64,000 nucleotides of DNA from Actinomycetes bacterium (lineage in GTDB: Bacteria > Actinomycetota > Acidimicrobiia > Acidimicrobiales > Ilumatobacteraceae): contig JANYCT010000034.1 in NCBI GenBank assembly GCA_025360105.1, positions 1-64,000 on the forward strand. Direction: 5' to 3'. Positions 1-64,000 of this stretch are shown in pieces. Position numbers and translations under genes: made by a program. The notes beneath the pieces are model-generated. The model searched no databases and had not been told where the DNA came from. It saw only the letters and a list, made by a program, of their open reading frames with translations. Position 1 is the stretch's first letter, and every line of letters begins with the position of its first letter.

Positions 1-426
1 CTCGTCGGAGTGCTCGTGTTCAGCGGGCCGTGGAGGTACATCTGGCTGTTCGTCGGACTGGTCTGCTTCCTGCCGAGTTACGCGCTGTGGAAGGCGTTCA
101 GTCGATTGCGCCGTGCAACACGGTCGATCTCGTCACTCGCAGGTTCGCTGTCATCTCTGGTGAGCGACCGTTCCGCCCGCGACGCCATGTCCCAACTGGC
201 TGCCAGCAGCGAAGACCCCGAGACTGCGCCGTTGATCAGCCTCGGCAAGGAGTTGGCCTCGTTGCGTACGGCAACCGAGAGCAATCGCGCCCAACTCGTC
301 GATCTGTGGCAGACCATCACCGCCGTGACGTCGCTACCAGGTTTGATGGCCCTCGGGATCATCGGGTCGTTCGGACTCCTGATCTTCAGTGTCGTCGCCG
401 TCGCGGTCGGTCTCATCGTCCGGTGA
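1..426 (+). CDS. hypothetical membrane protein (5' end may lie outside window)
   Basis: ORF 10..426 is open to the window edge; hydrophobic segments at both termini around a polar helical middle. Confidence 0.55.
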   Translation, partial: LVGVLVFSGPWRYIWLFVGLVCFLPSYALWKAFSRLRRATRSISSLAGSLSSLVSDRSARDAMSQLAASSEDPETAPLISLGKELASLRTATESNRAQLVDLWQTITAVTSLPGLMALGIIGSFGLLIFSVVAVAVGLIVR

Positions 427-446
427 CGACCGTCCGGTAGCGGCCA

Positions 447-1979
447 CTATGGCTTCGATGCTGCGGCGGCCTTTCGCGCGGCTGTCATTCGGCGAGCAGC
501 GGGGATAGCTGCGAGGAGAGCGGCGGCCTTGTTGTGACACTCGAGGTCTTCGTCCTCCGGCACCGAATCGGCCACGATGCCCGCTCCGGCCTGGAAGTGA
601 GCACCGTGTTCGCTGACGAACATCGTCCGGATCGTCAACGCGGTGTCCAAGTTGCCGCTGAAGTCCACGTATCCGACGACACCTGCGTACGGCCCGCGCT
701 TGACAGGTTCCAGTGCGTCGATGATCTCCATCGCCCGAACCTTGGGCGCACCGCTGACCGTTCCCGCCGGCAGCGTCGCGCGCAGGACGTCGATCGGACC
801 CTTGCCGTCGACCAGCGTGCCCGACACCTGCGAGGTGAGGTGCATCACGTGGCTGTATCGCTCGAGTGTCATCAATTCGTCGACGCTCATCGTCCCGTAC
901 TGCGCCACCCGACCGACATCGTTGCGGGCCAGGTCGACGAGCATGATGTGCTCGGCGACCTCCTTCGGGTTCTCCCTCAATTCGCCGGCCAGACGGCGGT
1001 CGTGGTCCTCGTCCCGGCCGCGACGGCGCGTGCCGGCGATGGGACGCGACGTCACACGACCTTGGCGCAGGACCACCATCGGCTCCGGCGACGACCCGAC
1101 GATGGTGATCTCGGGATGGCGGAGGAAGTACATGTACGGGCTGGGATTGATCTGGCGCAGGACGCGGTACACGTCGAAGGGGTCGGCCTGCAGATCGACG
1201 TCGAACCGCTGGGCGAGCACGACCTGGAAGATGTCTCCGGCGCGAATGTGCTCCTTGGCCACCTCGACAGCCTGCTGGTACATCCCGTGTGACATCGACG
1301 ACTTCGTCTCGGGAAGTCGTTCACCGACTTCGGGCGGGGCCACCGCGACATAGGGCAACGGGCGGCCCAGGTCTTCGACCGCCTGGATCACACGAAGCGC
1401 AGCGTGGTCGTAGGCCTCGTCCAAATCAGCTGAGGACAATCCGAGCACGGGCACGTTCTCGATCAGGTAGACACGCTGGCGCCAGTGATCGAACGCAGCC
1501 AACGAGCCGATCACACTCATCACGGCGTCGGGCATTCCGACGTCGTCGTAGGGCACATCCGGCAGGATCTCCACTTCGCGGATCACGTCATAGCCGAGGA
1601 AACCCATCAGCCCTCCCTGCAGAGGGGGCAACTCGGCGAACACCGGAGCCCGGTACGCGGCGAGGATCGCCTCCATCGCCGCCAGCATGCCCTGGTCGAG
1701 TGGTACGCCCTCGGGCAGCGATCCGTCGACGGCGATCGAGCCGTCACGGAGTGTCATCGATGCTCGCGGGTGGCGTCCGACGAACGAATACCTGCTCCAC
1801 CGCTCGGCGTGTTCGACTGATTCGAGCAAAAATCCATCGCCGTCGCCGACCAGTTTGGCGTATGCGGCAACGGGCGTCTCGAGGTCGGCGAGCAACTCGG
1901 TCCAGACGAGCAGGACCGTGTGCTCAGCGGCGAGCGCGTGAAACTCTTCTCGCGTCGGCCGAAGCCGGAAATCGGACAC
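447..1979 (-). CDS. trpE: anthranilate synthase component I
   Basis: Chorismate-binding motifs SPYMYFLRHPEITIVGSSPEPMV, RPIAGTRRRG, AGTVSGAPKVRAMEIIDALEP; GTG start chosen just after the hisI stop. Confidence 0.95.
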   Translation of the reverse strand: MSDFRLRPTREEFHALAAEHTVLLVWTELLADLETPVAAYAKLVGDGDGFLLESVEHAERWSRYSFVGRHPRASMTLRDGSIAVDGSLPEGVPLDQGMLAAMEAILAAYRAPVFAELPPLQGGLMGFLGYDVIREVEILPDVPYDDVGMPDAVMSVIGSLAAFDHWRQRVYLIENVPVLGLSSADLDEAYDHAALRVIQAVEDLGRPLPYVAVAPPEVGERLPETKSSMSHGMYQQAVEVAKEHIRAGDIFQVVLAQRFDVDLQADPFDVYRVLRQINPSPYMYFLRHPEITIVGSSPEPMVVLRQGRVTSRPIAGTRRRGRDEDHDRRLAGELRENPKEVAEHIMLVDLARNDVGRVAQYGTMSVDELMTLERYSHVMHLTSQVSGTLVDGKGPIDVLRATLPAGTVSGAPKVRAMEIIDALEPVKRGPYAGVVGYVDFSGNLDTALTIRTMFVSEHGAHFQAGAGIVADSVPEDEDLECHNKAAALLAAIPAARRMTAARKAAAASKP

Positions 1980-1983
1980 TGGC

Positions 1984-2373
1984 TCAGCCCTCTGGGGCGG
2001 TTGCTTCGGCTGCCCCGAAGCGTCGATAGAAGCAGCTGTGCGCGCCGGTGTGGCACGCCCCGCGACCCTCCTGCTCGACGAGGAACAGCAGCACGTCGGC
2101 GTCGCAGTCGTAGTAGGCCTCGCGCACGAACTGGCGGTCGCCACTCGTCTCGCCCTTGCGCCACACCTCTTGCCGGCTACGGCTCCAGTAGACCATCCGA
2201 CCTTCGGCAAAGGTCATCCGCAGCGTCTCGGCGTTCATCCAGGCGACCATCAAAACGTCCTTCGACGCGATGTCCTGGGCAATGGCTGGAACGAGGCCCG
2301 CTGCGTCGAACGTGACGCCGTCGAGCTGTTCGGGTGTCGCGTCGATGCGGACTCCGGTTGGCATGGCGCCCAT
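1984..2373 (-). CDS. hisI: phosphoribosyl-AMP cyclohydrolase
   Basis: [16 protein letters not shown]...[18 protein letters not shown]...[29 protein letters not shown]. Confidence 0.95.
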
Positions 2374-2423
2374 GATACGAGCGACGCAACGACCGACGGC
2401 TGTCGATTCGCTCGGGAGGTGGT

Positions 2424-2750
2424 CTACAGGTAGAGACCGGTGTTGCCCTCGACTCGTGATGCGGCCACAGCATGCAGGTCGCGCTCGCGCAACATGATGT
2501 AGTCCTTGCCGCCGACTTCGACCTCGTAGCGGTCCTCGGGGCTGAACAGCACCCGATCGCCCACCTCGGCACTGCGCACGTTCTGCCCCAGCGCCACGAC
2601 CACGGCCCACACCAGACGCTTTGACATCTGCGCCGTCGCCGGGATGAGGATGCCCGCCATCGTGCGGCGCTCACCGTCTTTGTCGGGCATGTGCACCAAC
2701 AAGCGATCGTTGAGCATCTTGATCGGGAGCTTCTCGTCACTGGTCACCAT
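2424..2750 (-). CDS. GroES-like co-chaperonin family protein
   Basis: [15 protein letters not shown]...[10 protein letters not shown]...[10 protein letters not shown]...[33 protein letters not shown] is a Cpn10 pattern; no groEL nearby. Confidence 0.8.
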
Positions 2751-2775
2751 TGCACGGCACGGTACCGTCTGGGGT

Positions 2776-3396
2776 GTGCCGATTGAAACTGTGATGATCG
2801 ATGCGCTCGACGGCGCACAGCTGGAAGCCGACCTGGTCCGCGTCGACAACGCTTGTGTGTCGGTGGTGCTCACCCACCCGCATCCCCTGTACGGCGGCGA
2901 TCGGTTCAATCCAGTGATCGATGCGCTGTTCCACGCGTTGCCCGATGCCGGTTTCACGACGATCCGCTTCGACTTCCGCGGCGTCAACAATTCCAGCGGC
3001 AGTCACGACGATGGTGACAGTGAGCGGCTCGACGTGGTGGCTGCGCTCGAACTGTTGGACCTGGTCGACCCCGACTCGCCGGTGTGGCTGGTCGGCTACT
3101 CGTTCGGTGCATTCGTCGCACTGAACGTGCTCGACCCGCGCGTCGCAGGGTGGGTGGCCGTGGCTCCCCCATTGGCGACGATGAAGGCGCGCTGCCTCGC
3201 CGACCGCGACCACCGCACCAAGCTGTTGCTGGTGCCCGAGCACGATCAGTTCAGCCCACCGGTACCCACCGCCGATTTCACGAGCACTTGGGTGGCATGC
3301 ACCCAGCAGAACATCGTGATGGCCGACCATTTCCTGAACGGCCACACCTCCGCGGTTGCCGGCATCGTGCGTACCCACCTCACGGGGCAGGCATGA
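2776..3396 (+). CDS. alpha/beta hydrolase
   Basis: HPHPLYGGDRFNPV, FDFRGVNNSSG and VGYSFGAFVAL (nucleophile elbow); GTG start. Confidence 0.85.
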   Translation: MPIETVMIDALDGAQLEADLVRVDNACVSVVLTHPHPLYGGDRFNPVIDALFHALPDAGFTTIRFDFRGVNNSSGSHDDGDSERLDVVAALELLDLVDPDSPVWLVGYSFGAFVALNVLDPRVAGWVAVAPPLATMKARCLADRDHRTKLLLVPEHDQFSPPVPTADFTSTWVACTQQNIVMADHFLNGHTSAVAGIVRTHLTGQA

Positions 3397-3866
3397 ACCT
3401 CGCGCCCGACAACGATGCGCTGCATCGTCTCACCAGCCACGACGAGATCCGCCAACTCGCGGCGCGCTACTGCTGGGCGCTCGACACACTGGATCGTGAG
3501 TTGCTCTCGCGTGTGTTCACCGTCGACGCCACGGCAAGCCTCGGGCGCGGCATGCAGAACGGTTTCGACGAAATCTGGTCGTGGATCCACGGTGTACTCG
3601 CGCATCTCGATGCCAGCCAGCACCTCATCGGCTCGCAGCTCATCGACTTGTCCGCTGACGCTCGGTCGGCAACGAGCCGTTGCCACTTCCATGCGCAGCA
3701 CGTGCGCGCTTCAGCGGGAAACGACACGCAGTACATCGTGGCCGGTCGATACGACGACCGGCTGGTGCTCACCGATGATGGTTGGCGCATTGCCCACCGC
3801 ACGCTGAAGGTGATCTGGACAAGCGGCAACCCCGAAGTGATCAGCCCGCCTTCTTTTCCTTCTTGA
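3393..3866 (+). CDS. SnoaL-like/NTF2-fold protein
   Basis: DEIRQLAARYCWALDTLDRELLSRVFTVDAT...DGWRIAHRTLKVIW; start overlaps the upstream stop. Confidence 0.8.
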   Translation: MNLAPDNDALHRLTSHDEIRQLAARYCWALDTLDRELLSRVFTVDATASLGRGMQNGFDEIWSWIHGVLAHLDASQHLIGSQLIDLSADARSATSRCHFHAQHVRASAGNDTQYIVAGRYDDRLVLTDDGWRIAHRTLKVIWTSGNPEVISPPSFPS

Positions 3867-3936
3867 CGGCACGCTTTTCTTTCAAGGTCTTACCCTGCTT
3901 CTTCGGGGCGGCCTTCTGCGGCGACTTTCCTGCCAT
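3841..3936 (-). CDS. 31-aa lysine-rich small protein
   Basis: MAGKSPQKAAPKKQGKTLKEKRAVKKEKKAG; purine-rich leader gagaggagagcacc precedes the ATG; convergent overlap with the SnoaL gene. Confidence 0.6.
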   Translation of the reverse strand: MAGKSPQKAAPKKQGKTLKEKRAVKKEKKAG

Positions 3937-4136
3937 GGTGCTCTCCTCTCGTTCGACGTTGCGAGATGCGACGTTGACCTGCGGTGCTTGAGGCGGGCGC
4001 CGGGCGGGCCGCAGCTGAACTGAGACCCGTAAGGCGCACGAGCCAAATGCTGTGGCGCATGAGTCACCATAGCGGTGTCGCCCACCGCCAGCGTCGGCAC
4101 ACGGGCTCATCTGCAACCCCAATTTCGTGGGGGGTC

Positions 4137-4186
4137 GTTCTGCGTGACGGCGCGTGCCCTGGAGGGCACGTATCATCACGCAGAAC
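4137..4186. terminator. bipartite inverted repeat at 3' end of the aldo/keto reductase gene
   Basis: Outer arms gttctgcgtga/tcacgcagaac (11 bp) and inner arms cgtgccct/agggcacg (8 bp, 2-nt loop); no clear T tract. Confidence 0.5.
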
Positions 4187-4188
4187 CG

Positions 4189-5169
4189 CTACTTGGCGAT
4201 GGCGGCGTTGATGCGTGCGACGACTTCGGGGGTGAGCGCCTCGAGCACATCGAGGGCGCCCATGTTGTCGACCACCTGCGAGGCGCGGCTGGCGCCCGTG
4301 ATGACGGTGGTGACGTTCGGGTTGGCGGCACACCAGGCAATGGCGAGCTGCGCCATCGAGCAACCGAGTTCTTCGGCGATCGGGCGCAGTCGCTCGACGC
4401 GATCGATCTCGGCGGCATCAGTGAGCCGCGTGGCCAACCAGCCGTAGCCGGGCAGCGCGGCGCGGCTGTCCTCGGGGACACCGTCGCGGTACTTGCCGGT
4501 GAGCAGACCCGATGCGAGCGGGCTCCAGATGGTGGTACCCAAACCGATGTCGCCGTAGAGACGAGCGAACTCGACCTCGACCTTGCGGCGCTCCATCATG
4601 TTGTACTGCGGCTGCTCCATCACGGGCTTATGCAGATGATGTCGTTCGGCAATCTCCCACGCAGCACGGATCTCGTCAGCGGTCCATTCGCTGGTGCCCC
4701 AGTACAACACCTTGCCGCGCTCGATGAGATCGTGCATCGCCCAGACGGTTTCCTCGATGGGCGTGTTCGGATCGGCTCGGTGGCAGAACAACAGGTCGAC
4801 GAAATCGACACGTAGGCGATCGAGGCAGCCCTCGATGCTGTGGTGCAGGTACTTGCGGTTGAGCGTGTTGACCATGTTCGCCATGTTGCCGTCAATGCCC
4901 CAAAACACCTTGGTGGACAGCACGTAGCTCTGACGCTTCCAGCCGAGTTGCTCGATGACGCGGCCCATGATGGCTTCGCTTTCACCTCCTGCGTAGGCCT
5001 CGGCGTTGTCGTAGAAGTTGCAGCCGGCATCGTGCGCGGCCTGCATGCATTCCAGCGCAGTGTCGTCTTTGAGTTGGTTGTCGAATGTGACCCACGATCC
5101 GAACGAGAGCACCGAGAGTTGCAGACCCGAATGTCCGAGTCGGCGGAATGGCATTTTTGTCTGAGGCAT
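4189..5169 (-). CDS. aldo/keto reductase (potassium-channel beta-subunit-like)
   Basis: [71 protein letters not shown]. Confidence 0.92.
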
Positions 5170-5190
5170 ACCGAGACGGTACCCGCCGAA

Positions 5191-5970
5191 TCAGCTGGGC
5201 GGACGAACAATCACTCCGGCCGCAAGCAATGCACGCTTGGCGTCGGCGATGGTGAACTCACCGAAGTGGAAGATGGATGCTGCGAGCACTGCGTCGGCGT
5301 GGCCGACGACCACGCCATTGACTAGATGCTGCAGTGTGCCCACCCCGCCGCTAGCGATGACCGGCACATTGACTGCCTCGACGATGGCGTTGGTGAGGTC
5401 GGTCTCAAAGCCCTCTCGCGTGCCGTCGCGGTCCATCGAGGTGAGCAGGATCTCACCCGCGCCCAGCGACGCAGCCTGCTGTGCCCAAGACACTGCGTCG
5501 CGACCGGTGGGCGTGCGGCCTCCGTGCAGAAATACCTCCCACGAAGTCGCTGGGCTGACCTTCGCTGGAGTGGCGCGGGCATCGATTGCACACACCACGC
5601 ATTGTGCACCGAACTCAGCAGCGATCTCAGCGATCAGATCGGGGCGCTCGAACGCAGCCGTGTTCACGCTCACTTTGTCGGCGCCGGCGCGCAGCATGCG
5701 ACGTGCATCTTCGACGCTGCGAATTCCACCGCCAACGGTGAAGGGGATGAACACTTGCTCGGCAACGCGCCGCACGACATTGACCATCGTGTCGCGACCG
5801 TCAGATGATGCCGTGATGTCGAGGAACACCAACTCGTCGGCACCCTCAGCGTCGTAGCGAGCCGCAAGTTCGACCGGGTCACCGGCGTCGCGTAGGCCGA
5901 CGAAGTTGATGCCCTTCACCACGCGACCGTCGGTCACATCAAGACAGGGAATGACTCGGGCCACCTTCAT
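5191..5970 (-). CDS. hisF: imidazole glycerol phosphate synthase cyclase subunit
   Basis: [55 protein letters not shown]. Confidence 0.97.
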
Positions 5971-6611
5971 CGTGCACCCTGGGGTGAACCAGCAGCACGG
6001 ACGAAGTTGGCCAGCAGGGCGAGACCCGACGGGCCGGACTTCTCTGGATGGAACTGCGTGGCGAAAACGTTCTCGTTGCGGAACGCAGCGTTCAGTTCGC
6101 TGCCGTAGTGACAGGTGGCCGCGATCATGCCCGCGTCGGCAGGTACTCCGTGCAGTGAGTGAACGAAGTACATCCAAGCATCGTCGCCGAGACCTGCAAG
6201 CATGGGGTCGTCGGCGAGCACAAGGTGCAGTTGGTTCCACTGCATCTGCGGGCGTTTCACGCCGGGCGGAATCCACCGAACGCGGCCCGGCAACACACCG
6301 AGCCCGGTGGCCGTGACATCTTCGTCGCTGCCGTCGAACAGCATCTGCATGCCCACGCAGATTCCGAGAAACGGCCGACCTGACGCAACGGCTTCGTGCA
6401 CACTCGCCTCAAGATCGACGCTGCGCAAAGCGCTCATACAGGCGCCGAAGGCGCCCACTCCGGGAAGCACCACCGCGTCGGCATCGCGGATGAACCCGTG
6501 ATCGGACGTGAGCGTGGCGTGACCCCCAACGTGCTGCAACGCCTTCTCCGCCGATCGCAGATTGCCGATGCCGTAGTCGAGTACGGCGATGACCGGCGCG
6601 CGTTCGGTCAC
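5967..6611 (-). CDS. hisH: imidazole glycerol phosphate synthase glutaminase subunit
   Basis: [66 protein letters not shown]. Confidence 0.97.
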
Positions 6612-7198
6612 AGAACGCCCTTGGTTGAGGGCAGTGCGCTGCCCTCGATGCGGACTGCGTCGCGCAGGCAACGGGCCAGACCCTTGAACGTGGCCTCGAT
6701 GATGTGGTGCACGTTGTTGCCGTGACGCAACGACACGTGCAGAGTGATGCCGGCAGCCGTAGCGAAACTAGAAACGGCGTGTTCGGCGAGTTGCGGATCA
6801 AACGCAGGGTTGCCCAACGGCAGGCACTCGGGAAGCGGAACGTCCCACACCACGAACGGACGGCCCGAGAGATCGAGCGCGACCTCCACGAGTGCCTCAT
6901 CGAGCGGATACAGCCCGCTCGCAAAACGGCGAACGCCGACCTTGTCGCCCACGGCCTCGCGGAATGCCTCACCCAGGGTGATGGCAACGTCTTCGACGGT
7001 GTGATGCGTGTCGATGTGCAGATCGCCCGTGGCTGCGATGGTCAGGTCGAAACCACCGTGGCGGCCCAACTGATCGAGCATGTGGTCGTAGAACGGTATC
7101 CCGGTGGACACCGAGGTGACGCCTGAGCCATCGAGATCGATAGACAACGCGATCGACGTTTCCTTGGTGCTGCGTTCGCGTGTGGCGATGCGGCTCAT
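6608..7198 (-). CDS. hisB: imidazoleglycerol-phosphate dehydratase
   Basis: GIPFYDHMLDQLGRHGGFDLTIAATGDLHIDTHHTVEDVAITLGEAF. Confidence 0.97.
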   Translation of the reverse strand: MSRIATRERSTKETSIALSIDLDGSGVTSVSTGIPFYDHMLDQLGRHGGFDLTIAATGDLHIDTHHTVEDVAITLGEAFREAVGDKVGVRRFASGLYPLDEALVEVALDLSGRPFVVWDVPLPECLPLGNPAFDPQLAEHAVSSFATAAGITLHVSLRHGNNVHHIIEATFKGLARCLRDAVRIEGSALPSTKGVL

Positions 7199-8256
7199 GA
7201 CAGGACCTCCTGCAACGCATACAAAAACGCGTTGTTCTCTTCTGGCGTACCGACGGTGACACGAAGGCAGTTCTCGAGTCGCGGCCAACTGCTGCAATCG
7301 CGTACGAGCACGCTGTGTTCGACCAATGCCTGCCATGTGTCGCGACCCGATCGTGTGCGTGGCCGGAAGAGCACGAAGTTCGCACCACTCGGCCAATAGT
7401 GCAACGCCATGTTGTCGAACGCCGACTGAATGCGATCGCGCTCGGAAACGATGAGCTGCACCCGTGCTTCCATATCGTCAACGAAGCGCAGGGCGAGGCG
7501 GCCCGCGATCTGCTTCGCTGCATCAAGATGGTATGGCAGGATCACCTTGTCGAGTTCGGCGACGAGCCACGAGGGGCCCACCAGATACCCCAACCGTGCG
7601 CCAGCCATCGACCAGGTCTTGCTGAAAGTACGCGTGACCACCAACGGTGTTTCCTCGTCGATCAGGTCGAGCGCGGACCAGTCCGCAAACTGACCGTACG
7701 CCTCGTCGACGACGACAAGTCCGGTCGCCATGTCCATCACGGCACGCACGTTGGCCTCGGGTTCGACGAGGCCGGTGGGATTGTTCGGCGAACACAGAAA
7801 CGTGACGACGGGATCAAAGGATTCGCACACCCGGCGAACCTCGCCGAGATCGAGGGTGAAGTCGCCACGACGTTCGCCCTCGACCACCGTGGCCCCCGTG
7901 AGGCGGGCGATGTGTGCATGCAATTGGTAGGTGGGCTCGAATGTGGCGATAGTGCGTCCCGGCCCGGCGTAGGTGAGCAACAGGGTCTGCAGCACCTCGT
8001 TGGAACCATTTGCGGCGAACACCTGCGAGGGGTCAACGCCGTGCAGCGCAGCGATTGCTGCGCGCAATTCGGTGGCGGCACGATCGGGATACCGGTGCCA
8101 TTCAAGGCGAGACAATTCCGACGCGAACGCGTCATGCCAAGCGGCCGGGGGCGCAGTGGGCGACTCGTTCGTGTTGAGCCGAACTCGAACCGAGACCTGC
8201 GGCGAGTGATATCCCTCGAGAGCCTTGAGATCGTCACGAACAGCAATACGCACCAC
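7195..8256 (-). CDS. hisC: histidinol-phosphate aminotransferase
   Basis: LNTNESPTAPP, FAANGSNEVLQTLLLTYAGPG, FLCSPNNPTG, VVDEAYGQF, TRTFSKTWSMAGARLGY; overlaps hisB. Confidence 0.95.
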   Translation of the reverse strand: MVRIAVRDDLKALEGYHSPQVSVRVRLNTNESPTAPPAAWHDAFASELSRLEWHRYPDRAATELRAAIAALHGVDPSQVFAANGSNEVLQTLLLTYAGPGRTIATFEPTYQLHAHIARLTGATVVEGERRGDFTLDLGEVRRVCESFDPVVTFLCSPNNPTGLVEPEANVRAVMDMATGLVVVDEAYGQFADWSALDLIDEETPLVVTRTFSKTWSMAGARLGYLVGPSWLVAELDKVILPYHLDAAKQIAGRLALRFVDDMEARVQLIVSERDRIQSAFDNMALHYWPSGANFVLFRPRTRSGRDTWQALVEHSVLVRDCSSWPRLENCLRVTVGTPEENNAFLYALQEVLS

Positions 8257-8392
8257 GCACGCAGGCTACCGATGCCGTGCTTCATCTCACGAACACTTTC
8301 CCGCCCGCGAGCGCTCCGCGTTGGGCCACGTTGCTCGAACAGATCCACCGATGCAGCGAGCATTCCGCACCGTCGTCGGCAAGAATGCCGCC

Positions 8393-8587
8393 ATGAGTTC
8401 ATCTTCGGCGGCAGAGATCAGCGTCATCGCGGACGGCATCGACGGGTATCGAGCCCGAGTAGCGGGCTTGGCCGAGCCGTTCATCGGCTCTCCTGAAGAA
8501 GACCTCCTCGCCGCGTTTTACGAAGCCGAACGGGCCCTGCGCACAGCACATCGAGCGATGCAGCGAGCGATGAAGCTCACCCGCTGA
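8393..8587 (+). CDS. small hypothetical protein (64 aa)
   Basis: ORF with plausible ATG; no recognised family. Confidence 0.5.
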   Translation: MSSSSAAEISVIADGIDGYRARVAGLAEPFIGSPEEDLLAAFYEAERALRTAHRAMQRAMKLTR

Positions 8588-8623
8588 GCAGCAACGCGCC
8601 CAATTCAACGCGCAGAAACACAA

Positions 8624-8726
8624 CCCACAAAAACGGCAACGGCCCCTCGCGGGGCCGTTGCACTGCGATGCCAGGCGGCGGATCCCGGCAACGCCCACAG
8701 ACCAGGTGGCGGGAACCTGGTTGGTG
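8624..8726 (-). ncRNA. candidate small RNA downstream of nth
   Basis: Minus strand: TTGCGC-17 nt-CACAAT promoter-like pair (8732-8760), hairpin ACCAGGT/ACCTGGT, then GC-rich hairpin plus TTTTT terminator (8629-8661). Confidence 0.4.
8629..8661 (-). terminator. Rho-independent terminator
   Basis: gcaacggccccgcgaggggccgttgc followed by cgttttt on the minus strand. Confidence 0.75.
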
Positions 8727-8776
8727 GAGTCATTGTGGCACCCTCGTCCGAGCGGCGCAAGGCGGCAATTACCCGT

Positions 8777-9442
8777 TCACGCGCGGCGCTCCCGCTTTCG
8801 GGGCAGCAACGACGACGGGCAGATGTCCTCGAGCACGCAGAACCCACACCGGGGCTTTCTTGCGTCGCACACTCGCCGACCATGAAGGATGGTACGCAGG
8901 CTGAACGGCCCCCACTCAACCGAGGGCAGGTATCCGCTCAGCTCCCGCTCAACCTTCACCGGGTCGTCGTGCTCGGTGAGGGCGAGTTTGCGGCTGAGTC
9001 TGCCGACATGGGTGTCAACTGGCAGGCCTGGCAGCCCAAACACCACGCTGCGCACGACATTGCCCGTCTTGCGGCCAACTCCGGGCAACGTGACCAGGTC
9101 ATCGAGATCGGTCGGCACCGCACCATCGAAACGTTCGACCAGGGCTACCGCCATGCCGATCAGGTTTTTCGATTTCGCCTGATAGAACCCTGTTGAGCGT
9201 ACGATCGTCTCCACATCAGCCGGGTTGGCTACCGCCAATGCCTGAGGGGTCGGATACGCAGCGAACAACACCGGGGTCACCATGTTGACCCGCGCGTCCG
9301 TGCACTGCGCCGACAGGATGGTGGCGGCGAGCAACTCGAAAGCGTTGTTGTGATCGAGCTCGCACATCGCCTCCGGATACGCGAGGGCGAGCCTGCGGGC
9401 CACCTCGCGCGTGCGGGTCTTGGGGGTACGAGGAGACGACAC
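8777..9442 (-). CDS. nth: endonuclease III
   Basis: LLAATILSAQCTDARVN, LVTLPGVGRKTGNVV, VDTHVGRLSRKL, C-terminal Fe-S cysteines CDARKPRCGFCVLEDIC. Confidence 0.96.
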   Translation of the reverse strand: MSSPRTPKTRTREVARRLALAYPEAMCELDHNNAFELLAATILSAQCTDARVNMVTPVLFAAYPTPQALAVANPADVETIVRSTGFYQAKSKNLIGMAVALVERFDGAVPTDLDDLVTLPGVGRKTGNVVRSVVFGLPGLPVDTHVGRLSRKLALTEHDDPVKVERELSGYLPSVEWGPFSLRTILHGRRVCDARKPRCGFCVLEDICPSSLLPRKRERRA

Positions 9443-9484
9443 CGTCTCAGACTAGGCACCACCCAAGCCGGTAACCTCACAACG

Positions 9485-10378
9485 ATGCAATCTGTGGAGG
9501 TCACGACGCGCCTAGACCCGGCGCATGCCTCGTCGGTGATGCAACTGATCGCTCGGGCAGAGTCCGCCAGCGGCTTTCGACCAGTCTCGGATCAGTTCTG
9601 GCTGGATCTCACCAGAACAACTGATGCATTCGTGCGAGTCCTGATCCACGATGCTGATGTGATCGCCTACGCCCAAGCGGCCGAGAACGGCGACGGTACT
9701 TGGTCGGTCGAGTTGGTCGTAGAACCGACCACCAGCGATCAGATCGACACATTGGCTCGGATCGCGCTTCGAGCGATCACGGAGGCTGTGCGGAATCGTG
9801 GCGGCACGTCGATGAGTTGGCTCGTCTTCGCACCATCTGTCATTCATGACCAAGTAGCCGATGACTTCGGGCTCAGACCAACGCGGCGGCTCTACCAGAT
9901 GACCCGTTCGTTGCCCACCGGCATCGCATTCGAGGTGGTCACCCGACCGTTCGTGCCCGGCGCCGACGACGAGGCGTGGCTGGGGGTGAACCAACGTGCG
10001 TTTGCGTGGAATCCCGAACAGGGCGATTGGTCACTGCAGTCTCTGCAGGCGCGCATGGCCGAGCCGTGGTTCGATCCGAGCGGGTTTCTCGTGCACGAGC
10101 GCGAGGGCCGTCTTGCGGGCTTCTGTTGGACGAAGGTGCATGCCCAACGCGAACCTCATATCGGCGAGATTTATGTCATCGCAGTGGATCCTGACTTTCA
10201 TGGTCTGGGGCTCGGGCGGGCCCTCACGCTGGCCGGACTCGATCACCTCGCCGGTCGCGGCATCACTCACGGCATGCTCTTCGTCGATGCCGACAACACC
10301 TCGGCGGTCAGCCTGTACGACGCTTTGGGTTTCAGCGTGAAACGCGTCGACTGCGTCTACCACGGCCCGATCACCTAG
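9485..10378 (+). CDS. mshD: mycothiol synthase (tandem GNAT acetyltransferase)
   Basis: VNQRAFAWNPEQGDWS, WFDPSGFLVHEREGRLAGFCWTKVHAQREPHIGEIYVIAVDPDFHGLGLGRALTLAGLDHL, LFVDADNTSAVSLYDALGF. Confidence 0.9.
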   Translation: MQSVEVTTRLDPAHASSVMQLIARAESASGFRPVSDQFWLDLTRTTDAFVRVLIHDADVIAYAQAAENGDGTWSVELVVEPTTSDQIDTLARIALRAITEAVRNRGGTSMSWLVFAPSVIHDQVADDFGLRPTRRLYQMTRSLPTGIAFEVVTRPFVPGADDEAWLGVNQRAFAWNPEQGDWSLQSLQARMAEPWFDPSGFLVHEREGRLAGFCWTKVHAQREPHIGEIYVIAVDPDFHGLGLGRALTLAGLDHLAGRGITHGMLFVDADNTSAVSLYDALGFSVKRVDCVYHGPIT

Positions 10379-10398
10379 AGAGTTGCGAGGACGCAATC

Positions 10399-12210
10399 AT
10401 GCCGACAATCGAGGAACTCCCCCGCTGGGATGTGCGTGACGTACACGAGTCATTTTCGGCCCGTTCGTTTCTGGCGGCGATGGAGAGCGCGTCGGCCGAC
10501 ACCGACCGGCTCGCCGCAATCTTCGAGCAACACGGCATCCGCGCTGTGCAACCGCGCTCTGTCGATGCCGCCGACGGTGAAACCGCTGATGTCATCATCA
10601 CTGCACTCAATGCGTGGCAGTTGCAATTGCAATATCTGTCATCGTACGTGCAAGCGACCGTCAGCACCGATAGCTACAACGAGTCAGCACAGGCTCTTTC
10701 CAGCGAACTGCAGAGCTTGTCGGCTCGCGGTCAATCGCTGTTCGCCCGCCTTGTCGATTGGGTGGCTGCGCTCGGACCACGCGAACTCGCCACAGTCAGT
10801 ACCCAAGCCCACGAACACCTCGGGCCGCTGATGCTCCTCGCACGACGAGCCGAACACCAGATGAGCGAGATCGAGGAGGGCCTGTATGCAGAGCTCACCC
10901 CAACGAGTTCGTCGGCGTGGGCGCGTCTGCACAGCGATGTGACATCACAGTTGCAGGCCGAGGTTCCATGGCCCGACGGCGAGCGTCGTCGGCTGCCGAT
11001 GGCGAGCGTACGCGGCCTTGCCACACACGCCGACCCGGCGGTTCGCCAAGCCGGATTCGACGCCGAAATGCAGGCATGGCCCACCGTTGCCGTGGTCTGC
11101 GCCGCTGCGATGAACGGCATCAAGGGTGAAGCGAACGCGATCAACAGCCGGCGTCACTGGGCATCACCGCTTGACGCTGCACTCTTCTCAAACAGCGTCA
11201 GCCGCCCGACGTTCGACGCGATGCAGGCGGCCGTCGACGCATCGCTCGCCGACTTCCGCCGATGGATGCGCGTCAAAGCAAGGCGTCATGGACATAGCTC
11301 CGCACTGCCGTGGCGTGATCTCGTTGCGCCGCTGCCAACAGCCCCTGCCTCGATCACCTGGAGCGACGGTCTCGGGATCGTCCGCAATGCCTTCGCCTCA
11401 TACGGCGGCACGCTTGCTGGTCTCGTGGATCGCGCGATCGACGAGAAATGGATCGATGCCGAGCCGCGCGACGGCAAGCGAGGCGGCGCATTTTGTGCGC
11501 CGTTCGTTGGTGATCGTTCGCTCGTGTTCCTCAACTGGACGGGCAGCGTCGACTCTGCCCAAACAACAGCACACGAGTTGGGGCACGCCTATCACAACAC
11601 CCAACTCGTGCACCGCACGCCGCTACAACGTCGGCTGCCGATGGCGCTCGCCGAAACTGCGAGCATTTTCTGCGAGACACTTGTGGTCGAGGAGGGACTG
11701 CAACGACTCGCTGGCGCTGACCGCCTCGCCCTGCTCGATGTCGATCTGCAGGGTTCAGCACAGGTGGTGGTCGATATTCGCAGCCGCTTCCTGTTCGAGA
11801 CCGAGGTCTTTGCTCGTCGCCAGCGTCGTACCCTTGGCGTAGGCGAACTCAACGACATGATGCTCGACGCACAGCAGGCGGCATACGGTGATGGGCTCGA
11901 TCACACGACGGCCCATCGGTACATGTGGGCTGTGAAAGGCCACTACTACGGCAGCCACTTCTACAACTGGCCCTACACATATGGATTGCTTTTCGGACTC
12001 GGTCTCTTCGCCCAATATCAGGCCGACCCTGATCGTTTCCGTAGCGGTTACGACGACCTGTTATCGCACGTCGGAATGAACACGGCCGAGGAGCTGGGCG
12101 CCTCATTCGGGCTCGACGTGACCGACGAGTCGTTTTGGATGGCCAGCGTCGAGGTGTTGCGGGCGCGTATCAGCGAATACGAACGCTTGGCGCAACAGGT
12201 TCCCGAATGA
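10399..12210 (+). CDS. M3 family oligoendopeptidase
   Basis: Zinc motif TTAHELGHAYHN with downstream E (LAETASIFCETLV) and PepF-type C-terminus. Confidence 0.92.
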   Translation: MPTIEELPRWDVRDVHESFSARSFLAAMESASADTDRLAAIFEQHGIRAVQPRSVDAADGETADVIITALNAWQLQLQYLSSYVQATVSTDSYNESAQALSSELQSLSARGQSLFARLVDWVAALGPRELATVSTQAHEHLGPLMLLARRAEHQMSEIEEGLYAELTPTSSSAWARLHSDVTSQLQAEVPWPDGERRRLPMASVRGLATHADPAVRQAGFDAEMQAWPTVAVVCAAAMNGIKGEANAINSRRHWASPLDAALFSNSVSRPTFDAMQAAVDASLADFRRWMRVKARRHGHSSALPWRDLVAPLPTAPASITWSDGLGIVRNAFASYGGTLAGLVDRAIDEKWIDAEPRDGKRGGAFCAPFVGDRSLVFLNWTGSVDSAQTTAHELGHAYHNTQLVHRTPLQRRLPMALAETASIFCETLVVEEGLQRLAGADRLALLDVDLQGSAQVVVDIRSRFLFETEVFARRQRRTLGVGELNDMMLDAQQAAYGDGLDHTTAHRYMWAVKGHYYGSHFYNWPYTYGLLFGLGLFAQYQADPDRFRSGYDDLLSHVGMNTAEELGASFGLDVTDESFWMASVEVLRARISEYERLAQQVPE

Positions 12211-13301
12211 GCAACGCTGCACGCCCGACGCGCTACGACGTCACGCGAGCGCAGTTGGGTGAGTTGCTCCACAGCGAGCCCCGCTTTCGCGTCGACCAGC
12301 TCTGGAAGGGCCTCTACGAACAGCTCGGCGACCCTGCCGACCTCACTGCGCTTCCCAAGGCGCTCCGCGCGCGACTCGATGCTGAGCTGCCGGTAGCGCT
12401 CACCACCATGGTCGAACGCGTCAATGACCATGGCGACACGGTGAAGTATCTGTTCGAGCTACCCGGTGGCAGCCGCATCGAAACCGTTTTGATGCTGTAT
12501 CCCGACCGCGTCACGGTCTGCGTCAGCAGCCAAGCTGGTTGCGCGATGGGATGTGGCTTCTGCGCCACGGGCCAAGCAGGTTTCACCCGCCAACTCTCCG
12601 CGGGTGAGATCCTCGAGCAGGTCGTCCGTGCGGCCCGCAAGGCTCGAGAGCTCAACCGTCGACTTGCCAATGTGGTGTTCATGGGCATGGGCGAGCCGCT
12701 CGCCAACGAGGCCAACGTGTGGGCCGCTATCGAACGGATCAACAGCGACATCGGGCTCGGAGCACGCCACATCACGGTGTCCACGGTCGGTCTTGTTCCC
12801 GGCATCAAACGACTCACCGAGTGGCCGATGCAGGTGAACCTCGCTGTGTCGTTACATGCCGCCAACGACGAGCTGCGTGACGAGATGTTGCCGATCAACC
12901 GCCGCTATCCGCTCGGTGTCCTGATGGACGCCTGCGCCGACTACCTCATCGCCAAGGGGCGTCGACTCAGTTTCGAGTGGGCACTCATCGACGGCGTGAA
13001 TGATCGCGACAGCGATGCGCGCGAACTGGCGGCGCTTTGCCGGTCACTGCCCTTGGCGGCCCACGTGAACCTGATTCCCCTCAATCCGACCCCGGGTTAT
13101 CCGACGCGCGGCACTCCTATCTCGCGTGTGCACCAATTCCGCGATCGACTCGAGCAGCTCGGCGTCAACGCAACGGTACGACGCAACCGCGGCACCGACA
13201 TCGATGCCGCATGCGGTCAGTTGGCCGCCGGACAGCCGGTGCAGCAAATTACCCTCGGCCGTCGCTTGCATCAACGTGCAGATCATCGACCGGATGAGTA
13301 G
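12207..13301 (+). CDS. rlmN: 23S rRNA (adenine2503-C2)-methyltransferase, radical SAM
   Basis: CVSSQAGCAMGCGFCATGQAGFTRQLSAGEI, VVFMGMGEPLAN, VSLHAANDELRDEMLPINRRYPL, TVRRNRGTDIDAACGQL. Confidence 0.97.
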   Translation: MSNAARPTRYDVTRAQLGELLHSEPRFRVDQLWKGLYEQLGDPADLTALPKALRARLDAELPVALTTMVERVNDHGDTVKYLFELPGGSRIETVLMLYPDRVTVCVSSQAGCAMGCGFCATGQAGFTRQLSAGEILEQVVRAARKARELNRRLANVVFMGMGEPLANEANVWAAIERINSDIGLGARHITVSTVGLVPGIKRLTEWPMQVNLAVSLHAANDELRDEMLPINRRYPLGVLMDACADYLIAKGRRLSFEWALIDGVNDRDSDARELAALCRSLPLAAHVNLIPLNPTPGYPTRGTPISRVHQFRDRLEQLGVNATVRRNRGTDIDAACGQLAAGQPVQQITLGRRLHQRADHRPDE

Positions 13302-13653
13302 CGAAATATCCTTCGAGGTACTTGGGGTTCGCGACCGTCAGCTTGTCGCGTACGCCTGACCACACTGCTTCTCGTACCGCTTCGGCCTGGGGACCGTGAT
13401 CGAGGACCTCGCCTGAACGAATCGCAGCGGCGAGTTCATCATCGGTTGCGAACCCCAGCTCCGCGAGTCGCGTCGCGTGCGCCGCTGCCTGGCCGTGGCC
13501 GACTTCGAGTTCGCGTTCGACCATCGCCAGTACGTTGATGGCAACACGGGCATGGAACTGCACCCCTCCCGAGGTGGCGGGGAGCACGTCGCGTTCTAGC
13601 CATTCGCGCACTGACTCGACGAGCTGCTGTGCCGAGGGCGCATCGTGGGGCAT
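13249..13653 (-). CDS. DUF6285-like protein
   Basis: PSAQQLVESVREWLERDVLPATSGGVQFHARVAINVLAMVERELE; located next to the phosphotransferase as typical for the family; overlaps the rlmN 3' end convergently. Confidence 0.75.
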   Translation of the reverse strand: MPHDAPSAQQLVESVREWLERDVLPATSGGVQFHARVAINVLAMVERELEVGHGQAAAHATRLAELGFATDDELAAAIRSGEVLDHGPQAEAVREAVWSGVRDKLTVANPKYLEGYFATHPVDDLHVDASDGRG

Positions 13654-14600
13654 CACCAGCGACCCTCGAGTGCCAGGAACAGGTCGTGCTCGTTCTCGCA
13701 AACGCGCCGACCGATCGCGGCGAGTTCGTGGCTACGCGTGAATCCGGAAATGTGTGCTTGCGCCTGCACGATGCACATAATTCCCCACTTGAGCGTGCCG
13801 AGCACCTCCCACCAGCGCACGACCTCGGCATCCACGTTCACGCCGGTGGCACGCGCGTACTCGTCGAACAGCTCGTCGTATTGGCCCACACCCGCGACCG
13901 GCTTGTCCGATCCGAACCGCCACGCCTTCACACACAACCAACCGAGATCCTCCATCGGATCACCGAGGTGGGCTAGCTCCCAGTCGAGTACAGCACGAAG
14001 GCCATCGGGGCCAACCATGATGTTGCCGAGGCGGAAATCGCCATGCACCACCCGCACCTTGCCAGCGTCTGGGCGGTGTTCGTGGAGCCAGCGAAAGGCC
14101 AGCTCGAACGTGGGGTGAGGGTGCGCGAGCGTGTCGAGCACCTCGCGATACTGCTGAATCTGGTCGGCGGGTTGCAGCGATGGCACCGTGGTCGGATCAA
14201 TGGAGTGCAACGCCGCAAGCGCATGAGCCAGTTGGCTCGCAAGATGCTCGCGTGCAGTCGCAAACGCATCGTCGCGCAGGATTTTGCGAGCAATCGTCTC
14301 ACCTGCCACGCAACTGAGCACCATGTATGCCGCTCCGAGATCGGACACGTCGGTGGACGCAGTGATCACCTCGGGCACCGGCACACCTGCGGCGAGGGCA
14401 GCCCTCAAGACCGAGAACTCGGTTGCCATGTCGCGAACATCGCCACCGCGTTGGCGCTGCACGATCAGCGGACGCGAATCAGCCACGAAACTCCACGTTT
14501 CACGCGAGGCACCACCGGTGAGGCGAGTGAGGTCGGTGATAGCTGCACCGCCGAGCACCATCGACAACGATGCGGCGAGATCGTCGTGGCTCATGCTCAT
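13653..14600 (-). CDS. phosphotransferase family protein (APH/ACAD10-like)
   Basis: RVVHGDFRLGNIMVGPDGLRAVLDWELAHLGDPMEDLGWLC. Confidence 0.9.
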   Translation of the reverse strand: MSMSHDDLAASLSMVLGGAAITDLTRLTGGASRETWSFVADSRPLIVQRQRGGDVRDMATEFSVLRAALAAGVPVPEVITASTDVSDLGAAYMVLSCVAGETIARKILRDDAFATAREHLASQLAHALAALHSIDPTTVPSLQPADQIQQYREVLDTLAHPHPTFELAFRWLHEHRPDAGKVRVVHGDFRLGNIMVGPDGLRAVLDWELAHLGDPMEDLGWLCVKAWRFGSDKPVAGVGQYDELFDEYARATGVNVDAEVVRWWEVLGTLKWGIMCIVQAQAHISGFTRSHELAAIGRRVCENEHDLFLALEGRW

Positions 14601-14666
14601 AGGCTCGCACACGATCAGAACGGCGAGAGAAGCGGGCGAACCGCTTGCCAAACGACTCGCAAAGGT

Positions 14667-15875
14667 TCAGCAGTTCGCTGCCACCGTGGGATACGGATCG
14701 ACCGCGGGTCCACCGAGGGGATGAATCTCGAAGTGCAGATGGGGCGTCGAAAACTTCGCGTTACCGGTATCGCCCACGTAGCCGATCACCTCACCTTTCA
14801 CCACGTTGCCCAGCTTCGCGTAGGAGTCGAGATGTGCGTAGTAATACTTGTTGCCATCGGCGCCGGAAAACCAGATGGTGGTGCCGCCGAGCTCGTTCTG
14901 CTGAGGAGTAGCAACACCATCGACCACCGCGACAATGGTGGTTCCGCGGGGACTGATCATGTCGACACCTTCGTGCTTACGACCTCCCGAACGCGGTTCG
15001 CCCCAGGTATCGGCGAATCCGGTCGGCCCCTGAATCGGACAGACCCACTCCGCGCCGCTGCCATACACCTGACCGGCTCCAGCACCTGGGCGCCCACCCG
15101 AGCCGCCGCTGCCCGTGGTGCCACCGGCCGAGCCACCCGACGCGGTGTTACCGCTCTTCACGCCCTGGCCGATGTCGCCGCCATCGGAGCCAGCGCCGAC
15201 GGCTTTGGCCTGATCGTTCTTGAGTTGGTCGGCAGCGACGAGTGCCAATTGCTCAGCATTCTTCTGCCGCTGCGCGTCGAGGGCCTTCTTCACAGCCTCG
15301 CTGGTGAGCCGCTGGTTCTCAACGATCTTCAAGAGTTCGACCTCTTTGAGCGCAGCATCCTGCTTGGCGGCGTAGTCCCGCTGGGCGGCCGCATAGTCCC
15401 GCGCAGTCCTGTCTGCCTTGACCTTCTTCTCGTCGAGTTGCTTGTGGATGTCGGCGAATTCGTCGAGGCTGCTCGATGACGCCTCGTTGATGATGTCGAC
15501 CAGAACTGCCGTCTGCGCCTGCTCGGTGGGGCCGACGTTGCCCGATAGCAATGCGATGCCGGTCGTTCCGGTGCCGATGTAGCGATGTACGGCAACGGCT
15601 TCGACGGTCTTTTGCAGTGCATCGGCCTTGCGTTGCAATGCGGCAACCTCGGCATCGACGGAGGACCTCTCGTCGTTCAGCAGCTCGAGCTTGGACTCTG
15701 CTGCAGCCCACGCGTCGGCAGCCGCATTGGCGCGGTCGCGTGCCGCAGTGATTGCACGCGCTGCATCCTCGGCGGTTCCAGAGCCGCTATCGGCCCGCGC
15801 TGACTCGTGCCCGATGAGCGGTGTGCTCACCGTGCACAGCACAACAACCAGGAGAAAACTTCCGAGCTTGCGCAT
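14667..15875 (-). CDS. M23-family metallopeptidase with N-terminal coiled coil (secreted)
   Basis: Signal peptide, coiled coil, then HEGVDMISPRGTTIVAVVDG...HLDSYAKLGNVVKGEVIGYVGDTGNAKFSTPHLHFEIHPLG. Confidence 0.92.
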   Translation of the reverse strand: MRKLGSFLLVVVLCTVSTPLIGHESARADSGSGTAEDAARAITAARDRANAAADAWAAAESKLELLNDERSSVDAEVAALQRKADALQKTVEAVAVHRYIGTGTTGIALLSGNVGPTEQAQTAVLVDIINEASSSSLDEFADIHKQLDEKKVKADRTARDYAAAQRDYAAKQDAALKEVELLKIVENQRLTSEAVKKALDAQRQKNAEQLALVAADQLKNDQAKAVGAGSDGGDIGQGVKSGNTASGGSAGGTTGSGGSGGRPGAGAGQVYGSGAEWVCPIQGPTGFADTWGEPRSGGRKHEGVDMISPRGTTIVAVVDGVATPQQNELGGTTIWFSGADGNKYYYAHLDSYAKLGNVVKGEVIGYVGDTGNAKFSTPHLHFEIHPLGGPAVDPYPTVAANC

Positions 15876-15981
15876 GACCGTGCGGACTCTACCTCTCAGA
15901 CTGGTCGTTGGACATTCAGGCCGGTGTGCGCTCGCCCACCGTTTCAGTATCGGAATCTTGCGGCTCTAACCTGAGGATTTC

Positions 15982-16821
15982 ATGCCCAAGCACCCACCAC
16001 CGCCCGCAAACCGTCGCGTTCCTCCTGCAGACGAAGCGCTCCGATTCGAACACGTCACGTTCGTTCGCGACGGGCGACGGATCCTCGACGACATCGACTG
16101 GTTGGTGCGCGTGCACGAGCGATGGCTGATCTTGGGCGCCAACGGCTCTGGCAAGACCACCCTGGTGCGTTTGGCCTCGATGTACGAGCACCCGTCATCT
16201 GGATCAGTCACCGCTCTGGGTGAGACACTCGGAAGCACCGACGTGCGCCAACTCAGACGGCGCATCGGCGTGATGTCGGCTGCGCTCGGAGCGCAACTGC
16301 GACCGCAACTCAGCGCCCAAGACACTGTGGTCACTGCGAAATTCGCCGCGCTCGAAACGTGGTGGCACACCTATACCGACGACGACTATGGGCGCGCACG
16401 CGAATGCCTTGCGCGACTCGGCGTCGAACACTACGCAGAACGCACGATGGGCACACTTTCGAGCGGCGAACAGCAGCGAGTGCTGTTGGCGCGGGCGCTG
16501 ATGAACGAACCAGGTCTGCTCGTGCTCGACGAGCCAAGCGCTCGGCTTGATCTCGGCGGCCGGGAGCAACTTGTTGCTGCGCTGGCCGAGCTCACCACGG
16601 ATCCTGCGGCGCCGCCGCTGATCCTGGTCACTCACCATGTCGACGAGGTGCCGCCAGGAATGACTCATGTGCTACTGCTGCGCGACGGAGCGGTGCTCGC
16701 AGCCGGCGAGATCGATGCAGTACTCACCGCTGACGCGTTGAGCGAATGCTTCGGCGTGCCGCTGTTGCTCGAGCGTCGCAGCGACGGGCGCCTTACGGCG
16801 TGGTCCCGGCGATCAGACTGA
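15982..16821 (+). CDS. ABC transporter ATP-binding protein
   Basis: Walker A GANGSGKTTL, signature LSSGEQQRVLLARAL, Walker B LLVLDEPSARLD, H-loop VTHH. Confidence 0.95.
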   Translation: MPKHPPPPANRRVPPADEALRFEHVTFVRDGRRILDDIDWLVRVHERWLILGANGSGKTTLVRLASMYEHPSSGSVTALGETLGSTDVRQLRRRIGVMSAALGAQLRPQLSAQDTVVTAKFAALETWWHTYTDDDYGRARECLARLGVEHYAERTMGTLSSGEQQRVLLARALMNEPGLLVLDEPSARLDLGGREQLVAALAELTTDPAAPPLILVTHHVDEVPPGMTHVLLLRDGAVLAAGEIDAVLTADALSECFGVPLLLERRSDGRLTAWSRRSD

Positions 16822-17239
16822 GGAGTCGATCCCGGCTGGTGTTGATCTCATCAGCCAACGCTCTCTCGACAAGGCCACCCGACCACAGCCCACCCCCGTA
16901 ATGCAAGCGCATCTCCAGATGACTCCCTGTTTCGGCGGGAGCGACGATGGCACTCAGTCGCCACATGCTGTGTTGACGGCCGTCGGTCTCAGAGCGCTCG
17001 AACACGACCTCCGAGTCGGTCGTGCACGTGACCCGAGTCATCGTGAGCCGCTTCGATCGAGAGAACGGGCCGATTCGGGCACGGAGCTCGACGTCCCACG
17101 CAGGTCGTCCGTCGCGGTCGTCGACGCGATCGGCCCGGTGCACCAACCCCATCCACGGTACGTAGCAGGACAGATCATCGATCCAGCCGAAGAGTTCGGC
17201 AACCGTACAGGGCGCTGACAAATCAGCCGAGATATCCAC
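16793..17239 (-). CDS. SRPBCC (START-like) family protein
   Basis: MDISADLSAPCTVAELFGWIDDLSCYVPWMGLVHRA...GSHLEMRLHYGGGLW. Confidence 0.75.
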   Translation of the reverse strand: MDISADLSAPCTVAELFGWIDDLSCYVPWMGLVHRADRVDDRDGRPAWDVELRARIGPFSRSKRLTMTRVTCTTDSEVVFERSETDGRQHSMWRLSAIVAPAETGSHLEMRLHYGGGLWSGGLVERALADEINTSRDRLLSLIAGTTP

Positions 17240-17377
17240 GCGTGAAGTATCGCCGCTTGCTCATCGGCTCCTCACAATTTGCTCACATCTGCCAACCATC
17301 ATGATCCACAAGCGGAACGAAACACCGCCCGGTAATCACCCCCAACACACATCACAGAAGGAAAACGGAGAACAATC

Positions 17378-17749
17378 ATGAACATCGGATCCAAGATCGG
17401 TGCCGCAGTGCTCGCAATCGCCATCACGGTCGGTGGCGCATCGGCGGCATTCGCAGGCGGCAACTCGAACCCCACCGTCGACGGCACCAGCGCCGGCCGC
17501 CATCACCTCACGGTGGAGCAGGTCTGCGCCAACAAGGACCAAATCGTCGCCAAGCTCACCGAGCATCAGACCAAGCTGACCGCCCGAATCGCGAAGATGA
17601 CCGAGCTGAGCAAGCAGGCAACAACCAACGGACACACCGAGCGCGCTGCGAAGATCGATGCCCGCATCGCCAAGGCACAAGCCCGTCTCGACAAGGTCAC
17701 CGCTCGTATCGCCAAGGCACCGGAGTGGATCGCAGCTCACTGCAGCTAA
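17378..17749 (+). CDS. secreted helical protein of unknown function
   Basis: Signal peptide MNIGSKIGAAVLAIAITVGGASAAFA and Lys/Ala-rich helical body with repeated AKIDARIAKAQARLDKVTARIAKA. Confidence 0.8.
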   Translation: MNIGSKIGAAVLAIAITVGGASAAFAGGNSNPTVDGTSAGRHHLTVEQVCANKDQIVAKLTEHQTKLTARIAKMTELSKQATTNGHTERAAKIDARIAKAQARLDKVTARIAKAPEWIAAHCS

Positions 17750-17787
17750 TTCGTCGACTCCGACGTCAGTCCCCCCAACCACCACCC

Positions 17788-17821
17788 ATGTGGCGCCTCG
17801 ACACTTGTCGGGGCGCCACAT
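17788..17821 (+). terminator. stem-loop terminator-like structure
   Basis: atgtggcgcctcgacacttgtcggggcgccacat, a near-perfect hairpin just after the secreted protein stop. Confidence 0.6.
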
Positions 17822-17845
17822 GCGCGCGCAGCATGTTTGTGCCTC

Positions 17846-18484
17846 TCAGGTGTTCGAATTCTGATCGCGCGCAACGCCGCGAAATGCGCGCGACAGCAAC
17901 GGCGAATCCACGTGGAGCAACCCACTCAGGTCATCGTTGTCGTCAAAGATCGGCCGCCAAGGCATGGCCTGTGTTTCGTCGTGATCTGCGTGTGCAGACG
18001 GTACGAAGTCGCCGACCACCACGTCGTCGTCGATCACACTCTGCGCCTGTGACGTCTCGCCTGTGGGGCTCGCCATGGCGGGCACCTCGACCTGCGGCTG
18101 GACATCCACGTTGCGCGTGAAGCTCAGCTGCGGCTCAGCGGTTTGCGAATCGTGTCGCACGCGTGGCGGTCGCTTGATACGGCGAAGTTCGCTGGTCGCA
18201 TCGTCGGACGCCACTCGAAACAGACGAGGCCGCGACTCGCGGCGATCGTCGAGCGTCCAACCCCGCGGCACCACCATCGCGTCGGCGTGGCGGCGGCACA
18301 CCACTCCAGTGCGAAGGGTGGCAGCGCCGTCAGGGACCGCTTCGAGCCACACGAGTAGTTGCTCGGAATCCATGCCGTAGGCAACTGCCGCCGGAACAGA
18401 ACATCCAGGGCGTTCACAGAGGCGAGTCACGTAGCTCACGGTACTACTCGCGAACTCGGCTACGAAGGCTCTTCGTGGTGGCAC
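17846..18484 (-). CDS. DUF3499-like protein with low-complexity C-terminus
   Basis: LCERPGCSVPAAVAYGMDSEQLLVWL...VCRRHADAMVVPRGWTLDD pattern. Confidence 0.6.
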   Translation of the reverse strand: MPPRRAFVAEFASSTVSYVTRLCERPGCSVPAAVAYGMDSEQLLVWLEAVPDGAATLRTGVVCRRHADAMVVPRGWTLDDRRESRPRLFRVASDDATSELRRIKRPPRVRHDSQTAEPQLSFTRNVDVQPQVEVPAMASPTGETSQAQSVIDDDVVVGDFVPSAHADHDETQAMPWRPIFDDNDDLSGLLHVDSPLLSRAFRGVARDQNSNT

Positions 18485-18559
18485 GGCTGATCGATTCCTC
18501 GTGACACGCCAGAGTGGCGAGAGGTGTCGGTCGTAGCGTGGTCTGTATCTGAGCGATGA

Positions 18560-20488
18560 GTGGACAAGACTGTGCGAACGACGCGATCGGTGCGGCTTGC
18601 GTTGCGCAAACGGCGATCACGACGGGGGGAAGCCAACACTGTGATAGCAAGCACCGATCAGCTCCCCGGAGGGGCACCTGACTCATCTGAAGAACCGCCG
18701 GCGGATCGCAGTCAGCGGATCTTCGAGGTCGGCCTCGGTTTGGTTGGCGTCGTTGCCGCGGCGGTTCGTTTGCCGCGTACCTGGACGGTGTTGGGCGACA
18801 ACGCGTTGATGCGGATGTGGACTGATGCAGTCGGCACCGTAAATACACCACTCGTTGGCGGCGATGCCCGCTTCGGCTGGAATCACCTTGGACCGTGGGT
18901 CTTCTACTTCATGGCGATTCCGTATCGACTGCTCGGTCGCTCAGCAGTGGGGCTGTTGGTGGGTGCAGCGATGATCAACATCATGTCGCTTATCGTGATT
19001 CTTCGTTGCGTACGTTGCCTGGCCGGACAACGGGCATCTCTTGTCGTGGCCGCTGGCACCCTCGTCTTTTTGTTGACCGCTCGCGGCAACCGGTTGATCG
19101 ACCCCTGGAACCCCTACGTGGTGCAGTTGCCGTTTCTCCTTGCGATGGTGAGTTGCTGGGCGGTTCTCAACCGACACTGGCGATGGCTCCCGTGGCTCGT
19201 CGGCGCTGGCAGCTTGAGCGTGCAAGGCCACATCACCTTTCTTGCGCCCGTGGCAGTCCTGTTCGTTGTCGCCGCGATTTCCGTTGTCCGGGCGCCGCGC
19301 TCCGATGTGCGATCGACGCTTCGTTGGACGGGCGTCGTCGCGGCAACCGCATGGCTCCCAGCCGTGCTCGACATGTTCATGCCGGAGGGCCACAATCTCT
19401 TCAGGGTGGCGCGTTTCTTCGCACAGCCCTCGGGAGCCTCCACTGGTGGCCTCTCCGCGGGGCTCCATGTGGTGCTACGCGAGACCGGTCTTGGTTCCAG
19501 TTGGCTCGGCGGCCACGTCGGCCTTCGCGTTCTCAGCGATGGCTTCGATGGCGGACTTGGCTTGCTGCCTGGCATGGGAATCGTCGTCCTCGTGGCCGCA
19601 GGCGTGATTGCTCGGAGACGTCGCGACCGCGTCGTAGGTTCTCTCGTACTGATCGTGGCGCTGTTGTTGCCAGTCGCCGTGGTGGAAATGGCCGCTGGGC
19701 GCGGCAGCCTTTACCCGTATCTGTTTGGGTGGGTGACCCTTGTGGGCATGATGTGCTGGGGCGCAGGCCTGCTGGCGTTGCTTCCAACGCGAGACAACCA
19801 CCAGCACACTCGTGTGTTGATGGCGTGCGTGACGATTGCCGCCCTCACCCTCGTGGTCACTGGGTTCGCCGCTGGGCTCCCGCGCACTCCCCGTGAGCGC
19901 ACCCAGGACGCCGCCATCGTGCGGCAACTCGTTGCGGACACCAAACCTGGTCTCATGCGTGGAGCGGACTATCAGCTCGATCACGGTTTTGATTCCTTCA
20001 GCTCGATCTATGAAATGGGCGTTGTCGACCGGTTGCGCCACGATGGGTACCGCATCACGGTCGAACCACGCGGGCGGGTGCTCTTCGGACGACACATGAT
20101 CGACCCGCGTGCCTGCACCTACCCGACGATCAGCATCGTTGCCCCGTATGAGTCGATCAGCCCGGGCGACCGGATTCTGGCGCTGAACGACCCGCTCAGT
20201 CCAGCGGAACGGGCCCAAGAAGCCGAGCTGGTCTCCACACTGGCGACGTTGTACGAGCAGCGCGGAAGTCCGACGGCAGCCGACATCGTGCGCTTCGCAG
20301 AGGGTGACCTCGTGCTCATTGCCGACGACGTTCACCCGGACCCGTCGATGCAACCTCGCTTGCAGCAGCTGGCGTCGCTTCGAACTCGGGGGCGCTCGAT
20401 TGCCGTCGTGCTGCACGACCCAACGCCGAGCCCACAAGGCTCATGTGATCCACAGGGGCATTCGCGTCATCGAACCTCCGCGAGCTGA
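18560..20488 (+). CDS. polytopic membrane protein (ArnT/PMT-like glycosyltransferase family)
   Basis: Multiple TM segments; GWNHLGPWVFYFMAIPYRLLG and NRLIDPWNPYVVQLPF patterns. Confidence 0.75.
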   Translation: MDKTVRTTRSVRLALRKRRSRRGEANTVIASTDQLPGGAPDSSEEPPADRSQRIFEVGLGLVGVVAAAVRLPRTWTVLGDNALMRMWTDAVGTVNTPLVGGDARFGWNHLGPWVFYFMAIPYRLLGRSAVGLLVGAAMINIMSLIVILRCVRCLAGQRASLVVAAGTLVFLLTARGNRLIDPWNPYVVQLPFLLAMVSCWAVLNRHWRWLPWLVGAGSLSVQGHITFLAPVAVLFVVAAISVVRAPRSDVRSTLRWTGVVAATAWLPAVLDMFMPEGHNLFRVARFFAQPSGASTGGLSAGLHVVLRETGLGSSWLGGHVGLRVLSDGFDGGLGLLPGMGIVVLVAAGVIARRRRDRVVGSLVLIVALLLPVAVVEMAAGRGSLYPYLFGWVTLVGMMCWGAGLLALLPTRDNHQHTRVLMACVTIAALTLVVTGFAAGLPRTPRERTQDAAIVRQLVADTKPGLMRGADYQLDHGFDSFSSIYEMGVVDRLRHDGYRITVEPRGRVLFGRHMIDPRACTYPTISIVAPYESISPGDRILALNDPLSPAERAQEAELVSTLATLYEQRGSPTAADIVRFAEGDLVLIADDVHPDPSMQPRLQQLASLRTRGRSIAVVLHDPTPSPQGSCDPQGHSRHRTSAS

Positions 20489-20494
20489 GCTCGC

Positions 20495-21079
20495 TCAGCC
20501 ACGAATCGTCGCGACGGCCGACACGACGGTCAACACGACAAGAACGACACCGGTCGCTCGACGCACTCGCCGCACCGGAACTTTCCGCATGAGACCCTGC
20601 CCGAAGATCACGGCCAGCGCAGCCACCGCCCACAACGCAGCTGTTGCACCGACTGCAACGCTGACCGGCGAGTGGTAGTGCGCAGCAAGATTCGCCGTGA
20701 GAATCTGCGTGAGATCTCCCCACTCGGCAATGAAGATCACCGCGAACGCGGTTCCAGCGACGCGACGGTGAGAGTGCTCCTCGCGCTCGACCAACGCTTG
20801 CTCGTCCTCGCGAGCCGCCTCCATGAATGCCAGCACGGCTCCAGCCGCAAACATCGCCGTGACGAAGCCCTCTACAGCACGATGGGGAAGCAGCGCGAAT
20901 AGGCCCGCGCCAATTGTTACAGCAATCACGACATGCAGCGCGAAGGCAGTAGCAGCACCGAGCCACACCAGCGCCGCCTTGCCGCGTGAGGCAAGCACGA
21001 GGGACGCAAACATCGTCTTGTCCGGAAGCTCGCCCAAAAAGATCACCGGGAACACGGACAGCACTATCGAGAGATGCAT
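20495..21079 (-). CDS. TMEM165/GDT1 (UPF0016) family cation transporter
   Basis: Duplicated acidic motifs GELPDKT and EWGDLTQ in a 6-TM architecture. Confidence 0.88.
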   Translation of the reverse strand: MHLSIVLSVFPVIFLGELPDKTMFASLVLASRGKAALVWLGAATAFALHVVIAVTIGAGLFALLPHRAVEGFVTAMFAAGAVLAFMEAAREDEQALVEREEHSHRRVAGTAFAVIFIAEWGDLTQILTANLAAHYHSPVSVAVGATAALWAVAALAVIFGQGLMRKVPVRRVRRATGVVLVVLTVVSAVATIRG

Positions 21080-21157
21080 CGGTGCTCCGTTTCGGGCATG
21101 ATCTGACGCTCCGACCCGGGTCGCCGACGCTCGACGCGGGGTCGACGTGATGTCACG

Positions 21158-21230
21158 TGGGCGATACCGGTCTCGAACCGATGACCTCTACGGTGTGAAC
21201 GTAGCGCTCTACCAACTGAGCTAATCGCCC
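21158..21230 (-). tRNA. tRNA-Val (anticodon CAC)
   Basis: gggcgattagctcagttggtagagcgctacgTTCACACcgtagaggtcatcggttcgagaccggtatcgccc folds as a cloverleaf; loop TTCACAC gives anticodon CAC. Confidence 0.95.
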
Positions 21231-21351
21231 GAAGGCGCTCGTATGGTAGCAGCGACTCTGCCGAGTCACCTACCCTCCGATCGGCTCTGGCGCGTCGAAC
21301 CCGGTGGGCGTCACCGTGGCCGCAACGAGGGCCGGAGCCATGGCCGCAGCA

Positions 21352-21957
21352 TCAGCCGGAGCTCGCCATCCGCACGCAGACCTGGCCCATGCCCTGCCGA
21401 TCGCGATGAGTCTCGGTGCCCTGGCCGCATGCGGCGCCGAAGGGGATCAGCGAATCGACCACGCCCTGATTGAGGCCGTTGCATGCGACCTCAATGGCAT
21501 CGCCGTTGTCGGCGATGTTCACACACGAACCTGCCTCGATGAGATTGTCCGGCTTGGCTGGTTGGCCCGGCTTGGTGAATGCTGCGTTCACCAGCACGAA
21601 CCCAATGCCCAGGCATGCGATCACGAGCATGAATCTCCAGGGAAAGCGCGCCGGCTCGTAGTACGTCGGGACTACCAGAGGCGGGTTAGCCACGTCGTGG
21701 GCCCGACCGGAACGGCCCGACGAGGACGGCACCGACGCAGCCGAACCACTCAGCGACTCGAGGCGGGCGTCATACACCGCTCGGCGGGATGGATCCGACA
21801 ACTCGCGCCACGCCTCGTTGATGCGCGCCATCGCGGCTGCAGATGCATCGCCACGGGCATCGGGATGGTAGCGACGGGCCATGGCGCGATAGGCAACACG
21901 AATCTCGTCACGAGTTGCGGTGCGTTGTACCCCGAGGCATTCGTAGTGATCTCTGAT
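21352..21957 (-). CDS. J-domain (DnaJ-like) protein with one TM segment; start codon uncertain
   Basis: RDHYECLGVQRTATRDEIRVAYRAMARRYHPDARGD then PWRFMLVIACLGIGFVLVNAAF; first ATG (21882) falls inside the J domain. Confidence 0.75.
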   Translation of the reverse strand: MRDHYECLGVQRTATRDEIRVAYRAMARRYHPDARGDASAAAMARINEAWRELSDPSRRAVYDARLESLSGSAASVPSSSGRSGRAHDVANPPLVVPTYYEPARFPWRFMLVIACLGIGFVLVNAAFTKPGQPAKPDNLIEAGSCVNIADNGDAIEVACNGLNQGVVDSLIPFGAACGQGTETHRDRQGMGQVCVRMASSG

Positions 21958-22016
21958 GGCCCAACGTTACGCGTGCAGCGCGCCGTACGCCCCGCCGGGG
22001 ACGCTTTGTCGGCGGA

Positions 22017-22940
22017 TCAGTAGCCCAGGTCGGCAAAGACGCGACCGACGAGATCGCCACCTCGAGCAAACAGGCGCACATTCTGGGTGATCCGCTCGGC
22101 GAGCAGGGGTGCACCCATCTCGGGTGTGTTGCCCACGTGCGGGGTGATGATGCAATTGGGCAGCGACCAGAGCGGGTGCCCATCGGGCAATGGCTCGGGG
22201 TGGGTCACATCGAGACCGGCCCCGCCAATCACGCCGTTCTGCAACGCCCACAGCAGATCATCGGTGACGATGTGACGGCCGCGGGCAACGTTCACGATCC
22301 AGGCGTGGGGTTCCATCATCTCGAGTTCGCTGCGCGAGATCATGCCCTCGGTGTCGGGGGTGAGCGACAGCGCCAGCACAACCAAGTCGGCGCCCGGCAG
22401 GCAATCGGCGTACCGGTCGGCCTCGACCACGGAATCGGCGCCATCCATGTCCTGCACATTGTTGCGAACCACGGTCACGTGACAATCGAATGGCTTCAGC
22501 AGACGGAGCAACGCTTCGGTGATGCCGCCGCCGCCCAGAATGGTGACGCGGGCACCGATGAGGTTGCTGCCGTGCGGTGGGCTCCACGTGGACGCCCTCG
22601 CATATGTGCCGAGACCGCGCATACCTGCGAGCGCCAGCGAGAGGGCAAGCTCTGCGCAGGGCTCGGCGTAGACACCCTTGCCACACGTCCACACGCGATC
22701 GTCGTCGATGAGATGAACAAGGGTCTCGATTCCTGCGAATGGCAACTGCACCCAGCGGATGTGCTCGGCATCGCTCATCGCGTCAGCGAGCGCATTGGCG
22801 TCTTGAGCATCGGCCCACACCAACGCATCAGCATCAGCAACAGCGACGACTTCACCACCGCCAGCCCTGATGGCATCGGCCATCCATGAGGGAGCGGATG
22901 AGGGCCCGAGCGCGACACGGGGCGCGTTGGTACTTGGCAT
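22017..22940 (-). CDS. D-isomer-specific 2-hydroxyacid dehydrogenase
   Basis: ARVTILGGGGITEALLRLLKPF, WIVNVARGRHIVTDDLLWALQ, LDVTHPEPLPDGHPLW, ITPHVGNT. Confidence 0.92.
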   Translation of the reverse strand: MPSTNAPRVALGPSSAPSWMADAIRAGGGEVVAVADADALVWADAQDANALADAMSDAEHIRWVQLPFAGIETLVHLIDDDRVWTCGKGVYAEPCAELALSLALAGMRGLGTYARASTWSPPHGSNLIGARVTILGGGGITEALLRLLKPFDCHVTVVRNNVQDMDGADSVVEADRYADCLPGADLVVLALSLTPDTEGMISRSELEMMEPHAWIVNVARGRHIVTDDLLWALQNGVIGGAGLDVTHPEPLPDGHPLWSLPNCIITPHVGNTPEMGAPLLAERITQNVRLFARGGDLVGRVFADLGY

Positions 22941-22977
22941 GATGACGAAACGCTAGCCGCTTACAGACGATCGGGCG

Positions 22978-23805
22978 TCAGTTCCCCGTGAATGTGGCGG
23001 CAATCTCGGTCCCAGATTGCCCGCCCCGGCGCAGTGCCAGAGCCACCAGGCCGACCGCCGCCAACGTGCTCGCAATGAAGAGGGTGGCCATCGCCGCGAC
23101 CTCGGGACGGATGATGCCGCCGGACAGACCGAACACGTAGTTGGGGAAGGTGGTGACTCCGGCGGGACTCACGAAACTGGTGGACACCACGTTGTCGAGG
23201 CTGAGGGTGAAGGCCAGCATGCCGCCTGCCAACACCGCCGGCATCACCAGTGGCAGGGTTACCTCGAAGAATGCGCGACGCGGCGTGGCAAACAGGTCGG
23301 CCGCGGCTTCTTCAAGGCGCTCGTCGAGGCCGGCCACGCGGGCGCGCACGATGAGCGTGACGACGGCCGAACTGAACACGGTGTGCACCAACACGATGGG
23401 CGTGAGCCCGGTGCGGAACGGGCCGCCGAGCAGCACGAACCAGCTCAGCTGGCCTGCACCATCGACGATCTCCGGGGTGACGAGAATGAGCAGGATGATC
23501 CCCACGAAACCTGCTGTCCACTTGCCTGGACGTTTGGCGAGGGCAAGGCCCGCGAAGGTGCCCAAGATCAAGGCCAGCGCAGTGCTGACGAAGGCAACCT
23601 CGAGCGATACTCTCACCGACGATGTGAGGCTGGTGTTCTGCATCATGTGACCCCACCAACGCGTAGAGAAGTGGGTCCACTTGAAGATGCTCTTGTAGTC
23701 ATTGAACGACATCGCCACCAAGAACGCGATCGGCGTGAACAAGAACACGATGACTGCGCCAGTCCACACGCCGAGCGCCGATGAAACGGTGAAGTAGCGC
23801 TTCAT
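22978..23805 (-). CDS. potC: polyamine-type ABC transporter permease (PotC-like)
   Basis: Binding-protein-dependent permease: EEAAADLFATPRRAFFEVTLPLVMPAVLAGGMLAFTLSLDNVVSTSFVS. Confidence 0.88.
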   Translation of the reverse strand: MKRYFTVSSALGVWTGAVIVFLFTPIAFLVAMSFNDYKSIFKWTHFSTRWWGHMMQNTSLTSSVRVSLEVAFVSTALALILGTFAGLALAKRPGKWTAGFVGIILLILVTPEIVDGAGQLSWFVLLGGPFRTGLTPIVLVHTVFSSAVVTLIVRARVAGLDERLEEAAADLFATPRRAFFEVTLPLVMPAVLAGGMLAFTLSLDNVVSTSFVSPAGVTTFPNYVFGLSGGIIRPEVAAMATLFIASTLAAVGLVALALRRGGQSGTEIAATFTGN

Positions 23806-24752
23806 CGCTGAACCAACTGCACGGCGCGAGCGCGTCGACGGATTCTCGCCATCAACCAGAAACAGGCGGCGATGACACCGAGCACCAACAGAATCGAGAT
23901 GATCAACGACACGGCGATGGCCGAACCAGATGCCGCGTCTTGGGCTTTGAAGTACTGGTTGGCGACCTCGGCACCGATCATGTTGCCTTTGGCTCCGCCA
24001 AGCAGCGCCGCAGTCACGTAGTCGCCCGACAACGGCACGAACACCAGAATCAGACCGGCAACGATGCCTGGCCCCGCCAACGGCAACGTCACTTGCAACA
24101 GCGTGCGCAACCGATTAGCGCCCAGGTCCTTCGACGCCTCGCGCAGGTGCAACTCCACACGATCGAGTGCCACCCACAACGGGAAGATCATCAGTGGCAG
24201 GTAGTTGTAGACGATGGCCAACTGGACAGCGGCACGGGTATCGAGAATCTGGATAGGCCCGTTACGCAACGCCAGACCAAACGTGAACCAGTGCCCCGAC
24301 TGCAAGAAGTTCGAGACGAAACCCTGCGGCTGCAGCACGATGCGCCACGCCAATGTTCGCAGCAAGAAGTTCACGAAAAAAGGCACCATCAACAACGCGA
24401 GCACCGCCGTTTTGGCCTTCGGGCCCACCTTGAACGCAAGGAAGTAGGCCACCGGCAAACTAATCACGAGGCAGAGGACGGTGCCCAGGATCGAGGTGAA
24501 CATCGTCTGCTTCAGTAGCGAGCGGAACGACCCGCTGATGACTTCGTGATACCGATCGAGACTGGGTGAACTGAGATCCACCTTGCCCGGCGTGCCGGCC
24601 ACCTTGCGACCGAAGCTGTTGACCACGACCAAAGCGACGGGAACGGCAAAGAGGAACACATACCAAACGAACGACGGGATCGCGAGCAGGAACTTCGGAG
24701 CGCGCAGCCACGTTCGTTGTTGGGAAGGTTGCGTGCCCAGTGTTGCCGTCAT
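23802..24752 (-). CDS. potB: polyamine-type ABC transporter permease (PotB-like)
   Basis: REASKDLGANRLRTLLQVTLPLAGPGIVAGLILVFVPLSGDYVTAALLGG; overlaps the potC start. Confidence 0.88.
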   Translation of the reverse strand: MTATLGTQPSQQRTWLRAPKFLLAIPSFVWYVFLFAVPVALVVVNSFGRKVAGTPGKVDLSSPSLDRYHEVISGSFRSLLKQTMFTSILGTVLCLVISLPVAYFLAFKVGPKAKTAVLALLMVPFFVNFLLRTLAWRIVLQPQGFVSNFLQSGHWFTFGLALRNGPIQILDTRAAVQLAIVYNYLPLMIFPLWVALDRVELHLREASKDLGANRLRTLLQVTLPLAGPGIVAGLILVFVPLSGDYVTAALLGGAKGNMIGAEVANQYFKAQDAASGSAIAVSLIISILLVLGVIAACFWLMARIRRRARAVQLVQR

Positions 24753-24755
24753 CGA

Positions 24756-25907
24756 TCAGCCACCGGCCTTGGCCTTCACATTGCTGTAGATCTTCACAAG
24801 ACGGTCCTGCGCGGAGTTCACGGCACCGGGCTTCATAGTGGCCACCTGTGCGTCGGTGAAGAACACCATGTCCTTGAATTCGATGCTGCCCGCCAGGTCG
24901 GAGACGCCCTTGATACCGGTGTTGTAGCCGTGGAAATTGAGATCCTTGACGCTGTTCTTCGGATCGAGGATGAAGTTGATGAAGTCGTACGACGCATCCA
25001 CGTTCTTGGCGCCCTTCAAGATGCACCAGTTGTCCATCCACAGTTCAGTTGTCGGCGACCCGATACCCCACTTGTAGCGAGCAGGGTCCTGGCCTGCTGC
25101 TTTGATACCGAGTAGGCCCTGACGGGCGTCGCCGTTGAACACTTGTGAGAGCGCATAGCTACCAGAGGTGAGGTTCACGCCGGGATACGAGTCGAACGCC
25201 TTGATGTGCGAGGCCAACTCGTTCACCAAGAACTTCTCGCACGCGTCGAGGTCCTCAGTCTTTTCGGTGGTCCAGTCGATGCCGTTGGCCCAGAAGTAGA
25301 TACCGCACAGGTCCGGCGTTGCATCGATGACGCTGGTCTTGCCGCTGGCCTCGGTCTGAGCAACCTTGATGAAGTCGGCCCAGGTCTTGATCTCGGTCTT
25401 CACCACGGTGGTGTCGTAAATCCAGCCCGTAGTACCCCAGTTCTTACAGACACTGTGCTTGTTGTCCGGATCCCACGACTGGTTGGTGTAGTGGGAATCG
25501 AGGTTCGAGAAGTTCGGGATCTTTGTCTTGTCGAGCTCGGCGAGCAGGCCTGACTTCACCAACTGCGGGATATACGCACCGGTCGGCACCACCATGTCGA
25601 AGCCCGACGAGCCGCCACCCTGCACCAACTTCTGGATGGCCTCTTCGTTCGAGTTGAAGATGGTGAGGCTGATATTGCCCCAGCTCTTCAGCAGATCAGG
25701 GTCGTCGTATTCGGCCCAGGTGAACATGTTGATGTTCTTGCTCTTCGAGCCCGAACCACCGCTACTGCCTCCACATGCAGCCAACGCCGCCGCAGCGGCG
25801 ACACCGCCGCCAATGGCCAGAAAACGCCGACGGTTGATGGTGGCGGCGAGACGTTGCGCTGCCTGCTGGGAGATCAGGATGTGGGTTGATTCGTCATTCA
25901 AAGACAT
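24756..25907 (-). CDS. potD: polyamine-type ABC transporter substrate-binding protein (PotD-like)
   Basis: Twin-Arg-like/lipobox N-terminus RRRFLAIGGGVAAAAALAACGG; INMFTWAEYDDPDLLKSW; GFDMVVPTGAYIPQLVKSGLL. Confidence 0.9.
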   Translation of the reverse strand: MSLNDESTHILISQQAAQRLAATINRRRFLAIGGGVAAAAALAACGGSSGGSGSKSKNINMFTWAEYDDPDLLKSWGNISLTIFNSNEEAIQKLVQGGGSSGFDMVVPTGAYIPQLVKSGLLAELDKTKIPNFSNLDSHYTNQSWDPDNKHSVCKNWGTTGWIYDTTVVKTEIKTWADFIKVAQTEASGKTSVIDATPDLCGIYFWANGIDWTTEKTEDLDACEKFLVNELASHIKAFDSYPGVNLTSGSYALSQVFNGDARQGLLGIKAAGQDPARYKWGIGSPTTELWMDNWCILKGAKNVDASYDFINFILDPKNSVKDLNFHGYNTGIKGVSDLAGSIEFKDMVFFTDAQVATMKPGAVNSAQDRLVKIYSNVKAKAGG

Positions 25908-25976
25908 TGCTCGGTCCTTCCGGGACACACAGGGGCTTACCGGCAAAGGTTAGTTGTGCTGCTGGTTGTTCGCCCT

Positions 25977-27098
25977 TCACCCCGGCTGTGCCTCTGCTGC
26001 GGGATCCTGGAGCACGAGATCCGCCTGCTCGGCAGAGAACTGATACACCTCGCTCGCTTGCCAGTGACACCACACTGGATCACCCGGAGCCAAGCGCACA
26101 GCTCCCTGCCGGGGCAGCAACGCAAGCACGTCACGATCGGCGGTACGCACCACGTACTGCAGCACGTCTCCATAGTGCGAAACACCGGCCACGGCGCCCT
26201 CGATGACGTTGATGACATGCCCGGGATCGGTACTACTGAGATGGATGCACTCCGGACGAATGGCGGCGAGCGCCGGCTGGCCGGGCGCCACCTTTTCCTC
26301 GGGGTTCGACGCCACGAACTCGGTGCCATCATCGGCGTGGACTCCCTGCGCCGTGGAGACGCCCTTCCAGAAATTGTTCCGCCCAATGAAGCCCGCCACG
26401 AACGCCGACGACGGGTGCTCGTAGACCGTCTCGGGATCGGCCAGTTGTTCCACGTGGCCATCGAGCATGATCGCGATGCGATCGCTCATGCCCATGGCTT
26501 CTTCCTGATCGTGCGTGACGAACACGAACGTGATGCCGAGTTGACTTTGCAACAACTTGAGCTCGATCTGCATCTCTTCGCGCAGCTTGCGATCCAGCGC
26601 TCCGAGGGGTTCGTCGAGCAACAGCACGCTGGGGCGGTTCACCAGAGCGCGCGCCAGCGCGACACGCTGTTGCTGCCCACCGGACATCTGGCGAGGCTTG
26701 CGGTCGGCAAGCGGACGCATCTTGACCATGTCGAGAGCCTCGGTGACGCGCGCGGCTATGTCGCTCTTGGACACGTGCCGCTGGCGCAATCCATATGCGA
26801 CATTCTCGGCAACGGTCATGTGCGGGAACAACGCGTACTGCTGAAAGACCGTGTTGACGTCGCGCTTGTACGCGGGCACTCCCTGCACGAACTCTCCGCT
26901 GATTCGAATGAAGCCCTCGTCGGGCTGTTCGAAGCCGGCGAGCATTCGCAAGGTCGTGGTTTTGCCGCAGCCACTCGGACCCAACAGCGACAGAAACTCG
27001 CCGGCGTGCACGTCAAGGTTGAGTGTGTCGACCGCAACCATGGAACCGAAGCGCTTGGTGACATCGACCAGCTCGACGCTGCCACGGTCTTGGCTCAT
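25977..27098 (-). CDS. potA: polyamine-type ABC transporter ATP-binding protein (PotA-like)
   Basis: GPSGCGKTTTLRMLAGFEQPDEG, MSGGQQQRVALARALVNRPSVLLLDEPLGALD, C-terminal TOBE region. Confidence 0.93.
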   Translation of the reverse strand: MSQDRGSVELVDVTKRFGSMVAVDTLNLDVHAGEFLSLLGPSGCGKTTTLRMLAGFEQPDEGFIRISGEFVQGVPAYKRDVNTVFQQYALFPHMTVAENVAYGLRQRHVSKSDIAARVTEALDMVKMRPLADRKPRQMSGGQQQRVALARALVNRPSVLLLDEPLGALDRKLREEMQIELKLLQSQLGITFVFVTHDQEEAMGMSDRIAIMLDGHVEQLADPETVYEHPSSAFVAGFIGRNNFWKGVSTAQGVHADDGTEFVASNPEEKVAPGQPALAAIRPECIHLSSTDPGHVINVIEGAVAGVSHYGDVLQYVVRTADRDVLALLPRQGAVRLAPGDPVWCHWQASEVYQFSAEQADLVLQDPAAEAQPG

Positions 27099-27110
27099 TC
27101 GTTGCTTCCT

Positions 27111-27166
27111 CTCACCTTGTGTGACTCATCGTGTGTGACTCATCGTGTGTGGCTCACCTTGTGTGG
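27111..27166. repeat. four tandem 14-nt repeats upstream of potA
   Basis: ctcaccttgtgtga / ctcatcgtgtgtga / ctcatcgtgtgtgg / ctcaccttgtgtgg, contiguous. Confidence 0.9.
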
Positions 27167-27287
27167 ACAGCACCGAAATGGCACTGGCAGCGTCTTCAAC
27201 GCACGCAACCACAGCAAGGCAGCACCGAGTGTAAGCAACGAACGCATTGCGTGCGAAAAGCCGTGGGGTGACCGCTGTGCGGCTGCG

Positions 27288-27719
27288 CTATTCCTCGTCA
27301 GGATCGGGCACCACGAGAATGGGAATTGGACCCCGATGGACGAGTTCGTATGTGGTGGAACCCAACAGCGCGGCGCGCAGCGGTCCGCGACCACCGTGGC
27401 CCACCACGATGAGTTCGGCTTCGTGTGCCTCTGCGGCGATGATGAGGCTGTCGACCGCGCGATCGCGAATCAATTCGATGTTCACCTCGACATCGGGAAA
27501 CGCCTCGACGAGACGGTTACGCACCGCGCTCGTGACCTCGTCGGCGATGGCCTCGATCTGATCCTCGAGCGGGCCCCCGCGTGGCCCCATCGACGACGCC
27601 TCGTAGCCGAAGACCAGCACCACCGAACGTTTCAACAGCTGGGCAAGATGGGCGGCGTATATCGCTGCAGACTCACCACTGCCATCGGGTCCGATACCGA
27701 CAACGAAGTCACCAGCCAT
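27288..27719 (-). CDS. universal stress protein family
   Basis: FVVGIGPDGSGESAAIYAAHLA...AELIVVGHGGRGPLRAALLGSTTYELVHRGPIPILVVP. Confidence 0.9.
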   Translation of the reverse strand: MAGDFVVGIGPDGSGESAAIYAAHLAQLLKRSVVLVFGYEASSMGPRGGPLEDQIEAIADEVTSAVRNRLVEAFPDVEVNIELIRDRAVDSLIIAAEAHEAELIVVGHGGRGPLRAALLGSTTYELVHRGPIPILVVPDPDEE

Positions 27720-29286
27720 GTCGGTTCTCCTTGGTATAAGTGCCCAGCGGCGCCGCCAACGTGCTCTCACTGTACGGATCGGGAACGGTGTGGATCGGGT
27801 CAGGCGAATAGCTGAAGAACGTCGGGTACTTGAAGCTGCACCAGATCATCAATGGGACACCCACGGCCAACAGCAACGTACCGATAACTAGCACCGTGCC
27901 GACGCCGAACAGCAGGCCATAGCCGTATGCCTCGTTTCGCGCATCCCACACCGTCTTACAAAAGACGAAGATCAGCACCACACCGCCGAACAGCGGAAGG
28001 AAGCCGATGAGAAAAAAGTTCTTGGCTGATACGAGGAGATACCGGCGGTAATACCACACGCACGACAGACCCGACACGCCGTAGTAGACGGCGATCGCCA
28101 TGCCCACCGCGGCGATAGAGGCGCTATACGCATCGGTAGAACTGTTGTGGCTGACCAGTACCAATAACAGGTACCACCCAATCGAGATTCCCCCGAAGAG
28201 CCAGGTGCTGAAATCGGGGGTGAGCTGTTTGTGGTTGATTTGGGCCAACTTCTGCGGACCAGCCCCGTGAGCACCCATCGACAGCATCGTTCGCGTTGCG
28301 GGGAGGATGGTGGTCTGACACGAGGCCGCCGCAGAGGTGAGCACGGCGATGACGAGCAACTTGACAAAGATCGCGGGCAGAGCCACCTTGCCGGCGGCAT
28401 ATATGGCGTCGCCGCTGTTGTCGGAGACGAATGTAGGGCCGAGGAGCGAGACTACGCCGTAGGAGGTCAGCAGATAGATCGCGAGCAGGATGAAGGTGGA
28501 GAGCACCGCTGCGATACCCGGTGTACGGCTGGAGTCCTCAGCTTCTTCGTTCACCGACACACACGTATCCCAACCCCAGTAGGCGAAGATGGCCACGACG
28601 AGCCCGGCTGTGATGGCCTGAGTAGAGAGGCCCGATGGCGACATCCACGACAGGCTCGGCCTGATCGAGTGATACACGGTGGCCACCCCATCGCCATTCA
28701 GCGCCGTCCTTGTGGTGCCGTGGAAGGCCTTGACAATAGCCACCACCGCAAACACGCTAAGGATAACGACCTCGGTACCGAGCAGGATTACCTGCGACTT
28801 GGCCGACAGTTCGATGCCCTTCCAGCAGATCCAGCACATCGCGACAATGAACAATATTCCGATTGTGGTGGTGAGGTAAATGTTCTGTGCCAGCTTCTCG
28901 CTAAACAACAGCACGAGATACTGGCCAGAGATGCCGGCCAGGTTCGGCATGATCACCAGATCGGCCACAATGCAGCCCCAGCCGCTGATCCAACCGGCTC
29001 TGGGGCCAAACGCGCGCACGCCCCACGTGAAGTTGGTACCGCAGTCCGGATCGGCCTTGTTGAGGTAGTAGAACGCAGCCGCGATGCATCCCATCGGCAC
29101 AAAGGCGAAGAGCATGATGAAGGGCGCCTTGACTCCGGCTGCGTCGGCGATACCGCCGATACCCGCCGCAAGGCTGTAACCCGGGGCTGTGGAGGCGACG
29201 CCGATCACGATCACGGCAACGAGGCCAAGGGATCCACCCTTCAAACCCTTGTCGGCCATCGAAGGCTGCTGTACTGCAGTACTCAC
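27709..29286 (-). CDS. APC-family amino acid permease
   Basis: 12-TM protein; VAVIVIGVASTAPGYSLAAGIGGIADAAGVKAPFIMLFAFVPM. Confidence 0.9.
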   Translation of the reverse strand: MSTAVQQPSMADKGLKGGSLGLVAVIVIGVASTAPGYSLAAGIGGIADAAGVKAPFIMLFAFVPMGCIAAAFYYLNKADPDCGTNFTWGVRAFGPRAGWISGWGCIVADLVIMPNLAGISGQYLVLLFSEKLAQNIYLTTTIGILFIVAMCWICWKGIELSAKSQVILLGTEVVILSVFAVVAIVKAFHGTTRTALNGDGVATVYHSIRPSLSWMSPSGLSTQAITAGLVVAIFAYWGWDTCVSVNEEAEDSSRTPGIAAVLSTFILLAIYLLTSYGVVSLLGPTFVSDNSGDAIYAAGKVALPAIFVKLLVIAVLTSAAASCQTTILPATRTMLSMGAHGAGPQKLAQINHKQLTPDFSTWLFGGISIGWYLLLVLVSHNSSTDAYSASIAAVGMAIAVYYGVSGLSCVWYYRRYLLVSAKNFFLIGFLPLFGGVVLIFVFCKTVWDARNEAYGYGLLFGVGTVLVIGTLLLAVGVPLMIWCSFKYPTFFSYSPDPIHTVPDPYSESTLAAPLGTYTKENRHGW

Positions 29287-29491
29287 GGTCCCCCCACTCG
29301 TACCCGTGCGCACGGGCTGTCAGGATCCGACGTCGTGACGAACTGCCCGTCCCGCCGGAGGAATTTGAGTCAACGTAGCACTCAGCACATGCTCCAATGC
29401 GTCGTTCCCTGCTCGGCGACGACAGGTTCACACCGGTGAAATAAGTGAGTCATTTGCTGAAACATGCGAACAGGGGCATGATCGCTGATGT

Positions 29492-29950
29492 ATGGATCGA
29501 AGAAGCCCTCATGTCGACGACACCGACCGCGCCATCATCGAGCAATTGCAGACCGATGGACGCATTTCCTACACGCGCCTCGGTGCCGCGATCGGATTGT
29601 CCGAGGCAGCAGCCCGCCAACGCGTGCAACGCCTGATGGACGGCGGCGTCGTGCAGGTGGTAGCCGTGACCAACCCGTTGTCACTGGGGTATCGACGCAT
29701 GGCCATGATCGGCGTACGCACTGAAGGCCCCACCGAGGGAATCGCAGCAGCGCTCGAGGCGTTTCCGGATATCGAGTATCTCGTAGTCACCGCCGGTTCA
29801 TTCGACCTGATGTGTGAGGTCGTTGTCCCCGACGACTCTGCCTTGCTCAACCTCACCAATCGCATCCGGTCGGTACCGGGCGTGAGCAACACCGAGACAT
29901 TCATCTATCTGTCGTTGGTGAAACAGACCTATGCGTGGGGCGCACATTGA
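29492..29950 (+). CDS. Lrp/AsnC family transcriptional regulator
   Basis: DDTDRAIIEQLQTDGRISYTRLGAAIGLSEAAARQRVQRLMDGGVVQVVAV plus RAM domain. Confidence 0.92.
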   Translation: MDRRSPHVDDTDRAIIEQLQTDGRISYTRLGAAIGLSEAAARQRVQRLMDGGVVQVVAVTNPLSLGYRRMAMIGVRTEGPTEGIAAALEAFPDIEYLVVTAGSFDLMCEVVVPDDSALLNLTNRIRSVPGVSNTETFIYLSLVKQTYAWGAH

Positions 29951-30848
29951 GCGATCGCGCCCCCGCAGCCGCTACGTTCGACATGCAGGCCGCGGCGCGC
30001 CGACACCTGGTGGCCAACACCAACCAGTACCGCTGCGGGATGTGCGCGCAAGCCCACGAATGCAGCCTCGTGGTACTGACGACATCGACGCGAGCATCCC
30101 GATGGAAGGCCCCGACACCGTTGCCCGCGCGATCTTGGAACCAGTGCAGAACACTGATGGCGCTCTCGCTGCTCGCCTTGGCTACTGGCAGCGCTTCCGC
30201 GAGATCTGCGATCGCTACGGGGTGCTGCTGGTGAGCGACGAGGTCATCTGCGCCTTCGGTCGATTGGGCGATTGGTTCGGTTGCGACCGTTTCGGGTACC
30301 AACCCAACATGATCGTGTTCACGAAGAGCGTCACCAGTGGCTACGCGCCGCTCGGCGGCATCATCGTCAGCGATCGGCTGGCCGCCCCATTCCTCGGGGA
30401 CAGCCGTACGTTCCTGCACGGCCTCACGTTCGAAGGTCACCCGGTGAGTTGCGCCGTCGCATCGGCGAACGTCGAGTTGATGGAACGCGAAGATCTGCTC
30501 GGCAATGTGCGCCACATTGAATCCGTGTTCGCCGAGTTCATGGCGCGCAGTGGCGAACTTCGCATCGTCGGCCAGGTGAGCGGGTACGGTTACTTCCGCA
30601 TCGCCGAACTCGTGAAGGACAAACACACCAAGACCACGTTCACCGACGAGGAATGCGCTCGGATGCTGCGCGGCGCGCTCTCGCCTGCGCTGTACAAAGC
30701 GGGGCTGTTCTGCTGCGCCGGCGACCGCGCCGATCCGGTGGTCGTTCTGTCCCCACCACTCACATGCGGGGCGGATGAACTGAATTTCATCGGCGACACC
30801 CCCGTGGAAGTTTTCACGGACGTGTGGAACGACGTGCAGTCGAAATGA
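29947..30848 (+). pseudogene. class III (PLP) aminotransferase, internally deleted and frameshifted
   Basis: Frame 1: SDRAPAAATFDMQAAARRHL joined to NTNQYRCGMCAQAHECSL; frame 3 continues GTDDIDASIPMEGPDTVARAILEPVQNTDG...LLVSDEVICAFGRLGDWFG...FTKSVTSGYAPLGG; about 150-170 aa missing and a frame change near 30065-30080. Confidence 0.8.
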
Positions 30849-31528
30849 GCGAAGACAAGCCCACCCTCAACGACCACGCGTGGGGCCTTGTGTCCAGTGG
30901 CGAGACCCGGTGGCCGGCCGCGCTCGCGATGGTGGGAGCCTTGGTGCTGCAATTCCGACTGCCCGAAAAACTCACGCTCGGGCCACGGTGGGTGCTGCCA
31001 GCCGTCGAAGGCTTGGTGCTCATCACGCTGCTCGTGGTGAGTCCGACCAAGTTTGACGAAACCTCACGCGACGTTCGCTTTGTTTCGCTGGGCCTCATCG
31101 CGATCCTTACTGTTGCAAATGCAACGGCACTCGGGTTACTCATGCACAACCTGCTGAAATCGGGCAACGCGATACCGGGCCGTTCGCTGATCTACTCGGC
31201 CGTGTCCATCTGGCTCACGGGCGTGATCGCCTACGCGCTCTGGTACTGGGAGATCGATCGTGGCGGGCCGAGCAGCCGTTGTCGCCTCGATCATGCCCCG
31301 CCGGACTTCTGGTTCCCACAGATGGAGAACCCCGGCGTGACCAAGACCTCGTGGTCGCCGCACTTTCTCGACTACCTCTACGTCTCGGTTACGAACTCCT
31401 CGGCGTTCAGTCCAACTGACGCGCTCCCGCTCACGCTTCGCGCCAAGGCATTGATGACGGCCCAGTCTCTCACCTCACTCGCGACGATCGTGGTGGTGGG
31501 CGCTCGCGCCGTCAACATTCTCAAGTGA
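30845..31528 (+). CDS. integral membrane protein of unknown function
   Basis: ATGA overlap with upstream gene; several TM helices; C-terminal SVTNSSAFSPTDALPLTLRAKALMTAQSLTSLATIVVVGARAVNIL. Confidence 0.8.
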   Translation: MSEDKPTLNDHAWGLVSSGETRWPAALAMVGALVLQFRLPEKLTLGPRWVLPAVEGLVLITLLVVSPTKFDETSRDVRFVSLGLIAILTVANATALGLLMHNLLKSGNAIPGRSLIYSAVSIWLTGVIAYALWYWEIDRGGPSSRCRLDHAPPDFWFPQMENPGVTKTSWSPHFLDYLYVSVTNSSAFSPTDALPLTLRAKALMTAQSLTSLATIVVVGARAVNILK

Positions 31529-31600
31529 TCACGTCGCGCCAATGGCGTGATGTAGAACTGCACCGGGACGCGGCGAGTGCCGACGAGGTCCGGAGGTCAC

Positions 31601-32143
31601 ATGGAAGAAACCGAAGTTCCACCCACGCTCCCCCACGAGTGTGAAGCGTGCCGGGTGATCGACGGCTTCGACGGTGTCGTTGACGGTCAACTCGGTAAAG
31701 CCGGTCACTTTCGAGTACTCGACGAACGCACCCTGTTCAGCCGCGTGCGTCGCGCAGAGGGCTCCGTCGCCGACGGCGTCACCGCATTCGCTGGCTCGAT
31801 GAAGTTCGTGTACATCCACGCGATCTGGTTCGGCGTCTGGGTCGCCGGCAACGTGGGTCTTGCTGGACTGAACTACCAATTCGACAAGTTCCCCTTCGGC
31901 CTGCTCACCATGATCGTGTCGCTCGAGGCAATCTTTCTGGCAACGTTCGTGATGATCAGCCAGAACCGCCAGGCGGCGCGATCGGACATCCGAAGCCGCC
32001 TCGACTTCGAGAACAACCTGCGTTCAGAGATCTGGTCGATACACATCGGCCAGGCTCTCGGCATCGATGTGCAACACGTCGAAGATCTGGTCCAGAAGGC
32101 CATCGCCGCAGCAGAGGAGCGCCTCCTCCGAGAGGACGCGTGA
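31601..32143 (+). CDS. DUF1003 domain membrane protein
   Basis: GSMKFVYIHAIWFGVWVAGN...FPFGLLTMIVSLEAIFLATFVMISQNRQAARSDIRSRLDFENNLRSE. Confidence 0.9.
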   Translation: MEETEVPPTLPHECEACRVIDGFDGVVDGQLGKAGHFRVLDERTLFSRVRRAEGSVADGVTAFAGSMKFVYIHAIWFGVWVAGNVGLAGLNYQFDKFPFGLLTMIVSLEAIFLATFVMISQNRQAARSDIRSRLDFENNLRSEIWSIHIGQALGIDVQHVEDLVQKAIAAAEERLLREDA

Positions 32144-33571
32144 TCAGCTGTTGATGTTGGCCATCACGTGCTTGATGCGGGTGTAGTCCTCGAGCGCATA
32201 CGCGGAGAGATCCTTGCCGTATCCGCTCTTCTTGTAGCCGCCATGGGGCATCTCGGCAACCAGCGGGATGTGGGTGTTGATCCACACGCAACCGAAATCG
32301 AGTCGCTTCGACATGCGCATGGCCCGCCCGAAGTCGCGGGTCCACACCGACGATGCGAGGCCGTAGTCCACTCCGTTCGCCCATCGCACCGCTTCGTCCT
32401 CGTCGGCGAACTTCTGCACCGTGATCACTGGTCCAAACACCTCGTTCTGGATCATCTCGTCGTTCTGCAACAGGTTCGCCACCACCGTTGGCGTATAGAA
32501 GTACCCGGCACCACCAACGGCGCTCCCCCCGGCGACGACACAGGCGTGGTCGGGCACGCGATCGAGAAAGCCACTGACGCGGGCGAGCTGACTGGCATTG
32601 TTGACAGGCCCGTAGAGCACGTCGTCATCATCGGGCATGCCGGTCTTGATACCTGCAGCGGCCGCCGCCAACGCTGCTACGAACTCGTCGTAGACCCCTG
32701 CCGATACGAGCACCCGCGTGGCCGCGGTGCAGTCCTGGCCGGCGTTGAAGAAGCCGGCGGTGGCGATGCCTTCAGCCGCTGCTGCAATGTCGGCATCGTC
32801 GAACACGACCACCGGCGCCTTACCACCGAGCTCGAGGTGCAGCCGCTTCAGGCTGTGCGAAGCAGCCTCAGCCACCTCCATGCCGGCACGAACCGAGCCG
32901 GTGATGCTCACCATCGACGGCGTGTCGTGGAGCACCATCGCCCGACCGGTATCGCGATCACCGCACACGACATTGAGAACTCCAGCGGGCAGGAACTCCG
33001 CAGCAATTTCGGCGAGCAGGGTGGTGCTCGCCGGCGTCGTGTCGCTGGGCTTGAGCACCACACTGTTTCCCGCCGCAATGGCCGGAGCGAACTTCCAGAC
33101 GGCCATCATCATCGGGTAGTTCCACGGTGCGACCTGAGCACACACACCCACAGGCTCGCGCCGGATGTAGCTGGTCATGCCGCGCATGTACTCGCCGGCT
33201 GATTTGCCCTCGAGATTGCGTGCAGCCGCAGCAAAGAATCGAATCTGATCGACCATCGGCGGGATTTCCTCGCTACGTGTCAGAGCGATCGGCTTGCCCG
33301 TGTTCTCGACCTCTAGTGCGATCAGCTCCTCGGCGCGCGCCTCGACCGCATCGGCGATCCGGAACAGCGCCAGTGATCGCTCGGATGGCGTGCTGTCCTT
33401 CCACACCTCGAACGCAGCCGCCGCTGCGGCCATCGCCGTGTTCACATCGGCACCGCTTGAAAGCGCGGCCGTGGCATATTGCTCACCGGTGGCGGGGTTG
33501 ATGACCGCCGTTGTGCGACCATCGGCAGCATCGACGTGTTGGCCGTTGATGAAGTTCTTGAACCCCTGCAT
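32144..33571 (-). CDS. NAD-dependent aldehyde dehydrogenase (gamma-aminobutyraldehyde type)
   Basis: [68 protein letters not shown]. Confidence 0.9.
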
Positions 33572-33666
33572 GGGTCTCGGTCCTCTCGTGAAGTGGTGCC
33601 GCCCACACTACGCGGAACGCCACTGCCTACACCTGCCGCCGCGATCACCTCACAGTTCATCCACTT

Positions 33667-33705
33667 GGGCGCGACACGCGCCAACACCTGGCGTAAGCCG
33701 CGCCC
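33667..33705. repeat. palindromic repeat copy 1
   Basis: gggcgcgacacgcgccaacacctggcgtaagccgcgccc; nested inverted arms GGGCGCG/CGCGCCC and CGCCA/TGGCG. Confidence 0.7.
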
Positions 33706-33729
33706 GACAACACAGCGACCCATCCAGTC

Positions 33730-33768
33730 GGGCGAGCAACGCGCCACCCCGTGGCGCGAACCGCGCCC
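33730..33768. repeat. palindromic repeat copy 2
   Basis: gggcgagcaacgcgccaccccgtggcgcgaaccgcgccc; 39 nt, same architecture, 63 bp from copy 1. Confidence 0.7.
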
Positions 33769-33805
33769 AACAAACGGGGCCGGGAGGAGGTGCGGGCGTG
33801 GTGCG

Positions 33806-34246
33806 TCAGCCGGTAACGGCGCGCAGGACCACCTTGCTCTCGGTGCTCGCGACGCCCGCGTCGGCCTTCAGCCAACGGATGAAAGCATCGAGTCCTTCGG
33901 CGCCGCGGCAGTCGACCATCACCATGTAGTCGGCCTTGCCTGTGACGTACGCCGCAAAGGTGACCTCGGCGCGTGTCACCAGTTTCGATTCGAACTCGTC
34001 CGGGTTCATCGCGGGTGGCAGGCCGACGTCGATGATGGCCTGCACGTCGTTGCCGAGCGCCGCCGGATCAACGAGCACCTGGTACCCGCGAATGATGCCG
34101 CTTCGTTCCATGGCGCGTACCCGGTCGGCGGTCGAGGTGGACGACAGGTGGACACGCTCGCCGAGCTCACGCCAACTGAGTCGGGCGTCGTCGCGCAATT
34201 GGTCGAGGATTCGAAGGTCGATCTTTGATATTGCCGCTGGTTCCAC
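33806..34246 (-). CDS. Lrp/AsnC family transcriptional regulator
   Basis: SKIDLRILDQLRDDARLSWRELGERVHLSSTSTADRVRAMERSGIIRGYQVLVDP; GTG start; divergent from ald. Confidence 0.92.
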   Translation of the reverse strand: MEPAAISKIDLRILDQLRDDARLSWRELGERVHLSSTSTADRVRAMERSGIIRGYQVLVDPAALGNDVQAIIDVGLPPAMNPDEFESKLVTRAEVTFAAYVTGKADYMVMVDCRGAEGLDAFIRWLKADAGVASTESKVVLRAVTG

Positions 34247-34308
34247 GGCAAAAGCGTACCTCCGTACCGAATTCCCTTCGGCAACGCGGCCCGAAAGGGG
34301 CGCATCAT

Positions 34309-35457
34309 ATGGACATGAGCAACCAGCACCCATCTGCACTGCGTACGGTCGGCGTCCCCCGCGAGGTGAAGACCGCGGAACACCGTGTAGCGATGACGCC
34401 CGACGGCGTTCGAGAGTTCGAACGTCACGGCATCGAGGTCTTCGTCGAGACCCACGCCGGCGAGGGCGCCAGCATTTCCGACGCCGATTATGTGGCCGCC
34501 GGCGCAACCATCGTTCCGTCCGCCGCCGATGCGTGGGCACAGCAGATGGTGGTCAAGGTGAAAGAGCCCAAGGCCGAGGAGTTCGGCTTTCTGCGCGCTG
34601 ACCTCACACTGTTCACCTACCTGCATCTCGCTGCCTACCCCGATGTGGCCAAAGCGTTACTCGCCGCAGGCACCACCGGCATTGCGTACGAGACCGTGCA
34701 GACCGAGAGCGGCGCGCTCCCCCTCTTGGCCCCGATGAGCGAGGTTGCAGGCAGACTGGCGCCACAGATGGGCGCTCACTATTTGGAGCGTCACAATGGT
34801 GGTCGTGGGGTGCTGATGGGCGGCGCTCCGGGCGTGCGCCCAGCCAAGGTCGTCGTGCTCGGCGCGGGCAACGTGGGTTGGAATGCAGCATGGATCGCAG
34901 CAGGTATGGAGGCCGAGGTGGTGCTGTTTGACAAGAACATCGATCGCCTCCGTTGGGTCGACCAAATCCAAAAGGGGAGAGTAGTCACGCTTGCATCGAA
35001 CCGAGGCGCGATTGAACGCAACGTTGCCGACGCGGACCTCGTCATTGGTGCTGTGCTCGTGGCGGGCGGCCGCGCCCCGGTGGTCGTGAGCGATGCGATG
35101 GTGCGCACGATGAAGCCCGGTGCCGTCATCGTCGATGTCGCGATCGACCAAGGCGGATGTATCGAGACCATTCACGAGACCACCCACAACGCACCGGTGT
35201 ACGAACTGCATGGCGTGATCCACTACGGCGTCGGCAATATGCCCGGTGCGGTGCCACACACCAGCACCTATGCGCTCACGAATGCCACCTTGGCCTATCA
35301 GCTCGACGTCGCGTTGTTCGGTGCAGGCGGAGCCGCCACGCGGGATGCATCGTTGGCACACGGAATCAACACCGTTGCCGGCCAGGTGACCAACGGTCCG
35401 GTGGCCGAGGCTTTGGGTGTGACGTCGGTTGATCCGGTCTCACTCCTGATCGACTAG
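34309..35457 (+). CDS. ald: alanine dehydrogenase
   Basis: VGVPREVKTAEHRVAMTPDGV, VVKVKEPKAEEFGFLR, APMSEVAGRLAPQMGAHYLE, GGAPGVRPAKVVVLGAGNVGWNAA. Confidence 0.96.
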   Translation: MDMSNQHPSALRTVGVPREVKTAEHRVAMTPDGVREFERHGIEVFVETHAGEGASISDADYVAAGATIVPSAADAWAQQMVVKVKEPKAEEFGFLRADLTLFTYLHLAAYPDVAKALLAAGTTGIAYETVQTESGALPLLAPMSEVAGRLAPQMGAHYLERHNGGRGVLMGGAPGVRPAKVVVLGAGNVGWNAAWIAAGMEAEVVLFDKNIDRLRWVDQIQKGRVVTLASNRGAIERNVADADLVIGAVLVAGGRAPVVVSDAMVRTMKPGAVIVDVAIDQGGCIETIHETTHNAPVYELHGVIHYGVGNMPGAVPHTSTYALTNATLAYQLDVALFGAGGAATRDASLAHGINTVAGQVTNGPVAEALGVTSVDPVSLLID

Positions 35458-35499
35458 CGGGTCGCAGACGCAAGCACGTCCACGAGTAGCGTTCCCTGC

Positions 35500-36720
35500 A
35501 TGGCAACCTCTGTGTTCGAAACCGACCTGCCGACCCTCGATCTGATGGATGTGCCGTTCGACGAGGCGCAGCGCGTGATGCACGATCTGGCCGGACAGCA
35601 CTGGCTCGTGCGCAACCCGTTCGGTTTTACGGTATTGCGTTACGACGATGTCGCGGCCGTGCTTCGCGACAAGCGTTGGCACAATGCCGCAGCGATCCTG
35701 CCCAGGATGATGGGCATCACCAACCCCGATTTCCTGGAACGTGATCGCGTGAGCATCCTCAGCGCCGAGGGTGACGTGCACACCCGGCTACGCCGCCTCG
35801 TCGCTCCGGCGTTCTCGCCACGCGCTGCAGATCGCCTCCGACCCTTCATGCGCGAGGTCGTCAACGGCCTCGTCGACGGCGTGGCTTCAACGGGTCGTGC
35901 CGACATCGTGGCCGATATCTGTGAGCCGTATCCCATTCCGATCATCTGCGAATTGCTCGGCGCGCCCAAGAGCGACTGGCAATTGTTCAGTCGCCTCGCC
36001 GCCGACGTGTTGCGCATCTTCGACGGCACCCTCGAGCAGGACTTGCCCATCATCATGGCCGCCCAGGACGAACTCGATGCCTATACCCGCGAACTCATCG
36101 CCGAGCGACGTTCGAGGCCTGCCGACGATCTGATCACCGCGTTGATCGCCGCCGAGGAGGCCGGGGACAAGCTCAGCAATGACGAGTTGGTGATGATGGT
36201 CGGCGCGGTCATCGTGGGTGGCACCGATACGACTCGCAACCAGCTCGGCTGTTCTGTGGCGCTGTTCGCACAGTACCCCGACCAGTGGAAGTTGCTCGCC
36301 GAGCGCGGCGACCTAGCGGCTCGGGCAGTCGATGAATCGATGCGCTACTTCGGCGCGGTGCGCGGTACCGGTCGTTTCGCCTCCGAAGATATCGAATACC
36401 GCGACATCCTCTTTCCTGCCGGGACGATGTTGATGCCGTCGCTGTCGGTTGCCAATCGAGATGGCTCGGTGTGGGCCGAGGCCGGTCGCTTCGACATCTT
36501 GCGCGAACCGGCTGGGCAACCGCACATGACCCTTGGCAGCGGCATCCACTACTGCCTCGGCGCTTCATTGGCCAAAGCCGAACTGCAAGAGGCCCTTCCG
36601 ATCCTCGCCCGACGGATGCCCGATCTGCACATCGATGGCAACATCACCTGGAAGCCGAGTCAGGTGGGTATCTTCGGGCCGGAGCACCTCCCGGTCACGT
36701 TTACCCCTACACACATCTGA
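35500..36720 (+). CDS. cytochrome P450
   Basis: I-helix AVIVGGTDTTRNQL, ExxR ESMRYF, heme motif LGSGIHYCLGASLAKAEL. Confidence 0.95.
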   Translation: MATSVFETDLPTLDLMDVPFDEAQRVMHDLAGQHWLVRNPFGFTVLRYDDVAAVLRDKRWHNAAAILPRMMGITNPDFLERDRVSILSAEGDVHTRLRRLVAPAFSPRAADRLRPFMREVVNGLVDGVASTGRADIVADICEPYPIPIICELLGAPKSDWQLFSRLAADVLRIFDGTLEQDLPIIMAAQDELDAYTRELIAERRSRPADDLITALIAAEEAGDKLSNDELVMMVGAVIVGGTDTTRNQLGCSVALFAQYPDQWKLLAERGDLAARAVDESMRYFGAVRGTGRFASEDIEYRDILFPAGTMLMPSLSVANRDGSVWAEAGRFDILREPAGQPHMTLGSGIHYCLGASLAKAELQEALPILARRMPDLHIDGNITWKPSQVGIFGPEHLPVTFTPTHI

Positions 36721-36735
36721 ACGACCGTCGACGAC

Positions 36736-38112
36736 TCACGGAACAGCGGCGGGCGGCAGGGCGGGCTGCAGCCCCAACGCCACCCGGACTCGATCGATCT
36801 CGGCTTGATTCGCTGGTGTTCGCGCTGTGATGGCTCCTTCATCGACCATCCACGGCAGCCAGCGCACGGTCACGTCGGGGCTGTATGGCTCTGGCACCCG
36901 ATTCGGGTCGGCCTGTCCCAGCAGACCGGATCCCGCACTGAGTTCGAACGTGTCTTTCTCGCGATGGGACTGCGCGGAGAAGTCGTGGCCTGATCGCAAG
37001 AGCCACCCGGTATTGACCACGATCGCAAACGCCATCACGATCCGACCGGCCCACAACGCCGGAGGCGCCAGGCGAAGGAGCTGGTCGACGGCCAGGGCGA
37101 AGGCAGGGGCGAGCAGCATCGCAGTCATGTACTGATAACGCGACGAGGCCGCAGACTCAACGCCGAGACCGACGCGCTCGAAGCCGATGCCGATCAGCAT
37201 CACCGAAGCAGTGCCCCACAGCGCGAGCAGAGTGGACTGGGCGCGCCAGCCGCTCCCCCGCCACAACGCGATACCGATCGTGCCCAGCAGCGCGACTCCC
37301 GCTACTCCGGGGAGCGTCACCATGCTACGCATCGTCGAGCCGAGTCCCCGTGCGACGAATTCGGGAACCAGCGACTTCGAGCCGGGGGGCACCGCCGTGG
37401 CGCTCCCGCTCTCCCAGAAGATGTACCACCACGCATACACCAAGCCCTGCGGAATGACGGCGAGAGCAAGAGCCCACCAGCGCTTGCGGAGTACGAGCAG
37501 CAAGCCAATACCACCGATGAAGATCGGCGCGAATCCCGACGACATCACTCCGATCACAGCGAGTCCCGCCCCCACGACATCACGGCGGTTGGGCGGGCCA
37601 TCGTGATCGACCAACACCACCTGCCCCAGAAACGCAACCAGCGACAGGTTGTAGGAGATTTGTATTGCGAAGATGATGTTCTCCCACCCCGCACCAAAGA
37701 CGAGCAGCGTGACACAGACCAGGGTGGTAGTCCACGCCGACACGCCACACCGTCGGCAGATCACCCGCACGAGCAGTACCGCTGCAATGTGCGCGAGCAG
37801 GTTCGGCACGAGGAACGGCAGATACGAACCGAGCCCGAAGACATTCTGAATGGCTCGGTAGATGAGCACGGGCACTGTAAGCCAATGACCGTCCTGCGCC
37901 GAGAACAGCCACTCTTTCCAGCCGGCGCTGTCGCGCACGGCGGTCCGCGTGATGACCAAGGCCCAATCGTCTCGGATGAACCACTGGTCACGACTGACCG
38001 TGACAACGACGGCCACACCGACGACGAAAGCGATCCAAAACCCCCAGCGGGCACCTTGGTCGGTGGCCGCACGATCTGCAATTCGGCGGATATGGCCCGC
38101 TGTCGTTGTCAT
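36736..38112 (-). CDS. polytopic membrane protein (glycosyltransferase-like)
   Basis: About 10 TM helices, RDDWALV and GHWLTVPVLIYRAIQNVFGLGSYLPF segments; overlaps the GT2 gene. Confidence 0.75.
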   Translation of the reverse strand: MTTTAGHIRRIADRAATDQGARWGFWIAFVVGVAVVVTVSRDQWFIRDDWALVITRTAVRDSAGWKEWLFSAQDGHWLTVPVLIYRAIQNVFGLGSYLPFLVPNLLAHIAAVLLVRVICRRCGVSAWTTTLVCVTLLVFGAGWENIIFAIQISYNLSLVAFLGQVVLVDHDGPPNRRDVVGAGLAVIGVMSSGFAPIFIGGIGLLLVLRKRWWALALAVIPQGLVYAWWYIFWESGSATAVPPGSKSLVPEFVARGLGSTMRSMVTLPGVAGVALLGTIGIALWRGSGWRAQSTLLALWGTASVMLIGIGFERVGLGVESAASSRYQYMTAMLLAPAFALAVDQLLRLAPPALWAGRIVMAFAIVVNTGWLLRSGHDFSAQSHREKDTFELSAGSGLLGQADPNRVPEPYSPDVTVRWLPWMVDEGAITARTPANQAEIDRVRVALGLQPALPPAAVP

Positions 38113-38810
38113 CGCACGACCATACGCCACCACAACTGCAGCAACTGCCGAGCGCTCCGGGCAATCGCGGGGAGACGGAAGAACTGCGACTTGCCCGATG
38201 GCCGGAAGTAATGGTGCACGGGCGTTTCCACGAACCGGGCGCCACGCTCATGGAAGCTCCGCATCATCTCCACACAGATCACACCACTGGTGGATGTCAG
38301 CGGCACGTCGACGACGAGTTGGCGACGGAACAGGCGGAAGTCGCAGTCGGTATCGCACCCCGGGAGCCCGAAGAGGAGCTTCACCACGTGGTGATACACC
38401 CGACCGATAATGATGCGATGCAGGCCGTCACCTCGGCCGATCTTGTAACCCTGAACAATGTCGACATCGGTTGTTGCAAGTGGAATAAGCAGCGCTGCCT
38501 CGCGGGCATCGTACTGGGCATCGCCATCGGTGTAGAAGATCCACTCGTGCCGCGCGGCGGTGAAGCCCGTGATGAGCGCACCGCCGTAGCCACGATTCCG
38601 TTCGTGGTGGATCACACGCAGCCACGGTCTGGCTGTCGCCAGTTCGTCGAGCACTGCGCGCGAGTGGTCGCTCGAACCATCGTTCACCACGATGACCTCG
38701 ACCTGGTCAACGATTGGTTCGAGCGCTCCATATACGTCGTCAACCAACCCGCCGATCGTGTTGGCGTCGTTGTAACACGGAAACATGGCCGACACGCCGC
38801 TGAGTCTCAT
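38109..38810 (-). CDS. family 2 glycosyltransferase
   Basis: SAMFPCYNDANTIGGLVDDV, VIVVNDGSSDHSRAVLDEL, RNRGYGGALITGF, FYTDGDAQYDARE. Confidence 0.92.
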   Translation of the reverse strand: MRLSGVSAMFPCYNDANTIGGLVDDVYGALEPIVDQVEVIVVNDGSSDHSRAVLDELATARPWLRVIHHERNRGYGGALITGFTAARHEWIFYTDGDAQYDAREAALLIPLATTDVDIVQGYKIGRGDGLHRIIIGRVYHHVVKLLFGLPGCDTDCDFRLFRRQLVVDVPLTSTSGVICVEMMRSFHERGARFVETPVHHYFRPSGKSQFFRLPAIARSARQLLQLWWRMVVR

Positions 38811-39853
38811 TGCGACATTCCAGCGAGGGATTGGGCGACGTGGTCCACCTCGGTATCGGTGAGCTCGGGGAAACACGGCAGGCTCACACACTCTGCGGCC
38901 CAGGCAACAGCCTGCGGGCACTCAGTGCGAGCGAAGTGCTGGTAGCCGGGTTGCTGGGTCACGGCCAATGGGTAGTGCACGCCGGTACCGACACCCAGTT
39001 CGGCAAGACGCGCCCGGAACGCGGTGCGATCAGAGGCGCGCACGACGCACTGGTGATACACATGGTCTGGATGAGGTGCGGGCCAACGCAAGTGCGGAGC
39101 AGCCTCGCGATATCGCGCGGCGATGTCTGCGCGACGACGGTTGTCGTCGCGCAGGGTCGGAAGTGCCAGCCGGAGCCATGCCGCTTCGACCTCGGACATA
39201 CGGAAATTTTGGGAGATGTCTTCATGCACGTATAGCTCGGTCATTCCGTGCACGCGCAGCCGGCGAACCGCTGCACCCAGCTCCGGGTCGGCGACGACCA
39301 CGGCTCCGCCATCGCCAATGCCACCAAGGTTCTTGGTGGGATAGAAGCTGTACGCGACCGCAGCGGAGCGACCCTGACTGCCTACCGAGCCGTGAGCCTG
39401 TGCAGCGTCTTCGATCACCAAGAGATCGGTGACGGGCACGTCGGCGGGGCGACCGTACAGGTGCACCACGATGACGGCCTTCGTGCGCTCTGTTCGCGCC
39501 GATTCGATGAGCGCGCCATCGAGATTCGCTGTCTCGGCCTCGACATCGACGAGCACGGGTACCGCGCCCACGGCGCACACCGCAGACGCCGTTGGCACGG
39601 CCGTGAACGCTGGAACAATCACCTCGTCACCCGGGCCTACCCCGAGTGCCGCAAGCGCCAGTTGCAGCGCCGACGCGCCCGACGACACAGCAACCGCATC
39701 GGGCACGATTAGCCATGCAGAGAACTCGCGCTCGAACGCAGACGTCTCGGCCCCGAGCAGGAAACTTCCGCTCGCAGCAATGCGTCGTGCTGCGTCGCCG
39801 AAGGCCCCCGCCAACCGTTGTCCGCGCCGACTCAGATCGACGACAGGTACCAC
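38807..39853 (-). CDS. DegT/DnrJ/EryC1/StrS aminotransferase
   Basis: VSSGASALQLALAALGVGPGDEVIVPAFTAVPTASAV, LLVIEDAAQAHGS, FYPTKNLGGIGDGGAVVV. Confidence 0.94.
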   Translation of the reverse strand: MVPVVDLSRRGQRLAGAFGDAARRIAASGSFLLGAETSAFEREFSAWLIVPDAVAVSSGASALQLALAALGVGPGDEVIVPAFTAVPTASAVCAVGAVPVLVDVEAETANLDGALIESARTERTKAVIVVHLYGRPADVPVTDLLVIEDAAQAHGSVGSQGRSAAVAYSFYPTKNLGGIGDGGAVVVADPELGAAVRRLRVHGMTELYVHEDISQNFRMSEVEAAWLRLALPTLRDDNRRRADIAARYREAAPHLRWPAPHPDHVYHQCVVRASDRTAFRARLAELGVGTGVHYPLAVTQQPGYQHFARTECPQAVAWAAECVSLPCFPELTDTEVDHVAQSLAGMSQ

Positions 39854-40839
39854 GAGTCTCCACGATAGAACGAAACGGTGTCTGCCACACCATCACCGAG
39901 GCTGATGCTGGCCGACCATCCGAGTTCGGCGGCGATACGGCTGCTGTCGGTGTGAAACGAACCGATATCGATGCGCTGATGATCGTGCGGCCACGGAATC
40001 AACTCGAACCCGCCGGTGCTGGCCGCGCTAGCAACGATCAACTCGGCGATCTCGACAAGAGTCGAGTCCTGCGGGTGGCCCACGTTGTAGACGCGGCCGA
40101 CGGCCGCATCGGCCGTCGCAGCGATGAGTGCTGACACGACATCAGAAACGTGTAGACAGTCGCGCCTCTGTAGCCCGTCTCCGAAAATGCGGATCGATTC
40201 AGACTGCAATGCCTTGCGCATGAAGACCGGCAGGAACCCCAGTTCAGCGCTGCTCAGACGCTGGCGCGGCCCATACACGTTCGTGAGACGCAGCGAGGTC
40301 GTGGCCACGTCGTACGCATGGTGATACACCATGTGCAGTTGCTCGCCCGCGAGCTTGGCAACGCCGTTCACGTCAAGCGGATTGGCTGCGGACGTCTCGT
40401 CAACCGGTTGACGATCGACCCTGCCGTACACCTGTCGCGTGCTTGCGTGCACTACTCGGGCTGTTGGGCTCACCCGTCGCAGGGTCTCGAGAAATGCTGC
40501 GTGGTCGAGCGCATTGAGACGAAGATCCTGCTGCGGATCGCGCATAGAGGCCGTATGACTGACCTGCCCAGCGAGGTTGAACACCACCTGTGCGCCATCG
40601 AGCACGTCGTCGACACGATCGTCGCCGATGTTGGCCACGATGATCTCAACGGCGAGTCCATCGACGTTATGAAAGCTGCCGCCGTGTTCGGCCACGAGCG
40701 CGTCGATCACACGCACCTCGGCACCCATCGCAACAAGCGAGTGCGTCAAGTTCGAACCGATGAAGCCCAATCCGCCGGTGACCACACAGACAACACCGCT
40801 GAGGTCTCGGGCCTCCGCGGACGAAGTCGTGTCAATCAC
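39832..40839 (-). CDS. NAD-dependent epimerase/dehydratase
   Basis: VVTGGLGFIGSNLTHSL, FNLAGQVSHTASM, ASTRQVYG, TSLRLTNVYGPRQ; GTG start. Confidence 0.92.
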   Translation of the reverse strand: MIDTTSSAEARDLSGVVCVVTGGLGFIGSNLTHSLVAMGAEVRVIDALVAEHGGSFHNVDGLAVEIIVANIGDDRVDDVLDGAQVVFNLAGQVSHTASMRDPQQDLRLNALDHAAFLETLRRVSPTARVVHASTRQVYGRVDRQPVDETSAANPLDVNGVAKLAGEQLHMVYHHAYDVATTSLRLTNVYGPRQRLSSAELGFLPVFMRKALQSESIRIFGDGLQRRDCLHVSDVVSALIAATADAAVGRVYNVGHPQDSTLVEIAELIVASAASTGGFELIPWPHDHQRIDIGSFHTDSSRIAAELGWSASISLGDGVADTVSFYRGDSWYLSSI

Positions 40840-40930
40840 GCCGCCGAAGTTACCGCATTGATACAGCTCGTATACCGGCACCGTCGAAGTCGTCGAGCAG
40901 CCAGCACGACGACAGCGGGGCTGCCACAAT

Positions 40931-41674
40931 GTGATGATGGATGCCGATGAGTACCGCCGTATGGCCGCGAACAGCGACCGGCATTGGTGGTACCGAAGCA
41001 CACGCGCTCTGCTTCGTCAGCTCATCGAGCCACAACTTCGCCTCCAGCCCGACGACGTTTTCCTCGATGCCGCCGGCGGCACGGGCGCAACCGGCGCGTG
41101 GCTGCACGAGCACGCGCCGACAGTGCTCGCCGATTACGAGGCGGTGGCACTGCAGATCGCGCGCGACGCTGCACCGGGCTACCGCCCGGTGCAGGCAGAC
41201 CTCAATCACCTTCCCTTCGCGGAAGGGTCCTTTTCGTTGGTGCTCTGTGTCACTGCGCTGTATCACCGCTTGAACCCCGATCCCGCTGCCGTGGTGCGCG
41301 ACTTTGCACGCATCGTCCGTCCAGGGGGACTCGTCTGCCTGATGGAGCCGGCCAACAAGCGACTCTGGCGCAGCCACGACGAGATCACTCACGCGGCGCG
41401 TCGGTTCAGTCTGGCCGAGTTACGTGCCACCGCCGATGGAGCGGGCCTCGAGATCATCAGAGCCACCTACGCGTATAGCTTCTTGACGCCACCAGCCTTC
41501 ATCATGGGATGGCTCGATCGGCGCGGCAAGGGCGGCGGCAGCGACGTAGACAGAAACCAGTCGGGACTCGGCGGCATTCTCGGGGTGCTCGCCACGCTCG
41601 AGCGGCGTTTGTTGCGACACTTCAACATGCCCTTCGGACTGTCGGCAATCGTCATCGGGCGAAAGCCGCTGTAA
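40931..41674 (+). CDS. class I SAM-dependent methyltransferase
   Basis: VFLDAAGGTGATGAWL, ALQIARDA, VQADLNHLPFAEGSFSLVLCVTALYHRL, RPGGLVCLMEPA. Confidence 0.88.
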   Translation: MMMDADEYRRMAANSDRHWWYRSTRALLRQLIEPQLRLQPDDVFLDAAGGTGATGAWLHEHAPTVLADYEAVALQIARDAAPGYRPVQADLNHLPFAEGSFSLVLCVTALYHRLNPDPAAVVRDFARIVRPGGLVCLMEPANKRLWRSHDEITHAARRFSLAELRATADGAGLEIIRATYAYSFLTPPAFIMGWLDRRGKGGGSDVDRNQSGLGGILGVLATLERRLLRHFNMPFGLSAIVIGRKPL

Positions 41675-41712
41675 TCCGTCGGCGTCGCCTCGCCCGCACT
41701 ACCGTTCGGGAC

Positions 41713-42750
41713 GTGACGATCAAGCTTGGATACAACACCGGATACTGGGGCAGCGGCCCGCCCGCTGGAGCGCTCGACTCGATTCAGGAGGCAGAGCGAC
41801 TCGGGTTCGACAGCATCTGGACAGCCGAGGCGTACGGCAGCGACTGCCTCACACCACTCGCCTGGTGGGGCGCGCATACCTCGTCGGTGAAACTCGGCAC
41901 TGCGATCACGCAGATGAGTGCGCGCACGCCCGCTGCAACGGCGATGGCCGCGATGACGATCGATCACCTGAGCGGTGGTCGGTTCATCCTCGGTCTCGGC
42001 GCCAGCGGTCCGCAGGTGGTCGAGGGTTGGTATGGCCAGCCGTATCCCAAGCCGCTGGCACGAACCCGCGAGTATGTGGAAATCGTGCGATCGATCATCC
42101 GCCGCGACCAGCCGGTGAGCCACCACGGCGAGTTCTACAACATGCCCTATGTCGGCGGCGCCGGGATCGGCAAGCCGCTCAAGAGCACCATCCACCCGCT
42201 GCGCGCCGAGATCCCGATCTACCTCGGAGCAGAAGGTCCGAAGAACGTTGCGCTCTCGGCCGAGATCTGCGACGGGTGGCTCCCGCTGTTCTTCAGCCCG
42301 AAAGAGGACACGTTTTATCGCAACTGTCTCGCGCAGGGTTTCGCAGCGAGCGGTGACGCTAACAAGGCCGACCGATTCGAGGTCGCATCGACGGTAATGA
42401 TCGTGCCGGGCGCCGACGCTGAGCAGTGTGCCGATCTCGTGCGCCCGTTTCTCGCGCTTTACGCCGGCGGAATGGGCGCACGCGACGTGAACTTCCACTT
42501 CGAGGTGTTCGCTCGCATGGGTTACGAAGACGTGGCGCTCAAAGTGCAGGACCTGTATCTGCAGGGCAAGAAGGCCGAAGCCGCCGCAGCGATTCCCCTG
42601 GCGATGGTGCAAGACGTCGCGTTGGTGGGGCCACCCGACAAGATCAAAGACGAGCTGCAACTCTGGAAGGAGACCTGTATCACCACCTTTTTGGTGAGCG
42701 GGCCCAAAGAGGTGCTTCCGCTGTACGCAGACCTGATCCTCGGCGCGTAA
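41713..42750 (+). CDS. LLM-class F420-dependent oxidoreductase
   Basis: IKLGYNTGYWG, EAERLGFDSIWTAEAYGSDCLTPLAW, IDHLSGGRFILGLGASGPQVVEGWYG. Confidence 0.93.
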   Translation: MTIKLGYNTGYWGSGPPAGALDSIQEAERLGFDSIWTAEAYGSDCLTPLAWWGAHTSSVKLGTAITQMSARTPAATAMAAMTIDHLSGGRFILGLGASGPQVVEGWYGQPYPKPLARTREYVEIVRSIIRRDQPVSHHGEFYNMPYVGGAGIGKPLKSTIHPLRAEIPIYLGAEGPKNVALSAEICDGWLPLFFSPKEDTFYRNCLAQGFAASGDANKADRFEVASTVMIVPGADAEQCADLVRPFLALYAGGMGARDVNFHFEVFARMGYEDVALKVQDLYLQGKKAEAAAAIPLAMVQDVALVGPPDKIKDELQLWKETCITTFLVSGPKEVLPLYADLILGA

Positions 42751-42900
42751 CTCGGTCGCTGCGGCCTGCGGCATGCGGCATGCGGCATTCCGCTCAGTGT
42801 GACCATCGACCGCGTATCGGGCGCGGATACCGCGTTGATGCCCCAAGATAGTTGCGGTCTGCAACTATGCTTGCCGAGTCCCCTCACCTGCGAGTTGTCG

Positions 42901-44232
42901 ATGAACACCTCCGTTTCCCCACCGAGAACGAAATCCACGGCGCACCCGGGCACTGCCCGAGCAGCTCTTGGCTATCGAGATTTTCGGATCCTGTGGATCG
43001 GGCTGTTCGCCAGCAACGTCGGCACGTGGATGCAGAACCTCGCCCTGCCCGCATACATCGACAACCGCACCCACCAAGCCACCTGGGTGGCGATTATGGG
43101 CTTCGCGCAGCTCGGCCCACTGCTGTTGCTGTCGATCCCCGGCGGAGTACTCGCCGATCGCTTCCCGCGTCGACCGTGGCTCATCACCAACCAAGCCATG
43201 CAACTGGTATTCGCCGTCGCGATTGCGTTTCTGATCGCGCGCAACTCATCGCTGTGGGCAATCTTTGCCATACAGCTCGGTATCGGCATTTTCAATGCCC
43301 TTGGCGCTCCGGCAATGCAGTCCTCGATTCCGCTGCTGATCAGTAGAGAAGATCTTCCCGGTGCGCTGAGCTTGAACTCGGTGATGCTCAATGGCTCGCG
43401 GGTCATCGGGCCCGCACTCGCTGCCGCCCTGATCGGCTTCGGCGTCACGGTGCCGCAAATCTTCGTGATCAACGCCGGCACCTACCTGTTCGCGATCGCT
43501 GGTATCGCGATCATCACCATCCCACACGTACAGAGCCAGGCCGTCGAGCGCGGCGTGCAGAAGCTGCTCGTCGGTCTGCGCATCGCACGGTCGCGCAGCG
43601 TGCTCAGCCGCATGTTGCTCGCGATGACTGCGTTCTCGTTCTTCTGCCTTCCCTACGTGAGCTTGTTCCCATCAATTGCCCGCCTGAACTTCGGTATCCC
43701 CGCGAGTAGCGCAACGTACAAGTGGCTGTACGCCACGTGGGGCTTGGGCGCCGCCCTGGGCGGGCTCGCGTGCGGCAGCGTGCTGCTGCGCTTCGACCGG
43801 CGAAAGCTCATCACGTTCGCGTTTCGCGGCTTTGCCGTGAGCATGTTTGCCTTTGCGTTGGCGCGCGGCCCGGAGCTCGCAATTCCCATCGGGTTCCTGC
43901 TCGGATTCTTCTACTTCATGGCAGTCACGCCGATGGTCACCGTGTTCCAGACGAACATGCGCGACCACGAACGCGCCCGCGTGATGTCGCTGTGGTTCAT
44001 GGCGTTCGGTGGCACCGTCACCCTCGGTGCGTTGACATTTGGCCCGGTAGTCGACAGGGTCGGGCCGCGTCCGGTTCTGTTCGTCGCAGTGGTCGCCGCG
44101 CTTGTGTTGAGTTGGTGGACCGACCTGATCCGCAGGCCAGCGCAGCTACTCACCGATGAAGAGCGCGGCGAGCCGTTCCAGCCCCGCAACGCGACTGCCC
44201 TTGATGAGCACGGCGTCGTTGCTGGCGAGTGA
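42901..44232 (+). CDS. MFS transporter (EntS-like)
   Basis: YRDFRILWIGLFASNVGTWMQNLALPAYI, IPGGVLADRFPRRPWLI. Confidence 0.92.
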   Translation: MNTSVSPPRTKSTAHPGTARAALGYRDFRILWIGLFASNVGTWMQNLALPAYIDNRTHQATWVAIMGFAQLGPLLLLSIPGGVLADRFPRRPWLITNQAMQLVFAVAIAFLIARNSSLWAIFAIQLGIGIFNALGAPAMQSSIPLLISREDLPGALSLNSVMLNGSRVIGPALAAALIGFGVTVPQIFVINAGTYLFAIAGIAIITIPHVQSQAVERGVQKLLVGLRIARSRSVLSRMLLAMTAFSFFCLPYVSLFPSIARLNFGIPASSATYKWLYATWGLGAALGGLACGSVLLRFDRRKLITFAFRGFAVSMFAFALARGPELAIPIGFLLGFFYFMAVTPMVTVFQTNMRDHERARVMSLWFMAFGGTVTLGALTFGPVVDRVGPRPVLFVAVVAALVLSWWTDLIRRPAQLLTDEERGEPFQPRNATALDEHGVVAGE

Positions 44233-45444
44233 GCGCAACACCTCGAGCGCGTCGTCTCGGGCGGGCACGCCGTAGAGATCGGTACCGACCGCGACGAGTT
44301 CGATGTTGTGCTGCGCCAGCAACGCCGCGATGTCTGCGTGATCCTGTACCGGATCGGCCAGTTCGGCCATTGCGCCGAGCACTGCGACGCGGCGGCCGCT
44401 GATCTGCAACGACAACAGCGCCTCAATGGCAGCGCGCATCGAGGCAGGATTCGCGTTGTAAGCGTCGTTGACCACTACCGCACCACCGGTGTGCCGGGTG
44501 ATCTCCATCCGCCACGGCGAGAGATGGGCATGTGCGAGAGCGGCCGAAGCGGCAGCAAGGTCAACCCCGCAGAGCAAAGCAACGGTGAGCGCTGCGGCCG
44601 CGTTCATCGCCATGTGTTCACCACTGACGGCGAGAGCGACAGTCTCGTGTCCCCACGGCGTCCGCAAGACGAAACGAGCGCGAGCAAGTTCATCGAGCAC
44701 GAGCTGATCGATCTGTACGTCGGCGTTGGTCGAGCGGCCAAAGGTGATCACCGGACACGCCGCAATGCTCGACATCGCAAGCACGCGATGGTCATCGGCG
44801 TTGAGTATTGCCGTTCCGTCGCCCGGTAGCGCTGCGATCAGTTCGCGCTTGGCGAGGGCAACTCCCTCGATGCCCCCCACGAGTTCGGTATGGGCCTCGG
44901 CCACCCGGGTGACGACACCGATATCAGGCCGTCCCACCTCGCACAGCCGCGAGATCTGACCGAATCCGCGCATCCCCATCTCGAGCACCAGGGCCTCGGT
45001 GTCGTCGGGAGCATTCAGAATCGTCACGGGCAGACCCTGCTCGTTGTTGAAGCTGCGCTCGCTCGCGGCCGTGCGCAAACCTGCCGCGAGCGCGGCCCGA
45101 GCAAGGTCCTTCGTGCTCGTCTTGCCCACCGAGCCTGTAATACCCACGACGCGAGCAGCGAGTCGCGAACGTGCCCAGCGGCCGAGTCGCATCAGGGCGT
45201 CAGCGGTATCGGTAACAACGATTGCAGTACCAGAGCCCGGCTCGCGCTGGGTCAGGTAGGCACCGGCGCCGTTGCGGAGCGCCGCCGAAATGAACTCGTG
45301 ACCGTCACGATCGGCGACCAGCGCAACGAAGAGTTGTCCGGCGAGCAGCGCACGGCTGTCGAAGGACACACCATCAAGCTCTGCATCGGGTCCGAACAGG
45401 GTTCCACCGGTTGCGGCGGCCACATCGCTCCCACGAAATCGCAT
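44146..45444 (-). CDS. murF: UDP-N-acetylmuramoyl-tripeptide-D-alanyl-D-alanine ligase
   Basis: FDSRALLAGQLFVAL, VVGITGSVGKTSTKDL, LVLEMGMRGFGQI, VVNDAYNANPASMRAA; convergent overlap with MFS gene. Confidence 0.95.
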   Translation of the reverse strand: MRFRGSDVAAATGGTLFGPDAELDGVSFDSRALLAGQLFVALVADRDGHEFISAALRNGAGAYLTQREPGSGTAIVVTDTADALMRLGRWARSRLAARVVGITGSVGKTSTKDLARAALAAGLRTAASERSFNNEQGLPVTILNAPDDTEALVLEMGMRGFGQISRLCEVGRPDIGVVTRVAEAHTELVGGIEGVALAKRELIAALPGDGTAILNADDHRVLAMSSIAACPVITFGRSTNADVQIDQLVLDELARARFVLRTPWGHETVALAVSGEHMAMNAAAALTVALLCGVDLAAASAALAHAHLSPWRMEITRHTGGAVVVNDAYNANPASMRAAIEALLSLQISGRRVAVLGAMAELADPVQDHADIAALLAQHNIELVAVGTDLYGVPARDDALEVLRSLASNDAVLIKGSRVAGLERLAALFIGE

Positions 45445-45552
45445 AGTGGCACGGTAGTGGCCGCTACCGACGATGCCTGAGGATGCCTGCCGAGCCACGT
45501 TGCGGCGAGTCGATGCCGGAGACAGCCCTGCACCGACGGCTACCGTTACGAC

Positions 45553-46623
45553 ATGGACGACCGAGTCAACCTCATCGTGATCTTCGGCGGACAATCGGCC
45601 GAGCACGATGTCAGCTGCGTCACCGCAACACACGTGCTGCGCGCCGTCGACCAGACCCGCTACCGGATCACACCCATCGGCATCAACCGTGACGGTCAAT
45701 GGCAGCTCGCCACCGCCGCGCTCGCAGCGCTCGCCGCCGGCCCGGCAGCACTCCCCGATCGCCTCGAGGCAACCGGCGAGGAACTGTCGCCCACCCCCAT
45801 GCTCACCGCCGCTGCCTCGGCCGGACCGGTGGTGGTGATCCCGCTGCTGCACGGGCCACTGGGCGAGGACGGCACGGTGCAGGGATTACTCGAACTCATG
45901 GACGTGCCCTACGTGGGCAGCGGCGTGCTGGGTTCGGCCGTTGGAATGGACAAGGCACTCGCCAAGGAGGTGCTCGGGTTCCACGGGATCGCGCAGGCGC
46001 GCTGGGTGAGCCTGCGCGAGCACGAACTCACCCCAACTCGGTTGGTGGCGATCGCTGACGAACTCGGGTTGCCGGTGTTCGTCAAGCCCTCGAACATGGG
46101 CTCGTCAGTCGGCGTGAGCAAGGCCTCCACGATCGAGGAACTGCAGGCGTCGGTCGAGCACGCGCTGAGCTACGACGAGTGGGTGGTCATCGAAGAAGCC
46201 ATCGTCGGGCGAGAGATCGAAGTCGCCGTGCTCGGCAACCTCGACCCACAGGCCAGCGCCCCCGGCGAGATCGTTCCCGGCAAGGACTTCTACGATTACG
46301 AAGACAAGTACCTTGCCGATGGCGCGCAGTTGTTGATCCCTGCACCGCTGACAGAAGCACAGTCCACTGAGGTGCGCGCCCGCGCCGTGCAGGTGTATCA
46401 GGCGCTGCGCTGCGAAGGCCTGGCCCGCGTCGACTTCTTCTTCGAGGAATCAGCGAGAGGTTTTCTCATCAACGAGGTCAACACGATGCCCGGATTCACG
46501 CCCATCTCGATGTACCCGAAGATGTGGCAGCACAGCGGGCTCGCCTACCCCGAACTCGTCGATCGCCTCATCGACCTCGCCTTCGAGCGACACGATCGTC
46601 GTCGCCGAAACACCAAGCGCTGA
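45553..46623 (+). CDS. ddl: D-alanine-D-alanine ligase
   Basis: VIFGGQSAEHDVSCVTA, LHGPLGEDGTVQGLLELMDVPYVGSGVLGSAVGMDK, INEVNTMPGFTPISMYPKMW. Confidence 0.97.
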   Translation: MDDRVNLIVIFGGQSAEHDVSCVTATHVLRAVDQTRYRITPIGINRDGQWQLATAALAALAAGPAALPDRLEATGEELSPTPMLTAAASAGPVVVIPLLHGPLGEDGTVQGLLELMDVPYVGSGVLGSAVGMDKALAKEVLGFHGIAQARWVSLREHELTPTRLVAIADELGLPVFVKPSNMGSSVGVSKASTIEELQASVEHALSYDEWVVIEEAIVGREIEVAVLGNLDPQASAPGEIVPGKDFYDYEDKYLADGAQLLIPAPLTEAQSTEVRARAVQVYQALRCEGLARVDFFFEESARGFLINEVNTMPGFTPISMYPKMWQHSGLAYPELVDRLIDLAFERHDRRRRNTKR

Positions 46624-46628
46624 AGTCG

Positions 46629-47228
46629 TCAGGGGCGAAGCGCGGCGAGCAGGAACTCGGTGAGCTCTCGGCGGAGTCGGCGTAAGCCCGCCGTGGTGCC
46701 CTGCCATTCGACTGCCGCAAGCGCAGTAGGTTCGGTGGCGATGCCGGTCACCGTCGCATAAGCGAGCGAAACGACCAGACCAGGGTCGGCCTGGCGGAGT
46801 CGGCCGGCGGCCATCTCCTGCTCAAGATAGTCGGTGGCGCGACGCACGAACGGACGCACGCGCATGGTGAGCCGTTCGGCGTGCTCGGGTGACAGGCGAC
46901 TGACTTCGCGCACGAGACCCAACAGCGCCGGACGACGCACGGCCGGACGAAAGACAGCGTTGACCACGGCCTCCACCCTGGCGAGAGGTTCGTCGGGGGC
47001 AGCACGCACGGCGGCTTCGATCACGGCCGCCAACTCGCTGGCAGTCTGCTCGAGCACGGCATCGAGCAGCTCGTCTTTCGACGGAAACCAGTACAGCACG
47101 GTCTGTTTGGCGACGCCGACGACGCCCGCGATGTCGTCGAGCGACACGGCGGCAAAGCCCCGACCCCCGAACAGGTCGACGCTGGCTTCGAGGATCGATG
47201 CTCGTGTCGTGCCTTTTCGGGTAACCAT
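46629..47228 (-). CDS. TetR family transcriptional regulator
   Basis: RASILEASVDLFGGRGFAAVSLDDIAGVVGVAKQTVLYWFPSKDELLDAV. Confidence 0.94.
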   Translation of the reverse strand: MVTRKGTTRASILEASVDLFGGRGFAAVSLDDIAGVVGVAKQTVLYWFPSKDELLDAVLEQTASELAAVIEAAVRAAPDEPLARVEAVVNAVFRPAVRRPALLGLVREVSRLSPEHAERLTMRVRPFVRRATDYLEQEMAAGRLRQADPGLVVSLAYATVTGIATEPTALAAVEWQGTTAGLRRLRRELTEFLLAALRP

Positions 47229-47234
47229 CGCTCT

Positions 47235-47248
47235 CTACCATATGGTAG
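47235..47248. promoter_or_regulatory. palindromic operator candidate CTACCATATGGTAG
   Basis: Perfect 14-bp palindrome in the 59-bp divergent intergenic gap between the TetR gene and the FAR-HAD gene. Confidence 0.7.
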
Positions 47249-47286
47249 AAAGAGACCTGTGAAAACGATTGCGGGGCTGTCACGCC

Positions 47287-49653
47287 ATGATTGCTGAGCA
47301 ACTCGACGGCACACGGATCGCGATCACGGGTTCCACCGGCTTCGTGGGCACGGCGCTCGTGGAGCGGCTGCTCCGTAGCGTGCCGGGTTGTTCGCTGGTG
47401 TTGCTCATTCGCGGCGGCAAGCGCGGCGCCCCCGAACGAGCACGCCGCGAGATCTTCAAAAACGACGCGTTCGACAGGCTGAAGGAGGAACTTCGCGAGA
47501 CGGCCGAGCCCTTTGACGCCATGCTCGAACGACGAGTCATCACCGTCAACGGCGATGTGAGTACTGATGGTCTCGGACTCAGCGAGGCCGACCGCGCCAT
47601 CTTCGCGAGCTGCGATGTGATCATCCACTCGGCCGCCGCCGTCGCGTTCGACTCACCGCTCGACACCGCCGTAGAGATCAACCTGCTCGGGCCCACGCGT
47701 GTGGCTCAGACCCTCAACGACATGAACGTGACCCCGCACCTCGTTGCGGTCAGCACGTGCTACGTGGCCGGCAACCGACGCGGCAACGCGCCCGAGGAAC
47801 TCGTCAGCGAAGGGCCTTTCGATCTCGGCCTCAACTGGCGCAAGGAGGTCGCTGCGGCGCGGCGTCTGCGCAGCGACACCGAGGCAGCGAGCCGCCTGCC
47901 CGAGCAACTACGCGAGTTCCGATCCGACGCACGCAAGGAACTCGGCGCGGCCGGCGCGCCCGCACTCGCCAGCAAGACAGAACACATCCGCGAAAAGTGG
48001 TGCACTGATCAGCTCGTCGAGGCAGGGCGTGCCCGCGCAGCGAGCATCGGTTGGCCCGACGCGTATGCCTACACCAAGGCCCTTGGCGAGCAGGCGTTGA
48101 TGGAGACGAAGGGCAACGTGCCCGTGAGCATCGTTCGCCCGAGCATCATCGAGTCGGCCTTGGCCGAGCCACGGCCTGGCTGGATCCGCGGCTTCCGAAT
48201 GGCCGAGCCCGTGATCATCAGCTACGCCCGCGGTCTGCTCACCCAGTTCCCCGGTGTCCCGGAGGGAACCGTCGACGTGATCCCGGTCGACATCGTTGTC
48301 GCAGCGATCATCGCTGTAGCCGCAATGGGACCCGAGCACGCACCGCGCATCACGCAGGTGGCAAGCGGCGGCATCAACCCGCTCAAGTACAAGACGCTCG
48401 TCGACAACGTGCGCACCTGGTTCACCGAGCATCCGCTATACGACGCCGAGGGTCAGCCCATCGTGGTACCCGAATGGCAGTTCCCGGCGCGCGGCAAGGT
48501 GCAGCAACAGCTCAAGCGGGCCAAGACGGTGGTCACCCGCACCGAGCGAGCCCTGCAGGCGTTGCCGTTGCGCGGCACCCAGGCAACCTGGGCAGCCAAG
48601 CTCGAAGAGCGCAAGCACGACATCGAGCGCGCATACGAGTACGTGCAGCTGTACGGGCTCTACACCGAGTGCGAAGCCATCTATCAGGTCGATAATCTGA
48701 TGAAGGTCTGGGACTCGCTGCCCGCGACCGATCAAGCCGCGTTCAACTGCGATCCGCGCTCGGTCGATTGGCCCAAGTACGTCACCACCATTCACCTGCC
48801 GTCGGTTGTTGCACATGCACGAGTCAAGAGCACCCCGGGCAAGAACCGCAACGACCGCGCCGATCGACTGCGCCGCAATGTGCTGTCACCCGAGCGCCAC
48901 GTGGCCGCCTTCGACCTAGAGAACACGCTGATCTCCAGCAACGTCGTGGAAAGCTTTTCGTTCCTGGCAACGCGACGACTGAACATGCCCGAGCGCATGC
49001 GATATGTACTGCGCACGTTGGCTCAGGCCCCTGGGTTGTCGAGCATGGACCGCAAGGACCGCGCCGATTTCCTGCGCTACTTCTATCGTCGTTACGAAGA
49101 TGCCCCAGTGGCGCAGATCGACGAGGACTCCAAGGATCTGCTCACGCAGTTGATCATCACCAAGAGCTTCCCCGCTGGCATGCGGCGGGTGCGCGAGCAC
49201 CGCGCCCTCGGGCACCGCACGGTGCTCATCACCGGCGCACTCGACTTCGCTGTGGCCGGGCTGAAGCCGTTGTTCGACGAGATCGTCGCGGCGGAGATGA
49301 CTGTACGACCCGACGGCACCTACAGCGGCGAGCTCGCCAAGGTTCCACCCACCGGCGAGACTCGCGCCCAGGTGTTGGCCGACTACTGCAAGGCCGAGGG
49401 CTTCCTGCTCGAAGAATGCGTTGCGTACGCCGACAGCACGTCTGACCTGCCACTGCTGGAATGTGTCGGGTTCCCGGTTGCGGTGAACCCAGAGACCCGC
49501 CTCGCAGCCATCGCTCGAAAGCGTGGTTGGCTCGTCGAGGAATGGGAGAAGGCCCCCGGCGGACCGAGGCCCCTGCTGCCCATCGGCACGATGCTGAGCG
49601 AACGCGAACGCAAGCGAACCTTTGTCGGCAGCGCACCACGGAGCCGTTTCTGA
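47287..49653 (+). CDS. fatty acyl-CoA reductase-like SDR fused to HAD-IB-like domain
   Basis: N-term ITGSTGFVGTALVERLL and YAYTKALGEQ (Yxx(x)K-type); C-term AAFDLENTLISSNVVESFSFLA...GHRTVLITGALDFAVAGL...YADSTSDLPLLECVGFPVAVNPE. Confidence 0.88.
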   Translation: MIAEQLDGTRIAITGSTGFVGTALVERLLRSVPGCSLVLLIRGGKRGAPERARREIFKNDAFDRLKEELRETAEPFDAMLERRVITVNGDVSTDGLGLSEADRAIFASCDVIIHSAAAVAFDSPLDTAVEINLLGPTRVAQTLNDMNVTPHLVAVSTCYVAGNRRGNAPEELVSEGPFDLGLNWRKEVAAARRLRSDTEAASRLPEQLREFRSDARKELGAAGAPALASKTEHIREKWCTDQLVEAGRARAASIGWPDAYAYTKALGEQALMETKGNVPVSIVRPSIIESALAEPRPGWIRGFRMAEPVIISYARGLLTQFPGVPEGTVDVIPVDIVVAAIIAVAAMGPEHAPRITQVASGGINPLKYKTLVDNVRTWFTEHPLYDAEGQPIVVPEWQFPARGKVQQQLKRAKTVVTRTERALQALPLRGTQATWAAKLEERKHDIERAYEYVQLYGLYTECEAIYQVDNLMKVWDSLPATDQAAFNCDPRSVDWPKYVTTIHLPSVVAHARVKSTPGKNRNDRADRLRRNVLSPERHVAAFDLENTLISSNVVESFSFLATRRLNMPERMRYVLRTLAQAPGLSSMDRKDRADFLRYFYRRYEDAPVAQIDEDSKDLLTQLIITKSFPAGMRRVREHRALGHRTVLITGALDFAVAGLKPLFDEIVAAEMTVRPDGTYSGELAKVPPTGETRAQVLADYCKAEGFLLEECVAYADSTSDLPLLECVGFPVAVNPETRLAAIARKRGWLVEEWEKAPGGPRPLLPIGTMLSERERKRTFVGSAPRSRF

Positions 49654-50846
49654 TGAAGGCGCTGCAGGTTTCACGCAAGGTTGCTCGCCTCGGCCTGGCC
49701 CGCATGGTGTCGGCGATCAGCCCCTCGGCCGCCGCTCGCATCGGCCCGATCGAGTTGGTCAACATCGATCCCCCGGAGTCTCTGGGCGAGGGATGGCACC
49801 AGGTGACCACCCGACTCAGCGGCATCTGCGGCAGCGACCTGAGCACCATAGAGGGCCATGCGTCCACCTACTTCGACGACTGGGTGAGCTTCCCGTTCGT
49901 GCCGGGCCATGAGGTGGTCGGCGAGCTCGCTGACGGCACTCGCGTCGTCATCGAACCGGTGCTCGGCCATGCCGCGCGCGGATTTCCATTGCCGTTTCCT
50001 GACGCCGCACCCGGCGACGGCGACGACTACGCCCATCTTGCCCTGCCCCCGCTCGAGCCGGGCATCCAGACCGGCTTCTGTCACAGCACAGGTGGCGGCT
50101 GGAGCACCACGTTCCTGGCGCACGAGAGCCAACTGCATCATGTGCCGTTCGACATGAGCGACGAGGCAGCCGTCATGATCGAGCCCGCGGCCGGTGGCAT
50201 TCACAGTGCGCTGCTGTGCTGGCCGTCGCTGGTCGGTGTCGAGAACCCGATCGTGGCGGTGCTCGGTGCCGGAACCATGGGTCTGTGCGCCATTGCCGGA
50301 CTGCGTCGTTACGTGCCGGGCGTCAAGATCCTCGTCGGTGCGCGCTATCCCCATCAGCAATCGCTGGCGCACAGTATGGGTGCCGACATCGTGGTCGCTC
50401 CGGGCGAATTGGCGCGGGCCGTTCGTCGCGAAATCGGTTGCCACGTGGTGGGCGACTACCTCAGCGGTGGGGCGCACGCCACCATCGACGCGGTAGGCAA
50501 CAGCGGCTCGATCGCCACCTGCCTGCAGATCACCAAGCCTCGCGGCCGCGTCGTGCTGATGGGCATGCCGGCCGAGGTCACCGTGGATCTCACCGGCCTC
50601 TGGCACCGAGAGACCCAGATCGTTGGCGCCTACACCTACGGCACCGAAACCCTGCCCGATGGTTCGCGGCGACGCACGTTCGACTTGGCCATGGACACCG
50701 TGGTTGCCTGCGACATGGCCCGCATGGTGTCGGCCACCTACCCGCTCGATGATTACGAAGATGCCATTTCACACGCTGCCAGCGCCGGGCGCCGCGGCGC
50801 GGTGAAGGTGGCCTTCGATTTACGTTCCACGAAGGAGAAGCACTGA
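49653..50846 (+). CDS. zinc-binding alcohol dehydrogenase family protein
   Basis: LSGICGSDLSTIEGH, PFVPGHEVVGEL, VAVLGAGTMGLCAIAGL; TGATG overlap with upstream gene. Confidence 0.9.
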   Translation: MKALQVSRKVARLGLARMVSAISPSAAARIGPIELVNIDPPESLGEGWHQVTTRLSGICGSDLSTIEGHASTYFDDWVSFPFVPGHEVVGELADGTRVVIEPVLGHAARGFPLPFPDAAPGDGDDYAHLALPPLEPGIQTGFCHSTGGGWSTTFLAHESQLHHVPFDMSDEAAVMIEPAAGGIHSALLCWPSLVGVENPIVAVLGAGTMGLCAIAGLRRYVPGVKILVGARYPHQQSLAHSMGADIVVAPGELARAVRREIGCHVVGDYLSGGAHATIDAVGNSGSIATCLQITKPRGRVVLMGMPAEVTVDLTGLWHRETQIVGAYTYGTETLPDGSRRRTFDLAMDTVVACDMARMVSATYPLDDYEDAISHAASAGRRGAVKVAFDLRSTKEKH

Positions 50847-52432
50847 TGCCTCGCCCCGGATTTGTCCTCGAGGTGGACCGCAATACGCCACCGATCATGT
50901 TCTGGCGCGGCGAGGGTTTCAGCCTCGAAAAGCTGCCCGCCGGACGTAGCCGAGTCATCTATGCACCGGAACCCGAGAAGGCGCTCGACGACATCGACGG
51001 CGCCATTCGCCATGCTCTGCTCAATCCGTACGACCACGACCCGCTGCCCGCACTCATGTTTCCCGGCATGAAGCTCACGATCGCATTCGACGATGTCAGC
51101 CTGCCACTCCCCCCGATGCGCCGGCCCGATATCCGCCAACGCGTGATCGAAGCTGTGCTCGACATCGCAGCCGACGCCGGAGTCGACGACGTGCACATCA
51201 TCGCCGCGCTCGCGCTGCACCGGCGCATGACCGAGGCTGAGTTGCGTCACGCCGTCGGTGACCGCGTCTATGACGCATTTGCCCCGCACGGGTTGCTGTA
51301 CCAGCACGACGCCGAAGACCCTGACGCGCTCGAATACCTCGGGGCCACGCCCCAAGGTGAAGACGTAGAGATCAACAAGCGCGCGGCCAACAGCGACCTG
51401 CTCGTGTACGTGAACATCAACCTCGTCGCGATGGATGGCGGCTGGAAGAGCACGGCCACGGGACTCAGCAGCTACAAGAGTCTGCAGCATCATCACAATC
51501 CCAAGACCATGGAGGCCAGCCGCAGCTTCATGGATCAGCACAAGAGCGAGTTGCACAAGAGCAACTGGCGCATGGGCAAGGTGCTCGTGGACAGCGGCGT
51601 GAAGGTGTTCCAGATCGAGACCACGATGAACACCGACACGTTCCCCAAGCCGTTCGACTTCTTGTCCAAGCGCGAGTGGGAATGGAACGCAAAGGATCGC
51701 GCGAGTTTCATCGGCGTGTCGGCCGCGTTGAAGCGCACCCCGAACCGCATGGCGCGCAACATCTTCCACGGCATCGAAGCACCGCACCAGATGACCAGCG
51801 TGCAGGCTGGCGAGGTGGGTGCGGTACACAAGGTGACCACCGAAAACGTGTACCGCCAACAACTCGTCGAGGTGCAGGGCCAGACCGACATCCTCACGAT
51901 GGGTATTCCCTACATCTGCCCCTACAACGTGAACTCGATCATGAATCCGATCCTGGTGATGTGCATGGGCTTGGGCTATCTCTTCAACATGTACCGCGGC
52001 ATGCCGCTGGTGCGCGAGGGCGGCGTGGTGATCATGACGCATCCCACACCCATCGAGTTCAATCCAGTGCACCATCCGAGCTACATCGACTTTTTCGAAC
52101 AGGTGCTCAGCGAGACCACTGACCCGTATGTGATGAGTCAGAAGTATGAGAAGTCCTTTGCCGAAGACGAGTGGTACAAGCACCTCTATCGCACCGGCCA
52201 CGCCTACCACGGCGTGCACCCGTTCTACATGTGGTACTGGGGCAGCCACGGGATGCAGCATTGCAGCCGCGTGATCATCGTCGGCGGCGATGTGAAAGCC
52301 GTGCGCCGCCTTGGTTTCACGCCGGCCTCCACCATGGACGACGCGTTCGAGATTGCATCCGATGTGGTCGGCCGTACCCCCACCATCAGCCACCTGCACG
52401 CACCACCGCTCATGGTGTGCGACGTGAAATGA
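50846..52432 (+). CDS. LarA/DUF2088-like (lactate racemase domain) protein
   Basis: ALALHRRMTEAELRHAVG and MDGGWKSTATGLSSYKSLQHHHNP match LarA blocks; TGATG overlap with upstream gene. Confidence 0.8.
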   Translation: MPRPGFVLEVDRNTPPIMFWRGEGFSLEKLPAGRSRVIYAPEPEKALDDIDGAIRHALLNPYDHDPLPALMFPGMKLTIAFDDVSLPLPPMRRPDIRQRVIEAVLDIAADAGVDDVHIIAALALHRRMTEAELRHAVGDRVYDAFAPHGLLYQHDAEDPDALEYLGATPQGEDVEINKRAANSDLLVYVNINLVAMDGGWKSTATGLSSYKSLQHHHNPKTMEASRSFMDQHKSELHKSNWRMGKVLVDSGVKVFQIETTMNTDTFPKPFDFLSKREWEWNAKDRASFIGVSAALKRTPNRMARNIFHGIEAPHQMTSVQAGEVGAVHKVTTENVYRQQLVEVQGQTDILTMGIPYICPYNVNSIMNPILVMCMGLGYLFNMYRGMPLVREGGVVIMTHPTPIEFNPVHHPSYIDFFEQVLSETTDPYVMSQKYEKSFAEDEWYKHLYRTGHAYHGVHPFYMWYWGSHGMQHCSRVIIVGGDVKAVRRLGFTPASTMDDAFEIASDVVGRTPTISHLHAPPLMVCDVK

Positions 52433-52442
52433 GCCGTCTCTG

Positions 52443-53465
52443 ATGGGCAAGCGCGACGATGCCATTCGCAATGTCACCGGCATCCGCCGCGCCGCGCGCG
52501 CCGCTGGATACGTGGAGTCCGTTGTCAACAGGGCCTTCAAACCGGTGTCGTCGAAGGGCTTTCCGTATCGCAAGCCCAACGTGCCGCGCGGCGTGGTCGT
52601 GCCGCGCGAACCATCCACGCTCGGTGCCGACTTCGAGACGGCGTGGGCGCGTAAATATCCCGCACGTCTCGGACGTGCGATGCTCACCCAGGGACCGATG
52701 CGTTGGCTCACCAAGGCCGTGGCCGCACCCACCGTGAAGGGCGCAGACCGACTTGAGGACCTGCGCATGCTCGAAACGCCACCGCCGCTCATCTTCACAC
52801 CCAACCATCACAGCCACCTCGATACCCCACTGTCGATTTATGCGATCCCCGAGCCATGGCGACACAAACTCGTAGTGGCTGCGGCCGCCGACTACTTCTT
52901 CACCACTCGCACCAAGGGCGGCGCCGCAGCGTTGGTCCTCAACGCGCTGCCCATCGATCGCGAAACCACCGGACGCAAGTCAGCCGATCAGATTCGCGAT
53001 CTCATGGCCGATGGTTGGAGTCTGCTCATCTATCCCGAGGGTGGCCGCTCCCCCGACGGTTGGGGGCAGGACTTCAAGGGCGGGGCCGCGTATCTCTCTG
53101 CGCGCACCGGCGCCGCGGTCGTGCCGATGTTCATTGATGGCACCGGGCCGATCTACGGCAAGGGGATGAAGCGTCCCAAGCCGGGTCGCACCACGGTGGT
53201 GTTCGGCAGCCCGTTGCGCGCCGAACCCGACGAGAACACACGCCGGTTCAACGCCCGCATCGAGTCGGCGGTGATGTTGCTCGGCGACGAGACGCTCACC
53301 GACTACTGGACCGCGCGTCGCAACGCCGCATCGGGGGCCAGCCCGCGCCTCACCGGACCCGAATACAACAGTTGGCGGCGCGAGTGGGCGCTCGGCGAGC
53401 GTCGTCAACTCGGCGATGCAGGTCTGCGTCGACGCCAGAAGCGCCGCTGGCCCGACATCGGCTGA
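52443..53465 (+). CDS. 1-acyl-sn-glycerol-3-phosphate acyltransferase family (PlsC)
   Basis: NHHSHLDTPL (HX4D), LLIYPEGGRSPDGW, FKGGAAYLSARTGAAVVPMFIDGT. Confidence 0.9.
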   Translation: MGKRDDAIRNVTGIRRAARAAGYVESVVNRAFKPVSSKGFPYRKPNVPRGVVVPREPSTLGADFETAWARKYPARLGRAMLTQGPMRWLTKAVAAPTVKGADRLEDLRMLETPPPLIFTPNHHSHLDTPLSIYAIPEPWRHKLVVAAAADYFFTTRTKGGAAALVLNALPIDRETTGRKSADQIRDLMADGWSLLIYPEGGRSPDGWGQDFKGGAAYLSARTGAAVVPMFIDGTGPIYGKGMKRPKPGRTTVVFGSPLRAEPDENTRRFNARIESAVMLLGDETLTDYWTARRNAASGASPRLTGPEYNSWRREWALGERRQLGDAGLRRRQKRRWPDIG

Positions 53466-53557
53466 CCTGCACCGATGTCTGCGTGAATGGTCAGCGCATG
53501 TGTACGTTGCGCTCAGCATTCACCGACCCTCAGCAAAGCAGAACCTCCCCGTGTGGA

Positions 53558-54187
53558 CTAGCCGGTTTTGGTGGGGAGCTTGATCTTGAGGCCTTTGTAG
53601 ATGAGGTGGTTGGCGTCGGCCCAACCGTTCACTGCGACGATCGCTGCGACGGTGGTGCCGTTCTTGGTCGCGATGCGCGACAGCGTGTCACCGTCGACAA
53701 CGACGTAGGTGCCGCCGGCCGACGCGTTGACCGTAGTGGTGGTCTGCGTAGGCGTCGCTCGGGGCGCCGTTGTGGCGGTCGTCGAACCACCAGTCGAACC
53801 ACCGGCTACTGGGGGAGTAGCTCCCGGCGGAATTTTGATCTTCAGCCCGGGGTAGATGAGGTGTGTCACTCCGTCGGCCCAGGTGTTGTAATCGGCAATA
53901 CCCTGCGCGGTCACGCCGTACTTTTTGGCGATGCGCACAAGAATGTCGCCGGAGAGGACGGTGTATTCCTGCTCGCCGGCGACGGTCGCGGTGGGGTCGC
54001 CGGGCTGAGCCACCTGTGTCGTAGATGGCACAGTGCTGGTGAGAATGGGCACGGCGGTGATGTAGTCCGGAGCGCTCATTTTGATCGTGGTGACGGGCGA
54101 TGCGCCGCTGCCGCCGCTGCTGCCGCATGCGGAGACGCCAACCACCGTCAGCGCGCTGACACCTATCAATAGAACTCGTGACTTCAT
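53558..54187 (-). CDS. lipoprotein with two LysM domains
   Basis: Lipobox VGVSAC; LysM-like YTVLSGDILVRIAKKYGVTAQGIADYNTW...LIYPGLKIKIPP and YVVVDGDTLSRIATKNGTTVAAIVAVNGW...LIYKGLKIKLP. Confidence 0.9.
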   Translation of the reverse strand: MKSRVLLIGVSALTVVGVSACGSSGGSGASPVTTIKMSAPDYITAVPILTSTVPSTTQVAQPGDPTATVAGEQEYTVLSGDILVRIAKKYGVTAQGIADYNTWADGVTHLIYPGLKIKIPPGATPPVAGGSTGGSTTATTAPRATPTQTTTTVNASAGGTYVVVDGDTLSRIATKNGTTVAAIVAVNGWADANHLIYKGLKIKLPTKTG

Positions 54188-54247
54188 GGGCGAGAGTTTA
54201 GGGCTCTGGTCGCCGAAAGGGCAGTCACCACAGACCGAGCAGCCTGC

Positions 54248-55699
54248 TCACGCAAGCGGACGGGTACTTGCGAGCACGGGCGACGGCAGATGGGTCTCGC
54301 CCATCAGATACCGATCTACGCTCGCCGCAGCGGCGCGGCCCTCGGCGATGGCCCACACGATGAGGCTCTGGCCGCGGCCCATGTCGCCGGCCACAAATAC
54401 CCCGGGGACCGCTGACACGAACTCGTCGCTACGACCAAGGTTGCCGCGTTCGTCGAACGTGACGCCGAGCTGATCGAGCCACGAACCCTTCGCGGGACCG
54501 ACGAAGCCGAGCGCAAGGAACACCAGATCGGCGGGCAGTTCGCGATCGGTGCCTTCGATCTTGGTGAACTTGCCACCCACCATCTCGACCTCGTGAATCA
54601 GCAGCGCACGCACATTGCCGTTCTCATCGCCGAGGAACCGCTCGGTGTTCACACTGAAGACGCGCTCGCCTCCCTCTTCGTGCGCAGACGATGCACGCAG
54701 AATGAGGCTCCATTGCGGCCACGGGTTCTCGGCGCCGCGTACCTCAGGCGGCTGCGGCATGATCTCGAGCTGCGTCACCGATGCCGCACCTTGACGGTGT
54801 GACGTGCCCAGGCAATCAGCCCCCGTATCGCCGCCGCCGATGATGACCACGTGCTTACCAGAGGCATCGATGGCCGCTGATTCGGAATCGCCCTGCTGGA
54901 CTCGATTGGCCAACGGCAAGAACTCCATGGCCTGATAGATACCAGAGAGTTCGCGTCCGGGAATCGGAAGATCGCGCCACGCCGTCGCACCGCAGGCGAG
55001 CACCAATGCGTCGTTCATGGCCAACAACACATCGATGTCGATGTTCTCACCAACGCCAGCATTGGTGCGGAACTCCGTGCCCTCGGCCTCCATCTGTTCG
55101 ATGCGACGATCGAGGTGGCGCTTTTCCATCTTGAACTCGGGGATGCCGTAACGCAGTAGCCCACCGATGCGGTCGGCACGCTCGAGCACCACAACATCGT
55201 GGCCCGCGCGCGTGAGCTGTTGAGCGCTGGCCAAGCCTGCGGGGCCCGAACCGATCACGACGACGCGCTTGCCCGTCTTCACCGACGGTAACTGCGGCGT
55301 GACCCAGCCTTCATCCCACGCGCGGTTGATGATTTCCACCTCGACCTGCTTGATGGCGACCGCGTCGGCGTTGATGCCAAGCACGCATGCCGACTCGCAC
55401 GGCGCCGGGCACAGACGACCGGTGAACTCGGGGAAGTTGTTCGTGGCGTGCAGTCGGTCGATCGCGTCGCGCCAGTGGTCGCGATAGACGAGGTCATTCC
55501 AGTCGGGGATCAGGTTGCCGAGCGGGCAGCCGTTGTTGCAGAACGGAATGCCACAGTCCATGCAACGTCCGGCCTGCAGCTTCAGATGTTCGACGTCGAA
55601 GGGTTCGTAGACCTCGTTCCAGTCGCGCAGGCGCACAGGCACCGCACGACGGGTCGGCGTCTCGCGCGGCCACTTCATGAATCCAGTTGCCTCACCCAT
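54248..55699 (-). CDS. gltD: glutamate synthase small subunit
   Basis: GRCMDCGIPFCNNGCPLGNLIPDWNDLVY, RLCPAPCESACVLGI, VIGSGPAGLASAQQLTRAGHDVVVLERADRIGGLLRYGIPEFKMEK. Confidence 0.96.
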   Translation of the reverse strand: MGEATGFMKWPRETPTRRAVPVRLRDWNEVYEPFDVEHLKLQAGRCMDCGIPFCNNGCPLGNLIPDWNDLVYRDHWRDAIDRLHATNNFPEFTGRLCPAPCESACVLGINADAVAIKQVEVEIINRAWDEGWVTPQLPSVKTGKRVVVIGSGPAGLASAQQLTRAGHDVVVLERADRIGGLLRYGIPEFKMEKRHLDRRIEQMEAEGTEFRTNAGVGENIDIDVLLAMNDALVLACGATAWRDLPIPGRELSGIYQAMEFLPLANRVQQGDSESAAIDASGKHVVIIGGGDTGADCLGTSHRQGAASVTQLEIMPQPPEVRGAENPWPQWSLILRASSAHEEGGERVFSVNTERFLGDENGNVRALLIHEVEMVGGKFTKIEGTDRELPADLVFLALGFVGPAKGSWLDQLGVTFDERGNLGRSDEFVSAVPGVFVAGDMGRGQSLIVWAIAEGRAAAASVDRYLMGETHLPSPVLASTRPLA

Positions 55700-58600
55700 C
55701 ACACACTCTCCATCACACGCGCGTTGGTTTCGTCTTCGGTCAGGCCCTCGGCGCGCGATTCGCGGATGACTCCGAGCACTCGCTTGTAGTCGCGGGGCAT
55801 CACTTTGCGGAACTGCGCTGCCGCACCGGGCCATGCATCGACGAGGCCCGCTGCAACTGGCGACTGGGTGAGATCGCGATGACGCGTCACGATGTCGAGG
55901 AGGAACGCCGTGTCGTCGTCGTCGAGCGACTCGAGGTCGACCATGTCACCGTTCACCAATGCTGCAAACGTCTCATTCGGGTCATACACGTAGGCGATGC
56001 CGCCGCTCATACCCGCCGCGAAGTTGCGCCCAGTGGCCCCGAGGACAACCACGCGGCCACCTGTCATGTACTCGCATCCGTGATCGCCGATGCCCTCAAC
56101 GACTGCGGTGGCACCGGAGTTGCGCACGCAGAATCGTTCACCGACGACGCCGCGCAGGAAGATCTCCCCGCTCGTCGCGCCGTAGCCGATCACGTTGCCC
56201 GCGATCACGTTGTTCTCCGCCGCGAACGTGGCCCGACGATCGGGGGCCACGATGATGCGACCGCCGCTGAGCCCCTTACCGACGTAGTCGTTGGCGTCAC
56301 CCTCGAGGCGCAGCTCGATGCCTGCAGGAACGAAGGCACCAAAGCTCTGGCCTGCCGAGCCGCGAAACTGGATCGCGATCGTGCCGTCGGCCAAGCCGTT
56401 GCCGCCCCACGCCTTGGTGACGGCCGCGCCGAGCATCGTGCCAACGGTGCGGTTCACGTTGTGGATCTGCATCGCGAACGACACCGGATGGCCATCCTGC
56501 AGGGCGGGCGCCGACTGCGCGATGAGCTGCTGATCAAGGGCAATGCCGAGCCCATGGTCCTGCGCCACGGAGTGGTGCAACGTCTGCCCGTAACGATTCT
56601 GCGGCACCGCCAGGATCGGGCTGATGTCGAGCCCGGCGGCCTTCCAATGCGAGATCGCAGCTCGCGTATCGAGCATTTCGACGTGACCGATCATCTCGGT
56701 CATTGTGCGGAACCCGAGCTGGGCCATCAGCTCGCGCACCTCTTCGGCGATGAACTGCATGAAGTTGACCACGAACTCCGGCTTGCCACTGAACTTGGCG
56801 CGCAGCTCGGGATTCTGCGTGGCCACGCCCACCGGGCAGGTGTCGAGATGGCATACGCGCATCATCACGCAACCACTCACCACGAGTGGCGCAGTGGCAA
56901 AGCCGAACTCCTCGGCACCGAGCAGCGCTGCTACGACCACGTCGCGACCGGTCTTGAGCTGACCATCAGTCTGCACCACGATGCGATCGCGAAGGCCGTT
57001 GAGCAACAACGTCTGCTGGGTTTCGGCCAGACCGAGTTCCCATGGTCCACCGGCGTGCTTGAGCGACGTGAGCGGCGACGCACCCGTGCCGCCGTCGTGA
57101 CCACTGATCAGCACCACATCGGCCTTGGCCTTGCTCACGCCGGCGGCCACAGTGCCCACGCCCATCTCGGCCACGAGCTTTACGTGCACGCGAGCCGCCG
57201 GGTTTGCGTTCTTCAGGTCATGGATGAGCTGCTTGAGATCTTCGATGGAGTAGATGTCGTGGTGCGGCGGCGGACTGATCAGGCCGACGCCCGGCGTGCT
57301 GTGTCGGGTCTTGGCGATCCACGGATACACCTTGTGGCCGGGCAGCTGACCGCCCTCACCGGGCTTTGCACCCTGGGCCATCTTGATCTGAATGTCGTCG
57401 GCGTTCACCAAGTACTCGCTGGTGACACCGAAGCGCCCGCTCGCGACCTGCTTGATACTGCTGCGCCGCCGTGGATCAACGAGTCGGTCGCTGTCCTCTC
57501 CACCCTCACCTGTGTTGCTCTTCGCACCGATCGAGTTCATTGCGATGGCGAGCGTCTCATGGGCTTCGGCGCTGATGCTGCCGTAGCTCATCGCGCCCGT
57601 CGAGAACCGCTTCACGATCTCGTCCACGGATTCGACCTCGTCGATGGGTACAGGAGTGCGATCACCGGGGGCGAACTCGAACAGGCCACGCAACGTCGCC
57701 AGCTTCTTGGACTGGTCGTCGATCAAGTTGGTGTACTGCTTGAAGATGTCGTAGCGCTTGGCGCGGGTGGCGTGTTGCAGCTTGAAGACCGTCTCGGGAT
57801 TGAACAAGTGCACCTCGCCCTCGCGGCGCCACTGGTATTCGCCTCCGAGTTCGAGCTTGCGATGGGCACGCTCCTCGGGACGGGTGGGGTGTGCATGCGC
57901 GTGTCGCGCCGCAACCTCCATCGTGACCTCGTCGATGCCGATACCGCCGAGACGGCTTACCGTGCCGGTGAAGTATTCGTCGACGAGCTCGTGCCCCAGA
58001 CCGATGGCCTCGAAGATCTGCGCGCCGGTGTAGGACGCAACGGTGCTGACACCCATCTTCGACATCACCTTCAGTACGCCCTTGCCACTGGCCTTGATGA
58101 AGTTCTTGACCGCCTTGTGCGGGTCCATCCCGCCGAGACCGTTGAGGTCTTCGCGGATCATGTCCTCAATGGATTCGAACGCGAGATACGGGTTGATCGC
58201 GCCTGCGCCATAGCCCACGAGCAGCGCCATGTGATGCACCTCGCGGGCATCGCCACATTCCACCACGAGGCCCACCTGGGTCCGGGTCTTCTCGCGAATG
58301 AGGTGATGGTGCACCGCTGCAGTGAGCAGCAGCGACGGAATGGGCGCAAGCACCTCGTCACCATTGCGGTCGCTGAGCACAATGATGCGCGCCCCGTCGG
58401 CGATCGCGCGGCTGGCCTCGGAACGAATGGCATCGAGTGCCCGACGCAATGCCAGGCCGCCGCCGGCGACGCGGTAGAGGCCGCTGATGGTCACCGACTT
58501 CAACTGCGGGTGCGCGTCGTCATCGTTGATGTGCACGATCTTGGCGAGCTCGTCGTTGTCGATCACGGGGAACGGCAACACCAACTGGCAGCAGCTCTCG

Positions 58601-60249
58601 GGTCCGGGCTCGAGCAGGTTGTGCTCGGGCCCCACGGTGGAGCCCACCGCGGTGACGACCTCTTCGCGGATCGCGTCGAGCGGCGGGTTGGTGACCTGTG
58701 CGAACAACTGCTGGAAGTAGTCGAAGATCAATCGCGGCCGCTCGCTGAGCACCGCAATGGGCGTATCGGTGCCCATCGACCCGAGCGGCTCGGCGCCCGC
58801 CTTGGCCATTGGCGCCACGATGATCTTGAGCTCTTCGTGGGTGTAGCCGAACACCTGCTGACGACGCAACACACTCATGTGACTGAACTCGACATGCTCG
58901 TGATCGGGTAGATCGCCCAACTCCACGAGGCCCGCGTCGAGCCACTCTTGGTAGGGATGCTCCGTGGCCAACGTGGACTTGATCTCGTCATCTTCGACGA
59001 TGCGACCCTTGGCGGTGTCCACCAAGAACATTCGGCCCGGCTGGAGCCGGCCCTTCTTTACGATGCGCGCTGGATCGATGTCGATCACGCCGGTCTCACT
59101 GGCGAGCACCACGAGATCGTCGTCGGTCACCCAGTAACGGCCCGGCCGCAACCCGTTGCGGTCAAGCACCGCGCCGATGACTGTGCCGTCGGTGAACGCA
59201 ACGCTGGCGGGACCATCCCACGGCTCCATCAGGGATGAGTGGAAGCGATAGAACGCCCGCTTGGCGGGGTCCATGATGTCGTTGTTCTCCCACGCCTCAG
59301 GGATCATCATCAACATCGCATGTGGCAGCGAACGGCCACCGAGGTGCAGCAGTTCGAGCACCTCATCGAAGCTCGCCGAATCGGATCCACCGGGTGTGCA
59401 GATCGGAAAGGCACGTTCGAGACCCGGCAGATGGCCACTGCTCACGAGCGCCTCGCGCGTGCGCATCCAGTTGCGGTTGCCCTGCACGGTGTTGATCTCG
59501 CCGTTGTGGGCGATGTAGCGATACGGGTGCGCGAGTGGCCACGACGGGAATGTGTTCGTGCTAAAGCGACTGTGCACGAGGGCGAGCGCACTCTCGACGC
59601 GCTGATCGGCGAGATCGGGGAAGAACATCGCCAACTGTGGTGTGGTGAACATGCCCTTGTAGATCAGCGTCCTGCTCGACAACGAGGGAAAGTACGTGCT
59701 GTGTTCGCTCGGCAGCTCGTGCTCGATGCGCTTACGTGCCACGAACACACGGCGGTCCAGATCGATGCCTGACGCCGGGGTATCGACGCTCGCATCGGTG
59801 AGGAACAGTTGCTTGAAGCTCGGCATCACCTCGCGGGCGCTGGCACCGAGACAAGCGGGAGAGATCGGCACCTCGCGCCAGCCGATCGTGCGCAGGCCTT
59901 CCTGCCCGGCAATCTCTGAGATAGACGCCATCGCCTTTGCGGCGTCCGCTGGATCGGCAGGCAAGAAGGCGAGACCCACTGCGTATTGGCCCACGGGCGG
60001 CAGGTCGAACCCAGCCACGGCGCGCAGGAACGCATCGGGGATCTGAATCAGGATGCCGGCGCCGTCGCCGGTGTCTGCCTCGGCACCGGTGGCACCACGG
60101 TGCTCCATGTTGCACAGGGCGCCGATGCCCATCGCAACGATGGCGCGGCTGGGCACACCATTGATGTTCGCAACGAACGAGACGCCACAGGCATCGTGTT
60201 CGAACCGCGGGTCATACAGCCCTGAGGGCGCGGGGTAATTGTTGTGCAT
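55699..60249 (-). CDS. gltB: glutamate synthase large subunit
   Basis: [19 protein letters not shown] (N-terminal Cys glutaminase), [36 protein letters not shown]-terminal alpha subunit glycine-rich repeats. Confidence 0.97.
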
Positions 60250-60274
60250 CGTCCACATCCACTGAAGTCGGTTT

Positions 60275-60360
60275 GGCTTGGTGGACGCTCGGGACGACGC
60301 TGGCCCGAACGGTCACCGCAATGTTACGGGACCGCGCGGACTTTCACCAATCAATTTCTC
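60275..60360 (-). promoter_or_regulatory. structured gltB leader with cobalamin-riboswitch-like core (tentative)
   Basis: Minus strand GAGAAATTGATTGGTGAAAGTCCGCGCGGTCCCGTAACATTG...CCACCAAGCC; resembles conserved GGUGaaAaUCC...GCuGcCCCGCaACuG; TTGGTG can pair with CACCAA. Confidence 0.3.
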
Positions 60361-60383
60361 AGTCGGCTTGTGAGCCGGAAGGG

Positions 60384-61208
60384 TCAGGCGTCGCGGAAGA
60401 CGGGATCGCGATTTTCGAAGTTCGCCATCACGGCCTCAACTTGATTCGGTGAGCCGATCTGCGCGCCGATGACGCGCCGCTCCTGAGCAAACTGCTCGGC
60501 GGCCCCGGCGTTGACGATGCGGTTGAAGAGTTCTTTCGCTCCACGCACAGCGCCCGGACTACGGCCAGCGATTTCGTGGGCCATCGCCAGCGCATCGTCG
60601 AGGGGATTGTCGCTGAGGCGCGTCGCGAGCCCCATCTCGAACGCCTCGCGTCCGCTGAACACGCGAGCGGTGAACGTGAGTTCTTTCGCAATATCTGGAC
60701 GCACCAACGACGAGAGCACCTGCGTGCCGGTCATATCGGGCACCAGACCCCAGTGCACCTCGCGCACCGACATCTTCGTGTCGGGGTGCACGATGCGAAT
60801 GTCGGCACCGAGCGCTATCTGGATGCCGCCTCCGAGTGCGTGGCCGTGCACTGCGGCAATCACCGGAACCGGCACTTCCTGCCATACCCACGCCACCTGC
60901 TGGCCGAGATGCGTGATGCGCCCTGCCTGCATTGCGCCAGGGTTGCCGTTTGCGCCATCGTCGGCTGCCGCGGATGCCGTTGCTCCCCCGGCCATCGACT
61001 GGAACGAGCTGAAGTCGAGCCCGGCACAAAACGATGCACCTTCGCCGGACAACACGACAACGCGGACACCGGGTTCGGTCTTCAACTGCTCGCCGGCCTC
61101 GGCGATGGCGGTGAACATCGCTCCATCGAGCGCGTTGCGCTTGTCGGGGCGGTTCATGCGCACGTCGGCTACACCGTTGGATATCGAAATGGATACACGA
61201 TCTGACAT
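60384..61208 (-). CDS. enoyl-CoA hydratase/isomerase family protein
   Basis: VRMNRPDKRNALDGAMF, GASFCAGLDFSSF, AAVHGHALGGGIQIALGADIRI, REVHWGLVPDM. Confidence 0.94.
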   Translation of the reverse strand: MSDRVSISISNGVADVRMNRPDKRNALDGAMFTAIAEAGEQLKTEPGVRVVVLSGEGASFCAGLDFSSFQSMAGGATASAAADDGANGNPGAMQAGRITHLGQQVAWVWQEVPVPVIAAVHGHALGGGIQIALGADIRIVHPDTKMSVREVHWGLVPDMTGTQVLSSLVRPDIAKELTFTARVFSGREAFEMGLATRLSDNPLDDALAMAHEIAGRSPGAVRGAKELFNRIVNAGAAEQFAQERRVIGAQIGSPNQVEAVMANFENRDPVFRDA

Positions 61209-61271
61209 GGCCCAAGTCTGACAGAGCGGCACGACACCGCTCGTTTCGGACGGCGCTGGCACAATGGCGCA

Positions 61272-61649
61272 ATGCCTCGCCAAGCCATCACCGCCGCCAA
61301 CGCCGCCTCTGTCGGCTCGTACTCGCACGCCGTCGAGATCGACGGGTTCGTGTATCTATCGGGGCAGACCCCGCTCGACCCGCCGAGCAAGATGCTGGTG
61401 GGTGGCTCCATTGCCGAGCAGACGCGGCAGTGCTTTGCCAATCTGTTCGGCGTGCTCGCCGCTGCAGGACTCACACCTGACCACGTCATCAAGTGCAACA
61501 CCTACCTCACTGACATGGCCCACTTCGACGAATACGACGCCGAGTACCGCACGCACTTCAACGAGCCGTACCCGGCGCGCACCACGGTCGCGGTTGGCGC
61601 GCTTCCCCTGGGCGCCCAAGTGGAGATCGAGATGATCGCGCATCGGTGA
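61272..61649 (+). CDS. RidA/YjgF family protein
   Basis: GSYSHAVEIDGFVYLSGQTPLDP...QTRQCFANLFGVLAAAGL...RTTVAVGALPLGAQVEIEMIAH. Confidence 0.94.
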   Translation: MPRQAITAANAASVGSYSHAVEIDGFVYLSGQTPLDPPSKMLVGGSIAEQTRQCFANLFGVLAAAGLTPDHVIKCNTYLTDMAHFDEYDAEYRTHFNEPYPARTTVAVGALPLGAQVEIEMIAHR

Positions 61650-61674
61650 CACGGGCACCGCTCGAGGAGCCTCG

Positions 61675-61866
61675 ATGAGTCACTCCGATGAGGTCGCACG
61701 CGACGATCCGCTCGCTACCGACGTGCGCGCCCTGATCGACACTCACCTGGCGTTCAACAACTCCGTCACGCCGCCCGAAGAGGTCTACGCCATCGACGCG
61801 TTAGACCTGGCGCACCTCGACATCGAGTTCTTCAGCTTTCGGCGCGATGGGGCGCTGGGTGAGGAG
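61675..61866 (+). pseudogene. 5' remnant of a GNAT acetyltransferase
   Basis: DVRALIDTHLAFNNSVTPPEEVYAIDALDLAHLDIEFFSFRRDGALG matches a GNAT N-terminus, then homology ends and no acetyl-CoA-binding motif follows. Confidence 0.55.
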
Positions 61867-61880
61867 CGTGGCCGTTGCGA

Positions 61881-62234
61881 TCAGCGGCGCTGGCGCAGCT
61901 CGACATCTGCCCACATCGCCGACATATCGACCACATCGGCCTTGAGTTCACGTGACCCAAAGTCCATTGTCCGGAGGAACAACCACGTCTCGGCGATCGA
62001 GCGTTCCGCTGCCGCTTCGGCTGGATGGTCACCACCCTCGCGGACCTCGAAGCGGAAGTTGAAGAAGTCGATCCGTTGGTCGTAGGTGAAGGTGCCCTCC
62101 GGGGTATATGCCGATTCGAAGATGTCGTGTTCGGCTTGCGCGCCCACGAGGTACCGGCGCGCCTGATCCGTGAGATCGGCAAAGCGTCCGCGCACCGTCA
62201 CCCTGAACACGCGCGCTGGTTGATCGTCACTCAC
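61881..62234 (-). CDS. DUF6204-like protein
   Basis: RVFRVTVRGRFADLTDQARRYLVGAQAEHDIFESAYTPEGTFTYDQRIDFFNFRFEV; GTG start. Confidence 0.75.
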   Translation of the reverse strand: MSDDQPARVFRVTVRGRFADLTDQARRYLVGAQAEHDIFESAYTPEGTFTYDQRIDFFNFRFEVREGGDHPAEAAAERSIAETWLFLRTMDFGSRELKADVVDMSAMWADVELRQRR

Positions 62235-62353
62235 GGCGGCGAGCGTAGCCACCGTCACAGCAGCGATTGCTGACGCGACGCCAACCGGGTCGACGCGCAA
62301 CGTATCGTAGGTCTGACCTCAGTGCCTGACATTGGCATCGATTCCACCCCCAG

Positions 62354-63877
62354 ATGCCACCTATGACGCACCACGCCACCATCACACGCGCCCTGCTCCT
62401 CCTCGGCGCCACCGTCTTGCTTGCGACGTGTTTGCTCTCGCAACCGGTCACCGGGTGGAACTCGAACTCGCGCCTTGATCTCGTGTTCGCCACAGTGGAC
62501 CGCAGCACGCTCTCGATCGACGCCTACCACAACGTGAAACCGACCGACACGGGCGACAAGGCCGAATACAACGGCCACTACTACAGCGACAAGACCATCG
62601 GAGTGTCGCTCGTGGCCGTGCCCTTGTATGCCGGTATTCGTGCTGTCTCCAATATCTTTCGGCTACACCCCAGCTTCCAGTTGCTCCAGTATCTGCTCAC
62701 GCGATTTGCTGTCGCTTTACCCGCCGCGTTTGCTGCGATGCTGATGGCCAATTTGCTCGTGAAGCTCGGCGCGCTACCCCGACGCGCGATCCTGGCGACA
62801 TCCGGAGTTTTCTTCGGGAGCCTGCTCTTCGGATATTCGTCGGTTTTCTTTCCTTACCTACCGGGAATCGCCGCGTGTCTCGGAGCGCTCACGATCGTGC
62901 TGTCACCCCCGCTCACATGGAAGAAGGCAGCGGCCGCTGGCGGGCTGCTGGGCATGGCGCTAATCTTTGATCTCACGTTCGTCATCACCGTCGCCGTGAT
63001 TGGCGTCTTCCTGCTCGCAGCCCTCCACAAAGCGGGGCCTCGCAAGGGCCTGCGCCTCGGTGGCGCGGCTACAGCAGCTGCGGTGGTCCCGCTGGGCGTC
63101 TTCGCGCTCTACTCGCGTGCGATCTTCGGGAAACCGAGCATCCCCTACAAGTACGAGGCGTCGCAGTTCTTCCGCGACGGTATGTCGAAAGGGGTCATGG
63201 GGGTCACCTCGCCGAAGCGTGACGCTATGTGGTTCCTGTCATTTCATGCCTACCGCGGCATCTTGTTCTGGTCGCCCTGGCTGGTGATGGTCGTCGTTTG
63301 CTGCATCTGGCTCATCGCTACGGATCGACACCTGCGACCGATTGCGATCGCCGCGCTCGTCACGTTCGTGGGCTACTTCCTGTTCAACTCGGGCTACTAC
63401 GAATGGTGGGGTGGCGCCGGTATGGGGCCGCGCCTGATGCTGCCGATGTTCGCCATCGTGCCGCTCGGCCTCGTGGCCGCGTGCCGCGCCGATAGCCCGC
63501 GGTGGATGCGCTACGGAGTGGTCGCGACGATGACCGTCGCCGTCGCGCTGTGCCTCCCCGTGAGCATGACCGACCCGCAGACCAAACAGGCGAACCTCCT
63601 GCAGACCCTGCTCGGCGCCAGCCCCGGCACGCATCTTCGCGTCGTTCAACTCGAGGTGCTCAAGAACTTTTATCTGGGTCGCTGGATCGGCATCAAGCCG
63701 GTGGCCGGCATCCCCATCATCGTCAGCTTCATCGGATGCATGGTTCTGGTCGTGGGCGGTACGACGTTGGCCTACATCGTGGCCGCCCGAGCCGAGAACC
63801 ATGAGTTCGACGACTTGACGAACAGCGAACCGCTCGACGAGTTAGCACCGATCGAACCCGTCGCCATCCCGGCCTGA
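62354..63877 (+). CDS. polytopic membrane protein (glycosyl/mannosyltransferase-like)
   Basis: About 10 TM helices; NGHYYSDKTIGVSLVAVPLY and FNSGYYEWWGGAGMGPRLMLPMF motifs. Confidence 0.75.
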   Translation: MPPMTHHATITRALLLLGATVLLATCLLSQPVTGWNSNSRLDLVFATVDRSTLSIDAYHNVKPTDTGDKAEYNGHYYSDKTIGVSLVAVPLYAGIRAVSNIFRLHPSFQLLQYLLTRFAVALPAAFAAMLMANLLVKLGALPRRAILATSGVFFGSLLFGYSSVFFPYLPGIAACLGALTIVLSPPLTWKKAAAAGGLLGMALIFDLTFVITVAVIGVFLLAALHKAGPRKGLRLGGAATAAAVVPLGVFALYSRAIFGKPSIPYKYEASQFFRDGMSKGVMGVTSPKRDAMWFLSFHAYRGILFWSPWLVMVVVCCIWLIATDRHLRPIAIAALVTFVGYFLFNSGYYEWWGGAGMGPRLMLPMFAIVPLGLVAACRADSPRWMRYGVVATMTVAVALCLPVSMTDPQTKQANLLQTLLGASPGTHLRVVQLEVLKNFYLGRWIGIKPVAGIPIIVSFIGCMVLVVGGTTLAYIVAARAENHEFDDLTNSEPLDELAPIEPVAIPA

Positions 63878-63930
63878 GCCTCGAGTCGCTTGCTCGGCTT
63901 TCGAACCCCGCCGGAGTCCTGGGACCTCCG

Positions 63931-64000
63931 GTGACGTTGGGAATTTTCGATCTGCACACCACGGTGTTCGGGCGTGCTGTGCGGGCGTTGGCCCACGCGC
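63931..64000 (+). CDS. possible 5' end of next gene, truncated by window
   Basis: GTG ACG TTG GGA ATT TTC GAT ... open to window end (VTLGIFDLHTTVFGRAVRALAHA). Confidence 0.3.
   Translation, partial: MTLGIFDLHTTVFGRAVRALAHA

Follow-up and report, generated by a model that had tools for sequence, protein, structure and literature searches.

A conserved FAR-HAD/LarAH14 gene cassette beside a divergent TetR gene in Acidimicrobiia: a candidate operon for lipid tailoring

Between positions 46629 and 53465 of the window analyzed here (a 64,000-nucleotide stretch of contig JANYCT010000034.1, from a bacterium of the Ilumatobacteraceae), a divergent TetR gene and a palindrome are followed by four tightly spaced genes on a single strand. 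We give roughly even chances to the reading that these form a conserved, TetR-repressed operon that tailors membrane or membrane-associated lipids. The cassette encodes a fatty acyl reductase (FAR) fused to a HAD domain, a zinc-dependent dehydrogenase, a LarA homologue, and a PlsC-like acyltransferase, and it recurs throughout the order to which this genome belongs.

Results

The TetR-family repressor gene (46629–47228, reverse strand; TetR_N, PF00440, 1.7e-12) is divergent to the other four, which all lie on the forward strand. The first of these (47287–49653) encodes a 788-aa FAR-HAD fusion containing NAD_binding_4 and FAR_C with a C-terminal HAD-IB domain; from the open reading frame calls it starts at the ATG at 47287, with a TTG at 47269 possible. 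A one-base stop/start overlap at 49653 joins it to the gene for a 397-aa zinc-dependent medium-chain dehydrogenase (Zn-MDR, 49653–50846; ADH_zinc_N and ADH_N), and a second one-base overlap at 50846 joins the latter to the gene for a 528-aa LarA homologue of the LarAH14/15/16 family (50846–52432; Lar_N, NF052592). After a 10-base gap comes the gene for the 340-aa PlsC-like acyltransferase (52443–53465; PF01553, 2.3e-15). Profile matches were strong for all five proteins and agree with the gene families named in a first-pass annotation of this DNA. Its proposal of a four-gene operon is likewise upheld by the tight same-strand spacing and by the collinear order in relatives; the loci compared have median gaps of about −16 to +5 nt from one cassette gene to the next. 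Scans of the locus for sigma-70 promoters and terminators returned nothing above shuffled sequences.

The conservation of the cassette was assessed at the best 80 LarA-like loci in GTDB genomes, nearly all of them labelled Acidimicrobiia or Actinomycetota. In these 80 loci the LarA-like gene adjoins cassette genes. The order FAR-HAD, dehydrogenase, LarA, PlsC is collinear in 56 of the 67 loci that are long enough, with the divergent TetR gene also present in 47 of the 56, and in 8 of the 67 only the dehydrogenase is missing. The cassette is thus clearly conserved, which rules out a chance grouping of unrelated genes. LarA-like genes do stand beside unrelated genes, but only in relatives of about 35–41% identity (G170, G233, G198, G223, G395), which score below the family cut-off and are without FAR-HAD where searched. 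The first-pass annotation had read the genes as one coupled unit, and the co-occurrence across actinobacteria fits this, the cassette recurring in the order and in other families of the phylum. Within the order, LarAH14 is found in 133 of 148 sampled genomes (108 of 115 among the good genomes), almost always in this cassette; in the phylum, 72 of 297 sampled genomes, from many other families, have a LarAH14 above the family cut-off. FAR-HAD, dehydrogenase, and LarA occur together in 15 loci from these other families, and PlsC adjoins LarA in 8 of the 15. Among cultivated bacteria, the type strain Ilumatobacter nonamiensis YM16-303 carries the cassette. In the near-complete genomes tested that lack LarAH14, no FAR-HAD was found, the HAD part giving only distant matches; FAR-HAD without LarAH14 was seen only in G070 and G126, whose completeness is 80–83%. 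Over 98 loci, the tree distances of the FAR-HAD and LarAH14 proteins correlate with r = 0.89. That almost every sampled genome of the order has it points to a lipid with a structural or housekeeping role, not to a niche metabolite.

A candidate palindromic operator, assigned to neither strand, spans 47228–47255 with 14-nt arms. Its core is the perfect 16-mer palindrome TCTACCATATGGTAGA (47234–47249), five bases from the TetR start, which has a single occurrence in the window and none in 100 shuffles, with one mismatch allowed. A TetR homologue is present in 66 of the loci compared, and in 63 of these the pattern YTACCNNNNGGTARA lies 5′ of FAR-HAD, versus 1 of 27 loci without TetR; only two other matches were found in the other 1.74 Mb. 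The comparative case that the TetR protein would bind at the palindrome is strong, and TetR control, as originally proposed, gains from the conservation of the operator together with TetR across loci.

The FAR-HAD fusion matches the Male sterility family NAD_binding_4 (5e-56), the FAR_C “Sterile” domain (3.7e-9), and HAD (4.1e-23). Residues 2–511 match the rice fatty acyl reductase DPW (7eoz) both in sequence (1.4e-59) and by Foldseek (1.5e-32), and the catalytic set Ser156/Thr157, Tyr260, and Lys264 is invariant among homologues, so that both domains and the Ser/Tyr/Lys set of a FAR are present. The HAD part is less typical. Motif I reads D543-L-E545 in the window, in place of the DxDx(T/V) of HAD-IB phosphatases, and its second position is Glu in 96 and Asp in 14 of 110 homologues; the other HAD motifs are mostly kept, and the match to TIGR01490 (94.8 bits) falls below the cut-off of 98.3. 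Because the second Asp of motif I, the general acid/base, is Glu in most homologues, HAD phosphatase activity is regarded as putative.

The dehydrogenase matches ADH_zinc_N (5.6e-14) and ADH_N (2.8e-7), with Cys59, His86, and Glu87 invariant in 94 homologues. Its nearest solved relatives are a ketose reductase and a sorbitol dehydrogenase; these use polyols and ketoses, not fatty alcohols. The PlsC-like protein is above the cut-off for PF01553 and has the HX4D and EGxR (EGxRS-type) motifs of PlsC/AGPAT enzymes, kept in 98–100 of 100 homologues; against the narrower TIGR00530 it reaches 42.7 bits, under the cut-off of 103. Neither protein is strictly needed at the locus, because the dehydrogenase is missing between FAR-HAD and the LarA-like gene in at least 12 loci and, in one family (f77, 6 loci), PlsC does not adjoin the LarA-like gene.

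The LarA-like protein matches Lar_N (2.7e-36) and, over its full length, NF052592 (NPN-dependent hydroxyacid isomerase, LarAH14/15/16), of which it is a member at 891.1 bits (1.8e-268; cut-off 740). Its AlphaFold model (pLDDT 94.5) has as its best fold match in the PDB 9q3k, followed by 9q3j, both single-histidine LarA-like enzymes, and then LarA. Residue equivalences to LarA were taken from a phmmer alignment, in which D83, H125, K201, and H217 align with LarA D72, H108, K184, and H200. These four, the cofactor residues and the first catalytic His, are invariant in 86 homologues, as is D82, and the protein can probably hold the nickel-pincer cofactor. At the position of the carboxylate-binding R75 of LarA, however, stands Leu86 (Leu in 84 of 86), and at that of the second catalytic His, H174, stands Asn192 (Asn in 84 of 86). 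From these residues, racemization of a 2-hydroxy carboxylate in the two-histidine style is not likely. The single-histidine enzymes of Blautia wexlerae and Streptococcus plurextorum (9q3j; 9q2u/9q3k; PMC12611868) are its best fold and sequence matches. They likewise keep the cofactor residues and have Asn at the second-His position, but they are only ∼19–24% identical in fold alignments, have Lys at the carboxylate position where Leu is found here, and lie among carbohydrate genes where the context here is of lipid type. In groups 14 and 15 there is no second histidine (PMC12611868), and it has been suggested that LarAH14-type proteins may catalyze a different hydride-mediated reaction (PMC7583248); group 16 was excluded from the latter study for lack of conservation in its catalytic and cofactor residues. 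No demonstrated substrate for the LarAH14/15/16 family was found in the literature searched.

We then consider the supply of the cofactor. Of the 148 genomes sampled from the order, 130 have a LarE and 126 a LarC. About 113 of 131 genomes have no Lar_N gene other than LarAH14, which tends to occur with LarE: 123 genomes have both, 8 neither, 10 LarAH14 only, and 7 LarE only (odds ratio 14, Fisher p = 4e-5, uncorrected for shared ancestry). Because LarAH14 is mostly the only Lar_N protein and its presence goes with that of LarE, cofactor use in most species is indicated. In this genome, only eroded copies of larB, larC, and larE are present, on two contigs: LarE retains 160 of 268 codons, in pieces, LarB 106 of 248, and LarC 266 of 412. 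Intact genes, which the first-pass annotation had suggested looking for in the same genome, are present in most of the order and in most genus mates (LarC intact in 8 of 8, LarE in 7 of 8), but not here. The nearest relative, whose LarA-like protein is 98% identical, has an intact LarE. Amino acid changes in LarE number 27 on the branch of this genome versus 6 on that of its sister, and the comparison with G148 (the same genome as the sister, by its larE coordinates) gives 28 versus 2 for LarB and 26 versus 14 for LarC; large deletions affect these genes as well. LarAH14, by contrast, shows 3 changes on this branch versus 6 on the sister's, with a dN/dS to the sister of 0.02. The LarA-like gene is under strong purifying selection while larB, larC, and larE decay. 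This was the most surprising result of the analysis and had no counterpart in the first-pass annotation.

An assembly artefact is an unlikely source of the broken genes, although this is a judgment made on a draft genome: deletions and excess substitutions affect three genes on two contigs, and conserved flanking sequence adjoins the eroded larE. Five further genomes (G017, G019, G108, G034, G118), drafts that are 95–98% complete, gave no LarE match and no LarC match, although in each the LarA-like gene still adjoins FAR-HAD and PlsC; together with this genome they occupy four places in the LarAH14 tree. K201, H217, and H125 are invariant in these lineages also. In all of these lineages the protein may act with no endogenous cofactor or be supplied from outside, or the losses may be recent or in part a matter of missing data. 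Two candidate correlates were set aside: a Trp/His difference at residue 200 shows no clear correlation with cofactor loss among homologues, and loss of the dehydrogenase is not consistently tied to loss of larE across loci.

Discussion

In the pathway that we propose, a fatty aldehyde or alcohol would arise when the FAR domain reduces a long-chain acyl thioester. The Zn dehydrogenase, where present, could interconvert a hydroxyl and a carbonyl, either on this chain or on the polyol with which it is paired. Through hydride transfer by way of one histidine (H125), the LarA-like protein may alter a carbon that bears a hydroxyl, a step that would use the nickel-pincer cofactor in most species, and PlsC would acylate the hydroxyl product. 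TetR would bind at the palindrome that separates the divergent genes, and its ligand is probably an acyl compound or an alcohol. Only the predicted first (FAR) and last (PlsC) chemistries are well supported, by family membership; we infer the substrates, the order of the steps, the product, and the LarA-like reaction. We favor this pathway because the cassette and operator are conserved, FAR-HAD and LarAH14 are coupled, and the active-site motifs are near-invariant, and also because the FAR part aligns along its length with a fatty acyl reductase from a plant and the elb operon groups similar parts. In this genome the nickel-pincer step cannot proceed as drawn without an external source of the cofactor. 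Long-chain 1,2-diols were entertained as the product and dropped, as literature searches gave nothing that ties the cassette to them.

The elb operon of Myxococcus xanthus (PMC9131029) is the nearest functional parallel, and a loose one. It too groups FAR1-like, AGPAT-like, and HAD phosphohydrolase parts for an unusual lipid, and elbD is needed for the alkyl ether lipids of Myxococcus. A more specific form of our favored pathway would accordingly make an ether lipid of this type: the FAR alcohol would enter an O-alkyl glycerolipid, PlsC would acylate the second position, and the LarA-like protein and dehydrogenase would adjust the glycerol or dihydroxyacetone part. We rate this form as possible but unlikely. 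ElbD is a single protein with FAR, ACS, ACP, and AGPAT domains, whereas here FAR is fused to HAD and, within the cassette, no protein has an ACS, ACP, or AGPS domain; moreover, fatty alcohols from the ElbD FAR domain went undetected (PMC9131029), and elb has neither the LarA-like protein nor the Zn dehydrogenase found here. A weaker rival is a storage-lipid module, in which FAR supplies fatty alcohol and PlsC phosphatidate to a WS/DGAT encoded elsewhere, for wax esters or triacylglycerol. Ilumatobacter genomes contain several WS/DGAT genes, and in Actinomycetota HAD-AGPAT fusions, which also combine HAD and PF01553 domains and whose trees include Ilumatobacter, adjoin WS/DGAT genes (PMC10351704). 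In those clusters, however, HAD is fused to the acyltransferase and not to FAR; the present cassette lacks WS/DGAT, and storage needs no LarA-like enzyme, yet no gene is coupled to FAR-HAD more tightly than that for the LarA-like protein. We consider storage improbable.

Two further readings concern the LarA-like protein itself. On the idea of the first-pass annotation, it would racemize a 2-hydroxyacyl chain by ordinary nickel-pincer 2-hydroxyacid chemistry. The LarA fold, the retained cofactor residues, and the association with LarE speak for this, but such a step is doubtful because of Leu at R75, Asn at H174, and the erosion of larB, larC, and larE here while LarAH14 changed at only 3 residues. 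When the LarAH14 of a Frankia sp. was assayed for seven activities, it had none of them (PMC7583248). We hold ordinary LarA 2-hydroxyacid chemistry to be distinctly improbable, and this part of the earlier interpretation finds no support in the form proposed, while its gene families, operon, TetR control, and co-occurrence are retained. Alternatively, the LarA-like protein may work without home-made cofactor in some lineages, as an apo-protein, with another hydride carrier, or with cofactor from other organisms. The excess changes and large deletions in larE, larB, and larC beside a constrained LarAH14 favor this, as do the five genomes that keep the LarA-like gene with no LarE or LarC match; against it, the three invariant residues persist even in these lineages, the absences come from draft genomes, and the loss in this genome could be recent. 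On balance, we see a minor chance that it is correct.

No characterized pathway with this set of genes was found in the open-access literature, in keeping with the original annotation. The families are known, and the cassette as a system appears to be undescribed in that literature. A lipid-gene context for LarAH14/15/16 was not found in the main texts of the LarA-homologue papers; Table S1 of PMC7583248 lists gene neighbours of group 14 and may hold part of it. Returning to the lipid-tailoring operon, we tentatively suggest, at well under even chances, that a LarA-fold enzyme, having a single catalytic histidine and lacking a carboxylate anchor, acts by hydride chemistry on a lipid alcohol or aldehyde instead of racemizing a 2-hydroxyacid, in an undescribed, near-core pathway of Acidimicrobiia and other actinobacteria, several lineages of which, including this one, would lack endogenous nickel-pincer synthesis.

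This analysis ties the LarAH14-type family, which has a name and no known substrate, to FAR-HAD as a tightly conserved partner and, in most cases, to a lipid acyltransferase. The link extends across nearly every genome sampled from an order of bacteria that is poorly represented in culture. The analysis narrows the search for the substrate to long-chain aldehydes, alcohols, diols, and alkyl-glycerol compounds, and it names natural lineages in which the need of a LarA-like protein for the nickel-pincer cofactor can be addressed directly.

The cofactor genes larE and larB/larC, which serve synthesis of the nickel-pincer nucleotide, are eroded in the organism's own genome, at positions 6200-6900 of contig C24 (locus L012) and 25000-28500 of contig C8 (locus L011), respectively. 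The remnants carry multiple internal deletions and frameshifts, whereas genus mates retain intact copies; the flank adjoining the larE remnant is conserved. In the LarA-like protein (50846-52432), residue 200, directly before the cofactor lysine K201, is Trp or His in about half of cases each, and no clear association was seen between this Trp/His alternation and the loss of LarE.

HAD motif I of the FAR-HAD protein (47287-49653) reads DLENTL (residues 543-548). Of 110 homologues, 96 have Glu in place of the second Asp; such a conserved substitution is unusual in a presumed phosphatase.

A D-Ala-D-Ala ligase gene (45553-46623), directly upstream of the TetR gene, is apparently a conserved neighbor; about half the related loci show the same adjacency. 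Beyond the cassette, on the strand opposite to it, come a LysM-type protein gene and putative genes for the small and large subunits of glutamate synthase (53558-60258, minus strand, read by eye).

The dehydrogenase gene is missing between FAR-HAD and LarA-like in 12 of the compared loci (L047, L051, L054, L055, L057, L076, L083, L038, L094, L096, L097, and L112), and the cassette therefore reduces to a three-gene core of FAR-HAD, LarA-like, and PlsC.
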